Part shown: positions 1 to 64,000 of the stretch, piece by piece
How the letters are laid out: each line of letters starts with the position of its first letter
How positions within the stretch are numbered: position 1 is the first letter of the stretch
Assembly (NCBI GenBank): GCA_002989075.1
Contig: PSQN01000016.1
Coordinates: 2,620,336-2,684,335 of the forward strand
Length of the DNA: 64,000 nt
Origin: Arthonia radiata
Lineage: Eukaryota; Ascomycota; Arthoniomycetes; Arthoniales; Arthoniaceae
Reading direction: 5' to 3'
Position numbers and translations under genes: made by a program
Notes under the pieces: model-generated
What the model was told of the DNA's origin: nothing
Database searches by the model: none
What the model saw: the letters and a program-made list of their open reading frames with translations, nothing else

Positions 1-192
1 GCTGTTTGACATCTTCATCTTTCCAGACACATTTCATCTCTACCACTCTTCAATCTCTGATGCGCGTCGCTCCACGCGGAGCTTGCGAAGCTCATTGTCC
101 TAGCACATGTGGGAACATTATCTTCTCTCGTGGTGACGAGCGTGATTGAACCTTTGGAGGGCACCCCTTCGTTCCGCTGTCGATCTTCCAAC

Positions 193-3100
193 ATGTCTTC
201 TGATCTCGCAGAGTATGTTGCTTGTCACATTGACCTCCGTCTTCTCTTACTAACACATTGTAAAGGTCGCTGACCCAGGATCAAATTCCCATCAAGTTTC
301 AGTGTGCACTTTGCAACCGTCCTGCGATCGACGCTTTCCGCCTCTTCTGCTGCGACCGCCCAGCATGCTCAGAGTGTTAGTATCATCAGGCTTCAGCATA
401 TTTAGCCCACGTTGCTGACCCATTCAGGTCACGCGAAGCTTCCCGAGACGTGCGCGCTTTGCTCACATAGTCCGCTTTCCAAGGAGGATTGTAAGCCTCA
501 CATAAGCCTCCGCAGATCCATCAAAGCCTTCCTTCGCGCCGAGGAGAAGAAGCGCCAGAAGAATGAAGTCGCTCCGACGTTACCAAATGGTCAAAGCACT
601 GAGCCGCAGGAGGACCAGGTGCAGCCGTCTTCCGTTCGACAGCAACTGGCTCCAGTCGCGGAAGATGAGATCACAGTCCCAGAGATCGAACCAGCGGACA
701 ATGCTGCACCAAATGAACACGCTGATGTCATCAATGCTACAGCACAGGACGCGGATGTCGCTATTGTAGGCGCATGAATGTTTGAGACTGCCCATGCAAA
801 TGCTGATTCGGCTTACCAGGAATCGCGCGAGGAAGACATGCCGACCGCCCACGCTGACGAGTCCGCGGAGATGGATGTCGAACAAGTGAGCGACACTTCG
901 TCCGTGGATATTCGAGTGTCCCCACCTCCACCCCATCCTAGCGAGCTGGAAGCGCATCACAATGCGAATGATTTAATGGCACCGTCGCAATCACAAAAAG
1001 GAGGCATGCAAGCTGTCGGGCAAGATGGCAGCAATTTCGACATGAATAATATGGGTGGCTTCAATGCTGGCTTCAACATGTGGGGACCGAACAATATGGA
1101 TCCAATGATGGGCATGGCGGCAATGCAAAACATGAGTATGTATTTTCCGCCCGGATTTTCCTGGCTCTTGACTGACTGTTCGACTAGATATGGCGGGCAT
1201 GATGCCTCCAGCGATGTTTCAACAGTGGCAAAACATGCAACAGATGATGAACGCGAACAACTTCAATGGCATGAATATGGCTGGGATGAACATGGGACCA
1301 ATGGGGGGTTATGGTGGGAACTTCAACGATTGGGGATCGTTCAACGGCGTGGAAAACATGAACATGATGAATGGAGACTACGGAAACAATGGTTATTTCC
1401 CTGGCCCTCGAAATCATCGAGGCAATTTCAATCGTGGTCGTGGTCGTAATGAAAATACTCAACGTCCCCGTTTCCGTGGGGCAGCAAATGCACCACAGGG
1501 TCCTGCTCGTGAGTTTGGCAGAGGCTCTTCCTTCCACGGTCATCAGTCTGGCCGCTTTGCCGAGGAGCAAGGGCATCCACATGTCGCTCAGAGCAGACGC
1601 GATTCACAGCCCACACGACAAGAAGAGACTCGGACCGAGACAAATGGTGAACATGCAGAGGTCGTGAACGGACCGGTCGATGAGACTGGCAAGAACATTC
1701 TGAAGAAGTATTCCTTACGGCAATACACTCAGAACCAGGACCAGCAGATTCCTGCAGAGGCTGTCACTAATGATGAAGCAAATGCTGAGCCTAGCGTCGA
1801 TGATGTTCCTGCGACTAACCTTTCTGAGCATGAAATGGATTCTGCTGCTCCGAAAGACGTTCCTGTAGACTTTCACACTGATGATGTAGGACAATCACGT
1901 GATGAGCCCCAATTCCAGCAAGATTCCCATGCGGATCACCATGGTGCTGGAGATGAGTCAAGCTTTGGCACGAGTATTCCTCAAGGCCCTGCTTCGCGAT
2001 TTCCGCTATCGTCTGATACACGTGGTCGCGGTCGTGGTATGAACGGTGGTCACCGTGGCGGCTCTTTTGACAGCAGAGCCAGAGGTCATGGGCGGGGCGC
2101 TTCCTACAGCAACGTCACCCACGCTATTCCCGTCGAACCTCAAGGGGTGGGAGTCGTTGGAGCACCGACGGGGCCGAAGGCACTCCGCGAAGGCAAACCA
2201 AACATTGGCTTCCGCGGACGAGCCAATGTCTTGATCAACTCTAGAGACGGTCGGAGCGCGTCCTTCAGCACCCGCGACGGTGGACATGCGCCTGCAGCTT
2301 CGTACGCATTACCTGCTGTGCTCAGTTTCTCTCCAATGTTGATAACAAACCCACAGATCTCCAACGACAGAGTATTTCAACACCAAAGACCCTCGACCCG
2401 ATCGCCCTCGCAGCCCCACCGAGCCTCGCTCAGCCCGACCCGACTCGCGTAGTGCACGCAACGGCCACGACGACGACGACGACCGCAAGCGCGAGCAAAA
2501 GCCCCGACACACCGACAAGCACGAAGAAGACCAATACCCCACCGACCGAGACCACCGAGACCACAAACACCGAGACGAAGAAACGAGCGACCACCGCTCC
2601 CACCGCGAAAAAGACAAGCACCGCTCCTCCCGCTACGACGACGACCACCCCGACGACCGCAAGAAACACCGCCACCACGAGCGCCGCCTCAGCTCTGACG
2701 ACCACCACAAAAGCAAGCGCGACGACGACCGCCACCGCCACCGCGACTCCCACCGCTCCCACAAAGACTCGCGCCGCCACTCCCCCGCCCGCAACGCCCT
2801 TGAAGACCGCATCACACACCCCGCTACGGACCCGCCGAAGCGCGAATTCAAGATCCAAGGCCGCTCGAAACAGGCGGAGCTCGAAACCCGCAAGGAGCGC
2901 GAGCGCGAAAAAGACGACGACCGCGAGCGCCGCCGAGAGAAGCCGCGGCCGCAGCAGCCGGCGCGCTCGGACTTTGAGGTCGCGAAGGAGCGCATCCGCG
3001 CGGAGAAGCCGGACGCGGATGTGTATACGCTGGAGCGGGAGGCGCGGCAGCGGGAGCGGCTGCTGAAGGAGGAGCAGCGGCGGGGGTCGTATGGCGTGGG

Positions 3101-3308
3101 GTCGGGCGGGGGCGTGAATGAGAGTGGCAGTGGAAGGAAGCGGAGTTATCATGAGGTGGAGTTTGAGGGGAAGGGTGGGGAGTATGAGGCGAAGCGGAAG
3201 AAGAGTAAGCGCGAGGGGAGGAGGACTAGTGCAAGGTATGAGGATGGGGGGGAGATGGGGGAGATGCTGGAGCGGGCGGAGAGGGAGAGGGAGGCGGGGA
3301 GGTATTAG
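193..3308 (+). CDS. RING/U-box-like zinc-finger protein with Met/Asn/Gly-rich middle and RS/RD-rich C-terminus
   Basis: Six exons (193-212, 266-375, 428-765, 820-1135, 1188-2301, 2357-3308) give 949 residues. The N-terminus carries a compact Cys-rich module: C20/C23, C35/C36, C41/C44 and C52/C55, with LPETCALC as the last pair. It resembles the RING/U-box-like zinc finger of Mpe1/RBBP6-type proteins, but no DWNN domain or zinc knuckle is seen. An acidic linker follows, then a Met/Asn/Gly-rich tract with RGR/RGG-like motifs, and a long Arg/Asp/His/Ser-rich tail from about residue 640, typical of nuclear RNA-processing proteins. The intron at 766-819 is 54 nt and contains an in-frame TGA, so the raw frame looks interrupted but is restored by splicing. 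The intron at 2302-2356 shifts into the RS-rich frame. A nuclear mRNA-processing or ubiquitin-ligase role is inference. The exon structure is well supported; the exact orthology is not. Confidence 0.8.
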
Positions 3309-3669
3309 TGTTTGCTGAAATGGGAGTGCGGAGGTGAGAGAGATTTGATGGCGGTTCCTCGAGCTTTGCGATGGGACTAGTGCGGTCGCGTCGTTTTCAC
3401 GATGGAAGCAACGGCGAGAATGCTGTCGATATGTCGCGTTGGCCGCGGACTGAGTCGAATGAGCATTGCATGTATATTACCGAGACGGCGATAGAATTAC
3501 GAATAAAGAACATTGTGACAAATTCCAGTCCCGCTTTGATTCGCTGTGTCCACGTCAACTGCAACACGGATCCGCGCCCGCATGTAGCTATGCATACCCT
3601 GTGCTCTCCTGCACATCCCTACGACCTGCACCAAAATTCCACCGTTTCATCACTAAACCCTCCCACCGC
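3309..3669. other. Intergenic, convergent 3' ends
   Basis: Between the ends of the RING/RS gene (+) and the epoxide hydrolase (-). It presumably holds both 3' UTRs. No further gene or repeat was seen. Confidence 0.6.
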
Positions 3670-5926
3670 CTACATCTTACTCGCCTTACTCGCAAACACC
3701 GCTTCATTCAGCCACTTCCGTATGTGCTCATTCACGCCCGCCGGATCCTCCAGCATAGCCCAATGGCTCGTGTTGACCTCTGCTCTTGTCAGCTTCGGGA
3801 TCAGCGCGTCCATGCCTGCGGACATCTCCGGCGTTAGGACCTGATCGTTTAGCCCGGCGATGAAGAGGACGGGTATGTTGATCTGCTTTGTGTCGAGTCT
3901 GTTGGGCTTTAGTATATGTTTATTGAGATGTGTTCGGGAATAAGTGGATGGCGTACGCGAGCTCGTCGTTGAAGTTGACCTTTGGGAGTTCGTTAGCGGT
4001 GGTTCAGATTTTAACGGGAGGGTGTGTACGGGTAGGTAGTTGTCTCTCTCGTAGGCATGACTGATGTTTACGTGTTACTACTTCAGGATATCCTACAGCT
4101 CCCCCACGAGAGACGATATGATGGTCTGCGTGATTGCATCCACAGCTTCTTGGTGACGTGTCAAACGAACAGCTCTATCAAGACCGCCGAGATCTTAATT
4201 CACACAACACTACTCAAGGGCTGCTGATGTGATGTTTAGTAGAGCCATGTCTGAATTTGTAACGATTCTTTGTTCAGTATGGCGCTCTACTCAAGAACAA
4301 TCTGTGGCGCATGCATAAAGTGGAATGACGTTAAGAATCTTGTGTTACACCACAACGTCCTTCGTTACTTTCTTAATCTTGATCTTGATCTCGATCTTAT
4401 TCTGGGTATGTATACCCGTTTTGACCGTTACAAGAAAATGCAAGGGCAAGTTTCACCTCAGAGCGCCTTTGCAGCCAGCAGTTTTGAGAAGAACGAGTTG
4501 GCAGTAGCAAGCACGGCTGAGGAGGGCACCGGCTGTCATGCGGAATGTAATCGGTATACCACTATTACAGGATGAGCACGAACGTACCTCGCGTGTCCTA
4601 TACCAGTTGCAGGTGCCGTGAAGGCCATGGCGACTGAACTCCTGGACATAGTAGTCCATTTCCTGGACGTATGTCAGCCCAGTGTGCACCTTCCAGACGA
4701 CCAAACTAACCGCATCTGAGAAGAGTGGCGATTTGCCCATCCCGGACAGTGCATCAAAGTTGACACCTAGACATAGACCATCAGTATACCTGATTGTCTT
4801 ATCGGAAAAAAGCTTCCCACCCTTCCAAGGATTGAAGCATCCCTTGCCCTGCGCGTTCACAGCGCCATACATGCCATCCAGAAACTGCCGAATTCTCTCA
4901 GGAGTGTCGATGTTCTTCTCAACCGCCCCACTTGCTAGATGTAGCTGGTATGTGAATTGCGGGACCAGTGTCGCAAGGTCTTCCAACGGGATGGATCGGC
5001 GCCCTGGAGCAGTGTATGGCGTGCATATCGAGAAGATATGGGTGACAAGGTTTGGATGCTGAGGTTCAGGTGATCAGCAGTATACCCAACGCGAGAGCTC
5101 TTTGAGTTGCTCTGGTGAACACCAAGGTGAGCTACTTGGACATAGCCCCCTGACTGTCCCTACCAGGGCTCAAGCTCCCGAGAGCCTGGGGAAATACTCC
5201 CAACGTACCCACATTGCAAATCGATACACAAGCATTCCCTGCAAAAGATTAGCTCTGGACGCTGGTGGTGACCTCAGGTCCCACGCACGCCCCAATCATG
5301 CCCGCCAAGAATGATGTTCGGAGCATGGAGGAGTTTCGCAAGCTCAGCAAAGGTATCGGAGACGTGCTTCATCCCATACAAGGAGAGGGGCTCAGGTGGC
5401 ACAGATGGTGCATCCTATGGCTGTGAGTGAGTCCGAGGTCAACTCCCGTTGTGACTGCAGCATGAGCGCTCACTGAACCCCCGAAGCCTAGTAGATCAGG
5501 AGCGACGACCCTCAAGCCCTGATCAACAAGCGAGGGAATTTGGTAACGCCATCCCTGACCAGCAGCGTCAGCTCGGTTGCGCAGCAGAGTCTGCACGCGT
5601 CGCAAGAAGGTCTTGGTGGCGAAACGTATACAGCACCATTGAGATATCGGGCCAGCCGTGGACCTGAATTTGGTAAGTACGGCTGCACCATTGCGGCAGA
5701 GGGTCGAACCCGGTAAATGAACCCTAAAACCGTACTAAAAAGATCGTTGCTCGGAATTGGCCGTTTTCTGGAACGCCGAACAGGTATTCTAGTCCCCGGT
5801 AAGATTTCAAACACTTCTGTAACAAGGCCTGGGACCTGCTGTATGCGTACTGATATTATGCCCGTTGACACGTGTGGACTCGTGAGATACCCTGCGGTCT
5901 GGAAGGCTCGAAGGTGCGGGCGCCAT
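3670..5926 (-). CDS. Epoxide hydrolase (alpha/beta-hydrolase fold), 11 exons
   Basis: Exons from the start: 5926-5851, 5788-5736, 5663-5637, 5554-5474, 5414-5289, 5238-5209, 5058-4821, 4766-4711, 4662-4588, 3979-3957, 3898-3670. Together they give exactly 338 codons (337 residues) with no frameshift. Family hallmarks are all present: oxyanion-hole HGWP (45-48), nucleophile in GGHDWGG (D119), acid in GLNDQ (D280), base in SHWAM (H307), and lid tyrosines (Y168 in FTYQ, Y250 in WYRTRE). The expected reaction is epoxide to vicinal diol, for detoxification or secondary metabolism. No signal peptide is visible, so the enzyme is probably cytosolic. Most introns are 48-74 nt, but 5059-5208 is 150 nt and 3980-4587 is 608 nt. 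Because the gene is so fragmented, only scattered pieces show in raw frames. Its substrate cannot be told from the sequence. Confidence 0.85.
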
Positions 5927-7642
5927 TGGAAGTTCCTGCTTGTTTCAGTTCGAGTCAAAGCGGTGAGAATCCTGGACGGCAGATTGGCAGTCAATACAAC
6001 ACAAGTGAGATTGCCCGGCGACGTGGTGGAGGACAAGACGGGATTCTCAGCCTCGCTCACAAAGGTAATGATCAGATGCCTAAGCTCCTTCGTACGTCAG
6101 TCTTAGGAAAGTGCCGAATGATCAGCAGAGCCTTTCTGGGAAGCCCGCCATCTTCTTTGAGCTGCCGACAGAACCAGGGGGACCGGTCCAGAAATGTCAA
6201 GGACCTTTGCAGTGAACGCTCGGCTATTTACTTCAAGGGGGCATGAATGATCGACCCGAGATACTCCGGCACGTTAGCTCGGCACCTGACCTCTTCATTC
6301 CGTATTTTCTCCGCGTCGGATGTTGGGCTCTTGAAGGCCATCGACGGTCGGGTGGTCGGACTCGCAAAACACTCACATGGACAGCGTGAGTTGGCATCCA
6401 CCCACGGCGCTGGGACCGCGATCGATGGAGGCTCATGTGCAGAAGTGGAGGTCATCCGAGTCGACGCATCTGCCAGGCCAGTACCGAAGCAGGAGTGAGC
6501 TCCGAGAAGCACGCGCCACCGTGCATGGCAGAGCCAGTGGGTTAAGCCTACAGAAGTATAGTGGACGTTTACTTGCCGCTGCGTTCCTCTGGTTCTGACC
6601 AGCGGCTCAACGTCGTCTAATCATTGATCGACCGCAGGCCTTTCAATGTTTGAGGTTGGTGGACCTTCATTCGGATTCTCCTTGGTCGTGTCATCGCTAT
6701 GGCGTCTGCCGACGACTAATATTGAAAGGGCACCAGCGAAGAGTGGAAGGTAAAGAGCAGTGTAATGAGTGTGATCATCCTGCAATCGTCAAAATGCTAG
6801 CACACCAATAATTTTACGGCGGGGAGCGAGTTCGCTAGGCGGCAGTCCGTAATGGGAATTGCGAAAGAGATCCTTGACTTCCGTCTTCCTGGAATGACCA
6901 CGCGACTTTCCTGAAGCCAAGTCGTCGGTCGTTATTTTTTTTCTTCGGGCTGTAAGATTGCTGTGATCCAACACTGCAATTGTGACGAGCTGGCGCTTGC
7001 TCCTCAGAGCCTCTAGACCTGTCCTTCCGCCTCGCCCTGTAAATGCGATTGACTTGATTCATCTTCAACCAAGGCCACCGTCTGTCGCAGTCTTGGAGTC
7101 ATGCCAGACATGGCATTAGCCTACCGGCCTAGCGGTCTCCCGAAGATGTTCGCCCCATCCCGGAGAGACGACAGGCTGGGTCATTTGGCGACGGTCTCGA
7201 GACCCCAGACAGCTGCGCTGATGCGCAATGCGTCAGGCAACATCCCCGGCCCTAGCTTCTGGCGCTCGGTCAGGCGCGAATGATTCAAAAGTTCGGAAGG
7301 CACGCTAGTCAACAATTAATGATTAACCGGAACGCTCTGTCATCCTATACTACCGACACTGACAAGCGTGCAGCAATCATTTCCCAATCTTTGGGCGTCA
7401 ATCTTTCTCCTCGAGCAAAGACCTCAGGTGCGGGACTGTTCCTCTGCACCTTTGTAAGCGCGCGGCATCTGCCAATCGCCTGGATATAACGTCCAGCCTG
7501 CCCCACCAATGCACGTCTGCTAAATTCTCCGTCCGCTACTAATGCTTTGATGTACCTTTCGCATTGGGCCGCATAAACTTTGTCAGGGTCGGTTGATTTG
7601 GGCGGGTCCCTGTCAATTACTGCATGCCTTAGTAGCTCTCCA
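5927..7642. other. Gene-poor stretch upstream of the epoxide hydrolase and velvet genes
   Basis: Divergent promoter space of 1.7 kb. Only short overlapping frames without recognisable domains were found. An intron-rich gene could still be hidden, as the neighbouring hydrolase shows. No tRNA or transposon signature was seen. Confidence 0.4.
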
Positions 7643-7761
7643 ATGGGTTGGAGCCACCAGCCGCTGGGTAAAGACAGTCGTAACCTCCCATTCTTCTCCG
7701 GCTTGCCTCCTCGGTCGTCTGCTGCTACGGCTCCGACAGCTGCTTTCGAGCAGCGAAGCAC
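7345..7761 (-). other. Antisense open frame overlapping the velvet gene 5' end
   Basis: This 138-codon minus-strand frame overlaps the first exon of the velvet gene. Its C-terminal 80 residues have a balanced, helix-like composition (for example KVYAAQCERYIKALV), unlike most shadow frames nearby. No domain is recognised and no upstream exon could be joined. It is listed only as a possible small or antisense gene, and most likely is not translated. Confidence 0.2.
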
Positions 7762-8900
7762 TTCGTCATCGTCGTCGCCCTTCTCCAGCTATTACCAGGA
7801 TAGCCCATCCTCTGAAACAGCCATGGTGGCAGGGGACTCTCCATCCTCGCGAGAGCCGCCGCATCCGACAGATCGTTGGCAGCAGGGTCGATCGGAACCA
7901 AGCTCAGGCTACCACTCACCTTATACGACATCCTACCCTCACACACCAAGTGGCTTGCGTCCTGCTGAGCCAGGTCAGTTCAGCACAGAGCCGTGGAGTG
8001 CTCGCGGAGAACCGCCATCATCCTCGAGGACGGCTGTGGCTCCCACCGGACCAGTCCCCGATGTGGGAAGTGCGCAACAGCCTCCTGTCTTGCGACCCAT
8101 CAAACGGCCTAGCTCGCCCGATTACTGGGCGTCGCAACCAGCTTCACGTCAACGACCTTTGGTCTCTCCGAGTGCAAGTTGGACAGGTCAAGTCGCGGTA
8201 CCACAGCCCGGGCCGGTTTTGCAGCAGCCTTCAGACATGTAAGCGCATCTCCATACTCGTGATCGGTCTCATTCGCTGACAAGATTGGCGAACTTGTAGA
8301 AGATGTAAGTTGGTCGTCCGTCAGCAGCCGGAGGTCGCCCGCGCGTGTGGCTTTGGCGAAAGAGACCGAAGAGCAGTGGACCCACCCCCGGTCGTCGAGC
8401 TTGAAGCCATCCGCAGTGACGGTAGCATGATGAATGTCGAGGAGTTGCATCTAGCTCATTTCGTCGTTCAAGCAAGTTTGTGGAATGAAGAAGGCTCTCA
8501 AGACTTCACCACTTTTCTTCAGCCACCCCGGATAGCCGCTCGACGTCTCTTGGGCTCCTTAGCTGCATCTCCAGCAGTGGCCGCAGATGAGCACAACAAG
8601 AAGGGAGCCTACTTCACCTTCGCTGACCTTTCTTGCCGTGAAGCCGGCCGATTCCGTCTGAAATTCACACTTGCCGCCATAGATCCCAGCAATCGTGGAC
8701 CGGGCGGTAACATGCCATTGCTAGCCAACGTCTTCAGCGAAGTTTTCACTGTGTACTCACCTCGCGACTTCCCTGGCATGCGGAGGAGCACGCCCCTCAC
8801 CCAGGCTTTGAAGATACAAGGGGTAGCCATTCCCGCCAGAAAGGGAAGGAACTACCCGATGCCCAGACAAGGAGAAGAGGGACCCTCGGTTCAGGAGTGA
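7643..8900 (+). CDS. Velvet-domain regulator, VelC/VosA-like
   Basis: Two exons (7643-8238 and 8300-8900; 61-nt intron) give about 398 residues if the ATG at 7643 is used. The true start may be upstream or in another exon, because the frame is open to about 7580. The N-terminal half is Pro/Ser-rich and disordered. The velvet domain follows the intron with hallmark motifs: VVRQQPE, ARACGFGERDRR, DPPPVVELE, LLGSLAASP, FTFADLSCREAGRFRLKF, and FTVYSPRDFPGM at the end. Velvet proteins are NF-kB-like DNA-binding factors that dimerise and couple development with secondary metabolism. The long N-terminal extension and the SCR.(A/T)G.FRLKF form fit VelC better than VelB; VosA is the alternative. The family is secure, the subfamily moderately so. 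Confidence 0.8.
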
Positions 8901-9521
8901 GACAGAGGACCGCCATGATTTTCGAGGCATAGCAAGCGCCAGAGTTGACCAGCTCGAACACGCCTTTTGCGGGCCTGGTTTCCGATCTTAAAACACAGGA
9001 GACTTGCAGGTGTTTCCTGTATATATATTGCAATTTTGCTCAGCATGGCAAAGCAGAGGCGTTTCGTGAGACTTGGGCTGCGCTACAATGGCTTGACCGA
9101 GTTCATTGGAAGCCTAACGCGGTGACGGACTAAAATTTGTGAACTCAAGGACTGATCTCTGGTTGAGAAAGCGAAGCTTCATAGTGGAGGTGAAGGTTAC
9201 GTGTACGATAGCAAGACAAATGCGGAATTCCTACATTCTCGCAAGTCACCTTCGACAGTCTGCAACAGCTTGGACTCCTACAGCTCTACGGCAATTCATA
9301 TTCACAAGTCGTGTGTGTACCACTGCACACTCCCAGCCAGTCCGAGATCACATGTCAAATCGTGGCGCGTGTTGAGCTAAGCCCGTTTGGAACAGCGCGT
9401 CAGCCACGCGTGAGACTTGAAAAGTGTCAGTGGGCCTGCACAACACCTTTTTTCTTCTTCCCGCCTGGCGAATCTGCCAGCGGCGCATACAATTGTACAA
9501 CAACGCCCCAATTCTGCCAGG
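8901..9521 (+). promoter_or_regulatory. Intergenic region and presumed CTP synthase promoter
   Basis: 620 bp between the velvet stop codon and the CTP synthase ATG. An AT-rich patch (TATATATATTG) lies near 9020. A pyrimidine tract at about 9447-9467 (CCTTTTTTCTTCTTCCCGCC) sits 55-75 bp before the start, a common feature of highly expressed fungal promoters. No coding potential was seen. The promoter role is inferred. Confidence 0.4.
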
Positions 9522-11671
9522 ATGAAGTTCGTTCTGGTCTCCGGCGGTGTCATCAGCGGCATTGGGAAAGGTGTCATAGGTATAGTACCCTGGTATGATG
9601 GACTCGAGTATCGCCCACTAATCCTGATGGCAGCCTCTTCTACAGGCCTGCTGCTGAAGACCATTGGCTTGAAAGTATGCCAATCTCATGCGAGGCAAAT
9701 TGCTCAATTGTACTAATCTCGGAGTAGGTTTCCTCTATCAAGATTGACCCGTACATGAACGTCGATGCAGGCACAATGGCTCCCAAAGAGTGCGTGGATC
9801 CTGCCTCAGACTCCTTCCGTCAAGAGTCTGCGGACACTCACGATTTCTCCAGGCATGGGGAGTGCTTCGTCCTCGACGATGGCGGCGAGGTTGATCTCGA
9901 CCTCGGAAATTATGAGCGCTATCTGAATGTCAAGTTGACGCGCGAGAACAACATCACGACTGGCAAAATCTACCTAGACGTAATACAGAAGGAGCGCGAG
10001 GGCAAGTACCTCGGTCGGACTGTGCAAGTCGTTCCGCATGTTACCGATGCCGTCGCCGAGTGGATCGAGCGCGTTTCACGCATTCCAATTGACGATACTA
10101 ACGAGGAGCCTGACGTATGCATCATTGAGCTGGGAGGCACCGTCGGCGATGTTGAGAGCGCGCCCTTCATTGAGGCCATGCGTTCGCTGCGCCGACGAGC
10201 CGGCAAGCACAACTTTCTGCAAATCCACGTCTCACTTGTGCCCATAATCAGCGAGGAGCAGAAGACCAAGCCTACGCAACAAGCAATCAAGGACGTTCGC
10301 AGCGCTGGTCTGAGTCCAGACCTCATAGCATGTAGGTGTGTGGAGGAGCTCCGTAAAGAGACCGTTCACAAGATCGCAAATTTCTGCCAAGTCGAAGTCG
10401 AGCAAGTCGTGGCCGTTCACGATGTTATTACCACATATCACGTTCCCCTGCTGCTCGAAAAACAAGGTCTGCTGAGGAATCTGAGCGCGATACTGCGTTT
10501 GTCAGGCATATCGATTGCGCCGAGCCTTGTCGAGCGAGGCAGTCATACTTGGACAGAGTGGAAGACACTTACACTGGCTTACGATAAGATCCATGAGACG
10601 GTCTCCATTGCACTGGTTGGCAAGTATACAAACTTACACGACTCGTACCTCTCTGTCATCAAGTCAATCGAGCACGCCTCGATGCACTGTCATCGTAAGC
10701 TCAAGCTCATCTGGGTCAATGCTGAGCATCTGGAAGAACACATGAAAGTAGAAGAGCCTGCCAAGTTTCACAAGGCATGGCATGAGACTTGCCAAGCGTC
10801 AGGGATCATTGTCCCTGGTGGATTTGGACTTCGAGGCACAGAGGGTATGATCAGCGCGGCTCATTGGGCACGTGTGCACAAGGTGCCCTATCTTGGAATT
10901 TGCCTCGGTATGCAGCTTGCCGTGGTCGAATTTGCACGAAACGTCTGTAGTCTGTCCGAAGCCTCTTCGAAAGAGTTCCGCAAGGATAGAGGCTTCACGG
11001 AGTCGGATAGCGTGGAGCACGAAGTCGTTGTACCGATGGAGGATATTGACCAGAAAGTAATGGGCGGAACGATGCGCCTCGGACTGCAGGCTACCGTCTT
11101 TCAAGCTGGGACAGAGGACAGTATCCTGCGACAGCTCTACCAAAACTCCGCGCAGGCCCAGCCGCCCGGCGTCGATCCTGCGCAGTCACCGTCAACCCCA
11201 CCTGCTCAGACGAAACCTCCTTCACCAAACTTTTCCAACAGGGAAAAGTCCACGCTGCCTGACCACATTCTCGAGCGTCACCGTCATCGATACGAGGTCA
11301 ATCCTGAATACGTCGACTTACTGACGTCGAAGGGTCTGAACTTCACAGGCAAAGACGTTGGAGGCAAGCGCATGGAGATTTGCGAATTACCACGCGACGA
11401 GCACCCCTTCTACGTTGGCGTCCAGTTCCACCCAGAATATCTGTCGCGTGTGCTTGAGCCGAGCAGGCCTTACCTAGGCTTCGTTGCGGCCAGCAGCAAC
11501 ATGCTGGACAATGTGCTCGAGCAGGTGGCGGCGGGTCACGGTCGGATTGATGTTGACGGCATCGTGGAAGAGACATCGCGACCACGCACACTCAGTGGTG
11601 CAAGACTACCAAGCATCGGCGATACTGGGCATACGCATCAGCTGAGTGGTCTCGTAAATGGTCACACGTGA
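9522..11671 (+). CDS. CTP synthase
   Basis: Four exons (9522-9579, 9634-9674, 9728-9789, 9853-11671) give 659 residues. The enzyme makes CTP from UTP, ATP and glutamine, the last step of pyrimidine nucleotide synthesis, in the cytosol and in CTP-synthase filaments. The N-terminal synthetase domain begins MKFVLVSGGVISGIGKG and contains DPYMNVDAGTM and LDDGGEVDLDLGNYERYL. The C-terminal glutamine amidotransferase domain has the nucleophile in GICLGMQ (Cys404) and the His/Glu pair in QFHPEY (His580, Glu582). The third intron (9790-9852, 63 nt) has no stop codon and keeps frame; if read through it inserts 21 residues between APKE and HGECFVLDD, which the family lacks. A Pro/Ser-rich insertion around residues 490-520 separates two conserved amidotransferase blocks. 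Confidence 0.95.
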
Positions 11672-14227
11672 TGCAGATCAGAGTCTTTGTTCGTCACGCG
11701 CGCTTGCATTTGGGGCAGTGGTAAAAGTGCGCATTTACATGGCGTCGGTGGCTCCAGGCAGTCAGGTATGTGGCAAGGCGTGTAATCTCAGACTCTAACA
11801 TTCGACGAAATAAGCTACTTTCGGCAAAGGTCAACACTTATTACACTCACCGCATCCTTCAAATCTCTCATCTCGTCAGCCTAATCTCTTGTTATTGCAT
11901 TCATCAAACACCCTCAATATGAATGAACACAAATATAACTAATCCCTGTCTAACCTCCCATGGACCGGGTCCATCCGATCACTTCATCTACCAAGATAGC
12001 ACCCCTGCCACGATCTCGGTTCAAGTCCGCGAACTCGCACACACGAGCGGCGGGCCGACCCTTCATCGCATGCGGTGCGCATGGGCTTCGGAGCTTGTTG
12101 CCGAGGATGCAAGACCGTGCATTGAAATCATGCAGGCATGGGTGAGCGCGTCGTCCCTCTCGGGTGTCGGTACAGATCCCTGTCGTGTTGGCATGTTGGC
12201 CCTATTGATATGGAAACACGCACCGCACGCATGGTCTCGCGTGTGTACTCAGTGAGAAGGAATACGGCCAAGAGGCAAGAGAACATTCAATTGCAGTTAT
12301 CACTTTTCAAAGTCTGCCATAGTTGCGCCATAGTCCAAAGCTACGAAGCTGAGTATGCTGGCATCAATAATCGCCTTCCGAGTCTTGCGGTCTCGGCCTC
12401 ACCCCGAAAAACATATGCGCAAGGAATATATCTGAGCTGCCACGTTATTGAAATGTCCTCAGTATACTTATCTTCCGTGCCCAATGTCATCTATCAGTCA
12501 TCTTGAGCTCAACCAGAATCTTCTCCATATCTCCTATTACTCAAGAGCTCTCATCACGTCTTTCATGCACGATTGACAAGGCTTCATTTCTCTCCTACGC
12601 CGCTATCGTGATAATCTTCGAATCCATCACGAGATACACCCCCACAACATCCCGCGATACCTACTAGCGAACGTTCAAGCGTCGGTCCACCTCAAGCCTC
12701 CGCCATCTCAACGAACGCTATGCCACGGCACACGCCCAACATGGTCCCATGGATTGCACCACCGCTGCGGGATCTCTGAAAGCCGCGTCTAAATTCTCAT
12801 GAAGCTGTATAAACGCCTACGCCACCGACGTGTTGAGACGCAATAGATGCAAAGCCGAGCACATCCCCGGTTCTGCTTGTGCTACTGCTATCATGCCCTT
12901 TCGTGTGCAGCTCGTCCGTGTGCAGCACTGCAAGCCCCGACATTCTTACGGGCTCGGGTCAAATCAACCGCTGTGTTGAAGCAGTTCGCCTGGGGTTTGT
13001 GTCGCACTGGGTATCTCTCTTTCGCTTTTGTGCGGCAATGTCACATCCATCGTGGCGTTCACGAGTAACATTCATCGCCCGGTCTGTCTAGCACTGCACG
13101 CCCATGTGGTTAGCGTTAGTGCTGAGCTTTTCGCTGGACATTTTGATCCGCCACCTACTACTTTGTCGCCAGAAAATGGCCGTGGCCACTTTCATCCCCT
13201 GCGATCTCCGCAGAATGCCCGTTCACTACCTGCACCGTCCACTACCTCCAATCTGTCTAACACCACCTCTTCCCGACCATTACCACCATTCCCTCGCAGT
13301 CGCCACGCCGTCCCTTCATACCATCCTACACCTACGTCTTCCTCCTTTCCATTTACCTCCACATCTACCACACCAGACTCACACCTCCACTGACCCCTCA
13401 ACTGCTTGTCTCTATCTCATGTTTACCGCTGCTTTACAGTATCACATTTCTCTACGCAGATTCCTACCGACTTGGATATCCAATATATACGTGTAGTACT
13501 GTGCGTCATGTGTGGCGTCTACCTCTTAGAGTCTGGATTTGTCGGACGCCAACTGTAGCGACAGCGCGTGACAGCACGCACTACATGTTCTACAGTATAC
13601 AGTACGGAGAATCAGCGCCCCAGACATTTGAACCTGTAAACGCTGGAATCCTCGTTGAGCTGTACATGCAGCTTTTCTTATTCAACATTGTAAGACTCAT
13701 ACTTCATCACTATTCGGGGTCGAACGTACGAGATAGGTGTGAGTGGTCAGACCAGCTAGAGGTGCTAGAAAGATAATTAGGGAGAGACTGGTAGTAATGG
13801 TATGGGTGTTTGTAGGTAGACGGCTAAGGGAGCCTCAACTTTTACGTCAAGTGTATTAAACCAAGTACAAAAGCTATGAAAGGGGATTTGGAGAGGTAAG
13901 AAATGGTCAGCAATGGGAAGGGGGAGAGTGTGACGGTGCTTTTATGGTAAGGAGATGTATGAGTGGGCGGTAGAGAGGCTAGTAGTGAGGAGGAATAGGT
14001 AGAGATGTGGGAGGAGGGATGGGCGGAGATAGATGGGAGTGAACGGATGGCAACGAGGGCAGCGATGGGTGAAATAAACGAGTAGGGGGAAATACAAGGA
14101 GCGACGGTGTGAGGCGGAACGCTCAGGAACAGAAGTAAGACTCCAGGCGCAAGACAACAGAAATAAGCGAACGCCATGCGAAGGCAAGTCCGTATGGGAG
14201 TATCAACATGCGCATTAGACGACCGCA
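11672..14227. other. Long gene-poor stretch after CTP synthase
   Basis: 2.5 kb of convergent intergenic DNA. Only short frames without domains occur. A C/T-rich, G-poor segment at about 13200-13400 creates open frames rich in Pro, Ser and Thr on the plus strand; these look compositional. No tRNA or transposon was recognised. Long UTRs, a noncoding RNA or an intron-rich gene remain possible. Confidence 0.4.
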
Positions 14228-14560
14228 TCAGTCAGCGCCCCTCGACATAGGGCCGTTGAGAAGGTGACGCAGCGCCGTCATGCTCATGCTGAGATGCCGC
14301 CACGGTCCTATCCGCATCCAATATAGAAAGGGCGAGAGCACTGAGAACGTCAACGACGGCAACAGTAGCGCCCCAGACAGCATCACGGACACGACACAGC
14401 AAAGCACACAGAAAACCGAAAATATAAAGCCGAGGCATAGGACTCGAATTACTATTTCCCGACCCTCACTCACCACTCCCAAACACCACGCTCCCCACAC
14501 GCCCACGCTCAAGACTCCAATATCGATAAAGACGCTGCATTCCCGCAGCGCGTGATCCAT
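14228..14560 (-). CDS. Possible small multi-pass membrane protein
   Basis: A single-exon frame of 110 codons. A predicted membrane segment lies near residues 11-30 (FIDIGVLSVGVWGAWCLGVV). A second, longer hydrophobic stretch near residues 38-83 is probably two segments (GFIFSVFCVLCCVVSVM, then LLLPSLTFSVLSPFLYW). A charged loop (SEGRE) separates them and the tail is basic. This ordered alternation of hydrophobic and charged parts is unusual for a random frame. The frame lies just downstream of the Gac1-like gene on the same strand. No family is recognised and expression is unknown. Confidence 0.35.
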   Translation of the reverse strand: MDHALRECSVFIDIGVLSVGVWGAWCLGVVSEGREIVIRVLCLGFIFSVFCVLCCVVSVMLSGALLLPSLTFSVLSPFLYWMRIGPWRHLSMSMTALRHLLNGPMSRGAD

Positions 14561-14903
14561 GCCCGTGACTCAATGACGTCGTCATCGTACACCGTACGCG
14601 TGAGGCTCGTTCATGTCCAGCCCAAAAGCTGGGCAGAAAAACAACGCTCGCTGAAAATGCGGCAGACGGAAAACAGATGCCCGATTCAGTAACAGAAAAC
14701 CGCGGAGCGCCGTGCTGGAAATGCAGCAAGAAAAGCAGAGTGATGGTGCCAGACCCGATGAGTGGTATGCGTCCAGAATGTGCAGAACTTTTAGGCCGTT
14801 ATCGTTAGTATGCGGAGGCATCGACAAGTCCCGTTGGTCGTAAGTTAATAATGATGATGCTTTTGTGTTCATGTGGGGTTTCGAGAACCAATGTTGGACA
14901 ATG
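14561..14903. other. Intergenic, 3' of the Gac1-like gene
   Basis: 343 bp downstream of the Gac1-like stop codon, presumably holding its 3' UTR. Nothing else is supported. Confidence 0.5.
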
Positions 14904-17090
14904 CTACCCGTGGATCGCCATGGCTGGCGTCGCTGTTCCAGAGGGCATTAGTCCATAGTCAGAGTTTTGAGCAAATCGATAGCCTAGTGATGCTGGCGAA
15001 GACGAGCGTGACCCGCACCCATGAGGTGAGCCATAAGTAGGCGAACCTGTGCGAGGCATTAATCGCGGCGAGAGAGCACTGTTACTGTGCTCATAGGAAC
15101 AAGCAGCCATCGATTGCTGAGATCCGACATGCGGCACAGTGTGCTCAGCTGCTCTCCCGGGGATTGGTGGCTTATCATCCCGAGCGCCATCAGTGCCCAT
15201 CGTGGGCTGCGGCTTCTTCGGTGCTTGATTGGGGCTCGCGTCCTGAGAAGCTCCGTTTGTCTGTGGCTTACCACTGCCGAAGAAGCAGAACTTGTTGACA
15301 AACTCCTGATAGGCCCGTGAATCGAGAGCTGACTTGTTGGTGTGGATTGCATCAGTCTGCGGGGTCTCATGCTTGCCACTCGGAGGAGGCGTATACCGTT
15401 GAGTAATGGATGACTTTGGCGGCTCTTCGCTAGCCTTGTCCGACGGCGACCCCTGCTGTGGGCTCCTGCGGACACCGCTTTGATCACCCAAGTTTGATTG
15501 CGCGTGATTGAGTGCGGCGGTGAGGGAAGCCCCAAAATCGTAACGATTGCTGAACTGCTGGCTGGAGCGATTGGCTTTCTGAGGCTGCGTCGCATCAGGA
15601 ATCCTCGCGGGCTGCTTCAGCTTGAGAGGCACGCCGCTATCAAAGCCACGTGAGAAGTCTTCGTCTAATGAGGGTTTATGACGCATCTGAGCAGGAGCTG
15701 CAGAGTTCTTCCTGCTGCGTGGAATTGGCCTCACCCCTAAGCTGGGAGCAGAGGTCGGACCGGATTGTCTCTTTGTGAAGTCTACCTGAAAGTTCATTGA
15801 GCTGTTGTTGTCCCAGTATTCTTGCCCATTGACACGATACCGCACGCAAATTAACATGGTCTTGTCCTGAATATTCGTCACATCGGAGAGCTTGATCGCG
15901 AAGGTAAAGAGATCAAAGCCGTCTTTCGGTCTTAATAATGGATCGGCGCAGTATTCTCCCAAGACCTCCGAAGTCGTCTTCCAGAAGTCGGTGGTGAATC
16001 TTGCGACAACCGTTTTGTGGAATGAGAGATTGGCCACGACAATTTGACCAAGGAGGCTCTTCCCGTCAGCAGACAAGGTAATCTTGTCCAAGCGAGCGGG
16101 CTGCGATTGTCTTTCCAAATTGTCGCGTGGAAAGTTGCAAAGCCCGATGTCCACGCCTGACAGCGTGGGTGATGGGGGTTGCTTGCCAAACGGGAACTCA
16201 CGGTCGTCTTCGTAGCCTTCAGCAGGAGATCCACCCGCGCTCACAGCGATAGGCCGGTCAACCTGCAAGAAATGCTTGACTTGTTGGATGTCATCATTGA
16301 AGTGGACACCCTTCTTGCCGTATGTTGGTGTTCCCGGCATGCTCGAGAATGTCCTCCTATTCTTGGGCCTCATTGCCGGCTTAACCAACTCTCCAGACTT
16401 CTTGCGTATCAAAGGTGGCTTAGAAAATTCTTCTTCGTCGCCGTCTGAAACAGAGGCATTGGCTGGCGAATCGGTGGGCTGATGAGGAGGCGTAAAAACG
16501 ATAGCCGTGTCTGTGGTCGAACGAGAATGTGCAATCTTGCGAGCAGCCTTCTTGAGTTCCGCGGTTTCTTCCTCACTGAGCTCTTCGCCGGCGGGTTTGG
16601 CAGGGAACTGAAATTGCCGGTCAAGATCTGGCGAACCCTTTCTATTGATTTGCAATGACTCTCTTACGGCTTTCTCCAGCTCCTGAATCTCTTTCTCCGC
16701 TTTTTGCTTGGCTTTCGCAGGTTCCTCATCGCTGGAAACATGACCTGAATCGGGAGGGGAGATGATTGCTCCGGCGGGCATGGCCGAGTCTGTGACGGGT
16801 GGAGGCGACTGCCGAAGGCTGGTGTCAATGTGTAGGCGGCCCTCTTGCTTTCGTTCTTCTTTGTTCGAGCTGTCAGTGTTCGTGTCATTCACAGAATCAT
16901 CGTGCTGGCGCTTCCTCGAAGCCGTGGAGGAAGAGCGGGATCGAGGGAGGGAGTTCTGGCTGCCCGAGGAACTCCGTGCCGGATGTCGGCGGTGGCCATA
17001 GTCGTGTGTGTCAAGTTGGTGGTGAGGGTGGGTAGATGAGGGAGCAGTAGGTGTGACCGGCGATAGGTGGGAGGGCGGTGTATAAGGCAT
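14904..17090 (-). CDS. Protein phosphatase 1 regulatory subunit with CBM21 domain (Gac1/Pig1-like)
   Basis: A single exon of 728 residues. Gac1-type subunits tether the PP1 catalytic subunit to glycogen and glycogen synthase, promoting glycogen storage. A PP1-docking RVxF-type motif is visible in GKKGVHFND in the first half. The CBM21 carbohydrate-binding module spans roughly residues 335-440, with LGQIVVANLSFHKTVVARFT, the FWKT..E block, and YRVNGQEYWDNN near its end. The remainder is Ser/Pro-rich and disordered; the N-terminus is basic and rich in Ser, the middle acidic. The order RVxF then CBM21 matches the family. The start (MPYTPPSHLSP) is the only ATG at the head of the frame. Targeting of glycogen is family knowledge; other CBM21 targeting subunits are the alternative. 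Confidence 0.85.
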   Translation of the reverse strand: MPYTPPSHLSPVTPTAPSSTHPHHQLDTHDYGHRRHPARSSSGSQNSLPRSRSSSTASRKRQHDDSVNDTNTDSSNKEERKQEGRLHIDTSLRQSPPPVTDSAMPAGAIISPPDSGHVSSDEEPAKAKQKAEKEIQELEKAVRESLQINRKGSPDLDRQFQFPAKPAGEELSEEETAELKKAARKIAHSRSTTDTAIVFTPPHQPTDSPANASVSDGDEEEFSKPPLIRKKSGELVKPAMRPKNRRTFSSMPGTPTYGKKGVHFNDDIQQVKHFLQVDRPIAVSAGGSPAEGYEDDREFPFGKQPPSPTLSGVDIGLCNFPRDNLERQSQPARLDKITLSADGKSLLGQIVVANLSFHKTVVARFTTDFWKTTSEVLGEYCADPLLRPKDGFDLFTFAIKLSDVTNIQDKTMLICVRYRVNGQEYWDNNSSMNFQVDFTKRQSGPTSAPSLGVRPIPRSRKNSAAPAQMRHKPSLDEDFSRGFDSGVPLKLKQPARIPDATQPQKANRSSQQFSNRYDFGASLTAALNHAQSNLGDQSGVRRSPQQGSPSDKASEEPPKSSITQRYTPPPSGKHETPQTDAIHTNKSALDSRAYQEFVNKFCFFGSGKPQTNGASQDASPNQAPKKPQPTMGTDGARDDKPPIPGRAAEHTVPHVGSQQSMAACSYEHSNSALSPRLMPRTGSPTYGSPHGCGSRSSSPASLGYRFAQNSDYGLMPSGTATPAMAIHG

Positions 17091-19059
17091 CCAAGCGGCT
17101 CAGCTGTGGAGAGCACGTTGGAGCGTAGGAATGAATTAAGTAGAGAACGATGACATGGCAACGGGAATATCTCGAAGTCTACACCTTGCCAGCATACATG
17201 AGCAATTTGCTTTAGGTGGTGTGGAGAGGAGCGAATGTGGTGAGAGTGGTGTCGATAGGGCGAGGAAGGCGCATGCGATGGGAACTTACACGCTGGAGAC
17301 AAAGCGAGCCTCAAATTCAGGGCACGTCGCGGAAAGAGGAAGCGACAAAGAAAAGCGTTCGTCGACAATGGATTGTCAAGATGGCCACGCGTTTCGAGGA
17401 GGGGTGCCCACACGTCAAAGATGGCCGAAGAGGTAGTGGCGATGCAGTGACAGGTTGCTGTGATGTCAAAGTTATTGCAGATTGACCAAGTCTACAGCAA
17501 CGACAAGCAGCAGAGGATAGGATTAAAATTAGAAGTGGAAGCAAGTAATTGTGAGGAAGAGACTGCAATCCGTGGTGAGGGAAAATGAGGGTACGAGTCG
17601 AGATGGTGGACAGTTGGGGTACCTCACTCAACAAAACAAGCCCCTCACCCTCTTGACTCTGCTCCTTCGGACGTGCCTGCGCTCCACCCCCGGATCGGCG
17701 GTAGATACGGAAGCGAGTGATACTAGTCGAGGGAGCTTGGCTAGAAAGACTCGAGGACCTTGAAGCCTGAGAGCGTCTGAGTCCTGACAGAGTAAAATTG
17801 GCTGCATGCGGAGATACTGGTCGACCTTTGGAGGGTGATGACTCGCTATAAATTCTGGATCGAGTGCCCCACTATTGCTCATGAAAATAGCGTGTACATT
17901 TCCATCTCGCGAACCGCTCACTTTCCATATCTTTAGAACGTCCATGGGAGCGGGTGCGGAGTCTATATGAGACGGAGCAGCTCCTGATTCCAGCCATCTG
18001 TTCATTCCCAGGTGCCCTCATCTCCTTCTAGACGCGGCGTATTGCAAGCTCCTTCACCTTCTTGTCACACCGCCCCTCACCCCTTCACATGTCGCTGATG
18101 TTTCATGATCTCTGCTTCATCAGCACCATTGATATGATTCTTTTCCGATGATCGACCTGGTCAGACCCACCACGAGCAGCCCTCTCCACAAGTCCATGTC
18201 AAGGCTGCATAGACGCCCGTCGTGGGGATTGCTGGGGTTGGTATCTTGAAGGTGCATGAAATAAGAGTGGGCCCAACGCCCCACCAGCTCTCCAGATGGC
18301 GCGCGCCAACGCGCTCGGCGTCCGCAGACTCGGATTTCGCTTCTTCTTGATAGCCACTCACCCACTGATCATCCCACCGTCGTCGGTCTATTCCTCATCG
18401 CCAACGTTGATTGCTCTTTCACACGCTGAGAGACGTTCGCCTGCACATCATGTGCGACATAAGACCGTTCAGTGCCCCATTGCGTGCATACGCGACCGTA
18501 CTGCGGCACAACGTCTCATTAAGCCTGCGCATGCAATAGCACGCTCCTCATGCATGGCCCTTGCAATCTCTCTCACCAAGTCCTCAAGCCTCAAACCGTT
18601 CTCCCGCTGATCATGCAAGCACGTATGCTGGGAACGCCTTCTTCCCCGCCTCTCCGCACTCTCAAGGTGGGTCGCGCTGATAGCGCATCGCTCTTCGCAG
18701 CTTTGAAACGACCTACCACGGATGTACATACCGACGTGCTGTTTCGTGATTCAGACCCTGACCACCGCCACGTCCCCCAACAACAGCGCGATCGCCAGAG
18801 CTTGCCTACTCCGTTATCTCCTGCCGCAGGTGGAGCTGGGCGAGGTGTCACGTACCTCGTGGCCGTTGACGCAGGGTCTCTGCTATGCGCCCGACAGGTC
18901 GGTCTAGCTCAAATAGGACGACTGGTGACGCGAAACTCTACGTCGGACACATGCAGATACCGCACTGCACCGCAGCCGTTCCAAGTATGTATATCTGGGG
19001 CACACTGCCATCGCGATCCAAGTAGTATCGTCCTTCCAAGCTTCACTACATATCCAAGA
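17091..19059. other. Intergenic region between the Gac1-like gene and Pol X
   Basis: About 2 kb. The left part should hold the promoter and 5' UTR of the Gac1-like gene, the right part the 3' UTR of the polymerase gene. Frames of 80-255 codons occur on both strands but overlap each other and show no domains. Nothing further is supported. Confidence 0.45.
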
Positions 19060-21285
19060 TCACCCCGTGCACCTCTCCCACGGCTCTTTATACTCCAACC
19101 CCAGCCCCTGGAAGACCTTGCGCTCGGCCTCCTCAATCGTCTCAGCTCGTCCGCCGATCGCCTCAACATCTACCACTTGCCCTGTCCCGCGGTCTCTGAT
19201 GCCGCTGCTGTCGAACTTCCAGTTCTTGACGTGCTTGGCGTAGCGTCGCAAATCGCGCTCAAAGGTGGTGCCGGCGCTCCAGCCCAGGACGGCGCAGCCG
19301 ATCGTTCGCCAGGGTGAGATGATGATGTCGACGCGACGGTGGGGGTTGGGGTTCTTGCCGTCCACGGCGTCTTCCTCGTTGTATGAAGGGTTTTGCCAGA
19401 CGACCATGGTCTTGTCGAGTGTGTCGAAGCCTGAGCCTTTTGCTGGGCCTTTGTATGCCAGTGTCTCTTGGCCTCTGCGAGAGCCGCTGTGCGTGGTGCC
19501 AAGGCTGTGTGTGATCCAATCTGCTTGGTGAAGGCTATCCGCAAGGTCGTCCACAATATCGAGGGTGCGTGCGTCGTCCAGGTGCGACACCATCAGATCA
19601 GCGTCTCCAGACTCCGCCTTGCCCCGCCGACAGCCGCCTACAATCGTTGTGCGCACACCATCCGGCTCACCACAGACTCGCTGGGCATGTTTGTGGACGA
19701 CGTCTCGGATTTGTTCGACTTCAGAGCGTGGTATCTTCTGCTGAAACTCATCGTAAAACTTCACACCGATCTGTTGCACGCGACTGATACTGTTCCAACC
19801 GTGCTCGACAATGTCATCGAGATCCCGCCAGCCTCGATTATAGAACTCTCGCGCAGTCGCCGCGCCAACACCCCAGATCTCGAAGAAGATCCTCAGCGTC
19901 TGCAGGCGTGAATCGTTTTTCGCTTCACGCACAGCTTCCACATCATGCTCTCCGTTGTTCTTCCACTCGACAAAAAGCGCAGCAATTCTACTGCTGCACC
20001 CAGGCAGGGCGCTGATCTCCCTGGGAGACGTCAAGGTGTAAGGGTAGGCGCTAATTGATGCAATGGCCGTACTGTATGCGCGAATGCCAATCTCATCGCC
20101 TATTAGGTCTCGCGTGACACGGATCACCTTCAACATATCAACAAATTTTCGATTTGGATGATCGACCGGAGTAGAACGTTGGCATGCGTACTTGTAGCCC
20201 TTCTTGATCCACTCTGGAGGCTCAGGGATGTCATTGCTGAGATCGAGGTCATGCTCCGTCGTCGACTGCTGCAAGAGCGGTGCGACACCATCGGAGTGGG
20301 CCTGTCCAGGCAGACGAGGCTGCTGTGTCCTCGACGCATATGCATTCTCTCGGTCGCGCTGCTCTACGGCTCCGTGGAAACGTTTCCTTGAGATCTGACT
20401 GGGGCGTGGCGGCTCGGCTTCGTTTTGAGCTCGTTCGAGTATAGTATTGACCTTGACTGCGTTCTGCGGCTTCGAAGAGTACTCGCCGACGCTACTGGTT
20501 GCACGTGTTGGTAGATCGGTCCTTGTGATTGGGGTTGCTACCGCTGCGCTAGGTCTCGCAATCACGGTGCCACTGTACACGAGGTAGGACTCCAAAGGCA
20601 ATTTCTCATGGACTTTCAATGAATCGAAGAGCCAATCCAGCTTGACGACGGAGATGGTGTTGGCGGGAGAGTCCATGCCCTTAAGACCTGATTGTGGTGC
20701 CTGCCTGTTCAACTTCCTGGCCTTCGTAACTACCGGCCGTAGTGGCTCAGACTCTGACTCGGTGCTCGAATCCATGGTCAGGTCAATCGTGTTGTTACAT
20801 TGTTCCATCACGCCAATGGGGCTGTGAGGGCGTTTGTCGCCAATTCGTGGCGGTGGGTTGCCTTTTGCTTGCGTATCTTGGGTCCTCGCGCCAAATACTC
20901 TAGCTGCCTCGACCTCTTCTGTGAAAATGCCTCGAGTCCTCAACTCCATGACAGCACGCTTCTTCTGGGAAACTTTCCCAATGAAGATCCTGGCCTCGCG
21001 CACGTCGTATGTGACAGGCGCATCGGCACCGTACAAAGCATCCTCAATCTCATGCAGCTCGTCAGCATCTAAATGCTTAGCTAGAACCAGGATGGGCTCA
21101 ATGTCATCGAGTCTCAGCTTTTGCAGTTGCTCACTAGCCCCAGGAGGTGAAGCTTCTCGGATGGTCTGTGATGAGCCCTCGCTGGCCATCGGGTCACATG
21201 GGAACGATGGAATATATATGCGTTCCTCGTGCCGATTTTGCGATTTCGTTCTCAAATACTCCGTGATCCATAGCCTACTATCCAA
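19060..21285 (-). CDS. Family X DNA polymerase (Pol4 / Pol lambda-like)
   Basis: A single exon of up to 741 residues. The first ATG is at 21285; a second in-frame ATG at 21189 (MASEGSSQ) is equally plausible. Family X polymerases fill short gaps in base excision repair and non-homologous end joining. The N-terminal third looks like a BRCT region (YDVREARIFIGKVSQKKRAV through VKLDWLFDSLK). The helix-hairpin-helix/8-kDa part leads to IPRSEVEQIRD. The nucleotidyltransferase palm has GGCRRGKAESGDADLMVSH, with the first catalytic Asp pair near residue 565, and RRVDIIISP with the third catalytic Asp. The C-terminal thumb ends in GLEYKEPWERC. The gene is divergent from the acyl-CoA-binding protein gene across a 405-bp intergenic region. 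Confidence 0.92.
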   Translation of the reverse strand: MDSRLWITEYLRTKSQNRHEERIYIPSFPCDPMASEGSSQTIREASPPGASEQLQKLRLDDIEPILVLAKHLDADELHEIEDALYGADAPVTYDVREARIFIGKVSQKKRAVMELRTRGIFTEEVEAARVFGARTQDTQAKGNPPPRIGDKRPHSPIGVMEQCNNTIDLTMDSSTESESEPLRPVVTKARKLNRQAPQSGLKGMDSPANTISVVKLDWLFDSLKVHEKLPLESYLVYSGTVIARPSAAVATPITRTDLPTRATSSVGEYSSKPQNAVKVNTILERAQNEAEPPRPSQISRKRFHGAVEQRDRENAYASRTQQPRLPGQAHSDGVAPLLQQSTTEHDLDLSNDIPEPPEWIKKGYKYACQRSTPVDHPNRKFVDMLKVIRVTRDLIGDEIGIRAYSTAIASISAYPYTLTSPREISALPGCSSRIAALFVEWKNNGEHDVEAVREAKNDSRLQTLRIFFEIWGVGAATAREFYNRGWRDLDDIVEHGWNSISRVQQIGVKFYDEFQQKIPRSEVEQIRDVVHKHAQRVCGEPDGVRTTIVGGCRRGKAESGDADLMVSHLDDARTLDIVDDLADSLHQADWITHSLGTTHSGSRRGQETLAYKGPAKGSGFDTLDKTMVVWQNPSYNEEDAVDGKNPNPHRRVDIIISPWRTIGCAVLGWSAGTTFERDLRRYAKHVKNWKFDSSGIRDRGTGQVVDVEAIGGRAETIEEAERKVFQGLGLEYKEPWERCTG

Positions 21286-21690
21286 AGTCCACGTGTGTTT
21301 GCGCCATCACTCGCGCGTCCCGAGCGGTCAGCGCGTTCTGGTCATCACAAAGATCGCGTCAGCATCTCGCGATGCATGTTCACGTCTTCACCTGCACCGC
21401 GCGTCCAGCGCGACACATCTTCCCAAGTTCGAGATGGAAGTTGTGAGACATGCGTGACATGGCAGTTGGCGGAATCGACCACATTGGACGCCAAGACACG
21501 CGCCGCATTCCGCGCCACATCTAACTGGGGTGGCGTAGTGGGGCAGCGTCATCGCAACACGTGCGTTCTGTGGACGTGCATTTCGCGACTCTCTACCCAC
21601 ATCTCTGGATAGCATTTCACGTCGGCCTCCTTGCACAACTAACACGAACGCCCTATCACTGTAGCTAGGTTCCGATTGCAGTCTATCATC
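21286..21690. promoter_or_regulatory. Divergent promoter region, Pol X / ACBP
   Basis: A 405-bp divergent space that must hold both promoters. A TATATAT run at about 21214-21220 lies just inside the longer polymerase frame and would suit use of the internal ATG at 21189 poorly or only with a very short leader. No other element can be assigned. Confidence 0.4.
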
Positions 21691-22200
21691 ATGGCCACCG
21701 AAAACACCCCTCCTTTCGAGCAGTCTCCCGAATTCAAGAAGGCAGTCGAAGACAGCCGCAAGCTGAAGGCGAAGCCCACGCAGAATGAGATGCTGGACGT
21801 AAGCATCACTGATATGAATATTCTTGAGGTCTATCTAATACTTCGATAGCTCTATGCTCTCTTCAAGCAAGGCAGCCAGGATCCTCCGATCGACAAGGCA
21901 ACCAAGCCGGGCATGTTCGACATGGTGGTACGTTATTGCCAGGCAATCACACATCTACTTTACTAATCCCTCGGGTAGAACAAGGAGAAGCGCAAAGCCT
22001 GGGACCGACTCATCGAAAAGGGTACCACACCTGAGCAAGCGCAGCAGGAATACGTCAAATACGTCGAGAGCATGAAGGAGAAGTACGGCTTTGAGGGTCC
22101 TGCAGCTCCTGCAGCGGAAGCACCGTCATTAGCGAGCCCGTCCTTGGACACGCCAGCAACAGACACCCCGATGACCCCGGCAGCGACCCCGCAGACTTGA
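21691..22200 (+). CDS. Acyl-CoA-binding protein
   Basis: Three exons (21691-21798, 21850-21927, 21979-22200) give 135 residues. The protein binds long-chain acyl-CoA esters in the cytosol and buffers and delivers them for lipid synthesis. The ACB domain covers residues 8-97: FKKAVEDSRKLKAKPTQNEM, YALFKQGSQDPP, GMFDMVNKEKRKAWDRL and EYVKYVESMKEKYG. The Tyr and Lys residues that contact acyl-CoA (YALFKQ, NKEKRKAW) are conserved. A C-terminal Ala/Pro/Thr-rich tail of about 38 residues is longer than in the 86-90-residue minimal proteins. The stop codon is 61 bp from the stop of the convergent TDP1 gene. Confidence 0.95.
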
Positions 22201-22261
22201 AAGCATCTGTATCCGGATAACATCGGATTGAACATAATTCAGTAGAGCAACACCTTCGCAC

Positions 22262-23968
22262 CTAGCTTGCCTTCCACGGCTGCCAGGTGACACCCTTCAC
22301 GTCTGTTTCTTCATATGCCGAAGTCGCGATCCACGGCTCATCCTCCTTCGCGTACGAAACGACAGGTAGATTGTACGGGACGCGCAATCCGATCAAAGGC
22401 TTCGAGGAATATTCGGGGTATGATCCCCTGTCTGGGGTGTCTTGCTGGAATGTAGGAACCATACTTGCATCGGATTCTTTCTGTAGCATCGACGGCCAGA
22501 CTACGACACCAGTCTCATAGCTGCTGATTCTCACCTTTCCGTCCTTTGGCATTGAGCCCCACGCTTGTGTCGATAGATTCGCAGAAGTAAGCATCGCCCA
22601 TTCAATTGTGTTTGCATCGTCATCAGAATATCGAATGTATGTCTTGACATGTGGAGCGGCCCTCTCCCTACTTGCCGCCCGTTCGGTCTTCTTATTGCTT
22701 ACATTGGTATCGTCTGCGCCACCCCAGCGAGCCAGATACGGTCTCAGAAACGCCAGTTGGCGTTTGGCTTGATTCGATTGTATTCGCATGTGGATCTAGA
22801 CAAAGACGTCAGCCCAATTGTTTCTCAGAACGTATTATGACGCCTCATTGAACACATACCGACGCCCCAGCAGCATATCCGTCAAGACAGGTGCGTATCT
22901 CCTCACTTGTAGGGAACATGACCTTAACCCTTGCTTTAGGGGCCAGCGCAGTCGAGCTAGTGGACGTGCCGAGGGTCTCGAGAAAGTGATTGATCCAGTC
23001 CTCGCCAAGATAGGCGACAGAAGAGACTTGAGCTATGATCAACGGCCGAGACGTATCGGCATGCATTGGCACTTGCCGCAAAATGTGTCGCAGGTATGGC
23101 CAGCCCCATAGACTTTCTGGACGCGTGTCTTTGTCTAGCGATAGCCGATTGGGAACGCTTCCAATGAATGCAGCTCGTACACTCGAAAAGTCATAGCTCT
23201 CGAGATGGGACGTGAGTTTGCCCGTTCTATTGTGGCCGTAGAATGACAGGTAGCGCAGTAGGTCGTATTTGAACCTGTCGCCGGACCCAGCGGGCGATTC
23301 AGCGCAGCCTTTGTTCGCTGAGCATAATGGCAGACGAGGTGATATCCACATGGCCTGTGTCATCTAGCGAATATGAGTGCGGCTCGCTGGTATTGCGAAG
23401 CTATACTTACGCTCGTCCAGTCCCGACGGATCATGTTAGCGGTATGGATAACGACCTCGCATTCGCCGTCGTGTCTGAAAAGCACCATCATCTTCGAGTG
23501 GTGGGTTCCGAAGGCTTCTGGCATGTAAGCGGTCACCGCTTCAATGTTTGGATACCTGGAAGCAGCCTCGTCAATAGCAATCTTGTTGGGGTCATCCTGG
23601 CGCCATGAGCCATGAACAACTTTTATCTGAATCAAGTGTCGGACGTCTGGGTCTACATGCGTCATTATCCAGTCGATGTCGAAGAGATAGTCAAATAGCC
23701 AGCACTCTTTGATCAAAGGGTCACCGAGGAGGTCAGCTAGAGAAACCGTATCTCCGTTCGCCGACTCGGGTAAGCCTTGAATCTTGCTCAGGTGAAAAGG
23801 AGATGCATAACATGCTGGGTCCGCACTATGCGGGAGTCCACCAGGGATGTGATCTTGGGAAAAGACGCGTCTTTTTAGTGGCGGCGGGGAGACACTTGCC
23901 TCTGCCAAGTCAATCGCTTTCCTTTTCTTACCCTCGACGACTCCGTGTCGGGTCATTGCATTCTCCAC
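22262..23968 (-). CDS. TDP1: Tyrosyl-DNA phosphodiesterase 1
   Basis: Three exons (23968-23411, 23363-22860, 22795-22262) give 531 residues. The enzyme hydrolyses 3'-phosphotyrosyl bonds left by stalled topoisomerase I and cleans other blocked 3' ends. Both HxK motifs of the phospholipase-D superfamily are present: FGTHHSKMMVLF near residue 158, followed by VVIHTANMIRRDW, and APHVKTYIRYSDD near residue 406, followed by MLTSANLSTQAWG. The C-terminus has VRISSYETGVVVWPS and LPVVSYAKEDEPW, as in fungal Tdp1. The N-terminus is short and basic (KKRK), a possible nuclear signal. Confidence 0.95.
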
Positions 23969-24458
23969 CTTAATATCAATTGGTGTGACAGACTCGTCTG
24001 GAGGTCATCACTGCTACGCCGTTCCCATTGAACGTTTCCACTAAACTCTGAACTGGGCTACAGGTTTCTTATGTTGCAGGAGGGTGGCAAAGAAGTCACG
24101 AGCTCTCAGACACGTGATAACACATTGAATGTGGTCGGAAAGATCGTTCACACGTTTTTGCATGCGACTATGCTTCTTGGGTGTTGATAGAAACGAGATT
24201 GAAAGATCGCATCATTAGTCGCAACAGAGAAAGACCCTGTCAGCATTTGGCCCTGGAGCTAGTCTAGCTCTGGAGCTAGCGTCTATAGCGGGGCTGCGTC
24301 TACGGCACAGTTGGTAGACGCGGAAAAGCACGCGCATAGTCTTCACCGGCGAAGCTGCTCAATGTTGAACTTCACCCATCGCGTAATGTTTGCTGTGCTC
24401 CTTCTGACTTTGTAGAGCTAGCGGATTACTTGTCACATTGACCAACACCTCTGCAGCC
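23969..24458. promoter_or_regulatory. Divergent promoter region, TDP1 / NOT2
   Basis: 490 bp between two divergent starts. A short perfect inverted repeat (GAGCTA-GTC-TAGCTC) occurs at 24255-24269, inside a direct repeat of CTGGAGCTAG. It could be a palindromic factor site, but this is not established. Confidence 0.35.
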
Positions 24459-27123
24459 ATGAATCGCCCTGGTACGCTCCCAATCCTCTCCCCCTTACCG
24501 CAATCGCGATGAAGCTCGTGCGACTGGATGCCCTCAACAGTCTCGCGGTGATCGCCTTGAATTAGAACCCCTCCGTCGATGCGCTTATCGAGCTTTGCTC
24601 AGCGCTCACTTATCACAATGTTTAGAGCGCGAACTAGCAGAAGGAAGCTCACTGACATCCCAAATGATAGGTCCTGGCCCACAACCCTTGCGCAACATGA
24701 GCAATGTCTTTCAAAATCAACAGAACGCAAATCAACGGCAGCCCACTCTTGCTTCAAGTCGATTACAGAATGGCAAGCTTGGTATGGCAGGATACATAAG
24801 AGCAAGCAACATAGCGCGACAGGCTGATAATACCCAGGAACTGCACCCGGGTGGGGATACGGCGGCATAGGAGCAGCAGGCGCGACCGGTCCTCAAGCAG
24901 GACAGTCGCGACCGAGCGGCTTGTCTAGCTTTGCGCAAACAATTGGGAGTGGACACAGCCAGACACCGCTGGACCTATCGTAAGTGCATTTTATTGTTTT
25001 AGACAGCAGAATTTGGGCTCAAGGGTTGCTGCAAACGCCTGGCCATCATCACAAAGACGGTATTCATACATCTGACGACATCTCCGACGACCATGCGCAA
25101 ATATCTCCCAGAAAGAGAACAGAACCAAGGCTCGTCAAGCCGTCGAGGCCCTTCGCTGGGAGACTACTGGCGCAACACAGGGGGAACACAGCGCATGAGA
25201 AAGCGAGAGCGAAGAACACAATCGAGCACTGAGAACGGCGAATCCGGCGTGTATCAGACTCCATCTGAATCAGAGAGACCCTCGACACAGTCAGCATTAG
25301 ATGATTCAGCCGGGACACAAGAAACTGAGATACCCGGCCCAAAGAGTGATGCCAATGTTCCGTTCTCAGTCTCAAAGCCCAACAGCCCTCGCGAAGCTGA
25401 TGCACAAACACCGGTGCAGAATGAACAAGTTGTGGAAGCCGGCAATGAGCGCATGGATTCAAGCCCAAAAAGTGATGCCAATGTCCCATCATCAGCCTCA
25501 AAGGTCAACAGACCTGGCGAACCCAATGCAAAAACGCCGGTGCAAGATGAGCAAGCGGTGGAAACCATCAATGAGCGCATGCAATCAAGCCCGACTGTGC
25601 ACGCCAGCGCCGAGCAAGCCCAAAAGCCCGTGGAGAAAGTTGAAATTGATGAAGTAGCGACAGAATGTGAGGCTAACCATACCGTGCCTACAGTGACTTC
25701 CCCACGTTATCCGGCGCCCCACAATCACAACAAGCCAACGCATCTCAGAATGTATGGGGAGGGTCTAGCGTAAGAGGCGCTAATAACAACCCTCCAGTGC
25801 AGCGACCCTCCGGCCCAGGAACACAAACAAGCTTGCAAGCGCCCGGTCCGCCACCCTCACAACAGGTCGGAGCCGAGTCAGAACGTGCTCAAACTTTTCA
25901 TGGCCTGCATTCAAATATCGAGGAATTTCGGCAAGAGGAGCAGGGCGGTATTGGCAGAGATGCGCGAAGAACAGGTCAGCAAGGCACCCCAGACGACTTC
26001 CCACCTCTGGGAGGGTTAGGCCGCGCTGACTTCAGACAAGGCGCTGGCCAGCCGTCGCACCTTCAAGGACTCGGCTCAGGATTCTTATCTGGCCAAATGC
26101 AGAGAAATGGTGGATTCGGTACAGACTCTCACCCAGATGGACTTGCACCTAACAGCGGAGGCGGTCGAGTTATGTCACCTTCCGATGTCCCTTCCGGTGG
26201 TAAGTTCTTCCCAGTGTTGCCCATATGAGATCAATTGCTCACCAGAAACAAAGCATCACGATCACCTCTAGACGGACAAGACGACCTCAACGAAGGTCAA
26301 CGACATCCATCTGGTGTAAGTAACAGCATTCAGCCCTTCACAGTACGATACTAATCGTCATCAGCTCAACGCTCGAATACCGCAATCCAACCCCGACCAA
26401 TTCGATCTTCCACACCGAGGCGCACGGCCACCTAATTCGAACTCCGACTTCTCCTCACGCTATCCTTCTGGCGAACAACCACCACAACAACAACCCTCAC
26501 ACCCCTCAGAACCTCCCAACGGCGCCGTAACGACACCATCCGACGCCCACACAACCAACGGCACCTCCCAAATGACCGACCTCGACCGCTATGGTCTCAA
26601 CGGCTTCATGGCTGAAATCCGCGGCCTGTCACCCGACCACAGCTCCATCCGCCTCGGCATGGATCTCAATCAGCTTGGTCTCGACCTGAATCGCCAAGGG
26701 CCTCTCCACGTCGATTGGGCCGGCCCTTTCGCCGATCAGAATACCCGCCCCGTCGTCCCCGACTTCCGACTCCCACCCGCCTATACCGTGCAAAACGTGC
26801 CGCCCTTAGAGGAGAAGCTCCCCAGCTTCAGTGACGAGACCCTCTTCACGATCTTCTACAGCATGCCCCGAGACAAGGCGCAGGAATTGGCGGCGAGCGA
26901 ACTATACAACCGGGACTGGCGGTGGCATAAGCGCATGCAGCAGTGGATGATGAAGGCGAAGGAGTTTGGCGAGCCGCAGCAGCTTCCAAGTCAGAAGGAG
27001 GAGCGGGGGTGGTATTACTTCTTCGATCTGCAAAATTGGAAGAGGGAGCGAAAGGAGTTCATACTGAACTATGAGCACCTCTATCATCCGAGTGAGAGGT
27101 TGGGGATTGGTGGAACGTTGTAG
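24459..27123 (+). CDS. CCR4-NOT complex subunit Not2 (CNOT2 homologue)
   Basis: Exons 24459-24471, 24671-24781, 24838-24979, 25694-26199, 26272-26315 and 26365-27123 give 524 residues. Not2 is a scaffold of the CCR4-NOT deadenylation and transcription-control complex. The N-terminus (MNRPG..PQPLRNMSN) and Gly/Gln-rich region match fungal Not2. LDLSDFPTLSGAP is formed across the third intron. The middle has NIEEFRQE and DDFPPLGGLGR. The C-terminal NOT2/3/5 box starts near PAYTVQNVPPLEEKLPSFSD, with TLFTIFYSMPRDKAQELAA, LYNRDWRWHK and WYYFFDLQNWKRERKEFIL. Intron 1 is 199 nt and intron 3 (24980-25693) is 714 nt, against 49-72 nt for most others here. Intron 3 contains a long open frame; see the separate entry. 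Confidence 0.93.
24980..25693 (+). other. 714-nt NOT2 intron with coding-like frame and tandem repeat
   Basis: The intron joins GAC CTA TC to T GAC TTC and so restores the conserved LDLSDFPTL. It holds an open frame from 25093 that continues past the splice acceptor to 25773. That frame includes two tandem 126-nt units (25345-25470 and 25471-25596), each 42 codons beginning SDANVP. The two units are 28/42 identical as protein. Because 126 is a multiple of three, all plus frames tend to stay open. Donor sites in that frame before the final acceptor are all phase 0, giving an immediate TGA if spliced to the Not2 exon, so an in-frame protein insert looks unlikely. A nested gene or an expanded intron repeat are the alternatives. 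Confidence 0.55.
25345..25596 (+). repeat. Two-copy tandem repeat, 126-nt unit
   Basis: Unit 1 starts AGTGATGCCAATGTTCC at 25345; unit 2 starts AGTGATGCCAATGTCCC at 25471. Both share blocks such as CAATGAGCGCATG near the end. It lies wholly inside the long NOT2 intron. Confidence 0.85.
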
Positions 27124-27357
27124 AGGGCAGCGAGAAGTGCGGCTACAGTGGTGAAGATGCTACTTCGAATGGATGTTTGACTAGTGTGTGGTTGTAGCAT
27201 CACCTATGTGGCGGCGAAAGTAGTAGTCACGACAATGAATGAGCGCGATGAGCGTAATCAGATGTCCATGTCAGATCTCCTACAGCCCTCTTCACTGTGC
27301 TGACATCCACATTCTACCACATTTCTCAACGCATCACACATCCATCGTAACTACCCA

Positions 27358-29474
27358 TTAACGACTCCTCGTCTTCCCGATACCCCTCTTCCCACTGAAC
27401 AGATGCTTCGGCATACTAGCGGTCGTATGCCGATCCGCCTCTCCCTGCCTCGCCATCCGATTCATCTTCTTTTGGCTCAATCTCGCCAAACGCTCCGCCT
27501 CCGTCCTCCGCTCCTCGTTCGCGCCCACGCCGTCCTTCAGCCTATTTGTCGTACTCTGACTCCTCGCCCGGCTCTTGCTGCGCGCCACCAGCGCCGCGCG
27601 CGCGTTCTCCGACGGCGTCCGGCTATCAATGTCCATCGCGTCCACACCGTGTCCGAGCAACGAAATGCTCCGGCCTCTCGACACCGAACCCTTCTCACCT
27701 GCTCTCGACTGCGAACGCACGCGCTCAGACGCCGCAGTAGCGTCATGCCCAAGCGACTCGAGGTGCTCTTGCATCGCGTCCAGCGTCTTCGGGCGTGCCT
27801 TGGACCGTGGAATCACCGCGCGATTCTTCAGGCTCTTCCGCTGCTTCGCCTCATTCCTAATCAGCACTCGCTTCTCCCGAATCAACTCCGCTTTCCGTGC
27901 GATCTCCCGATCCCCCGCCGTCTCCTCCTCCGACTCCTGCACCTCTTCGTAGAATCCCTGCTTCGTCAGCTTCTCCTCCTCGTCCTCCAGCGCCACCAGC
28001 TTCTTCGCGATATCCGGGTCGATGAAGTCCGCCACGTTCCGCCCGTTCACGAATTCGGGCATCTTGTCGTGGCGCTCTTCGAGGGGGAGGTCGTAGTTCT
28101 TGGCGTGGTCGAAGGAGTAGACGCCAGGGCCGCCGTTTTCGGCCTCGATGTCGCGCTCGAGGACGCGACGGGAGGGGTCCGCGGGGTCGTACTTCTTGCG
28201 CGCGGGGTCGGAGACCTGCGGTGGGATGTAGGGTTCGCGGGTGATGCCGCCCATGGGGTGGGCGACGTGGATGCGGCGGAGGAGGTCCGCGAGACGACCG
28301 CTGGGCTCACCGGTGGAGGTGTGCGAGGCGGAGGAGAGCTTCTGGGCGTTGCGTGCGGCGAGGAGGCGGTCGCAGATGGCGCTGCGGGCGGCCATGACGT
28401 TTTCGGTGGTGGTGCAGGAGAGCTCGAGGAGCTCGACGTTGGCTTGAGAAAGGAGGGCGGAGAGGGATTGCTGGTTTTCTGGGTCGAGGTCGGAGGGTTT
28501 GGCGAGGTCGATCTTGTTGATGACGATGAAGGTGAGCTTGTTGGCGAAGAGGGGCTTGATGCTGTTGAAGAGGGCGATTTGCTGGGTGACGGGGTAGCCG
28601 CACTGCTCGGAGAGGTCCATGAAGTAGCAGACGGCGCTGCGGAGGTGGGCGATAGCGGTGATGGACTGCATTTCAATGGTGTTCATTTCTTCGAGAGGGT
28701 GGTCGAGAATACCGGGGGTGTCGATGGCTTGGAAGCGAAGCATCTTGTAGTCAAAATGGCCGACGAAGAGGGACTTGGTGGTGAAGGCGTATGGCTGCAC
28801 GTCCACATCTGCGCGAGAGATGGATCGCAAGAAGCTGGACTTGCCAACGTTGGGGTATCCGCAGATGAGGAGTGTTCGAGTGTTCGGGTCTATGGATGGC
28901 AGACGCCCAAGATGCTGGCGCACTTGTTCGAGATACGCAAGTGGATCGCGTAGTCGCTTGCAGATGGTTGCCATACGCCCGAGAGCAGCGCGTTTGAGGG
29001 ATTTGCATTGGAACAGCGATTGTCCATATTTGATCAGACGGACGTAGTCGCGCGAGACGGTCTCGATGAGGTGCTTTGCCGTGCTGACTTGTCCGAGAGC
29101 GATCTTGAAATGGTCGCGATCGTAAAGCGTGTTGAGTAAATCACGGTCTGTAGAGCAATGATGTGTTAGCGTCTATGTACACTGTGGCTTTGACAGTCAT
29201 GACCTTGCGTCTCTGTACAAGGTTGAGGCGCTCGTAACGTACGGAAAGGGTGTATGTCCTCTAATCGTGGGAATCCTTCTAAAATCGAGTTGAACTTCTC
29301 AACAAATGTCTCTGAAGTGTATTTGACCTTGCGCATGTAAAATGATCGAATGCGCGTAATCTTGAAACCATTTCGGATCTGAGTGGGAAGCTTGCGCTGT
29401 GTCCTAGACAGGACGATGTCGATGAACTCTTGCGAGGTCGGCACCGGTGGGCAGTCTTTCCATGTTGTTTTCAT
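27358..29474 (-). CDS. NOG1: Nucleolar GTP-binding protein Nog1
   Basis: Two exons (29474-29243 and 29147-27358) give 673 residues. Nog1 is an essential GTPase that joins pre-60S ribosomal particles in the nucleolus and inserts its C-terminal tail into the peptide exit tunnel. The start [17 protein letters not shown] matches the conserved N-terminus. GTPase motifs are seen: G1 GYPNVGKS (about 173-180), G3 DTPG, and G4 [24 protein letters not shown] and [18 protein letters not shown] are diagnostic. The basic C-terminus ends [16 protein letters not shown]. The start was chosen because upstream codons in the same frame have no conservation. Confidence 0.96.
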
Positions 29475-30633
29475 CTCGGCTGCAATGCCGAAGTCCGACC
29501 TTGCTACGACTGAGTGCAAACTTGCAGATTGACAACGCCTCCACAATTTTCCTGGCGCTCAATCGATATGCGGACATTACCTCGCAATGTCCGTTGCGCT
29601 TAGTCAGCATACGCCAACAGATACGTGTCCGTGCGTTCTTCTACTCATTGAACATCGAGAGAGCAACGACTCAGTACAATCGCTTTCTTTGCTACTAATA
29701 ATAGCCCGTCATCTTGTGTGTACGCTAACACCCATATACAGAAGTTCTATAACCCGATCCTTGCCTCGCTTAGCCACGACGTTTGTAGTAGGCCTTACGT
29801 CTGCTGCCTTTGGTCATACCTAGATGCGTGGACCACAAAATAGTATTATCAGTATTCAACACTATCTGCGCTAAGAAACGAGATCTCTATGAGGTTATGA
29901 CCGTTGATCAAGATACGGAAACACTGGTAATCAAGCATATAGTCTACTTCAACGTCCTCCAGGTCCGCCAGCTAAGTATAGCTGCTACTAATTACACTTG
30001 GCTATGATGAACGTTTTCAAAAGATTCTGCCGTTCGGCGCGTTGTTCATAAATCACTTACTCTGACAGTCCATTTTCGATAAGCTGGTAGCGCTCTAGGC
30101 TCATTTCTTTCTCTTGGGAACTCACAAAATTATACCCGTGACGAGGGACGAGAAGCTGAAAAACGGTGGTCTTCTGTCGCAAAAGAGTCTGCAAGATGCT
30201 GAAATAGTGCCTTATACTGTTGGCACCTCAAAGAGTTTCACGTAGTAGATTTTTGACCCAGACAACACATACAACGCAAGAGATATTGATCAATAGATCC
30301 ATCAGAATTGGTGGATGAAGTTCAAATACATTAGCAAGACTATATTCAGACCGTGACAGCCACTGTGTCTTGGTCCGTCTGCTCTTGCGGCAATGTCTGA
30401 GCACGACGGTTTTGTTAGCTCGTAGCATACAGATTCTTCATTGAATCGTTAACAGTTTATACAGTCAGCTCCGTAAGATCGTCAACATGACACAATTGCC
30501 ATCACGCTCAGACATGTGCTTTGACAATGCTTGCACAAGCGCTTACATAGTTAGGTACACCGCTGCCTTCTTCGCCAGCTCTCGAGAGCTTCAAAACAGC
30601 ATCTCGAATGATTGAACTCCCGACACAAGCACC
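29475..30633. other. Divergent intergenic region, relatively AT-rich
   Basis: 1.16 kb between NOG1 (-) and the PAM2/RGG gene (+). It holds both promoters. The segment at about 29700-30500 is AT-richer than its surroundings, with TA-rich words and short frames. It could be a decayed (RIP-mutated) element, but no transposon domain can be read. Confidence 0.35.
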
Positions 30634-32535
30634 ATGACTAGGACCTACGAAACATTGAGAGCGCGTTCCCCTCAAGCCTCTCTAGAACAAAGTTCCAACG
30701 CGGAAAGACACAACGTGGCCGTTGGAGAAAGGACGTCCGCACTGAACGATGGTACTAATGACAGACACAGAGATGGAATTGACGTACCTACGCCATACGA
30801 TGAGGTGCACAGGGTCTTCAAAGATCAGCAACCTCTGCGATTCAGTCAAGATATGTCTCGCGCTGAACCTGATGGGGTTGACAAAGGCTCTCTGAGAGAA
30901 GTACCGCGTGTCCATGTCGAAGGCGAAATCGAAGGTGAAATTCCCGGACTGGGTCTCGGAGATATGGTCGCACGGGCTGCTCAAGCATCTAAAGGTCAGG
31001 TTGCGGCTCCACGCCCCACGCCGAAGAGTGCCGCTATATACAAAGTCACATCTGCGCTAAGGACTGGGAAAGGCGCGTCCGATCCTGCCGCATGGGAGAG
31101 GTCGCCATGCCTTCCCATGGGCGATTTGTCTGCGCTACTTGCCCGCGCACACCATAGACCAACACCCTCCATTCAAGCAAACCGTCTTCTAACGGAAGAA
31201 GCCGTCCATCTTCATACTGTGTCGAGTCTGAACAAGCACATTGCAAGCAAGAAGACCTCTCCATTCGCTAGCCATCAATCTATCATTTCGTGGCTTGAAG
31301 AGACAGCGGACAGCGTTTACAGAGCATCTCCACCGCCTGCTGGGGATGCAACTCTCGCTTGTAAAAACGAGGAGCTTCACAAGATGTCTGCGCCTGTCGA
31401 TGCTCGTTCTCAGGACGACGTCCACCGAACGCCAGCACCAGGCACTCCGCGCAACTCGCAAGCGACGGCCTCGACTTCAAGCACACGTCGCACATTCAAC
31501 GTTCAAGATCAACCATCACGCAACGGTCATACCGCAGACGAGCCTTATCACTCGCGTGCACCGGACATTCCCTTCAACCCGCAAGCAAGTCACTTCTCCC
31601 CGCGTCCAATGCTGATTTCCGATCTGCCGAGCCAACCGGATCACAATGATTACCCTGAACCCAGCGATGCCCAGTCTCTAGAACCGAGTTGTTCCTTCAA
31701 TCCGCTTGCAAGCCACTTTTCTCCAGGCCCACGCCATATTCCGGGACTTCCAGATCAATCGTATTATGACACTTACCCTGAAAAGTATTATTCAACAGAT
31801 CCGGTACCCGGCCACACGTTGGACCCGCATGCAAGCCATTTCTCCCCGCGCGGGAGCTCGACGTCCAAAGCCTTAGATCAGTCTTTCGGCTCTGAGGATG
31901 CTGCTCTCAACCAGCAGAGCTGCGAATCTTCGCTACTAAAACAGAAAGACGGCTCATGGCTATCAGCTACAAACACATACCCGAATTTCGTGCCGTCTGG
32001 TCCCAATGTCCCAGGCAACAGCCATGAGCTGATTGAATATAGTCATTCGATATATTCAGCTTGGACCAATAGAAAAAAATTGATTGCAATTGGCGAGACA
32101 CCAGCGCCGCTTAAAGTCGAGACTGAGGAGGACGAGATGCCGGATTGGATGCAGCGCCGATGGGAAGAAGAGGAGGGCCGGGAAGCGGAGCAGGAGCGTC
32201 AACGCCAGGAGAATAATCCGCTTTTGCAGGCTCAACGAGACAGCCTGAAGCAGTCTCACGCTCAGAAGAACAATCAGCGACTGATCAACAAAGGACAGAA
32301 AGTCAGCTCTGCGCCACCCAAATTCTGGACTGGAGTTGCCGTGGATCAGAACGCAATTGAGGCGGCAAAAGAAGTGGAACGTGAGGCGAGGAGGATGAGG
32401 GAGTTGTCTACACGTGGCGGTCGCGCGATTGGATCTACAACGTATCGTGGAGGACGCGGAAATCAAGGCGGTGGACGACGTGGTCTCGGCAATGGAAGAG
32501 GCGGCCAAGGTTCTGGTCGTAGAAAGGGCAGTTAG
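30634..32535 (+). CDS. Disordered protein with three PAM2-like motifs and a C-terminal RGG tail
   Basis: A single exon of 633 residues with no folded domain recognised. Three motifs fit the PAM2 pattern (L/F-N-x-x-A-x-x-F-x-P) that binds the MLLE domain of poly(A)-binding protein: FNPQASHFSP (314-323), FNPLASHFSP (355-364) and LDPHASHFSP (396-405). They are exactly 41 residues apart and share flanks (for example LP.Q....YPE), so they are tandem repeats. A charged helical segment (EEDEMPDWMQRRWEEEEG onwards) and the block PPKFWTGVAVDQNAIEAAKE follow. The tail from about residue 597 is rich in RGG/GRG, as in RNA-binding proteins. I infer a cytoplasmic mRNA-associated partner of Pab1. The gene is upstream of SMC1 on the same strand. 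The gene is real; the function is inferred. Confidence 0.8.
   Translation: MTRTYETLRARSPQASLEQSSNAERHNVAVGERTSALNDGTNDRHRDGIDVPTPYDEVHRVFKDQQPLRFSQDMSRAEPDGVDKGSLREVPRVHVEGEIEGEIPGLGLGDMVARAAQASKGQVAAPRPTPKSAAIYKVTSALRTGKGASDPAAWERSPCLPMGDLSALLARAHHRPTPSIQANRLLTEEAVHLHTVSSLNKHIASKKTSPFASHQSIISWLEETADSVYRASPPPAGDATLACKNEELHKMSAPVDARSQDDVHRTPAPGTPRNSQATASTSSTRRTFNVQDQPSRNGHTADEPYHSRAPDIPFNPQASHFSPRPMLISDLPSQPDHNDYPEPSDAQSLEPSCSFNPLASHFSPGPRHIPGLPDQSYYDTYPEKYYSTDPVPGHTLDPHASHFSPRGSSTSKALDQSFGSEDAALNQQSCESSLLKQKDGSWLSATNTYPNFVPSGPNVPGNSHELIEYSHSIYSAWTNRKKLIAIGETPAPLKVETEEDEMPDWMQRRWEEEEGREAEQERQRQENNPLLQAQRDSLKQSHAQKNNQRLINKGQKVSSAPPKFWTGVAVDQNAIEAAKEVEREARRMRELSTRGGRAIGSTTYRGGRGNQGGGRRGLGNGRGGQGSGRRKGS
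31561..31851 (+). repeat. Coding tandem repeat (41-codon unit, three PAM2-like copies)
   Basis: The three copies have Asn/Asn/Asp at residues 315, 356 and 397, a period of 41 codons (123 nt). The core (N/D)P.ASHFSP is fully kept while the linkers have diverged, which suggests selection on the core. Confidence 0.8.
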
Positions 32536-33017
32536 TGCAGAGCATACGCTCGTTTCGATGTGGGTCTGCAAAAGGCGAAAAAGATTAGACGCAGGGAATT
32601 TGGCAACTATTCTGGCAAAAGTGGATTGTCCCTCGTACACCTGACTTGCTCTAAGCTCATAGGGATAATCGCATTATTGCCTATAGTGGGCGCGCCCAGA
32701 ATTCCAGGGAGGAAGTGTCAGCACAGTATCTTCCGAAGGTCGTTCCGGTTTCAAATAAAGCGTCCAGGGGCAACGCCAGCACGCTAGCTGCTGGACAAAG
32801 GTTCTGAGGCAACAGAAGAGAATGTCTGGAAGCTCTGAGACTTGATATCACATAAAACTTCTATGATATAGTTGCCTGATGTTTGAGGCAACAATATTTT
32901 CTCTTATCGATAGACGAACGCGACTTTGACGCGTCTCTCCTCCACCGGCCTCCTGCTCGCATCAGTGTAGATTATTCTACAGCTTGCCCCCAAACAAGCG
33001 GCCTGCATTCTGCAATC
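32536..33017. promoter_or_regulatory. Intergenic region and SMC1 promoter
   Basis: 482 bp between the PAM2/RGG gene stop codon and the SMC1 start. The SMC1 frame is open upstream to 32883, but conservation starts at the ATG at 33018. Nothing else was seen. Confidence 0.4.
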
Positions 33018-36000
33018 ATGGGAAAATTAGCTCGGCTTGAACTGTACAACTTCAAATCATACAAAGGCCATCATGCTCTCCTCTTCGCCGACGCGAACTT
33101 CACGTCCATCATTGGCCCAAATGGGTCTGGCAAATCCAATTCCATGGACGCCATCTCATTTGTGCTGGGCATCAAGTCTTCACATTTGCGCTCGACGCAT
33201 CTTCGGGACCTGATCTACCGCGGGCGCATCCTAAAGACATCAAAAGTGAACGCAGACGGCAGCGCCGAAGCGCCTCAGCAGAACGGTGTCAACGGCGTGC
33301 ATGTGGATGGTGATCACGCCGAAGAAGATGACGATGAGGCTGACACCCAGAGTCAACGTCAAGATGCCACAACCGCCTGGGTCAAAGCAGTTTATGAGGA
33401 TGATGCAGGAGAAGAGCAACATTGGAAGCGAACCATTACCAGCTCGGGCCAGAGCGAATACCGCATCAACAACCGCATTGTCACCGCCAAGGAGTACAAT
33501 GAGGTTCTTGAGGCAGAGAATATTTTAATCAAAGCGCGCAACTTCCTGGTCTTTCAGGGCGATGTTGAGGCGATTGCCTCGCAAACACCAAAAGAATTGA
33601 CGCGTCTTGTAGAGCAAATCTCGGGCAGTCTCGATTACAAAGGCGAGTACGACCGCTTAGAGGAGGAGAAAGAGAAGGCAAATGACGACCAGCACTTCAA
33701 GTCCATGCAGCGTAGAGGGATCAACGCCGAGATCAAGACCTATGGCGAGCAAAAGAAAGAGGCAGACGACTACAATAAGAAGCAAGACGAGAGGGACGAT
33801 GCTGTAGTCACCCATGTGTTATGGAAGCTGTACCATTTTCAGCGCGTCATGGAAGAATCTGGTCAAGAAATACAGCGTCATCAAGAAGAGCTGAAGGAGT
33901 ACAAACGAGGCATACAAAAGTATGAAGGCAGGCTAGAAGAGGCGAAGAAAGATCAAAGTAAAGCTCACAAAGAGCTGCAGAAGAGCGAACGTTCGATCAG
34001 CAACACAGAGAAGAGAATCGATGACAAGATGCACGACCAAGTGCCCATCGATCAGAAGATCGAAACATCCAGCAAAGAAATCACAAGTCTTCACAAGCGC
34101 AGGCAGGACGTTTCGAAAGATCGAGACGGTCAGCAAAAGAGTCTCGATCAGCTCAAGAAAAGTTTGAACACTGTCCAGAAAGCCCAGGCCAAGTGGGACG
34201 AGGACTTCAAGAAGCTTGCTGCGTCACAAGGCAAACAATTGAGCGACGCTGACGTACAGGAGTACAATCGTCTCAGGGTCGACGTCAACAAGCGTGCGGC
34301 GACCTCACAGATCAAGGTCGACAACTTAACGCGCCAGCGCAAGACTGACGAGGAGACTGTTACGAACCTCAAGGCTACTGTTGATGACTCCTCAAAGCAA
34401 GCTGAGAGACTTACGGCAGAACTTGCTGACATACAGGAGCGTCGAAACGATGCTTCGACCAAAGTCAAGGAGATGTCTTCGCAAGTTGATCATAAGAAGA
34501 AAGAGATCAACGCAATGACTTCTGAGCGCCTCAAACTGTCGCAGAAGCAGACTGAGCTGGACGAGAAGCTTCAGAAAGTCGTTGAGAAGCTGCTCGAGGG
34601 TAGTGATAGCCGCCGCCAATCTCGCAAAGAATTACAGCAGAAGGAACTCATGTCGACGTTGAAGCGTATCTTTCCCGGTGTTCGAGGCCGCGTGCATGAG
34701 TTGTGCAAGCCGAAGCAGAGAAAGTATGAAACGGCTGTCAGCACTGTGCTTGGACGTAACTTTGATACTATCGTGGTCGACAACGAGAAGACCGCGAAGG
34801 ACTGCATCCAGTATTTGCGTGATCAACGAGTCGGTCGCGCTGACTTCATACCTCTTGACACCATCCAAGTCAAGGGTGTCAATTCGAATCTCAAAGGCAT
34901 GCACAAGAACATGCGTTTGGCTGTTGACACAATCGACTATGATAGCAGTGTTGAGCGAGCAATGCTGTCAGCTTGTGGCAACGCTATGGTATGCGACGAT
35001 CTGCAGACGGCCAAATACCTCTGTTACGAGAAGAACATCGAAGCAAAGGCTGTCACTTTGGATGGGACTGTCATTCACAAGGCCGGTTTGATGACTGGAG
35101 GTCGTGGGCCTCAGGACCGTAACAGTCGTAAGTGGGACGATACTGAGATAGACAACCTGACGAAGTTGAAGGACAACTTGTTAGCTCAGATTCAAGCTCT
35201 TCCCAAGGACCGAAAGGCTGTCACTGACGAGGAAGCTTTACGTGGCGAGCTAATCGGCCTGGAGCAGCAGATCGCATATGCTCGTGAAGAAGGCAAGGCT
35301 CTCGAGAAAAATGCTGAAAGTAAGAAGAAGGAACTGAAGTTTGTACAATCTCAATTGAAGGATATGAAGCCGAAGTATGATTCTCAAGCTGCTGATCTCG
35401 AGACGCTCAAGCAGCGCATTGAAGAGTCTCAGAGCGAGGTCGGCGAAGTCGAGGACCAAATATTTGCCGCCTTCTGCAAGAAGCATAAGTTCGATAACAT
35501 TCGCACCTATGAAGCGCAGCAAGGCTCCTTGCAGCAGGAAGCGAATGAGAAAAAGCTTCAATTCAGCAAGCAGACAAAGACCCTCGAGCAGCAGATCTCC
35601 TTCGAACAAACACGTTTGCAGGGAACAACCGAACGCCTCAGCAAGCTGGAAGACCAATCCCAGAAGAGCACGGAGTACGTCGCGTCTCTGGAGGAGGAGA
35701 AGTCTGCGATGCAGGCGGAGCTGCAAGAGATCCGCAAAGAGCTCGATGCAGCCAAGTCGAAGGTGTCCGATCTCAAGTCTGCATACGAAGAGAAAGTCTC
35801 GAAAGTCGCTGGTCAGCGACGTGAGCTACAAGAGCGCTCGAAGAAGGTCGACTTTGTCGTGAAAGAGGTCGCCAAGCACGAAGCAGACGTGCAGCGCAAT
35901 GCATCCCAACGCTACGCGCAGCTTCGCAAATGCAAGATCGAGGGCATCAAACTGCCACTAGCTGAAGGCTCAGCATCACTCGACAGTCTCCCCGTCGATG

Positions 36001-36857
36001 AGCTGCTCCAAGGTCAGACCGCTGATGCGTCCGACGACCCCGAAGCAATGGACGTCGACGAAGACCCTGACGCGTCCACCCTCGCACCCAAAGGCGCAAA
36101 AGACTACGGCATCGAAGTAGACTTCACTGACCTGGACGACGACCTCACAGAAGATGACTCGCCCACACAAGAAGACGCCCTGCAGAAAACCATCGCATCC
36201 CTCACCGCTGAGCTCACGCAGCTCAACCCCAACATGCGTGCCATGGACCGGTTGAACGCGGCGCAAGACCGCCTCAAGCAGTCCGACTCCAGCTACCGCG
36301 ACGCGCAGCGTCTGGCCAAGGAAACCAACGACGCCTTCGAAGCTGTGCGTGAAAAGCGCGCAACACTCTTCAAGAAAGCGTTCGATCACATTCATGACGA
36401 AATCAAACCCGTGTACAAAGCCCTCACGTTCTCAGAGCAGGTGCCCATGGGCGGCCAGGCGTACCTCGACAACGAAGCGCAAGACGACAGCAAGCCCTTT
36501 GACGGCGGCCTGCGCTATCACGCCATGCCGCCACTCAAGCGCTTCCGAGACATGGACGCACTGTCAGGCGGTGAGAAGACTATCGCGGCGTTGGCGTTGC
36601 TGTTCGCTATCCACTCATACGCGCCGTCTCCGTTCTTTGTGCTCGATGAAGTGGACGCCGCGCTGGATGTGGCTAACGTCGCCAAGGTGGCGAGGTATCT
36701 GAGAGACCACGCGAGACCCGGTATGCAGTTCGTCGTGATCAGCTTGAAGACGGGGCTGTTCCAGGAGAGTGATGCGTTGGTGGGTGTGCATCGGGATCAA
36801 GTTGCGAACTCGAGTCGATGCGTGACGTTGGATTTGAGGAAGTATCGGCCGAATTAG
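33018..36857 (+). CDS. SMC1: Cohesin subunit Smc1
   Basis: A single exon of 1279 residues. Smc1 pairs with Smc3 in the cohesin ring that holds sister chromatids together. The start MGKLARLELYNFKSYKG matches the family, so the longer upstream frame is not used. Walker A is GPNGSGKS (33-40). The first coiled coil runs from about 240 to 540. The hinge lies near 550-695 and includes VSTVLGRNFDTIVVD, RADFIPLDTI and KAGLMTGG. A second coiled coil follows. The C-terminal head has the ABC signature LSGGEK (from 1182) and Walker B FFVLDEVDAALD. Length and order are as expected. An acidic insertion (HVDGDHAEEDDDEADTQSQ) near residues 96-114 interrupts the N-terminal head, and another near 1010-1050 lies after the second coil. 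Confidence 0.97.
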   Translation: MGKLARLELYNFKSYKGHHALLFADANFTSIIGPNGSGKSNSMDAISFVLGIKSSHLRSTHLRDLIYRGRILKTSKVNADGSAEAPQQNGVNGVHVDGDHAEEDDDEADTQSQRQDATTAWVKAVYEDDAGEEQHWKRTITSSGQSEYRINNRIVTAKEYNEVLEAENILIKARNFLVFQGDVEAIASQTPKELTRLVEQISGSLDYKGEYDRLEEEKEKANDDQHFKSMQRRGINAEIKTYGEQKKEADDYNKKQDERDDAVVTHVLWKLYHFQRVMEESGQEIQRHQEELKEYKRGIQKYEGRLEEAKKDQSKAHKELQKSERSISNTEKRIDDKMHDQVPIDQKIETSSKEITSLHKRRQDVSKDRDGQQKSLDQLKKSLNTVQKAQAKWDEDFKKLAASQGKQLSDADVQEYNRLRVDVNKRAATSQIKVDNLTRQRKTDEETVTNLKATVDDSSKQAERLTAELADIQERRNDASTKVKEMSSQVDHKKKEINAMTSERLKLSQKQTELDEKLQKVVEKLLEGSDSRRQSRKELQQKELMSTLKRIFPGVRGRVHELCKPKQRKYETAVSTVLGRNFDTIVVDNEKTAKDCIQYLRDQRVGRADFIPLDTIQVKGVNSNLKGMHKNMRLAVDTIDYDSSVERAMLSACGNAMVCDDLQTAKYLCYEKNIEAKAVTLDGTVIHKAGLMTGGRGPQDRNSRKWDDTEIDNLTKLKDNLLAQIQALPKDRKAVTDEEALRGELIGLEQQIAYAREEGKALEKNAESKKKELKFVQSQLKDMKPKYDSQAADLETLKQRIEESQSEVGEVEDQIFAAFCKKHKFDNIRTYEAQQGSLQQEANEKKLQFSKQTKTLEQQISFEQTRLQGTTERLSKLEDQSQKSTEYVASLEEEKSAMQAELQEIRKELDAAKSKVSDLKSAYEEKVSKVAGQRRELQERSKKVDFVVKEVAKHEADVQRNASQRYAQLRKCKIEGIKLPLAEGSASLDSLPVDELLQGQTADASDDPEAMDVDEDPDASTLAPKGAKDYGIEVDFTDLDDDLTEDDSPTQEDALQKTIASLTAELTQLNPNMRAMDRLNAAQDRLKQSDSSYRDAQRLAKETNDAFEAVREKRATLFKKAFDHIHDEIKPVYKALTFSEQVPMGGQAYLDNEAQDDSKPFDGGLRYHAMPPLKRFRDMDALSGGEKTIAALALLFAIHSYAPSPFFVLDEVDAALDVANVAKVARYLRDHARPGMQFVVISLKTGLFQESDALVGVHRDQVANSSRCVTLDLRKYRPN

Positions 36858-37040
36858 TGGCAGTGGTGCGAGTCTAGTGGGTCGTGGGAAGGGCTTGATG
36901 AACAAGGTGATGGGTTTTCTGGGTACCTTCACGGGACGGACAAGGGAGGGAGCAAGCGATGGCGTAGCGGCGTAGCATGCCATTATCGTCATGCCAGACG
37001 AGATGAGATAATCTATCAGCTTTCTAATGGATTACTGCAT

Positions 37041-37724
37041 TCACGTCCCGCTCGTCCATGAGCCCAATGATACTTCCACGCGAAAATGAATCTTCCATCT
37101 CCACCGTCTCCCTGCCTTCCTGCGCGTCTCCTCCCCTTGCCCCTCTCGGCAGTCTCTCATCCTTCTCCTTGCCGTGCTCCTCCACCTTTCATATTCCAAT
37201 CCCTTCACACCACCATCCTCTTCCCTCTCCCGAAAAGGCATCGCCTCAACCACTGCCTCCAGCCCCCTCAAAATCCCATCCGCACGGCCCCCATCCACCA
37301 GGATAGCTCTCTCCGCGCAGTCCCATGTCGTTAGCATTGCAGTAGCACCCCTGCTATTGCGCCTCAAGTGAGCTATCTCACGGTACCAGGCACGGTAGTC
37401 GGCAATCTGTTTGTAGTCGTCTTGGCTTTCGGAGCTAAGAAGGGCGTTCATGGCGGTGCGAACGGCGGGAACTGTGCGGCGCGAGATGAGGACGAGGTCG
37501 AGGAGGACGTCGCGGATGGTGAGAGTGCGTCGCGTGTGTTTGGTGCGTTTGGCACCGATCGAGCGGCGGGGAGAAGTGGCATCTGTGACAATGGGCGACT
37601 GGAGGGCGGCGAGGATGTAGAAGGAGAAGATGTGGGAAAGGATGGAGTAGGGGAGGTCGGGGATGCGTGGGGGTGATCGTGTAGGATAGGGAAAGCATAG
37701 AAGGGCACGGAGGAGGCGTGACAT
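37041..37724 (-). CDS. Hypothetical protein with a weak F-box-like N-terminus
   Basis: A single exon of 227 residues. Residues 22-37 (PDLPYSILSHIFSFYI) resemble an F-box start, LP..il..If, but the rest of the box is not clear. The middle contains a helical region (IRDVLLDLVLISRRTVPAVRT) and the C-terminus is Arg/Glu-rich. It is convergent with SMC1, with 183 bp between stop codons. The frame is intact and codon use looks genic. The function is unknown. Confidence 0.55.
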   Translation of the reverse strand: MSRLLRALLCFPYPTRSPPRIPDLPYSILSHIFSFYILAALQSPIVTDATSPRRSIGAKRTKHTRRTLTIRDVLLDLVLISRRTVPAVRTAMNALLSSESQDDYKQIADYRAWYREIAHLRRNSRGATAMLTTWDCAERAILVDGGRADGILRGLEAVVEAMPFREREEDGGVKGLEYERWRSTARRRMRDCREGQGEETRRKAGRRWRWKIHFRVEVSLGSWTSGT

Positions 37725-38025
37725 GGTGCTATTAAGGTAAATGGGTGGGCGTGGAAGAAGGAGAGGTGGTAAGATGGATGCATTCCTTGGGTGGTTTAAA
37801 GTGGGGATGCTCCTTGATCTTTTAGGGCACCGAAGTGCTGAGAGTGGGTGGACAATGTTACTGCGCTTCGTGTTGCTTCAATTACGTCGAAATCATCAGA
37901 TATTTCATTGCGGCCGGTGACCTGCGTGCTCCATCCACTGTTTAAGGGCTGAGCGCCATTTGCAAACTCAGCTCCCACGCTTTTCTTTTCCAAACATCCC
38001 TCAACGGTCTCCAAAGGGACATTTT
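37725..38025. other. Intergenic
   Basis: 301 bp between two minus-strand genes. It should carry the promoter of the 37.0-kb gene and the 3' UTR of the 38.0-kb gene. A short frame continues here without recognisable features. Confidence 0.4.
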
Positions 38026-39363
38026 TCATGCCAAGTGTGAAGCCAGCCATCCAGCTGCCATTGAAGATGCCCCCATTGACAAACCGGCAAACGCAATGCC
38101 AGCAACGACGATACCTGCGCTAATCTGGAGGGCCGCAGTTTGCTGGACGAGCCAGTGCTGTTGTTTCTCCAAGTGTTGTTTCTCCACGTTTGAGTTAGTG
38201 CTTTCGCTGGGCTCGTCGATACTTAGCATCGCGCAATCATTCGCGGTGTTGCAGAGATCGTCAATTGAGGAAGCAACCGTATTGGTACGGGCGCACACTT
38301 CAGCAAGCGGCTTGTCATCGTCGCTAATATCTTGAATGTCCGTGTAGGTCTTAGGTCTTTCTGCTTGCGCAATGTCGACAATGCTGCTCCGCTTAACGCA
38401 GACTTCAGCAAGCGGCTTGTCGTCCTCGCTGATATCTTGAATGTCCGCATAGGTTCTGGGTCCTTCTGCTTGCGCAATGTCGACGGTGCTGCTCCGCTTG
38501 ATAGGCCGGCGCTGTCGCTTCCTCGAAGGCTGATCCTTGCCGTCGGTGATAGGCTTGGACTGACGAGTCCGCTTTCTAGTGGTTCTGCTTGCTTGGACTG
38601 GCACGAAGCATTTCGACAAGGGGGAAAGACTGCCTTCGACTTTCCCTTTTGGGCCCGGAACTTCTGCCTTCATTTTGGTAGAGGGACTTGGCCGTGGTCG
38701 TTTCTGAATGAAGGATTCTCTTTTGATGATTCTGCGAGGGACAGCCGGCGGCGGTTCTTGCTTGACAGGTATAGTAGCCGATTCCTGCTGAACCACGGCC
38801 GCAAGCTGTGTCTTGAGATCTTCTATAGAAAGTCCTCCGCATGCGGCAGCGAACTTTGCTCTCCCGTTAGCGCTCTTGAACTTCAGTCTCACAGGCTGGG
38901 CCCAGCACGGTCGTAGCACGGCGACAACAGAAACTCGGAGTTTCTTCCCAAAGGTGTAGTCTCGGGTAACATGCCATCTCGATGACATGGCGAGCCATAG
39001 ATTGTTGCGTTTCTCATAGCACCTTCTGGCCTCTTCTGCGAACCCCGAGGTGATATCTGAGCAAATTGACGTCTCGAAGGATGACTTCTCGAGAGATAGC
39101 ACGTGCTGAACAGTGTCCGCGGCTTTCTGTACAGCTGAAGCAAAGCCTTCAGGTGTTGCCTGCCGATTGTTGCAGTAACTGACTACCACAGGAACAATAG
39201 CATCCAGGCTGGATATACGCGTAGACGAGGAAGCTTGGAACCAGAGGTTACATTTGATCTCATATGGGCCGTGATCTTCGTCAGACTCATGCTCAGAATG
39301 ATGGCTGATGGTGTCGGGACCACTGTCGTTGTCACTCTCACTGCGAGGATTGCTTCGCATCAT
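38026..39363 (-). CDS. Lineage-specific protein with a tandem 35-residue repeat and hydrophobic C-terminus
   Basis: A single exon of 445 residues, no known domain. The N-terminus is acidic (SESDNDSGPD, HESDEDHG). Residues about 30-190 look folded (CNLWFQASSSTRISSLDAIV, LRVSVVAVLRPCWAQPVRLK). A basic, Pro-rich region follows. Two tandem 35-residue units then appear, each with SS.VDIAQAE, a Y.DIQDIS stretch and DDKPLAEVC. The D-I-x-D-I-S plus acidic run looks like a SUMO-interacting motif, which is an inference. The C-terminal 40 residues are hydrophobic and Gly/Ala-rich (ISAGIVVAGIAFAGLSMGA), a possible tail anchor. The function is unknown. Confidence 0.6.
   Translation of the reverse strand: MMRSNPRSESDNDSGPDTISHHSEHESDEDHGPYEIKCNLWFQASSSTRISSLDAIVPVVVSYCNNRQATPEGFASAVQKAADTVQHVLSLEKSSFETSICSDITSGFAEEARRCYEKRNNLWLAMSSRWHVTRDYTFGKKLRVSVVAVLRPCWAQPVRLKFKSANGRAKFAAACGGLSIEDLKTQLAAVVQQESATIPVKQEPPPAVPRRIIKRESFIQKRPRPSPSTKMKAEVPGPKGKVEGSLSPLSKCFVPVQASRTTRKRTRQSKPITDGKDQPSRKRQRRPIKRSSTVDIAQAEGPRTYADIQDISEDDKPLAEVCVKRSSIVDIAQAERPKTYTDIQDISDDDKPLAEVCARTNTVASSIDDLCNTANDCAMLSIDEPSESTNSNVEKQHLEKQQHWLVQQTAALQISAGIVVAGIAFAGLSMGASSMAAGWLASHLA
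38294..38503 (-). repeat. Coding tandem repeat, 105-nt unit, two copies
   Basis: The word CTTCAGCAAGCGGCTTGTC recurs 105 bp apart (near 38299 and 38404 on the plus strand). The two copies encode near-identical 35-residue units. Confidence 0.8.
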
Positions 39364-39852
39364 CTTGCGCTCGGAGATCGTGGCCTAGTGTATCATACTT
39401 CTTGTGTGATTTTTATACAGCGGCTTTAGCCTTGGTAGCAGCTGTTTATACCCCTCTTGGGTGTTGAAGAGGTAGTATGTGCTGCTGTTGGAGGGGAAGA
39501 GTATGTCTGTAGCAACACGCTCGAATGTAGGCTCCAGGAGATTCAGGGCTTAGCACCAGGTGAGATGGTGAAGATCTTGGTTACCAAGACCGCTCATACG
39601 TTCATCTGACTCGCCTGAGCCTACTGCTTTGGGAATCGACGATTGTATTTGTCTCAGAGCACAAGCGTTCAGCTATGCTGACTTAACTTTACTGCTACCA
39701 AAGTCGTTGCGAGAGTGGCTCGAAATTCTCTTGGAGAATCGGAGGCTAGAGACGAGGTCGTCGAAGCTACTACAACACTATGACGCTATGAACTCTGTGG
39801 GCCGCGTATACAGTCATGCTTGAGTATTCCCATGTCGTTGAACAGGCGTGAA
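39364..39852. other. Intergenic
   Basis: 489 bp between two minus-strand genes, including the promoter of the 38.0-kb gene. A 64-codon plus-strand frame at 39629-39823 has no recognisable features. It might be a decayed element, but this is not supported by any domain. Confidence 0.35.
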
Positions 39853-41460
39853 TTAAGTATGGCCACCATCGGCATCAGTGTCATCTGAGGTCAGTGCTCG
39901 GGCAAAGTATACAATAGCGTTGAACACTTCTCTTCCCGCTGGAGTAATCATTTCAGGGGGTAACAAGAAACCATAGCTGCCTGTATCCCGCAGCTTGATT
40001 TGGTATGCATGCCTTACGCCTAATTCATGGTGGAACCAGTCAAGTGGACTTCCGCCAGAGCTTGCCAGCTTGATAAGCGGATCTTCAGTGGACGCCGACA
40101 AGATGTCGCCTCGACAAGCACTAACGACTTCGTAGTATTCGCCATAAGTTCTTCTGATTGCACGCGCCATGCCCTGAGCGAGCTCTTCAAGGTCCTCCTC
40201 ATTAGAGGGCGAAGATTCGCAGGAGAACGCATAGGGCATCAAAATCTGCTGAGAATAGCTGTGCAGGTCGATCATACCTATAATGCTCATGTTGCCACCT
40301 GGGGTCTCATTCTTCAGCCATTGTGCGAATGTAGCTGCCTCGACTGAGTCGAAGGCCTTCTCCCCAGCATAATTCTCCGAACAAGGGTTGGCACTCAGAT
40401 GCTTAGCCTCCCATTCGTAAGACCAGCTTCTACCAATGTCCATACCATAGCAAGAGGGGACTGGACCAGGCTGTCGTGTTTTGCGCCAGAGACGATCATG
40501 CTCCCAGGAGTAATTGTACCCGTCTGGGTTCAATACGGGTACGAAGACAAAGTCAAGCTCTTCCAGTATAGTCGTGATGTCGCTATCTGAACCGTAGGCG
40601 ATGATGAAGTTGTAAAGAGAGTAAGCGACGCTGCTGATGCTGATCCATTCACGTGCATGGCTACCTCCTGTGATCACTACTGTTTTGCGAGGCCCATGCA
40701 AATGCGAGGACTTTGTTAAATGAGCGCCGACACGTAAAGCGTAGATCGAACGACCTTCCCACGTTTTTCCAACGACGATCATACGAGTGATCGATGGAAA
40801 AAGTGATTCCAGAAGGTTCATCCACGGTGTGAGAACGGATAGGGGTCGGTATTCGCGGAAGAATTCGTTGGAATCGGTCGCATGTAAGTCTACTTTCGAT
40901 GCCTCACGGTGATCGGACGCGTCAGACGCACCCACGGTGTGCAACCTACTAAACGTGCTTGCCACAGCTTGCGCGAAGTCTTCGCTGTTGAGCAGAGTTG
41001 TGTGAGGTTTCTGAGGGCCATCTGGTAATAGCAGGAGTAACGAAGAAATGTCCTCCGTGCAGAGTCTGACATCGACGTGATTGGAGGAGGCGTCCCAGAG
41101 ATCCAGAGACGATTGGACCGAAGCTTCGACGAGACGTTCGGCTTCCTCAGCGCTTGAGATGTTAAAGCGGACCAAGTGTTGATCCGTATACGATTTTGCT
41201 TCTCTAGCGGAGCATGTATCGTGCTTTAATGCGGTTCGCTCCTGAGAAGATACGGAGTCTAGGATCTCAGCTAATCCGGCATGCAAATAACTCAGAATTG
41301 TCGAGGGCCAGGTCGTTGATTCGTAAGGGCGATCACCGTTGAGCGTCTGCTGCAAGCCATTGGAGGCGCGATGCTCGGGCAGAACTGCACCCTGAGGCAC
41401 AGCGTCTACCCATGGAGTGGTCACGAAGAATAAGAGCTTCAGGAGTATTTTGCTCGTCAT
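39853..41460 (-). CDS. ECM14: Ecm14-like M14 carboxypeptidase homologue, probably catalytically inactive
   Basis: A single exon of 535 residues. A signal peptide is likely (ILLKLLFFVTTPWVDAVPQG), followed by a propeptide-like region. The M14 domain keeps the zinc ligands: GGSHAREW (His/Glu near 264-267) and DLHSYSQQ (His). RLWRKTR and the NPDGYNYSW block are also kept. The catalytic glutamate of carboxypeptidase A lies in the motif F-E-L-R-D-T-G; here it reads IKLRDTGSYGF, so Glu is Lys. The substrate-binding N-R pair is also altered (DIGRSW). Fungal Ecm14 proteins are known to be such pseudo-peptidases of the secretory pathway with a cell-wall phenotype. The gene is divergent from the zinc transporter gene. 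Confidence 0.88.
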   Translation of the reverse strand: MTSKILLKLLFFVTTPWVDAVPQGAVLPEHRASNGLQQTLNGDRPYESTTWPSTILSYLHAGLAEILDSVSSQERTALKHDTCSAREAKSYTDQHLVRFNISSAEEAERLVEASVQSSLDLWDASSNHVDVRLCTEDISSLLLLLPDGPQKPHTTLLNSEDFAQAVASTFSRLHTVGASDASDHREASKVDLHATDSNEFFREYRPLSVLTPWMNLLESLFPSITRMIVVGKTWEGRSIYALRVGAHLTKSSHLHGPRKTVVITGGSHAREWISISSVAYSLYNFIIAYGSDSDITTILEELDFVFVPVLNPDGYNYSWEHDRLWRKTRQPGPVPSCYGMDIGRSWSYEWEAKHLSANPCSENYAGEKAFDSVEAATFAQWLKNETPGGNMSIIGMIDLHSYSQQILMPYAFSCESSPSNEEDLEELAQGMARAIRRTYGEYYEVVSACRGDILSASTEDPLIKLASSGGSPLDWFHHELGVRHAYQIKLRDTGSYGFLLPPEMITPAGREVFNAIVYFARALTSDDTDADGGHT

Positions 41461-41954
41461 AGAAGGCTGATTTAGAGCCCATGTGGTTGGATTCTTGAAG
41501 GGTGCCGTCGAGCTTTCCAGTGTCGCGTGAGCTGTTCCTCCTTTTTGATTAGGCTCTGCTCATGTCTTGGCGCACGTGATACAGTTCGCAAGCTCCAACG
41601 TCAAAACCATTGGAGAGAGTGAGGCCATTTTCAACCCAACGACTCCTGATTGCGCACTTGCACTCGCGGTGGTATCATTCTAGCATGAAGGGAAGTCGGA
41701 TCGTAGGTCACGTGTTGATCTTTACTAATCGGGACTAGTAACCTTTGTCAAAGATTCCATGGCCATCTGGGGACTCACAAACAAAGTTGCACCTGTGTTG
41801 TGCCTCCACGTGCCTTGCCGCTTGGCCTACGATTCGAAATTAATGACATCCCCAGCAAGTCGAACACTCACAATATCCCCCGAACCAAGCTCTGCGTGTT
41901 GTCCTTCAAGAGTGCATTTACACCACACAAGCCTCGTGGCTACTATCTGACGAG
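41461..41954. promoter_or_regulatory. Divergent promoter region, ECM14 / ZIP transporter
   Basis: 494 bp between two divergent starts. No TATA box or known site could be assigned with confidence. Confidence 0.4.
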
Positions 41955-43543
41955 ATGGCGTTGGATAACGACACGAGAGGATGGATTATGACATGCTTGT
42001 CTGGCATCGGTATGAAAGAGCACTATAGTTGAAAACGTTGTGGAAGCTCACGTGTTCGGCAGCCTGCATACTCGGTGCCCTCTTTATCTACGTCGATGTC
42101 CTCATTCGCTTGATCCCGCGCATGCGATCTTTTCGCATTCAAGATAGCGATGGTTTCCTAGGATGTTCTTTATCGCTGAGTGCCGGCGTTATGCTTTTCT
42201 CTGCATTGTACAAGATGCTCCCCTCTGCGAAGAAGTCTCTCATTGAAGGTGGTTCATCCTCGAGAGCAGCGGGTTGGATCCTCATCGCCGCGTTCCTCGG
42301 TGGTGTGGCTGGTATACAAATCTTCTCCCGGGTTATACATCAATTTATGCCGTCTACGGCCGTCGAATGCGATCACACACATGACCAAGAATCAGAGGAG
42401 CAAAAGAAACAACAGGACGAGCCTCGTGATATGAGAAAACCGCATCAAGGTCAACCGATTAACGGACTTGCTGGAATCAAGAACGGGCATAGCCTAGAGA
42501 GCACGGAAGAAACACCTCTTCTCTCACGATCAGGAAGTAACAGCGGTAGCTGGACACCAGAGGGTATCGACCTCCGCAAAAGTATGCCACAGAGCGACGG
42601 GGCGCCGGAAAGGCCGTCGTTGCAATCGCGTCTGACTGCTACGATGGCAAACATTGTCAACAAGCAAAAAAGTTTCTGTGACGGAGACGGGCCATGTTAC
42701 GGACACACTAATCCATGCGGACAAGAATGCTTTAAGAAAGTCTCAAGACGTGGTGGCATGCGACAACTGGTTTCCTCGAACCCGCGATCAGCCCTTCGGC
42801 GAGCTGCTTCGACGTCACAGGGAAAATTGGATGGCGCAAATGAGACCACAGCACATACGAGGTTTCATGATCATTTGGATACTGCGGCTCGCCATGGTGC
42901 TTTCTCCGTCCCCGAAGAGCGAGACCTCGAGGGTCAAACTCTCAGCCCGCGCGAGTCACGCACGGAACAACGAGATCTACTGGAACACGAACACGAGGTC
43001 GACGGAGTCGGCGAAGCTCAGCCATCAAATCAACACCATCATCATATCCCCACGAATGCTTTCCTCTCCATCTCGCTGCAGACTTCGATCGCCATTGCGT
43101 TACACAAGCTTCCAGAGGGCTTCATCACTTATGCGACTAATCACGCGAATCCTACTCTAGGCGTGGCAGTCTTTGTTGCGCTTGCTATTCACAACATAAG
43201 CGAAGGCTTCGCTCTAGCATTGCCAATCTTCCTTGCAAGTGGTTCGCGTTTCAAGGCGCTTTCGCTCTCAGTCGTCCTTGGCGGGCTATCGCAACCGATT
43301 GGAGCAGGCGTTGCCGTTGCTTGGCTCAAGTTGGCGGAACGCAGTCGTGGGTCAGACGCTGGCAAGGACATAAGTGATGGTGCATACGGTGGCATGTTCG
43401 CGGTGACCGCTGGCATCATGGCGAGTGTTGCGCTGAGCCTGCTACAAGAGTCCTTCGAGCTCAGTCACAAAAAGGGTCTCTGCATGATGTTCACCTTTGT
43501 GGGCATGGGTATCTTAGGTGTCAGCTCAGCATTGACAGCTTAA
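41955..43543 (+). CDS. ZIP-family zinc transporter, Zrt3-like
   Basis: Two exons (41955-42009 and 42063-43543; 53-nt intron) give 511 residues. Zrt3 releases zinc from the vacuole to the cytosol. The start MALDNDTRGWIMTC in exon 1 matches the family; the raw second exon lacks a true ATG at its head. Three N-terminal membrane segments (for example ACILGALFIYVDVLIRLIP) precede a long hydrophilic loop with histidines (HHHHIP). The metal-binding segments follow: ALHKLPEGF in TM4 and AIHNISEGFALALP in TM5, with their paired His and Glu. The last segments end GMGILGVSSALTA. The vacuolar location is inferred from similarity to Zrt3. Confidence 0.9.
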
Positions 43544-43719
43544 TGACAAAAGTTGATTGGTCTTGAAAATATCTGCATTCCAGCCTTAGCGACGAAGAAT
43601 GATGTACGCGCAACGATCTACACTTCTGTACATGATTAATGTAAAAATATACTCTACGTTTACTTGGCTCGAGCGTAAGATCTGACGGCAATGCGGACTC
43701 TAATAACTCAGCAGATACA

Positions 43720-45897
43720 ATGAGCTTCGGAAGCCATCATTTGCTCTACCAATCACTGCCCAAGTGGCGAGATCCGCGAGGTAGGAATGGCGGCTCTGCA
43801 AAATACACGCTGCGTCTTATAACCCTTGCAATCGTGTTTGTGCTACTGGGGCTCTTCGCATCGCAGCTGTACGTATTCTCGAAGGACGAGCCATCGAAGA
43901 GCAGCGTAACATTGGAGACGCCCCCATCGACTTCAAGAAATCGATGGACGGCTCACGATAGCAAGCACGATGACCATGTCAAGCAAGGGCAGCACGATGG
44001 TGCAGGTTCGCCGCCGCAAGCTGGACTCTCAGGCGAAGATGGCCCGCTCCTGTCTCCGTCTGCTTCCCCTGAAGCGCACCTCGACCAGCATCCGTCGTCG
44101 CCCGAAATTTTATATGACTCCAGGCTCAACGGCGAAACATCTAAGCCATGGTACTGGAAAGTCACCTCCAAATTCCGCAGCGGCCACAGTGCCGCTCTCG
44201 CTCCAACCCAGCAACGGCCATCTCATCCATCCAGCCCCCATCTCGCGTCCTCCTACCTAGAAGACGGGTCCCTCCCAAGAGAAGACGTCAACTACCCCAT
44301 GTACACCCACGGCGAGCGTCCCTACCTTGGCAAAGTCACCGTCAACGTCGCCAACTCTGAAGACACGGACAACCACTACGAGCGCGGCCTCCGCACCCAC
44401 GTCACTCAAAACAAACTCCACAACTACGCCATGTTCATCCTACGCTACAGCCTCACCTCGGAAAAAGTGCAGATGTGGTCCAAGCCCGCCTGGCTCCTCT
44501 CCATCATCCTCCGCGAGCTGGCAAAGCCCCCAGCTGAGCGCCTTCAATGGCTCTTCTGGGTTGACGCCGATACCGTCGTTATCAACCCCAAAGTTCCCGT
44601 CGAGGCCTTTCTCCCGCCGGTCGAGTTTAACGATATCCACATCCTCCTCACTAATGATTTCAACGGCCTCAATAATGGCATTTTCCCCATCCGCGTCTGC
44701 ATCTGGTCCATCGACTTCCTCTCCGCCGTGATGGCCTACACGCATTACAACCCAGAGACCCACCTACAATTCCACGAGCAGTCCGCCATGACCGAGCTCC
44801 TCAAGCATCCGAAGTTCAGTGAACACGCCGTCTACGTCCCCCAGCGTTGGTTCAACGCGTACCCCGGCGAGCTGAACGAGACGTCCCAGCCGTATCAGAC
44901 GAAGCACGGCGACATGCTGGTGCACTTTGCGGGATTCGGGGACAAGAAAGAGCGTATGAGCCACTGGTTGCAGCGCGCGGAGCTGCATGATCCGGAGTGG
45001 GAGCTTGAATACAGGTATACCAGCTATCCAAACGAAGTACGAGAATTTTGGGGTGACGTGAGGAGGAAAGGGAAGGACAAGAAGCAGGAAGTGGAGCGGG
45101 TGCAGCATGAGGCGCAGAATCTGATTGAGGATGTAAAGGTGTACTTGAAAGAGTACAAGGAGGACGTGGATTACACGCGAAGGGACAGTATTAAGAGTGC
45201 GACGAGGGCACTACGGACGGTGCTGCAGAAGGAGGCGAAGAAGGAGGATGTCGACTTGATCGCGGGTAAAGTTGAGGGGCTCAAAGAGGCGGCTGAACCG
45301 TTGATCAGTCGTGCACGCAAGGCAAATCACATTCTATACCAAGAAGCACACGGCGTCCTTTTGCGGATCGAAGAAGAGCGGAACGAGATGCCGGACTTGC
45401 CTGGCGCGTTCGAACAGGACAAAGAGCTGCAGACTCAGCTTTCGACGCTGCGGAGGCTGCTCATTGACAATAAGGCCAATCCGCGCTATCTTGAACGGGT
45501 GATATCAGCTGTCAACTCCGCAAGAGACCATTTGAAAAGTAGGGTGGAAGTGGTGAAGAATGAGATGGACGCGAAGAAGCATGGGAAAGAGAACGATGGG
45601 AAGGAGGGTCATCCTGGTAGCGACGATCTCGACGAGATCGACAAGGAGACGACGAAAAAGGAGAAAGAGCAGAGAGAAAAGGCGGAGAAGGAGGCGAAAG
45701 AGAAGCTGGAAAATGAGGAGAAGGAAAAGAAGGGGAAAGACGAGCCCGAGAAGAAAGTGGACGAAGAAAAGAGCGATGATGATCAAGTCAGCGATACGAA
45801 TAGCGAGCACAAGGCTGATGAAGCTGAAGAGGAGGACAGAGCTGAGTACGCTGAGAGCTTTGATGAGCTTTTGGGTAACCAGAGGCAGAAAAATTAG
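43720..45897 (+). CDS. GT34 glycosyltransferase (Mnn10/Mnn11/Gma12 family) with a long charged coiled tail
   Basis: A single exon of 725 residues. It is a type II membrane protein: a short basic N-terminus, a signal anchor (LITLAIVFVLLGLFASQLYVF, about 31-51), a disordered stem, then the catalytic domain. GT34 marks are KVTVNVANSED, LHNYAMFILRYS, WLLSIILREL, and WVDADTVVINP with the DxD motif near 280. NDFNGLNNGIFPIR, FHEQSAMTELL and HFAGFGDKKERM follow. The expected role is alpha-mannosyl or galactosyl transfer in Golgi N-glycan outer chains. The domain ends near residue 430. An extra region of about 290 residues, mostly Glu/Lys coiled coil (EKEQREKAEKEAKEKLE), follows and is not part of the usual family length. 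Confidence 0.9.
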   Translation: MSFGSHHLLYQSLPKWRDPRGRNGGSAKYTLRLITLAIVFVLLGLFASQLYVFSKDEPSKSSVTLETPPSTSRNRWTAHDSKHDDHVKQGQHDGAGSPPQAGLSGEDGPLLSPSASPEAHLDQHPSSPEILYDSRLNGETSKPWYWKVTSKFRSGHSAALAPTQQRPSHPSSPHLASSYLEDGSLPREDVNYPMYTHGERPYLGKVTVNVANSEDTDNHYERGLRTHVTQNKLHNYAMFILRYSLTSEKVQMWSKPAWLLSIILRELAKPPAERLQWLFWVDADTVVINPKVPVEAFLPPVEFNDIHILLTNDFNGLNNGIFPIRVCIWSIDFLSAVMAYTHYNPETHLQFHEQSAMTELLKHPKFSEHAVYVPQRWFNAYPGELNETSQPYQTKHGDMLVHFAGFGDKKERMSHWLQRAELHDPEWELEYRYTSYPNEVREFWGDVRRKGKDKKQEVERVQHEAQNLIEDVKVYLKEYKEDVDYTRRDSIKSATRALRTVLQKEAKKEDVDLIAGKVEGLKEAAEPLISRARKANHILYQEAHGVLLRIEEERNEMPDLPGAFEQDKELQTQLSTLRRLLIDNKANPRYLERVISAVNSARDHLKSRVEVVKNEMDAKKHGKENDGKEGHPGSDDLDEIDKETTKKEKEQREKAEKEAKEKLENEEKEKKGKDEPEKKVDEEKSDDDQVSDTNSEHKADEAEEEDRAEYAESFDELLGNQRQKN

Positions 45898-46034
45898 AGA
45901 GGCAACTGCTAGCGGAACGCTCACCTAGTCACAGACAACCTGAGTGAAAAGGTCAGGAATAACGCATGAGCGTAACGTGATCATGCAAGACGTATTTCTC
46001 ATGAAGCTCGTGCAGCTCGTCTTTCACATCCCCT

Positions 46035-47154
46035 TCACTTACGTCCCGGCCGCTTCGGCCTCGCGAAGCCTCCTCCTCCCCCAGCACCTCCCTCTGGCCT
46101 CCCCGGCTCCAACTCCCGCATCACTTCTCGCTCGCTGATCTCGTCCACACCGCTCACTTCCATCTTCTTGTCCACTTTCACTCCTGCCTCCTTCTCCGCC
46201 ATCATTGGCACAGATCTCGCGCTCGCTGCGTACGTCATCCGCTCTTTCACAGAGCACCCTGCAGGACAGCAATAGATGAACAGCACTTCGCCCGTCGACC
46301 CATGACGGTAGAACGTATAACTCGGCTTCTCGCTCGGTATTAGCGTTACCAGCACGCCAGGATTCGCGTCCTCATGTCTCGACAACAACGTGATCCTCTC
46401 CGTTTGCAAATCGAGGTTCTGCTTCTTGTTAGCGATGTTCCTTACTCTTCACATCAAATTCCCCAGTCTAAAACTCACAAGCACAGCACACCCCCCCTCC
46501 TTCAAACCCCTCAACGCCTCCACAGCCCCCTCATCCGTCGCCATGCTCACACCGCCCGCCACGACATGCCCACCTCGTCTCCCACCAGTCCCCCGACTCT
46601 CCGCCGCCTCCGCCTCTCGAATCCCCTCCAGATTCCGCTCTTCCTCCGTCAACGGCGCGCTCAGACTCCCATGCGCCACTTGCTTCTCCCACCCCGCAGC
46701 CGTCAACTCCGCTTTCATCGTCGCGAACAGCGTATTGCTGAAGTGCTCCGTACCCAGCTCCCGCACGAGCGTGAGCCGCGTAGACGCGAACAGCATCTTC
46801 TGCCGCACGGGCGCGGCGTCGGGGACGTAGGTTATGGCGACACATTGCTCTGAGGAGTCTTGCTTGAGGAGGATGTAGGCGGCTTCGTTGTCTGTGAGGT
46901 GGTTGGAGAGGGCGGGGAGGTCGTCTGTGAATGTGCTGGAGGGGGAGGAGCGCGAGATGGTGGTGGAAGGGATGAGAGTTTCTGATGAGATGATTGCGAG
47001 GAGGCCGCGCTCTGAAGGTGAGGAGAGGAGGGATTTGAAGGCTTGGTGGAGGTCGGCGGAGGCTGTGGGTTGTTAGGGTGTGGAAATATGCGCGGATAGG
47101 GAGGGCAGTGGGTGGCGGAGATGCGGAAAGCGCACCGGATATGCCTGACTGCAT
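46035..47154 (-). CDS. Twinfilin (two ADF-homology domains)
   Basis: Three exons (47154-47136, 47062-46479, 46424-46035) give 330 residues. Twinfilin binds actin monomers and barbed ends and limits filament growth. The start MQSGISAS and residues near SERGLLAIISSETLIPS match the first ADF-H domain. VRQKMLFASTRLTLVREL and FSNTLFATMKAEL continue it. The linker has LTEEERNLEGIREAEA. The second domain has QNLDLQTERITLL, PSYTFYRHG, GEVLFIYCCPAGCSVKERM and MTYAASARS. The C-terminus GGGFARPKRPGRK is the conserved basic tail for capping protein and lipid binding. The gene is convergent with the GT34 gene, 137 bp apart. Confidence 0.92.
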
Positions 47155-47825
47155 TTTGAGATAAAGGCTTATGTGAACGGCGAATTTGATTCGGTGTGGT
47201 GGTGAGAGAAGAGACCCGGGAGGGGCGAGGCCGAGGAAAAAGCTGACTTCAAGAAGAGCGATATATGCTCGAGAGCATTGTCTTTTTTATCTAATCCATT
47301 TCACGCTGTACGCGAACGCGAAATCGTGACGTCTCGAGGTGTAGCAATTTGACGATGCGCCGAATGAGTTGATGGCGGGGCTAAACTTCTTGGCAAAGGG
47401 CTAACTTGCTAGAGGCTTTACTTTAAAGTGGTACCTTGTTTACTTTAAAACAAGAACTTGATTCAACAAATTTGGTATGTTCCCAGCTATCGTGACCTTC
47501 TTCAGCTCACAAACATCATGTCCTGCTGTGTTATATTTACGACTACATGATGGCCGCCATGCCACTATTACTGCTAGCTCGACTCGGGTAGCCCTATCAA
47601 GCCATACTCTATGAACACATTTCTACTTATCAGTACCACAAGTTATAATATTGAGATCAGTCGTGTTCTGATAAAGCTTGAAACTCGTCCTAAATGCGAT
47701 CTGGTACAGTAAGGTCGAAGCGTCGCCATGCTACCAAACTTCTCAACTCTGTATGTTGCCTCGGATTATGTTTTCTACTCTCGCGTGTTCCTTGATTAAC
47801 CAACAGGTTGAGCAATTCCTCCGTT
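47155..47825. other. Intergenic, border of accessory segment
   Basis: 671 bp. The right part should include the twinfilin promoter. The stretch around 47390-47470 has AAAG/TTTAAA words and lower GC. No gene was recognised. Confidence 0.35.
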
Positions 47826-48335
47826 TTATAATCTGGACCGAAGAAGTGAACAGTGCAATTTGTCGAGTACCCAGCGGGATGTGCTGGGCAGCTTAAGAAC
47901 GTCCCAAGCTTGAGTAATAGCCCTGCTTCTCTTCCTCTTGACGTTCTTTTCTATTCTAAGCAACTCACCATCGCGGCCCCTCAGCTCAAGATCAAAACAG
48001 CGTTCCCGAGGATTCCTTGTACGAAGTGTAAGCAATTGCATGTTCAACCAGGTCTTTCCCCATAGCTTTAAATACTTCACTATCACGGCTTCGAGCCTTT
48101 GTCCAGGTTGCGCGCTCTGAAACTTATCCGCTACCTCCTGAGCAGCTGCAGCTTGACCATTGTGATCCCAGCCATCGAGTCGGTCACCTTTATACTCCAC
48201 GCGTAAATCACGCGTTGTTATTTGTTTCAGGACTCCACCCTTCATCTTGCCAATGACCCTCACTTCACTGACATCTGCAATAGCTTTTCTCGTCCCGAAG
48301 CTTTGATCGTTCGTCATACCACCGCAGCCTGTCAA
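47826..48335 (-). CDS. Hypothetical protein, related to the gene at 49.4-50.3 kb
   Basis: An intact frame of 169 codons; additional exons are possible. No known domain. It shares the block FDLELRGRDGELLRIEKNVKR with the neighbouring gene (FDLELRGHGDEVVRTEKNIKR; about 14 of 21 identical). An upstream region also looks similar (EVRVIGKMKGGVLKQI versus EILADGNVEDRRGHIKAI). The presence of a divergent relative in the same segment supports it being a real gene or a recent relic of one. The start is uncertain (ATG at 48335 or 48317). Confidence 0.5.
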   Translation of the reverse strand: MTGCGGMTNDQSFGTRKAIADVSEVRVIGKMKGGVLKQITTRDLRVEYKGDRLDGWDHNGQAAAAQEVADKFQSAQPGQRLEAVIVKYLKLWGKTWLNMQLLTLRTRNPRERCFDLELRGRDGELLRIEKNVKRKRSRAITQAWDVLKLPSTSRWVLDKLHCSLLRSRL

Positions 48336-48965
48336 GTTCCCCCTTTACTGATCCAAAACTAACGATCCAAGGACGTGCAATGCACTTTTACCAAATGACT
48401 GGCCGGCAAAGTCGAAGACTTATCGCCTAAGCACACATCGAACGAGCTACTTATATAGCATACAGGGAAAACGGAATTCATCGCGTCATTGAGCCAATGT
48501 AGGCCAGCCGTTTTATTTTACTCTCGTAGCGGTTGCAGGCCATGTGGTCATGTCGATGGGCTTTTTCGAGCGTATTGCGCGAGCCGTGACGTGGCTCCCG
48601 CTTCACAGAGCCTTTGTCTGTACTCCTCGCTGAGAGAGGAAATGCTTGATAGTTGCCGGAGATATGTCTTTAGTATTGATACCTGATTCGAAAACTGACG
48701 ACACATTCTTCTCCATTGAGCGCGTTGTCTGCGTGGGTGTCTGGCACGTCTGGGTGCGAGTTGAGCGGTGGGAATTCCCAAAGCAGTATCTCATGATACC
48801 CGTCTCTCGAAATAACCGTGCACCGGTGTCTTTCCTTTGCAACTTCCGCTACATCTTCCGAGGAGGCTCGTCTAACGGACATGCAACGTGTTCCATGTGG
48901 GGCGATGGGTAATTGCCCTTTGATCATACTCTCGTCATTTTCAGCACAGACACGCTCTCGCGATC
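48336..48965. other. Intergenic
   Basis: 630 bp between divergent ORFs. Several overlapping short frames, none with recognisable features. Confidence 0.35.
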
Positions 48966-49226
48966 ATGTCGACTAAAAAAGAGAAGCTCAAAAACATCGA
49001 GGACAAGATAAAAGAGCTCGAAGAAGAGATTGAAGACCTGGCTCTTACAGTGGAAGCATGCGCGACCAACTATTATGCCACAAATAACAAGCAGCAGAAG
49101 GCCCGCATGAAGAGGGACGAGGAGAGGTGCAAGCGAGACATACGTAGTAAGAGAGGCGAGATCAGCAACCTGGAACAGGAGCGCGATGATGTTGCCATGG
49201 AACCCGAGCGGAGTGGCACTTCTTGA
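48966..49226 (+). CDS. Small coiled-coil protein
   Basis: A frame of 86 codons with strong heptad character over residues 4-75 (KEKLKNIEDKIKELEEEIED, then RDIRSKRGEISNLEQERDDV). It is highly charged and has no other domain. The ATG has an A at -3 (ATCATGTC). It starts 631 bp from the divergent hypothetical gene at 47.8 kb. The function is unknown. Such length and composition could also be an exon of a larger gene. Confidence 0.5.
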   Translation: MSTKKEKLKNIEDKIKELEEEIEDLALTVEACATNYYATNNKQQKARMKRDEERCKRDIRSKRGEISNLEQERDDVAMEPERSGTS

Positions 49227-49393
49227 AGCATTCGGCAAGCGAAGAGCGAGATTGTCTCCTATATCTGGGGAGGAACTGGCGCGCTGATGGGCTAAAGATC
49301 ATTGCCAACGCAGCCACATCGTCTGCGTAGCCACGACCGTCTGAGAAGCAGCTACCCGAGCTGCCATGGTTTAAATCTCCTCAAAGAGTGCTG

Positions 49394-50317
49394 TCAAGCC
49401 TGAGCACCTTTTCCCGGCTCAACTGGTGCCTTCTTCTTGCCACCTGGCCCTGCCGACAGCCGGGTGTTTGGTTTGCCAGTCGAACCTGGTACACGAAGGC
49501 GCGGCTTGCGGGAGCGAGGAATGCGGCCATTCCTGGTCCTCGCCGACCTGCGTGAAGAATTCCGAAAGACGTTGCGCAGCTTACTGATACCTAAGTAGCG
49601 GCCAAACCCCGCCGTGTTCATCCTCTTTATGTTCTTTTCTGTCCTGACGACCTCGTCGCCATGGCCTCGTAACTCGAGGTCGAACGCGTGCCTACGCAGA
49701 TTGCTGCATATAGTCTGATCAGCACCCACGACACGCGCCTTATGAACGATGAACAGCCTGGGCTGCAATAGGACCGTTTACCTGTCGACGACACTCACAA
49801 GCTCTTCGTTAGGGTGTTCCTGTCGGCATTTTGCGGTTACCTTGACAATCGCTTTGATGTGGCCTCGACGATCCTCGACGTTTCCATCAGCAAGAATCCT
49901 AAGAGGCGCAAGACGCACCCGAGGACTTACTCAGCTCTTGTAGTTCTTGGCTTGGTACTCCTTCTGCAGGTCCGCCTGCGAAGTTTGGCGTCTGATACCA
50001 TCGTTCAGTTCGCCCGTAGGTCGAAGCTCGGTCCCGTCCCGGCACTTGTGCGATTGGTGCTCTTTTGAATTCTTTGGTTCTTCGGGTAAAGGTGTCAGGG
50101 TGTCCTCTGAGTCTAATATCATTGCAATATCTTCTTCCACAGAGTAGATCGTGGTCAAGGTACGGTATAGTGCAAGATGATGTGCTTTTTGGTTATATCT
50201 GAGATTGTTATGCAGAAAGAGGTGCTGCTTAAATGTACGGTGGCCTCTAGAGAACACGATCTCGCCTTGTATTCCCTCTATAGATGACAGCATACGAGAC
50301 GTCTCTTTGAAGATCAA
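49394..50317 (-). CDS. Hypothetical protein, three exons, related to the gene at 47.8 kb
   Basis: Exons 50317-49959, 49898-49799 and 49714-49394 give 260 codons (259 residues) with correct phases. The first intron is 60 nt and contains an in-frame TGA, so the raw frame looks stopped. The protein has an acidic middle (DSEDTLTPLPEEPKNSKEH). Then QADLQKEILADGNVEDRRG and TAKCRQEHPNEEL lead to the shared block FDLELRGHGDEVVRTEKNIKR. The C-terminus is basic, with SRRSARTRNGRIPRSRKPRL and a Gly/Lys/Pro tail. No known domain. It is related to the 47.8-kb gene and next to a coiled-coil fragment on the plus strand. Confidence 0.55.
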
Positions 50318-50373
50318 CCAAGAGCTTCAGCTGGCCTTTCGTGTTTCCTATGACAGTGAACAGCAACATGTAG

Positions 50374-50613
50374 CAAAGCTACCCGAGAGTCGACTGGCTC
50401 GAGCGCATCGACGACCGGCTCGGTGATCTCTGGGAGCGGCAGGAGTACCTGGAGGAGATGGGAAATTCGCTACAGACATACGTCGAGACGTACCGGAACG
50501 CGAGCGCGGCGACGCTGCGCTCGTATCAACGGCAGTTGGAGCAGGTGCAGAATGAGATGACGGATGTGCAATGGGAGACTACAGATAAGGAGATGGAAAA
50601 AACTTGCCTTTGA
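50374..50613 (+). pseudogene. Coiled-coil gene fragment with probable frameshift
   Basis: An open frame of 79 codons with no ATG at its head; a possible splice acceptor (ACATGTAG) precedes it. It contains VDWLERIDDRLGDLWERQEY and LRSYQRQLEQVQNEMTDVQW, clear heptad sequence. It ends in TGA soon after a run of six A at 50597-50602. In another frame the same charged character continues (LPLREKNDLRDEYRGLRE) to a stop near 50660. This suggests a frameshift in the A run or a missed splice. No first exon was found. Confidence 0.4.
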
Positions 50614-51238
50614 GGGAGAAGAATGACCTGCGCGATGAGTATCGAGGCTTGCGCGAGTAATATGGCCTTTGGACGATGGAGAGATGTTTCGTGGTGGTTG
50701 ATGCTGTGAGATCAACCAGCTTAGGCGTGTCTCGTTACGTATTTGAGGATACACATTTTATATATGCCATGGTTATCGTCGCTTTAAGATACACCTGAAG
50801 CCTCCGTCTACATACGACACCCATCCGCGCCGGTGACACCGACTCATAGTAATGCATCTTCAGTATTGGGTCCTTGAGGTTGTCTAGCCCCCTGCCAGGA
50901 CCTACTTAGTTCATGGCCTAAAATCATAGTTTTCGTATGAGTATACGCGCCGTGACATGAGCGAAACCTGCCTAGGCCTCAAGAGAATACCGAATGGAAT
51001 CGCAGGCGAAGAGGAACCATATAAAAGCTTGGCATCCAAGAACGCGTGGGGTAGGGGTCTTGAGCCTCGAGTCATTGCCGTCAACATGACGCACGATTCT
51101 CGGATCAAAGCATGCAAGCAGTGAAAGCGTAATACTTTGGTGCAAGCTAGATCTATACAGACTCATTTGCTCTTGTACTCTGCGCAGTCCGCATTTGCAC
51201 CGCATCAGACACCGCAGTTCAAGGTCTCAAACAGTGAC
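50614..51238. other. Intergenic
   Basis: 625 bp with the tail of the coiled-coil fragment at the left and the isochorismatase-family promoter at the right. No other gene was recognised. Confidence 0.4.
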
Positions 51239-51937
51239 ATGACGGCGCGGCGCTTAAGTACACACTTTCATCTGCTACACAACTACACAAAAGTAGCCCA
51301 CGACTAACCCACTCCAGAAAACCCAGTCCTCTTCCTCTGCGACCTCCAAGAGAAGTTCCGCCCCGCCATCCACCGCTTCGACACCGTCCTCGCCACCTCG
51401 CACAAGCTCCTGCGGTTCGCACATGCCCTCCAGATCCCCATCATAGCCACAACACAACAGCGCGCCAAGCTCGGCGAGACATGTACAGAGCTCGAACTGT
51501 CGAAATACACGTTAACAGCGGATGTGGACAAAACCGCCTTCTCGATGTGGGTGCCCGACGTCACCGCCGCGCTGAAAAAGCTGCCGCGCCGTGATATCGA
51601 TCCAGGGAAAGACACGAGTATGAAGCGTGGGCCGTTCGATATTGTGATCATTGGTATTGAGACGCACATCTGTGTGCTGCAGACGGCGCTGGACGCGCTA
51701 AAAGATGGGAATCGGGTGTGGGTCGTGCAGGACGGCGTGAGCAGTTGTAATGAGGAGGAGCGGCCGGTTGCGCTGGCGCGGTTGCGGCAGGAGGGCGCGC
51801 GGGTGACGACGAGTGAGAGTTTGATGTATGAGATTCTGGGGGATGCGGGGGATCCCAATTTTAAGGATATGTTGGGGATCGTGCGGGATACGAAGGAGAG
51901 TACGAGGGATGGGTTGAAGGCGTTGGCTGCGCTGTAG
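51239..51937 (+). CDS. Isochorismatase-family cysteine hydrolase
   Basis: Two exons (51239-51257 and 51318-51937; 60-nt intron with GACTAAC branch) give 212 residues. The exon-1 ATG is needed to complete the first strand (NPVLFLCDLQEKF). The catalytic triad is visible: Asp15 in LCDLQ, Lys78 in DVDKTAF, Cys125 in GIETHICVLQTALDAL. This matches YcaC/ISOC-type hydrolases, often mitochondrial or cytosolic with unknown substrate. The tail has LYEILGDAG-like sequence (LMYEILGDAGDPNFKDM). The stop codon is 28 bp from that of the convergent Tcd gene, so transcripts probably overlap. Confidence 0.92.
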
Positions 51938-51965
51938 GGTCTTGATGTGTGAGGTTAAGGGTATG

Positions 51966-53580
51966 TCATCGGTATTGGGAGAAGTGCTGCTCATCGGCCA
52001 TCCGCTTTTGGACGCGCTCAATCACTTCGTTCGAATAGACATCTTCAGGTGTCTTATCACTTTTCAAGACTTCTTTCTCGTGCTTGGCGGCTTCTTCTTT
52101 CGTCATACAGACGAGGTCGTTTAGGTTGAGCTTTGCGGCTTTCTGACCGTCGTATGATTGATCGATGAAGTCAGGTTCGGCATCGAGACGCCAGCGAGTC
52201 AACACCAGTCGTGTTGGTACACCGCTGATGACGCTTTTGCCCCGATAGATCTCTTCCACTAGGTACGCCACATCTTCTATTGCAACTGGTATTTTCAGAC
52301 CTCTAGCGTCCTCCCCCTTGAATCGCGTTAATCGCTCTTCGAGGCCTTGCAGGTTTTGTAGGATGGTGTCGTATGTTTTGTCTCTGTACTTGGATGGCAG
52401 GTATTCCTGCGGGTATCCGCTAAGTTCTAGCATAATATGATTAGCAACACAGAGACCGAACATAGCGGGCATCGTGCCAAGGACAGGTAGTATGCGGATG
52501 CGAAAGTCCTGCATCACACTGAGGTCTTTTACATTCCCTTTGGAGATTTCATCTTCGGGCAACGGCATGAGTTGCGCTTTGTCTGGTGAAGACTTTTCTG
52601 TAGAGAATACGACTGGGATGCCGGTGCCAACACCGAGTAGCTTAAGTCGTCGCCGAGTAGCTCTCGAAAGATGGTCATCTGTACTTGCAGAGATGTCTCC
52701 GATGATAATGCGTGTTGGATCGCTCTTGCATCCTGCGCCCATTGAGGAGATTACAGGAAGGTCGTGTTGGTGGCAGTAGTGCAGCAGGTCGACCTTGCTG
52801 TCGATGTTATCGATAGCGTCTACAATGTAATCCGGCTTCTTGCCATCCCACAATGCGAGCTGCTCACTTGCAACACCTTTCGAGAAGAGTTCATTCTTAC
52901 AGTCAAACTTGACCCACGGCGTGATCTGCTCCAGTCTTTTGCGAATGCATTGAACCTTTGGTGTACCGACATCTGCAAGCGTTGCAAGCGAGTGCCTGTT
53001 TAGTGAAGAGAGCGTGACCTGATCAAAGTCTACGAGACGTATGTGAGATACACCCGACCGAGCCAGAGCTGCGGCTGCGTGTGAACCCACACCTCCGCAC
53101 CCGACAATGATGATGAAGGCGGCTCGTACACGGGCAAGACCTTCATCTCTCAAGAAAACGCGATTGCGCGCTAGTTGCTCAAGTATCAAGTCATCGTTAT
53201 AGTCGCCTGCCCTGGCTCTTGCTGCAAGTGCTGCGCTTCTTTCGTCTTCTTTGCTCGTATCTGGTACAACAGTCCCAGTCTGCTTGACCTTAGGCTCTGG
53301 TGATGTTCCAAGTTTAGTTTGCTTCACTGAGTCAGTCAGTCAGTATAGGCACACTTGTGAACCTCAAGAGGCCTACCTTGTTGCTGATGGGGTTTTGCAG
53401 GAGCTCTGGGATATGCGCTTTCAGCGACCTAGCTCGCTCCTCCTGGGCGAGAGCCTGGTAGGCCAGTAGCGCAGCCGCAGTCGCAGAGGCCGAGACGACT
53501 GCTGTGCCAGCGGACTGTATCCTGCGAGATGATACGAGGGCGGACACCCATGCTGAGAGAGAGTCTACGTAGGTCGACAT
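51966..53580 (-). CDS. tRNA threonylcarbamoyladenosine dehydratase (Tcd1/Tcd2, TcdA family)
   Basis: Two exons (53580-53377 and 53321-51966) give 519 residues. The enzyme uses ATP to cyclise t6A at position 37 of ANN-decoding tRNAs to ct6A. In yeast, Tcd1 and Tcd2 sit at the mitochondrial outer membrane. Exon 1 encodes a Ser/Ala-rich probable membrane segment (SAGTAVVSASATAAALLAYQ). The E1-like domain begins FIIIVGCGGVGSHAAAALA near residue 138 and includes LVDFDQVTLSSLNRHSLAT, DYIVDAIDNIDSKVDLLHYC and SSMGAGCKSDPT. The family's C-terminal region continues to the stop. The intron spans 53322-53376 and ends in GTCAGTCAGTCAG-type repeats; acceptor AAG at 53322-53324 keeps frame. Confidence 0.93.
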
Positions 53581-54815
53581 GCCAAGCAGTGCGTTGTCGA
53601 ATCGATGAGGGCACGCATACCAGAACAAATTCAATCTGCTGTCACCAACGATACTTGGCGGGAGGCTGGCCGCATCCTTGGGTTAGCCGTGCATCTCCGA
53701 CAAGCTGCAGGTGAAGATTGAAAGTCGTTTCTGTTTCTCATCAGCTTCTGATAATAGTCCGTGCTCAAAGGCTTGGCAACTTGATGCTCATCATTCGAGC
53801 GACCCCTCTCTCCCTTCTTCCTCGTTCATTCAAGGCTAGTGATGACAATTTTACACATCAAAGCTTGGGAGCCACGCCTTCTGCAGGAAGTCTTAGGCCT
53901 CTGGTTGTTTCCTTAAGGGCCGGCTCAGAACCGAGACTTTCGGCAATGACCCAGCTTGACAGAACAGAGATCTGAAGCCGTCACCTGCTACTGCTGGGGT
54001 GGACATCTGTGTCGGAGGCAGCGCGATAGTCAGCGCTTCGACTGGCATATTGCAGGAAATTCGCAAGGCCAGACCTCATTCTCTACCAGCATTGCGTTCA
54101 ACGCCTTACCAGCCAATGATTTGAAGGTGAGCCCTCTCAGTCCTTCGGCCACCATGCAACGGCAGACTTCAACACAAGGACGGCGTCAGACAGGCCACCC
54201 TGGGACAGTCATCCATGCCGCCGGATGCGTTTCAAGGGTCAAGATTACGTGCATCGGTCTCGCAACGTCTCGTGTGGGGCCGGCCGGGTCTGAGCAGGTC
54301 TCAAATCTCGTCCAGGTGTCCAAATGCTCTTGCCACACGGTCGCCTCACTCCGCTAACTCTTTACAGCAGCTGAAGTCACTGCGCACTTTCAATGCGAGC
54401 GTTGCCCTTGCGTGGCCCCCGCATCTGATCATATGTCCACCCATATCATCTCCTATCCACTGCTCGAAACACGGTATTGGTTGGGGCTGACGCTGCGCTC
54501 GGTCTCGTCGTGATGTTCCATCTAAGTGTGAAACGTCTGGTGACTTTTCTGACAAGCACACTATCACCATCACTTCGAACACATGTTGATATCGCCCCGA
54601 ACGACGCAACAGCCGTCCTATGATGAGGCAAAGTGCCAAAAGCCAAATTCGAGACAGCCGGCGCCTTCAACGTCCACAGCGGAGCCGCCGAAGAAGCACA
54701 CGCAAGGTTGTCATTGCGAACAGAAGAGAGCTAATCTGAGGACCTTGCTGCTGTTGCGTCGTTCGGAGCGCCATCGACACTACCATGTACCAGCCAGAAC
54801 TACTCAGCCGTATCC
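53581..54815. other. Gene-poor stretch
   Basis: 1.2 kb between the Tcd start and the end of the secreted lysozyme-like gene. Only short frames without domains. It includes the Tcd promoter. An intron-rich gene cannot be excluded. Confidence 0.35.
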
Positions 54816-55660
54816 TCAGGTATCGAAACCTATACCACAAAGTTCACCCTGCAAGATTGTGCTGCCAATCAAATAACTGGCTATCTTGTTCACGTAGTTC
54901 CTACTCCCGGGACCGGCCTGCGTTAGATCGTCCGCCTGTGGGATGGACCCTGTGTTGTACGCTCTCGCGGTGTTTGCATAGCTGGTGCTCTGGTCCTTAG
55001 CGCCTGTGAACTGTTTCTGAAGATTGGCCCAGTCTCCCTGATCGTTGACGCCGCCAACGATCCCAGCCTGGAGCATTGTGTCGATATTCTTACAAGGGTG
55101 CGCGGTGCAGGTGACTGCACTGTAAAATGCGTCTGACGTTCCTTTGTCCTGCATGAGGCCGCAGGATTTCGGCGAATCATTGGTGTTGCAGGGAACGGTA
55201 GCTTTGCCTACAGATTCGACGGCAACGACAGCGTAAATGAACGCCCTGAAAGACTGTTAGCTTTGACGAAGCCAAGCGAAGCGGCTTTCAACTAACGCAT
55301 TGATTCCCGACTGTGCGGCGTATTTGTCTATGCTGGTCTTCATGGTCTGAGCCTCGTCGTCTGTGGTGCTCCCCTTTCCGGTGTCTGTCTTCCATATCGG
55401 CTTCCAGGTATTGAACATCTCATCCGGCGACTTCCATTTGTTCATTGGAGGGAAGTCAGTAGGCTTGGTCACGCATGTGGATGACGAGGCGGCGGTCGAT
55501 TGCGTGGCGCCAGCAGATTGGGGAAGAGCGAACGTGCTCCGAAACAGAGTGACAGATGTGAAAAGCAACAGGGGGAAGGTGAATAGCTTTTGCTGTGAGT
55601 CTAGGTAAGCATTCCTGCGATATTGCCGGAGTACACACTACTCACAGTTGAAACTGTCAT
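54816..55660 (-). pseudogene. Secreted lysozyme/lytic-transglycosylase-like gene with apparent frameshift
   Basis: Exons 55660-55646, 55592-55297 and 55246-54816. The N-terminus is a signal peptide (QKLFTFPLLLFTSVTLF..ALP). The body resembles the fungal SLT/goose-lysozyme-like fold: SGINA joined to AFIYAVVAVES with the presumed catalytic Glu, then SCGLMQDKG, HPCKNIDTMLQAGIVGG, ARAYNTGSIP and NKIASYLIG. The three exons total 742 nt, one more than a multiple of three. The frame changes near 55200 (in AAAGCTTACCG), between the catalytic Glu and GLMQ. Reading straight on gives a stop within about 10 codons. This may be a true inactivating indel, an assembly error or an unusual splice. The family assignment is by motif only. 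Confidence 0.6.
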
Positions 55661-57780
55661 CTTGTTTGACGTTGCGATAAGCGACAGACTAAAGGAAGGA
55701 AGCTGGTCGAAGGAGTGACTATTGGAAGGATGCAATGAGTGAAGCAGACCAGCTGCTGGGAAAAGAATGAATGAATGAATGAATGAATGAATCTTGTAAG
55801 AGCAGACCTCAAATGAACCGCCAATTCGCAGCAGGTAGGGATGCTGATCTACTTATCCAGCGCGTCTTACCTGTCCCCCACCGAGGCCATGACGCCGAGC
55901 ATCTTTCTGACATCTTGGCTGTCGTAAGTCCATGTCTTTCCGCCGCAACCGGTTAAAGCTGTCGTGCACGGAGTCTGTTTCATCTTCGCCCCATTGAACA
56001 GTTTCAATGGACAACTTCCACGTGGCTTCCAGATCGCTGCTAATCGCAGATCTTCGCGCTCCTGTCCCGCTCTCGCTTTCTCAGCGAGCGCTCTGAAACT
56101 CTGCTTGTGGGTCTATACGGCCCTAGGACCGCTTTCTGTTCCTTATGACGGCGCATCCGTTCGCGCTGCTAGCATGCGACCTGTTTCCTCTGGCTGGGCG
56201 ATGTCCTAATGTATAAAGCCTCGCATCGGAAAGCGGCGACCGGGTCGCTTGACCCTGGTGCCGTCCCGCTGTCCAGGACACCTATACACAGAGTCGCCAA
56301 AAGCTTTAGTCGACTTCACACATCGGTCAACTGCTGTGGTCGCTCGCGGCCTCGCAAGGTCCGGTCCCGTCGCTAACCAATACACTGGTCTCATCGTATG
56401 AGTGTCGCGACCTATCATGGTAACATTTGGAAGTCGCAATAATGCAACATGTGAGACGTTGACAGCGCTGTACCATTATGGCAACAGGGAGTCTTTTGTT
56501 GGGCTTCGCTTATTCGCACTCGCAAGCTAAGGGTATCGTCATCATTCCTCACGCCCACCGTCCACAGTGCGCACCTTTATCTGCGCTCACATATACATTC
56601 AAGATAACCCGAACGCTATGGCCATACCTCAGCAACCATCAACCATCGTTGCCCCGTAGCGCACGCACTCGCTTCACTACATGCTGTCACGGCTCACGAC
56701 GTACGGTCCCAGCCCACGCAATATATCTTCATCAAACCTTTCTCACAGTTTGCCTGGCGAGCAAACCAACCCCGTCCCATCAGGAGCGACTTCTGCCTTG
56801 CCTCGACCAAAGCTTGAACAGCTCCGCTTGGCCCCCCGCCCCCTAATGCAACACGTATGTACCCCATGAGTGGACCGAGCCCTGACCATGCTCGCCGCGG
56901 AGTCGCCCTCTCCGACGACCGCGCTCGCATTGCTCATGCTCAAATGAACTGCACCACGTCCTCGAATCCCTGCGACCGACCCTCTGCTCATAACGACGAA
57001 GAGCAGGCGTACCTACAAACACATGCATATTATCTGAACTTTCTCGACCTCCTCGTTGTTCTGACATCTGAACCTAGGATAGAGATGCCATATCATCGTT
57101 CAGCACCAAGGCCATCACGTATCGTCGTCTCCGCTGCTTTGCAGTCATCTTGCTGTGGTGTAGGCCAAATTATGCTGCACAGTCAGTCAAGCTGCACACA
57201 AATTACCTGTCAGTCCAAGAGATACTTGCACATCACACCTTACCGCTGCACCAGCGCAAAGTCAAACATTGCCGCCTACACCACACAGCATGATCCTATC
57301 TCCGTCTGAAGTCAAATTGTGCCTATCTGTGAAAACTCGACGACAGACGGGCATAGCAATACACCGCACACCATCACCATGACGCACGAAGTCTCACATA
57401 TATCCCGCACATCCTTCCCATCAATCACGATAGTCTCACGCAGGTCACACCATCAGCTCCAGCACTTGGCGACTGAAACTCAACCATGGGCTTGGAGCCA
57501 GATGTATATTATTACCACCCGAGTGAATAATTTCAAAGACCTGAACGATGCTCACGCCCTTTTCCGTCCCACGCATGCTTTTTTCCATGCCCTCGTGCGT
57601 CGTATTTCATGATTCGTTATCTATATAATTCTTCGTGCTCTTCATGTCTGAACGCTTGTCATGCTTGTTCACCCCCCGAACTCTTCTCGTCTCCATCACT
57701 GCCTTTTCTATACCATTCCGCTGTCTTCACGCCCGCAGTGTCATCCACAGTCCGCGCGACCTTTATCACAGCTCCCACAC
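55661..57780. other. Gene-poor stretch
   Basis: 2.1 kb upstream of the secreted gene. It begins with a short AATG microsatellite. Only small unrecognised frames follow on both strands. No tRNA or transposon was seen. Confidence 0.35.
55766..55794. repeat. (AATG)n microsatellite
   Basis: About seven tandem copies of GAATGAATGAAT, about 105 bp upstream of the secreted gene's ATG. Confidence 0.85.
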
Positions 57781-57789
57781 AGGTTAACA

Positions 57790-58130
57790 CAACGCTTGAA
57801 TGGGTTTTTATTCTTCCATCGCTATAAGGCGTCGTTGATTTTCCCGTCGCCAGACTACGATGTGATTTTTCCGTCGCTTGAACGGCCGTTTCTATTGATT
57901 GTCATCGCAAGAACGCTTATGTATTCGTTGTTCCACAGCGCTTGAACGCTTCTTCGTTGCCTATATTTCCCCGTCGGTAAAGCGCTTATACATCTGTCGC
58001 TTCACGTCGCCTGAACGCTTGACCATGGCGTGCCTTTTCAGTGCGGCAAACGGCTTTGCTGATTCTTGCACACGGTGGTTGAACGCTCTTTGTTGATTTC
58101 GGACCCTTTTCGTCGGCTGAGCGGTCTCTG
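57790..58130. repeat. Degenerate minisatellite, unit about 64-69 nt
   Basis: TGAACG words start at 57879, 57943, 58012 and 58080 (spacing 64, 69 and 68), with a variant (TGAATG) at 57797. Each is set in CGCTTGAACGCTT or a close variant. A second element, TTTTCCGTCG or variant, recurs at about 57841, 57868, 57966 and 58106. The units are strongly diverged. Confidence 0.55.
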
Positions 58131-58470
58131 CTGTGCTGTGTTGGTGCTTGGACGCCTGCGTGGCCTGTTCGTCCTGTAGTGCGCCTGGAGAAGGCGCAGG
58201 ACCGTATCACGGGCCTTTGCCGTGGTGGAAGTCGGGAGTAAACACAAGGTCGATAAGTGTACTGTCACGGCAAGCTTGACTTGCTTGACGCTGCGGGGGC
58301 GCTGCTATGCGTTCCCGCTCCTGCTGGTCTCACCGTGGTGCGCCCGCCCGTGATACAACACCTGTGCCACCGAGGAGCCTAGTACTGCGCTCCTCGAGTT
58401 AGCGCTAGCTCGTCGCGGCCCCACCGGTGGCCCTATAAACCACAATCCGACCTTCGATGCTCCCAAATAC
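58131..58470. other. Intergenic, 3' of zinc-finger gene
   Basis: 340 bp following the repeat array; presumed 3' UTR of the C2H2 gene. Nothing else was seen. Confidence 0.4.
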
Positions 58471-60462
58471 TTAGCCTGCGCCGTTCTTCCTCTTCTCTTT
58501 CGCCCCAGCGCTGTCCTCGCCCTTCGCTCGCACGTCCGCACCCGTCTCCCTCACATTTCTCACAACAGCCACAGTCGCAGCAACATCTCCCTCATCACCG
58601 CTCCCACTCCCACTTCGCTCCCCTCTCCCCTCAGTAATCATCGCCACACCACCCTTCCCACCCCCAATACTCCCCACAACAGGCCCATGCACACCCACCA
58701 TGCGCCTCTGCCCCAACACCTCCCGTAAACGCCCATCCTCCATATCCACACCCTCATGATGCATCTTCACATGCCTCTGCAAATTATCCGGGCGCGGATA
58801 CCGATGCTCCTTCTCCGGCCCACAAAACGGACAGACATACCCCGGCGAGTCATGCACCAGACCATGCCGCAGCATCTCGTTCTTGCGCTTGAAGCCCTTG
58901 CCCGGCTGTGAGCGCGGACAGTCTCTGCGGGGACAGAAGTAAGGGCGGTCGGAGGAGTGGACATTGCGGTGGGAGTTGAGGAGGTAGGGCGTCTGAAAGG
59001 GCTGGGCGCGGCATCCGGGGAAGGTGCATTTGTAGAGGGGGCTTGTTGGGGTGCCGACGAGGGAGGCGCCGGGGATAGAGGGGGCGGTGATGGGGATGGT
59101 GGTGATGCGCGTGTGGGCGGTGCGTTCGGGGGAGGGGAGGGAGAGGGTGGAGCTGCGGTCGGAGGGTGTGGGGGCGTCGTTGAGGGAGCTGGGGGTGGCG
59201 TCGGCGGTGCTGGTGCTTGTGATGCTGTGGGTGTATCCGGATGACATTGAGGAGGTCGTGGCCATGGCGAAGTTGGCGGGGTTAGTGGAGGCATGGCGGA
59301 TGGTGGGGGGAATTGGGAGAGGGAGAGGCGTCGGATCGGTGGCGATGCGACCGAGGGGCGTGAGCGAGGGTAGCTGCTGCTGAGGTGGTAAAGGTGGCTG
59401 TGAGGTTTTCGGCCCGAAGAAATGGCTTGAAGTCGCTGAGGTAGGCGTTGCAGACGTGTACGCTGAGGCGGCCGGGGTGAACGCGCTATTGACCGAGGAG
59501 AGAGAGGCGGTTCGTGGGCGGCGCTGGAGAAGTGCCTCGTCTTGGGTTTCCGCGACGCGGACGAGATGCTGCACAGATGGCAAGCTTTGTTCTTGAGGTG
59601 CCGGCGACGTTATTGGTGCATGTGAAGAATACTGCGATTCCTGCGGAGAACGTTGAGGTGCGGACATGATATGAGGGGCGAGTTTTGGGGAAGCTGTGAT
59701 GGACTCGGAGACATGTGGCAAATTGATTTGTGATTTGTTCTGTAGAGTTGCCAGGACTTTAGGATGACTGCTTCCATCTCGATCATACGAAACATTGCAT
59801 CTAATTTGATGCTTGGTGGTAGCCTGGTGGTCCAAATTTCGTTCAAGGCTAAGGGTGTTCTGTTCGTAATGAATGAGGTTGCACTGTGGACCTGGAATTT
59901 CATTATCATTCTGTTCGCCGACGATGACACTGGAAGGAGCATCTGGCATTTCGGCGTCCGCTCCGAAGCTGGGGCTTGGACTACCTGCATTCGGTTCTTC
60001 TGCATTGGGCGGATCCCGCACCCTTTCGTGGGCTTCTGGAAGCGATTGAAATTGCTGCGTGTCTTTAGCGTCTTCGCCTCTGTTATTTTCATCTTCGTCG
60101 ATCCTACTTTCCTCTTCCTCATCATCATCGTCTTCGTCCTCGTCGTTGGTGTACGTCTTTTCTGAGGCAGAGTCTGATTGGAATAAAGTTCGTTTGCCAC
60201 TGTGCACAGCAATGTCTGGTCGGTTAGGGTCAAGATGTCCGAGTAATACGACATCGCCCTGACTAGGCCTGACTCTATCCCCGCTGGGACCACGAGCTCG
60301 TTTACGACTACTTTGCTGACCCCCCGATCCCCACTCTGGCATCTGTCTTCGCCGCGGAACGAAGGAAATTGGGGAAGGGGGCGGCGTGTACTTGACAACA
60401 ACGGCCTGGAGTCCGGGCGAGCGGGGTCTTTCGTCGTCAGATATGTATCCGAGCATGGACAA
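58471..60462 (-). CDS. C2H2 zinc-finger transcription factor
   Basis: A single exon of 663 residues. The N-terminus (MSMLGYISDDERPRSP) is followed by a basic cluster (SSRKRARG, possible nuclear signal). An acidic run (DEDEDDDDEEEESRIDEDE) and long Ser/Thr/Pro-rich regions follow, typical of activation or linker regions. Three zinc fingers lie near residues 480-575: YKCTFPGCRAQPFQTPYLLN with HRNVH, YFCPRRDCPRSQPGKGFKRK with H...H in EMLRHGLVH, and YVCPFCGPEKEHRYPRPDN with LQRHVKMHH. The arrangement suits a fungal DNA-binding regulator. The target genes are unknown. The tail ends in Gly/Lys-rich sequence. Confidence 0.85.
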   Translation of the reverse strand: MSMLGYISDDERPRSPGLQAVVVKYTPPPSPISFVPRRRQMPEWGSGGQQSSRKRARGPSGDRVRPSQGDVVLLGHLDPNRPDIAVHSGKRTLFQSDSASEKTYTNDEDEDDDDEEEESRIDEDENNRGEDAKDTQQFQSLPEAHERVRDPPNAEEPNAGSPSPSFGADAEMPDAPSSVIVGEQNDNEIPGPQCNLIHYEQNTLSLERNLDHQATTKHQIRCNVSYDRDGSSHPKVLATLQNKSQINLPHVSESITASPKLAPHIMSAPQRSPQESQYSSHAPITSPAPQEQSLPSVQHLVRVAETQDEALLQRRPRTASLSSVNSAFTPAASAYTSATPTSATSSHFFGPKTSQPPLPPQQQLPSLTPLGRIATDPTPLPLPIPPTIRHASTNPANFAMATTSSMSSGYTHSITSTSTADATPSSLNDAPTPSDRSSTLSLPSPERTAHTRITTIPITAPSIPGASLVGTPTSPLYKCTFPGCRAQPFQTPYLLNSHRNVHSSDRPYFCPRRDCPRSQPGKGFKRKNEMLRHGLVHDSPGYVCPFCGPEKEHRYPRPDNLQRHVKMHHEGVDMEDGRLREVLGQRRMVGVHGPVVGSIGGGKGGVAMITEGRGERSGSGSGDEGDVAATVAVVRNVRETGADVRAKGEDSAGAKEKRKNGAG

Positions 60463-61261
60463 TGCAGCTTTCTCAGCCGCATTGAAGGATTTCCCAACTG
60501 TATACCTAAAGATTGGCCTTGGCGACCGCGCCTTAGCCTGTAGCGTTGGTGTGACGGCCGCTATGGCAATAGCAAGGCGGTTAAGCTGGCTAATTTCATT
60601 TTGGCGCGAACCTGTGAAGGACCTCGATGTCAGATCTGATGTTCGATCTCAATAGACTCGCTAGTTCGCTGCACTTACGATTGGAGCCTTGATTCTGTTT
60701 TTAATAGTCGTAAAGTTGGTGCCCAATCCTGACAGCGTTGAATATGCTGTGTCGCTGATGTCTGCGATCAGCAGCAATTGTGTCAAAATCGCTGAATCAG
60801 ATGCTTCGGATCTACAGAAGCAAGCTTCCGTCAGCTAAATTGTGCGAGTCAAGTTAGGACATTCAACGGCCTGTCCCACCGCCAGAGGCCCAGATTGAAG
60901 GTCGTCGAATCACAGACAATGGGCTCGAAGTATATTAGACAAGGCTAGGTGACATGTGATGCTTTATGCAGGGTGGTTTCAAAAGTGGACATATTGCGTC
61001 GAACTATATCTTTTGATTCGTTTGATTGCCCAGGGCAGGCCTCCGGCAAGCAGCATGAGACGCAAAATGGTTCACTGCAGCACCCTAGTGGGGCGAACTG
61101 GCGCTATCCAAGTTGACAAGCTCGACCAAGTCGAACCACGGTCCAGACTTGCCAGGGTTGTGCATACAGATGGGGTAATTCATGTTCCAACAAGATGAGC
61201 AGAGATTGGCAGAACTCACAGGATTACCCGAGGATGATCACGACTCTGATGCCAAGGACCG
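60463..61261. other. Intergenic, upstream of zinc-finger gene
   Basis: 800 bp including the C2H2 gene promoter. No gene was recognised. Confidence 0.4.
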
Positions 61262-61774
61262 TCAAAGCTGGTTCGAGAGCAGAGAAATCGAACCAGAGAC
61301 TCTGCTGTCGATTTCTCTAAAACCCAGGCTGATGGCAAGTATCTGTAACAAATCGCTCACGCGTGTGGGCAAGGGTAGTGTAGATGGAAGGGAAGTGGAG
61401 CCTCGATGAGCTAGTGTCAGGCCTTGGGATGACAGGTCAGCGTTAGCCTCTGGGTCGAGATGTTGCCTGGTCGAGGGAGACGGAACGTTTTCGGTAGAAG
61501 GTGTTAGCTCGTGGGTGGAGTCATAGCTGACCGAATCTACCGACACGTGCGCGGCATTGAGATGAGGCTCAAGTATTATAACGACAAGCGAGAAAGGCGG
61601 CATCAGTTCCAATGGAAATTGGGGAATCTGGGGTGTGGCCTGGACATGGCTATGTGGATCGCCAATATGAGCGGCGGATCCAGAGCGAGATGGTCCGGCA
61701 ATGCGGTTGCTGAAAGTGCACGGGATTGGGTGTATGACGACAGAGGGTATATCAACAGGGGGCGGTCTATACAA
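61262..61774 (-). other. Possible hypothetical ORF
   Basis: An open frame of 170 codons with a Pro/Ser-rich composition (DPHSHVQATPQIPQF-like) and no domain. A plus-strand frame (61182-61409) overlaps part of it. Two overlapping inverted repeats lie at its C-terminal end. It could be a lineage-specific gene; support is weak. Confidence 0.25.
61268..61318. other. Two overlapping, mutually exclusive inverted repeats
   Basis: CTGGTTCGA (61268-61276) pairs with TCGAACCAG (61288-61296). AGAGAAATCGA (61281-61291) pairs with TCGATTTCTCT (61308-61318). The arms overlap at 61288-61291, so a transcript could form either hairpin but not both. Confidence 0.8.
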
Positions 61775-63039
61775 GGCTTGCTGGATACTCCGTAGCGCGG
61801 TATCTTTGATGAAGAGATACCTGTTTTGAGGGTGGAAAGAAGGTGCGGTGGCGGTAGCAGAGACGAGAGAGCCGGTCTAGGCCACAGCTCAGCCTCGTCT
61901 GTTGTCTCTGGCGATTACTCGCTAAGGCATCGTCGGCTTCACGTTTGCAGCAAGATCCGCGATGCGCAGGCGCGGGACATGCATTGAAGTCGGCGTGATT
62001 GGCGAGAGCTGCAGAGCCGCATCTGTATTGCATGCAGGTGAGAGAATTGGCGACGTGGGTTTGGCCCTGCAAGAGCGCGCCCTTAGTGTCGCCGCCTTCT
62101 CCTTTTCGTCCGCTCCCTTGCGCCAATGCCCGGGGCTCTAGCCCGACCACTGCACATTCTTCGATCCGCGCCCCAGAACGCCGGTTTCTGACCTACACTG
62201 GGAGTAGATTCATTCTGAACATACCCCACAGTGGAAAGTGGCGAATCGAGCTGTCTGCGCACGTCCCGTATCAGATAGTCCCACCGGATCTTTCCTCTCG
62301 ACCCTCTTGGCAAGCTCCCGATGCGGCTAGCTTGCTGGGGCCACGTACCAAAACAGTGAAATCCTCAAGTACATGACACAGAGCTCTCGTCTCCTTCATC
62401 AGCGTCATCTCTCCGTTCTGTGTGCGAGTGAAGTCTCCAGTCAAGTGAAGACGCAGATCCATCACGCCTTCACCGTGCACATCGTAGAGGAGCTTCGCCG
62501 CTCTGTCAAACCTCGGACGCACCCTCGTCCCTTACCCAACCCCGCTCATCAACGTTCTCAGTACTTACCTCTTGGAAGGGTCTCAGCTTTCTTCATTCAG
62601 CCTCATGATTGTTGCATGCTGACTCGTCCCATCAAGCGCACAGCATTTGCTTGCGGGCTGTGTCAAGCATATCTACTGTTTCATTTGGCAACTGAGTAGC
62701 ACTCCGCACATGGCAACATCACACATGTCACAATTGCCACCGATGAAGTGAGGGGTTTGACGATTCAAACCGACTCTGATCCCCAGGTCCATACCTTCAC
62801 CGCGCTGTGAGTCGCTCGCTTGCTGTACATGCCTTCCATCAACAATATGCCACCTCCCGCCTTCCAACGCCAGGCCAATGCTTCAGGATCTGCACAAGAC
62901 ATGTATACCATGTGATTGCCATGGTACAACTCAATCACACTTCAACGCTCTCGCTGATCCTGAGGGTTCAAGCCCAGTCCCTCGCCGCACGAGGCTTCCA
63001 CTGAGGAACAGCTTCTTTCCGGCATTTGGCAGTAGGCTA
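61775..63039. other. Gene-poor stretch
   Basis: 1.3 kb left of the carrier gene's stop codon. Frames of 64-127 codons overlap on both strands, none with recognisable features. Confidence 0.35.
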
Positions 63040-64000
63040 TCACGCGGGCGTGATTCGGCTGCCCAAACCTGGAATGCTCCAGCCCTTTCCTTCTCCGGTC
63101 GGCATCCGCGGCTTTCCGAAGTGCTGATCCAGGTCAAGTATAATCTTGAGCGCGTTGCGCGAGCGCAGGTACGGCAACGGCGCTTGAGCTTCATGGAGAC
63201 CGACAGCTGGTTCTGCATGACCGCGCAGCTCCTCTTCACTCGTACCTGGCATAGGCAGCAGCTTCTGTAGAACCTCATAGCCCGCCAGTGTGAACCCGAA
63301 CTGCGGCGACGATCGCAGCACTCGCGCGGGGCCGCCTTTGAAGAAGGCGCGAAAGCCTTCTTGCTTGAACACGGTCTTGGCGCAATGCCGAAGGCCGTTG
63401 TAGGTGTCCTCACCTTTCCGCGCCTCAACCTGTAACCGCGTCTTGATGACATCACACGGCGTTGTAAGGTATGCGGCTGGCATGCCAGCAATAGCGCCAG
63501 CTGTCAGGAGTTGCACAATGCCCAATTTCTTGTTGGGACTCTCCCCGAAGAAGTCACGCTTCAAGTGGTTGTAGCTTGGGAAGTAGATGGCGGAGAACGG
63601 GACTAAGAATCTGTCAGCTTACGCGCATCCCCACATGAGCTCGTTGCACCAAATGGAAACCTACCATCTCGTAGCAAACAGGCACCGGCGCCTTTGTACA
63701 AGCCGACGATGCCCAAGTTCCGCACAATCCACATTGCCGAGCGACGCGGTGTGCCACTGCTTTTCGCCATCTCACCTTGCACCTGTAATCGAATCTTCAC
63801 GATCTCCAGGGGGTTCGTGAAGACCACCTGACAACCACCTGCAGAGCCACCTGCCAGGAGCTCGTGGCCCAACCAGATGTCTCTGGTTTTCTTGTCACTG
63901 AAATGGCCTCGCACCAGATCGTTGACCGTCAACTTGATGGCCTTTTCCGGCGCCACACCAACAAGCTGAGGTAGCACTCCCGAGTACAGCCCCTTGAGGC
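63040..64000 (-). CDS. Mitochondrial aspartate/glutamate carrier (Agc1/citrin-like), C-terminal part
   Basis: The gene runs off the right edge of the window; the 5' part is missing. Two exons are visible: 63665 to beyond 64000, and 63602-63040, joined across a 62-nt intron. The carrier moves aspartate and glutamate across the inner mitochondrial membrane as part of the malate-aspartate shuttle. Two solute-carrier signatures are seen: [12 protein letters not shown] and [12 protein letters not shown]. Family-specific words are [49 protein letters not shown] and [23 protein letters not shown]. The calcium-binding EF-hand half, if present, lies outside. The tail ends in a Gly/Pro-rich stretch. 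Confidence 0.93.

Follow-up and report, generated by a model that had tools for sequence, protein, structure and literature searches.

Three evenly spaced PAM2-like motifs in a predicted 633-residue protein of Arthonia radiata, a probable ligand of Pab1

The open reading frame and its neighbours

The window analysed here is a stretch of 64,000 nucleotides (C2:2620336-2684335) from a genome of 33.5 Mb in 16 contigs. Its source is a fungus, as judged from the gene content. The protein under study is encoded by an uninterrupted open reading frame (ORF), and the following features define it and its surroundings.

26722-27081, forward strand: NOT2-type domain, a neighbour of the 633-aa ORF
in 27358-28974, reverse strand: NOG1-type GTPase domains, a neighbour of the ORF
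30634..32535, forward strand: uninterrupted ORF of 633 aa plus stop with an ATG start, a gene model from sequence alone
33018-36857, forward strand: SMC1, a neighbour of the ORF

The coordinates agree with the original prediction, in which SMC1 adjoined the ORF and NOT2 was near. In a fungal genome, such a neighbourhood says little about function. The NOG1-type ORF and the 633-aa ORF point in opposite directions, and the 1.66 kb between them (28975-30633) holds no ORF of at least 200 aa and is possibly an upstream region that both share.

A stop codon lies six codons 5' of the ATG, and the open frame spans 639 codons. The codon-usage score was trained on six further ORFs from the window. The score for the whole ORF was highest in its own frame (0.0359, versus -0.0828 to 0.0071 in the other five frames), and 200 nucleotide shuffles of the ORF gave a mean of -0.078 and a maximum of -0.026. 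Within the motif block taken by itself, codon usage fails to separate the frames (0.0103 versus 0.0129 in frame +1). No Pfam family was found in the protein at E up to 10, a PDB sequence search at the same limit returned no match, and a search for paralogues in its own genome returned the ORF itself alone. In bacterial and archaeal contigs, 39 stretches fit the peptide pattern and tblastn gave 0 relatives, a result that is uninformative on fungi.

A tandem array of PAM2-like motifs

The central and C-terminal parts of the protein contain a series of repeat units of 41 residues, a charged stretch and a basic tail, all on the forward strand.

31450..31572, forward strand: unit 0, a probable decayed repeat (aa 273-313) with the core RNSQATASTS, recognised by repeat-scan score
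31573..31695, forward strand: unit 1 (aa 314-354), core FNPQASHFSP (PAM2 core 1, 31573-31602, from aa 314, strict pattern match)
31696..31818, forward strand: unit 2 (aa 355-395), core FNPLASHFSP (PAM2 core 2, 31696-31725, from aa 355, strict pattern match)
31819..31941, forward strand: unit 3 (aa 396-436), core LDPHASHFSP (PAM2 core 3, 31819-31848, from aa 396, strict pattern match), with a linker without recognisable likeness to those of units 1 and 2
32125..32412, forward strand: charged Glu/Gln/Arg-rich stretch (aa 498-593), read from the translation
32413..32532, forward strand: RGG/GRG-rich basic tail (aa 594-633), from motif counts and charge

All three intact cores fit the strict pattern [LF][ND]PxAxxFxP, and successive cores are 41 codons apart in both intervals. 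The ORF translation and these positions thus bear out the earlier claim of three evenly spaced PAM2-like motifs, 41 residues apart. The published PAM2 consensus is given as xxLNxxAxEFxP (PMC4466420). The PAM2 spacing L-N-x-x-A-x-x-F-x-P with a hydrophobic first residue is present in the three matches. Compared with the consensus, Phe takes the place of Leu in two cores, Asp that of Asn in one, and His that of Glu in all three. The last of these changes, which lies directly before the Phe in 3/3 units, counts against the PAM2 reading.

A protein of the same composition is expected to contain 6.5e-5 strict matches, and among 200,000 shuffles of the protein 9 had one match and none had two or more. 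The strict pattern occurs 12 times in the 33.5-Mb genome (9 forward, 3 reverse) at 10 loci, compared with 2 matches (0 forward, 2 reverse) for the reversed control pattern. Three of the 12 fall in the 633-aa ORF, and every other locus holds just one. A chance origin of the motif trio is very unlikely. The relaxed pattern [LF][ND]xxAxxFxP gave 61 genome matches versus 41 in the control, and outside the ORF no two of these lie within 1 kb. Because the relaxed pattern is barely above the control, it is the strict form and the clustering that carry the weight. The Pfam PAM2 model PF07145 gave 2 hits in the genome at E up to 10, and the 633-aa ORF was not among them. PF07145 likewise missed the motifs of ataxin-2 and Pan3 in this genome, so its silence on the ORF says little; the model is an identification aid, not a defining property of PAM2.

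The units differ in how much of their common history can still be read. The linkers of units 1 and 2 are identical at 9 of 31 residues, a value that 1 in 20,000 shuffles equalled, and the linker of unit 3 shares 3 of 31 residues with each of them. Among the 41-aa stretches scanned outside the array, unit 0 was the top match to units 1 and 2 (score 15, next 0), and it lies in exact register one unit length upstream of unit 1. The fraction of 5,000 shuffles that scored as well was 0.0002 against unit 1, 0.032 against unit 2 and 0.116 against unit 3. Unit 0 is therefore a probable repeat whose likeness is clear to unit 1, marginal to unit 2 and not significant to unit 3. Its core keeps only the N, Q and A of FNPQASHFSP; the Phe and the Pro are gone, and the first residue is no longer hydrophobic. 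These comparisons point to tandem duplication into probably four units, of which three have kept the PAM2 core, and the even spacing reflects this old event.

Two other stretches were considered as array members, and neither was accepted. SATNTYPNFVP (aa 444-454) has F-x-P but carries Tyr at the Ala position and Ala at the Leu/Phe position, and it lies 49 codons after motif 3 rather than 41. An older unit before unit 0 (aa 232-272) scored weakly and is not claimed, 21 unit pairs having been compared; the fraction of shuffles as good was 0.012 against unit 0, 0.024 against unit 2 and 0.58 against unit 1.

The cores and linkers have changed in different ways. Seven of ten core residues are identical across units 1-3. 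Between units 1 and 2, silent and replacing codon differences number 5 and 1 in the core and 3 and 22 in the linker (Fisher p 0.0018); between units 2 and 3, they number 4 and 3 in the core and 2 and 28 in the linker (p 0.007). The comparison of units 1 and 3 is not significant (core 2 and 3, linker 2 and 28, p 0.089). Summed over the three pairs, the cores show 11 silent and 7 replacing differences, and the linkers 7 silent and 78 replacing. A caveat of the test is that conservation drew attention to the core in the first place, even though the core positions are those of the published consensus. The conservation of the core points to selection. That the core is kept and the linkers have diverged, mainly by replacement, was correctly foreseen, with a refinement: the linker of unit 3 is indeed unlike the others, but units 1 and 2 still share residues.

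These results bear on the reading that there is no functional protein here, or that the motifs are an artefact of composition or repeats. The lack of any Pfam or PDB match and the unseparated frames of the motif block would be consistent with it. It is nevertheless very improbable, given 633 open codons, a whole-ORF codon score that is best in its own frame, shuffles that never produced two motifs and a core that was kept while the linkers changed.

The last 60 residues include 3 RGG and 5 RG, in accordance with the RGG/GRG-rich C-terminal tail described originally, and the net charge of aa 601-633 is +8. The charged stretch before the tail (aa 498-593) is possibly helical. Order-promoting residues make up 12-36% of each 50-residue block, and the linkers would be flexible, judged from composition alone.

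Pab1 and other PAM2-like loci in the genome

PAM2 motifs bind the MLLE domain of poly(A)-binding protein, and the genome search gave one MLLE match (108 bits), which lies inside Pab1 together with the RRMs. Eighteen PABPC1 residues are named that touch PAM2 peptides or line the pockets (PMC2854688). Fourteen of these 18 contact residues are identical between the Pab1 MLLE groove and human PABPC1, and the changes are F567Y, I588M, L614Y and H617Y. An MLLE domain with an intact groove is thus present in the same organism, in Pab1.

Two known ligands of this domain also carry PAM2-like motifs in the genome. Ataxin-2 has FNANALEFRP followed by an overlapping NPTASTFSP, approximately 1.1 kb downstream of an LsmAD domain. 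The LsmAD domain and the FNANALEFRP stretch probably form one ataxin-2 gene across an intron, and the ORF stretch bearing FNANALEFRP gave no Pfam match on its own. The second PAM2-like stretch of ataxin-2 is located at L039:2-1681 on the minus strand. Overlapping PAM2 pairs have been reported in eRF3 and plant ataxin-2. The first PAM2 position of ataxin-2 is Phe, as in units 1 and 2. In Pan3, LNVDSPSFTP was found by eye upstream of the pseudokinase, with Ser at the Ala position, and the two probably belong to the same gene. Because ataxin-2 and Pan3 also carry PAM2-like motifs, the PAM2-MLLE motif-domain pair is probably in use in Arthonia radiata.

The nine strict sites outside the ORF were inspected by eye. 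Sites L006, L007 and L008 lie in longer open frames, at L012 and L013 the motif follows a Met by two to four residues in a short frame, and L002-L005 show no clear gene. Judged by eye, the open frame that holds LNPSASTFIP at L006 (C1) has a RING-like cysteine pattern, and the one that holds FDPHANQFQP at L007 (C1) has a GATA-like zinc finger. L008:1501-1529 (C1:4360968) reads LNPFASHFQP, which has ASHF in common with the repeats of the ORF, and by eye the reading frames of this locus resemble fragments of C2H2 zinc fingers. L012 and L013 (C3) carry, near position 1501 each, the PAM2-like motifs MSRPLNPNAPLFYP and MSILNPLAPTFVP just after a Met, and these are possibly the first exons of two genes. 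MSRPLNPNAPLFYP passes the Pfam PAM2 cut-off (20.5 bits versus 20). A wider A-x-H-F flavour of the motif has 10 matches in the genome versus 1 in the control, with 3 in the ORF and 1 at L008. Four of the six matches elsewhere were translated, and in all four a stop codon lies no more than about 20 residues upstream.

A further locus, L040:208-6135 on the minus strand (C2:1474000-1482500), encodes a 1975-aa protein that is coiled-coil-like by eye and has tandem repeats. It contains the PAM2-like stretches FNVEAKEFKF and FNVTAPVFKP and, towards the C-terminal end, WGNWRR. None of the Pfam families reaches its cut-off in this protein. Its layout recalls Upa2, the endosomal PAM2 protein of Ustilago, and it may be a counterpart.

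The repeats of the 633-aa protein could also bind some other domain, or they could form an array of phosphorylation sites in which the HFSP that ends each core serves as a minimal Ser-Pro kinase site. ASHFSP is invariant in 3/3 units, whereas of these six residues PAM2 needs just A, F and P by its consensus, and the conserved S and H exceed that need. The protein has 13 SP/TP sites, which include Ser-Pro at aa 322, 363 and 404. Against this reading, the spacing L/F-N/D-P-x-A-x-x-F-x-P as a whole is specific and includes residues outside ASHFSP, and NPTASTFSP of ataxin-2 and LNPFASHFQP of L008 fit a local flavour of PAM2. The phosphorylation and PAM2 readings are also compatible, as phosphorylation could tune MLLE binding. 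Repeats that serve another domain or a kinase in place of Pab1 are considered unlikely.

Relation to known PAM2 proteins and proposed role

The 633-aa protein is not ataxin-2, eRF3, Pan3 or Upa1, because the domains of those proteins were not found in it by Pfam, in each case at E up to 10. Like ataxin-2/Pbp1, it would be a PAM2 ligand of PABP, and no Lsm or LsmAD domain was found in it; the LsmAD match of the genome lies elsewhere. FYVE, RING and ankyrin domains, as in Upa1, were absent, as was the C-terminal EF1A-like GTPase of eRF3, and the Pan3 pseudokinase and zinc finger were not found either; the Pan3 of the genome is located elsewhere. 4E-binding proteins carry a YxxxxL-hydrophobic motif, of which the 633-aa protein has 0 matches. 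The metazoan protein Unkempt binds RNA through zinc fingers. Its disordered effector region is described as containing short motifs, with one PAM2-like PABPC binder (PMC11009413). Only one PAM2 is named in that account, and the likeness to the 633-aa protein is not taken to imply kinship.

More than one PAM2 in a single protein has precedents. eRF3/GSPT1 carries two overlapping PAM2 motifs, and the overlapping pair is reported to bind one PABPC1 (PMC2854688). In contrast, the motifs of the 633-aa protein are 41 residues apart and do not overlap, which could let the protein hold two MLLE domains simultaneously. Pan3 combines PAM2 with RNA contact, has two PAM2 per dimer, and avidity of these weak contacts has been argued for the dimer (PMC4158885). 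Upa2 of Ustilago maydis, which acts in endosomal mRNA transport, has four PAM2 motifs aimed at the MLLE of Pab1 (PMC9249222, PMC12852828), and the presence of several PAM2 motifs in one protein is its likeness to the 633-aa protein. By its description, Upa2 is a scaffold that dimerises and carries a GWW motif at its C-terminus, which sets the 633-aa protein apart: three motifs are intact and one unit is probably decayed, GWW is absent from the translation, and the protein ends in an RGG tail. On the best reading, the protein may work like Upa2, and membership of the Upa2 class is not claimed. Among the matches listed in open-licence literature, titles and starts of abstracts named no ascomycete protein in which PAM2 motifs form a tandem array. 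Multi-PAM2 proteins are already known, and no claim is made that the gene family itself is new.

Taken together, the 633-aa protein is probably a PAM2-type ligand of Pab1 and likely a multivalent adaptor or mRNP-assembly factor. The PAM2 identity put forward in the original prediction is partly supported, by the fit of the motifs, the retained core, the conserved Pab1 MLLE groove and the ataxin-2 and Pan3 motifs. A match to the PAM2 motif can fail: the peptides of both TOB1 and PAN3 are reported not to interact with endogenous PABPC1, although they have the right residues (PMC5118804).

The proposed mechanism begins with a 41-residue unit containing a PAM2 core, which would have been duplicated in tandem, probably into four copies, the first of which lost its core. 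Each kept core would occupy the MLLE of one Pab1, with the core Phe in a shallow pocket and the first residue in a second pocket, as in eRF3 structures (PMC2854688). Pab1 is reported to sit on tails about every 27 nucleotides (PMC6547884). At a spacing of 41 residues, the cores could bind separate Pab1 molecules, and along a row of Pab1 on the poly(A) tail one protein may hold two or three at once. MLLE/PAM2 affinities are reported as weak, 0.2-40 uM (PMC9249222), which makes avidity plausible, and the repeats could matter as weak bonds add up. Further contact with RNA may come from the RGG tail. The likely site of action would be long, Pab1-coated tails, where the protein may compete with ataxin-2 and Pan3 for MLLE. 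Stress-granule assembly by ataxin-2 is reported to go through its PAM2 (PMC11347130), showing what one PAM2 contact can do.

The protein could instead be monovalent in practice, with any one PAM2 sufficing and the copies being redundant leftovers of duplication. Upa2 with all four PAM2 motifs mutated is reported to still support endosomal mRNA transport (PMC9249222), and in an NMD reporter assay two or four copies of the PAIP2 PAM2 gave no gain over a single copy (PMC5118804). Unit 0 also appears to have decayed already. Three cores have nonetheless been retained despite heavy linker divergence, and this alternative is rather unlikely. A more specific form of multivalent binding is a reader of poly(A)-tail length, which would bind tightly only with two or three neighbouring Pab1 and be released upon deadenylation. 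Three PAM2 motifs on 31-residue linkers would then retain the protein on long tails. Pan2-Pan3 reads tails via Pab1-Pab1 interfaces, whereas such a reader would use motifs alone. This role is regarded as doubtful, with a low probability.

If the three cores bind, the 633-aa protein would be a compact natural trivalent ligand of Pab1, built unlike the four-PAM2 Upa2 of Ustilago. Unit 0, probably decayed and in register, would provide a built-in negative control. Redundancy has been reported for Upa2 and for tandem PAIP2 motifs, and the array of Arthonia radiata would allow a clean test of whether the number of PAM2 motifs reads the number of Pab1 molecules on the tail.
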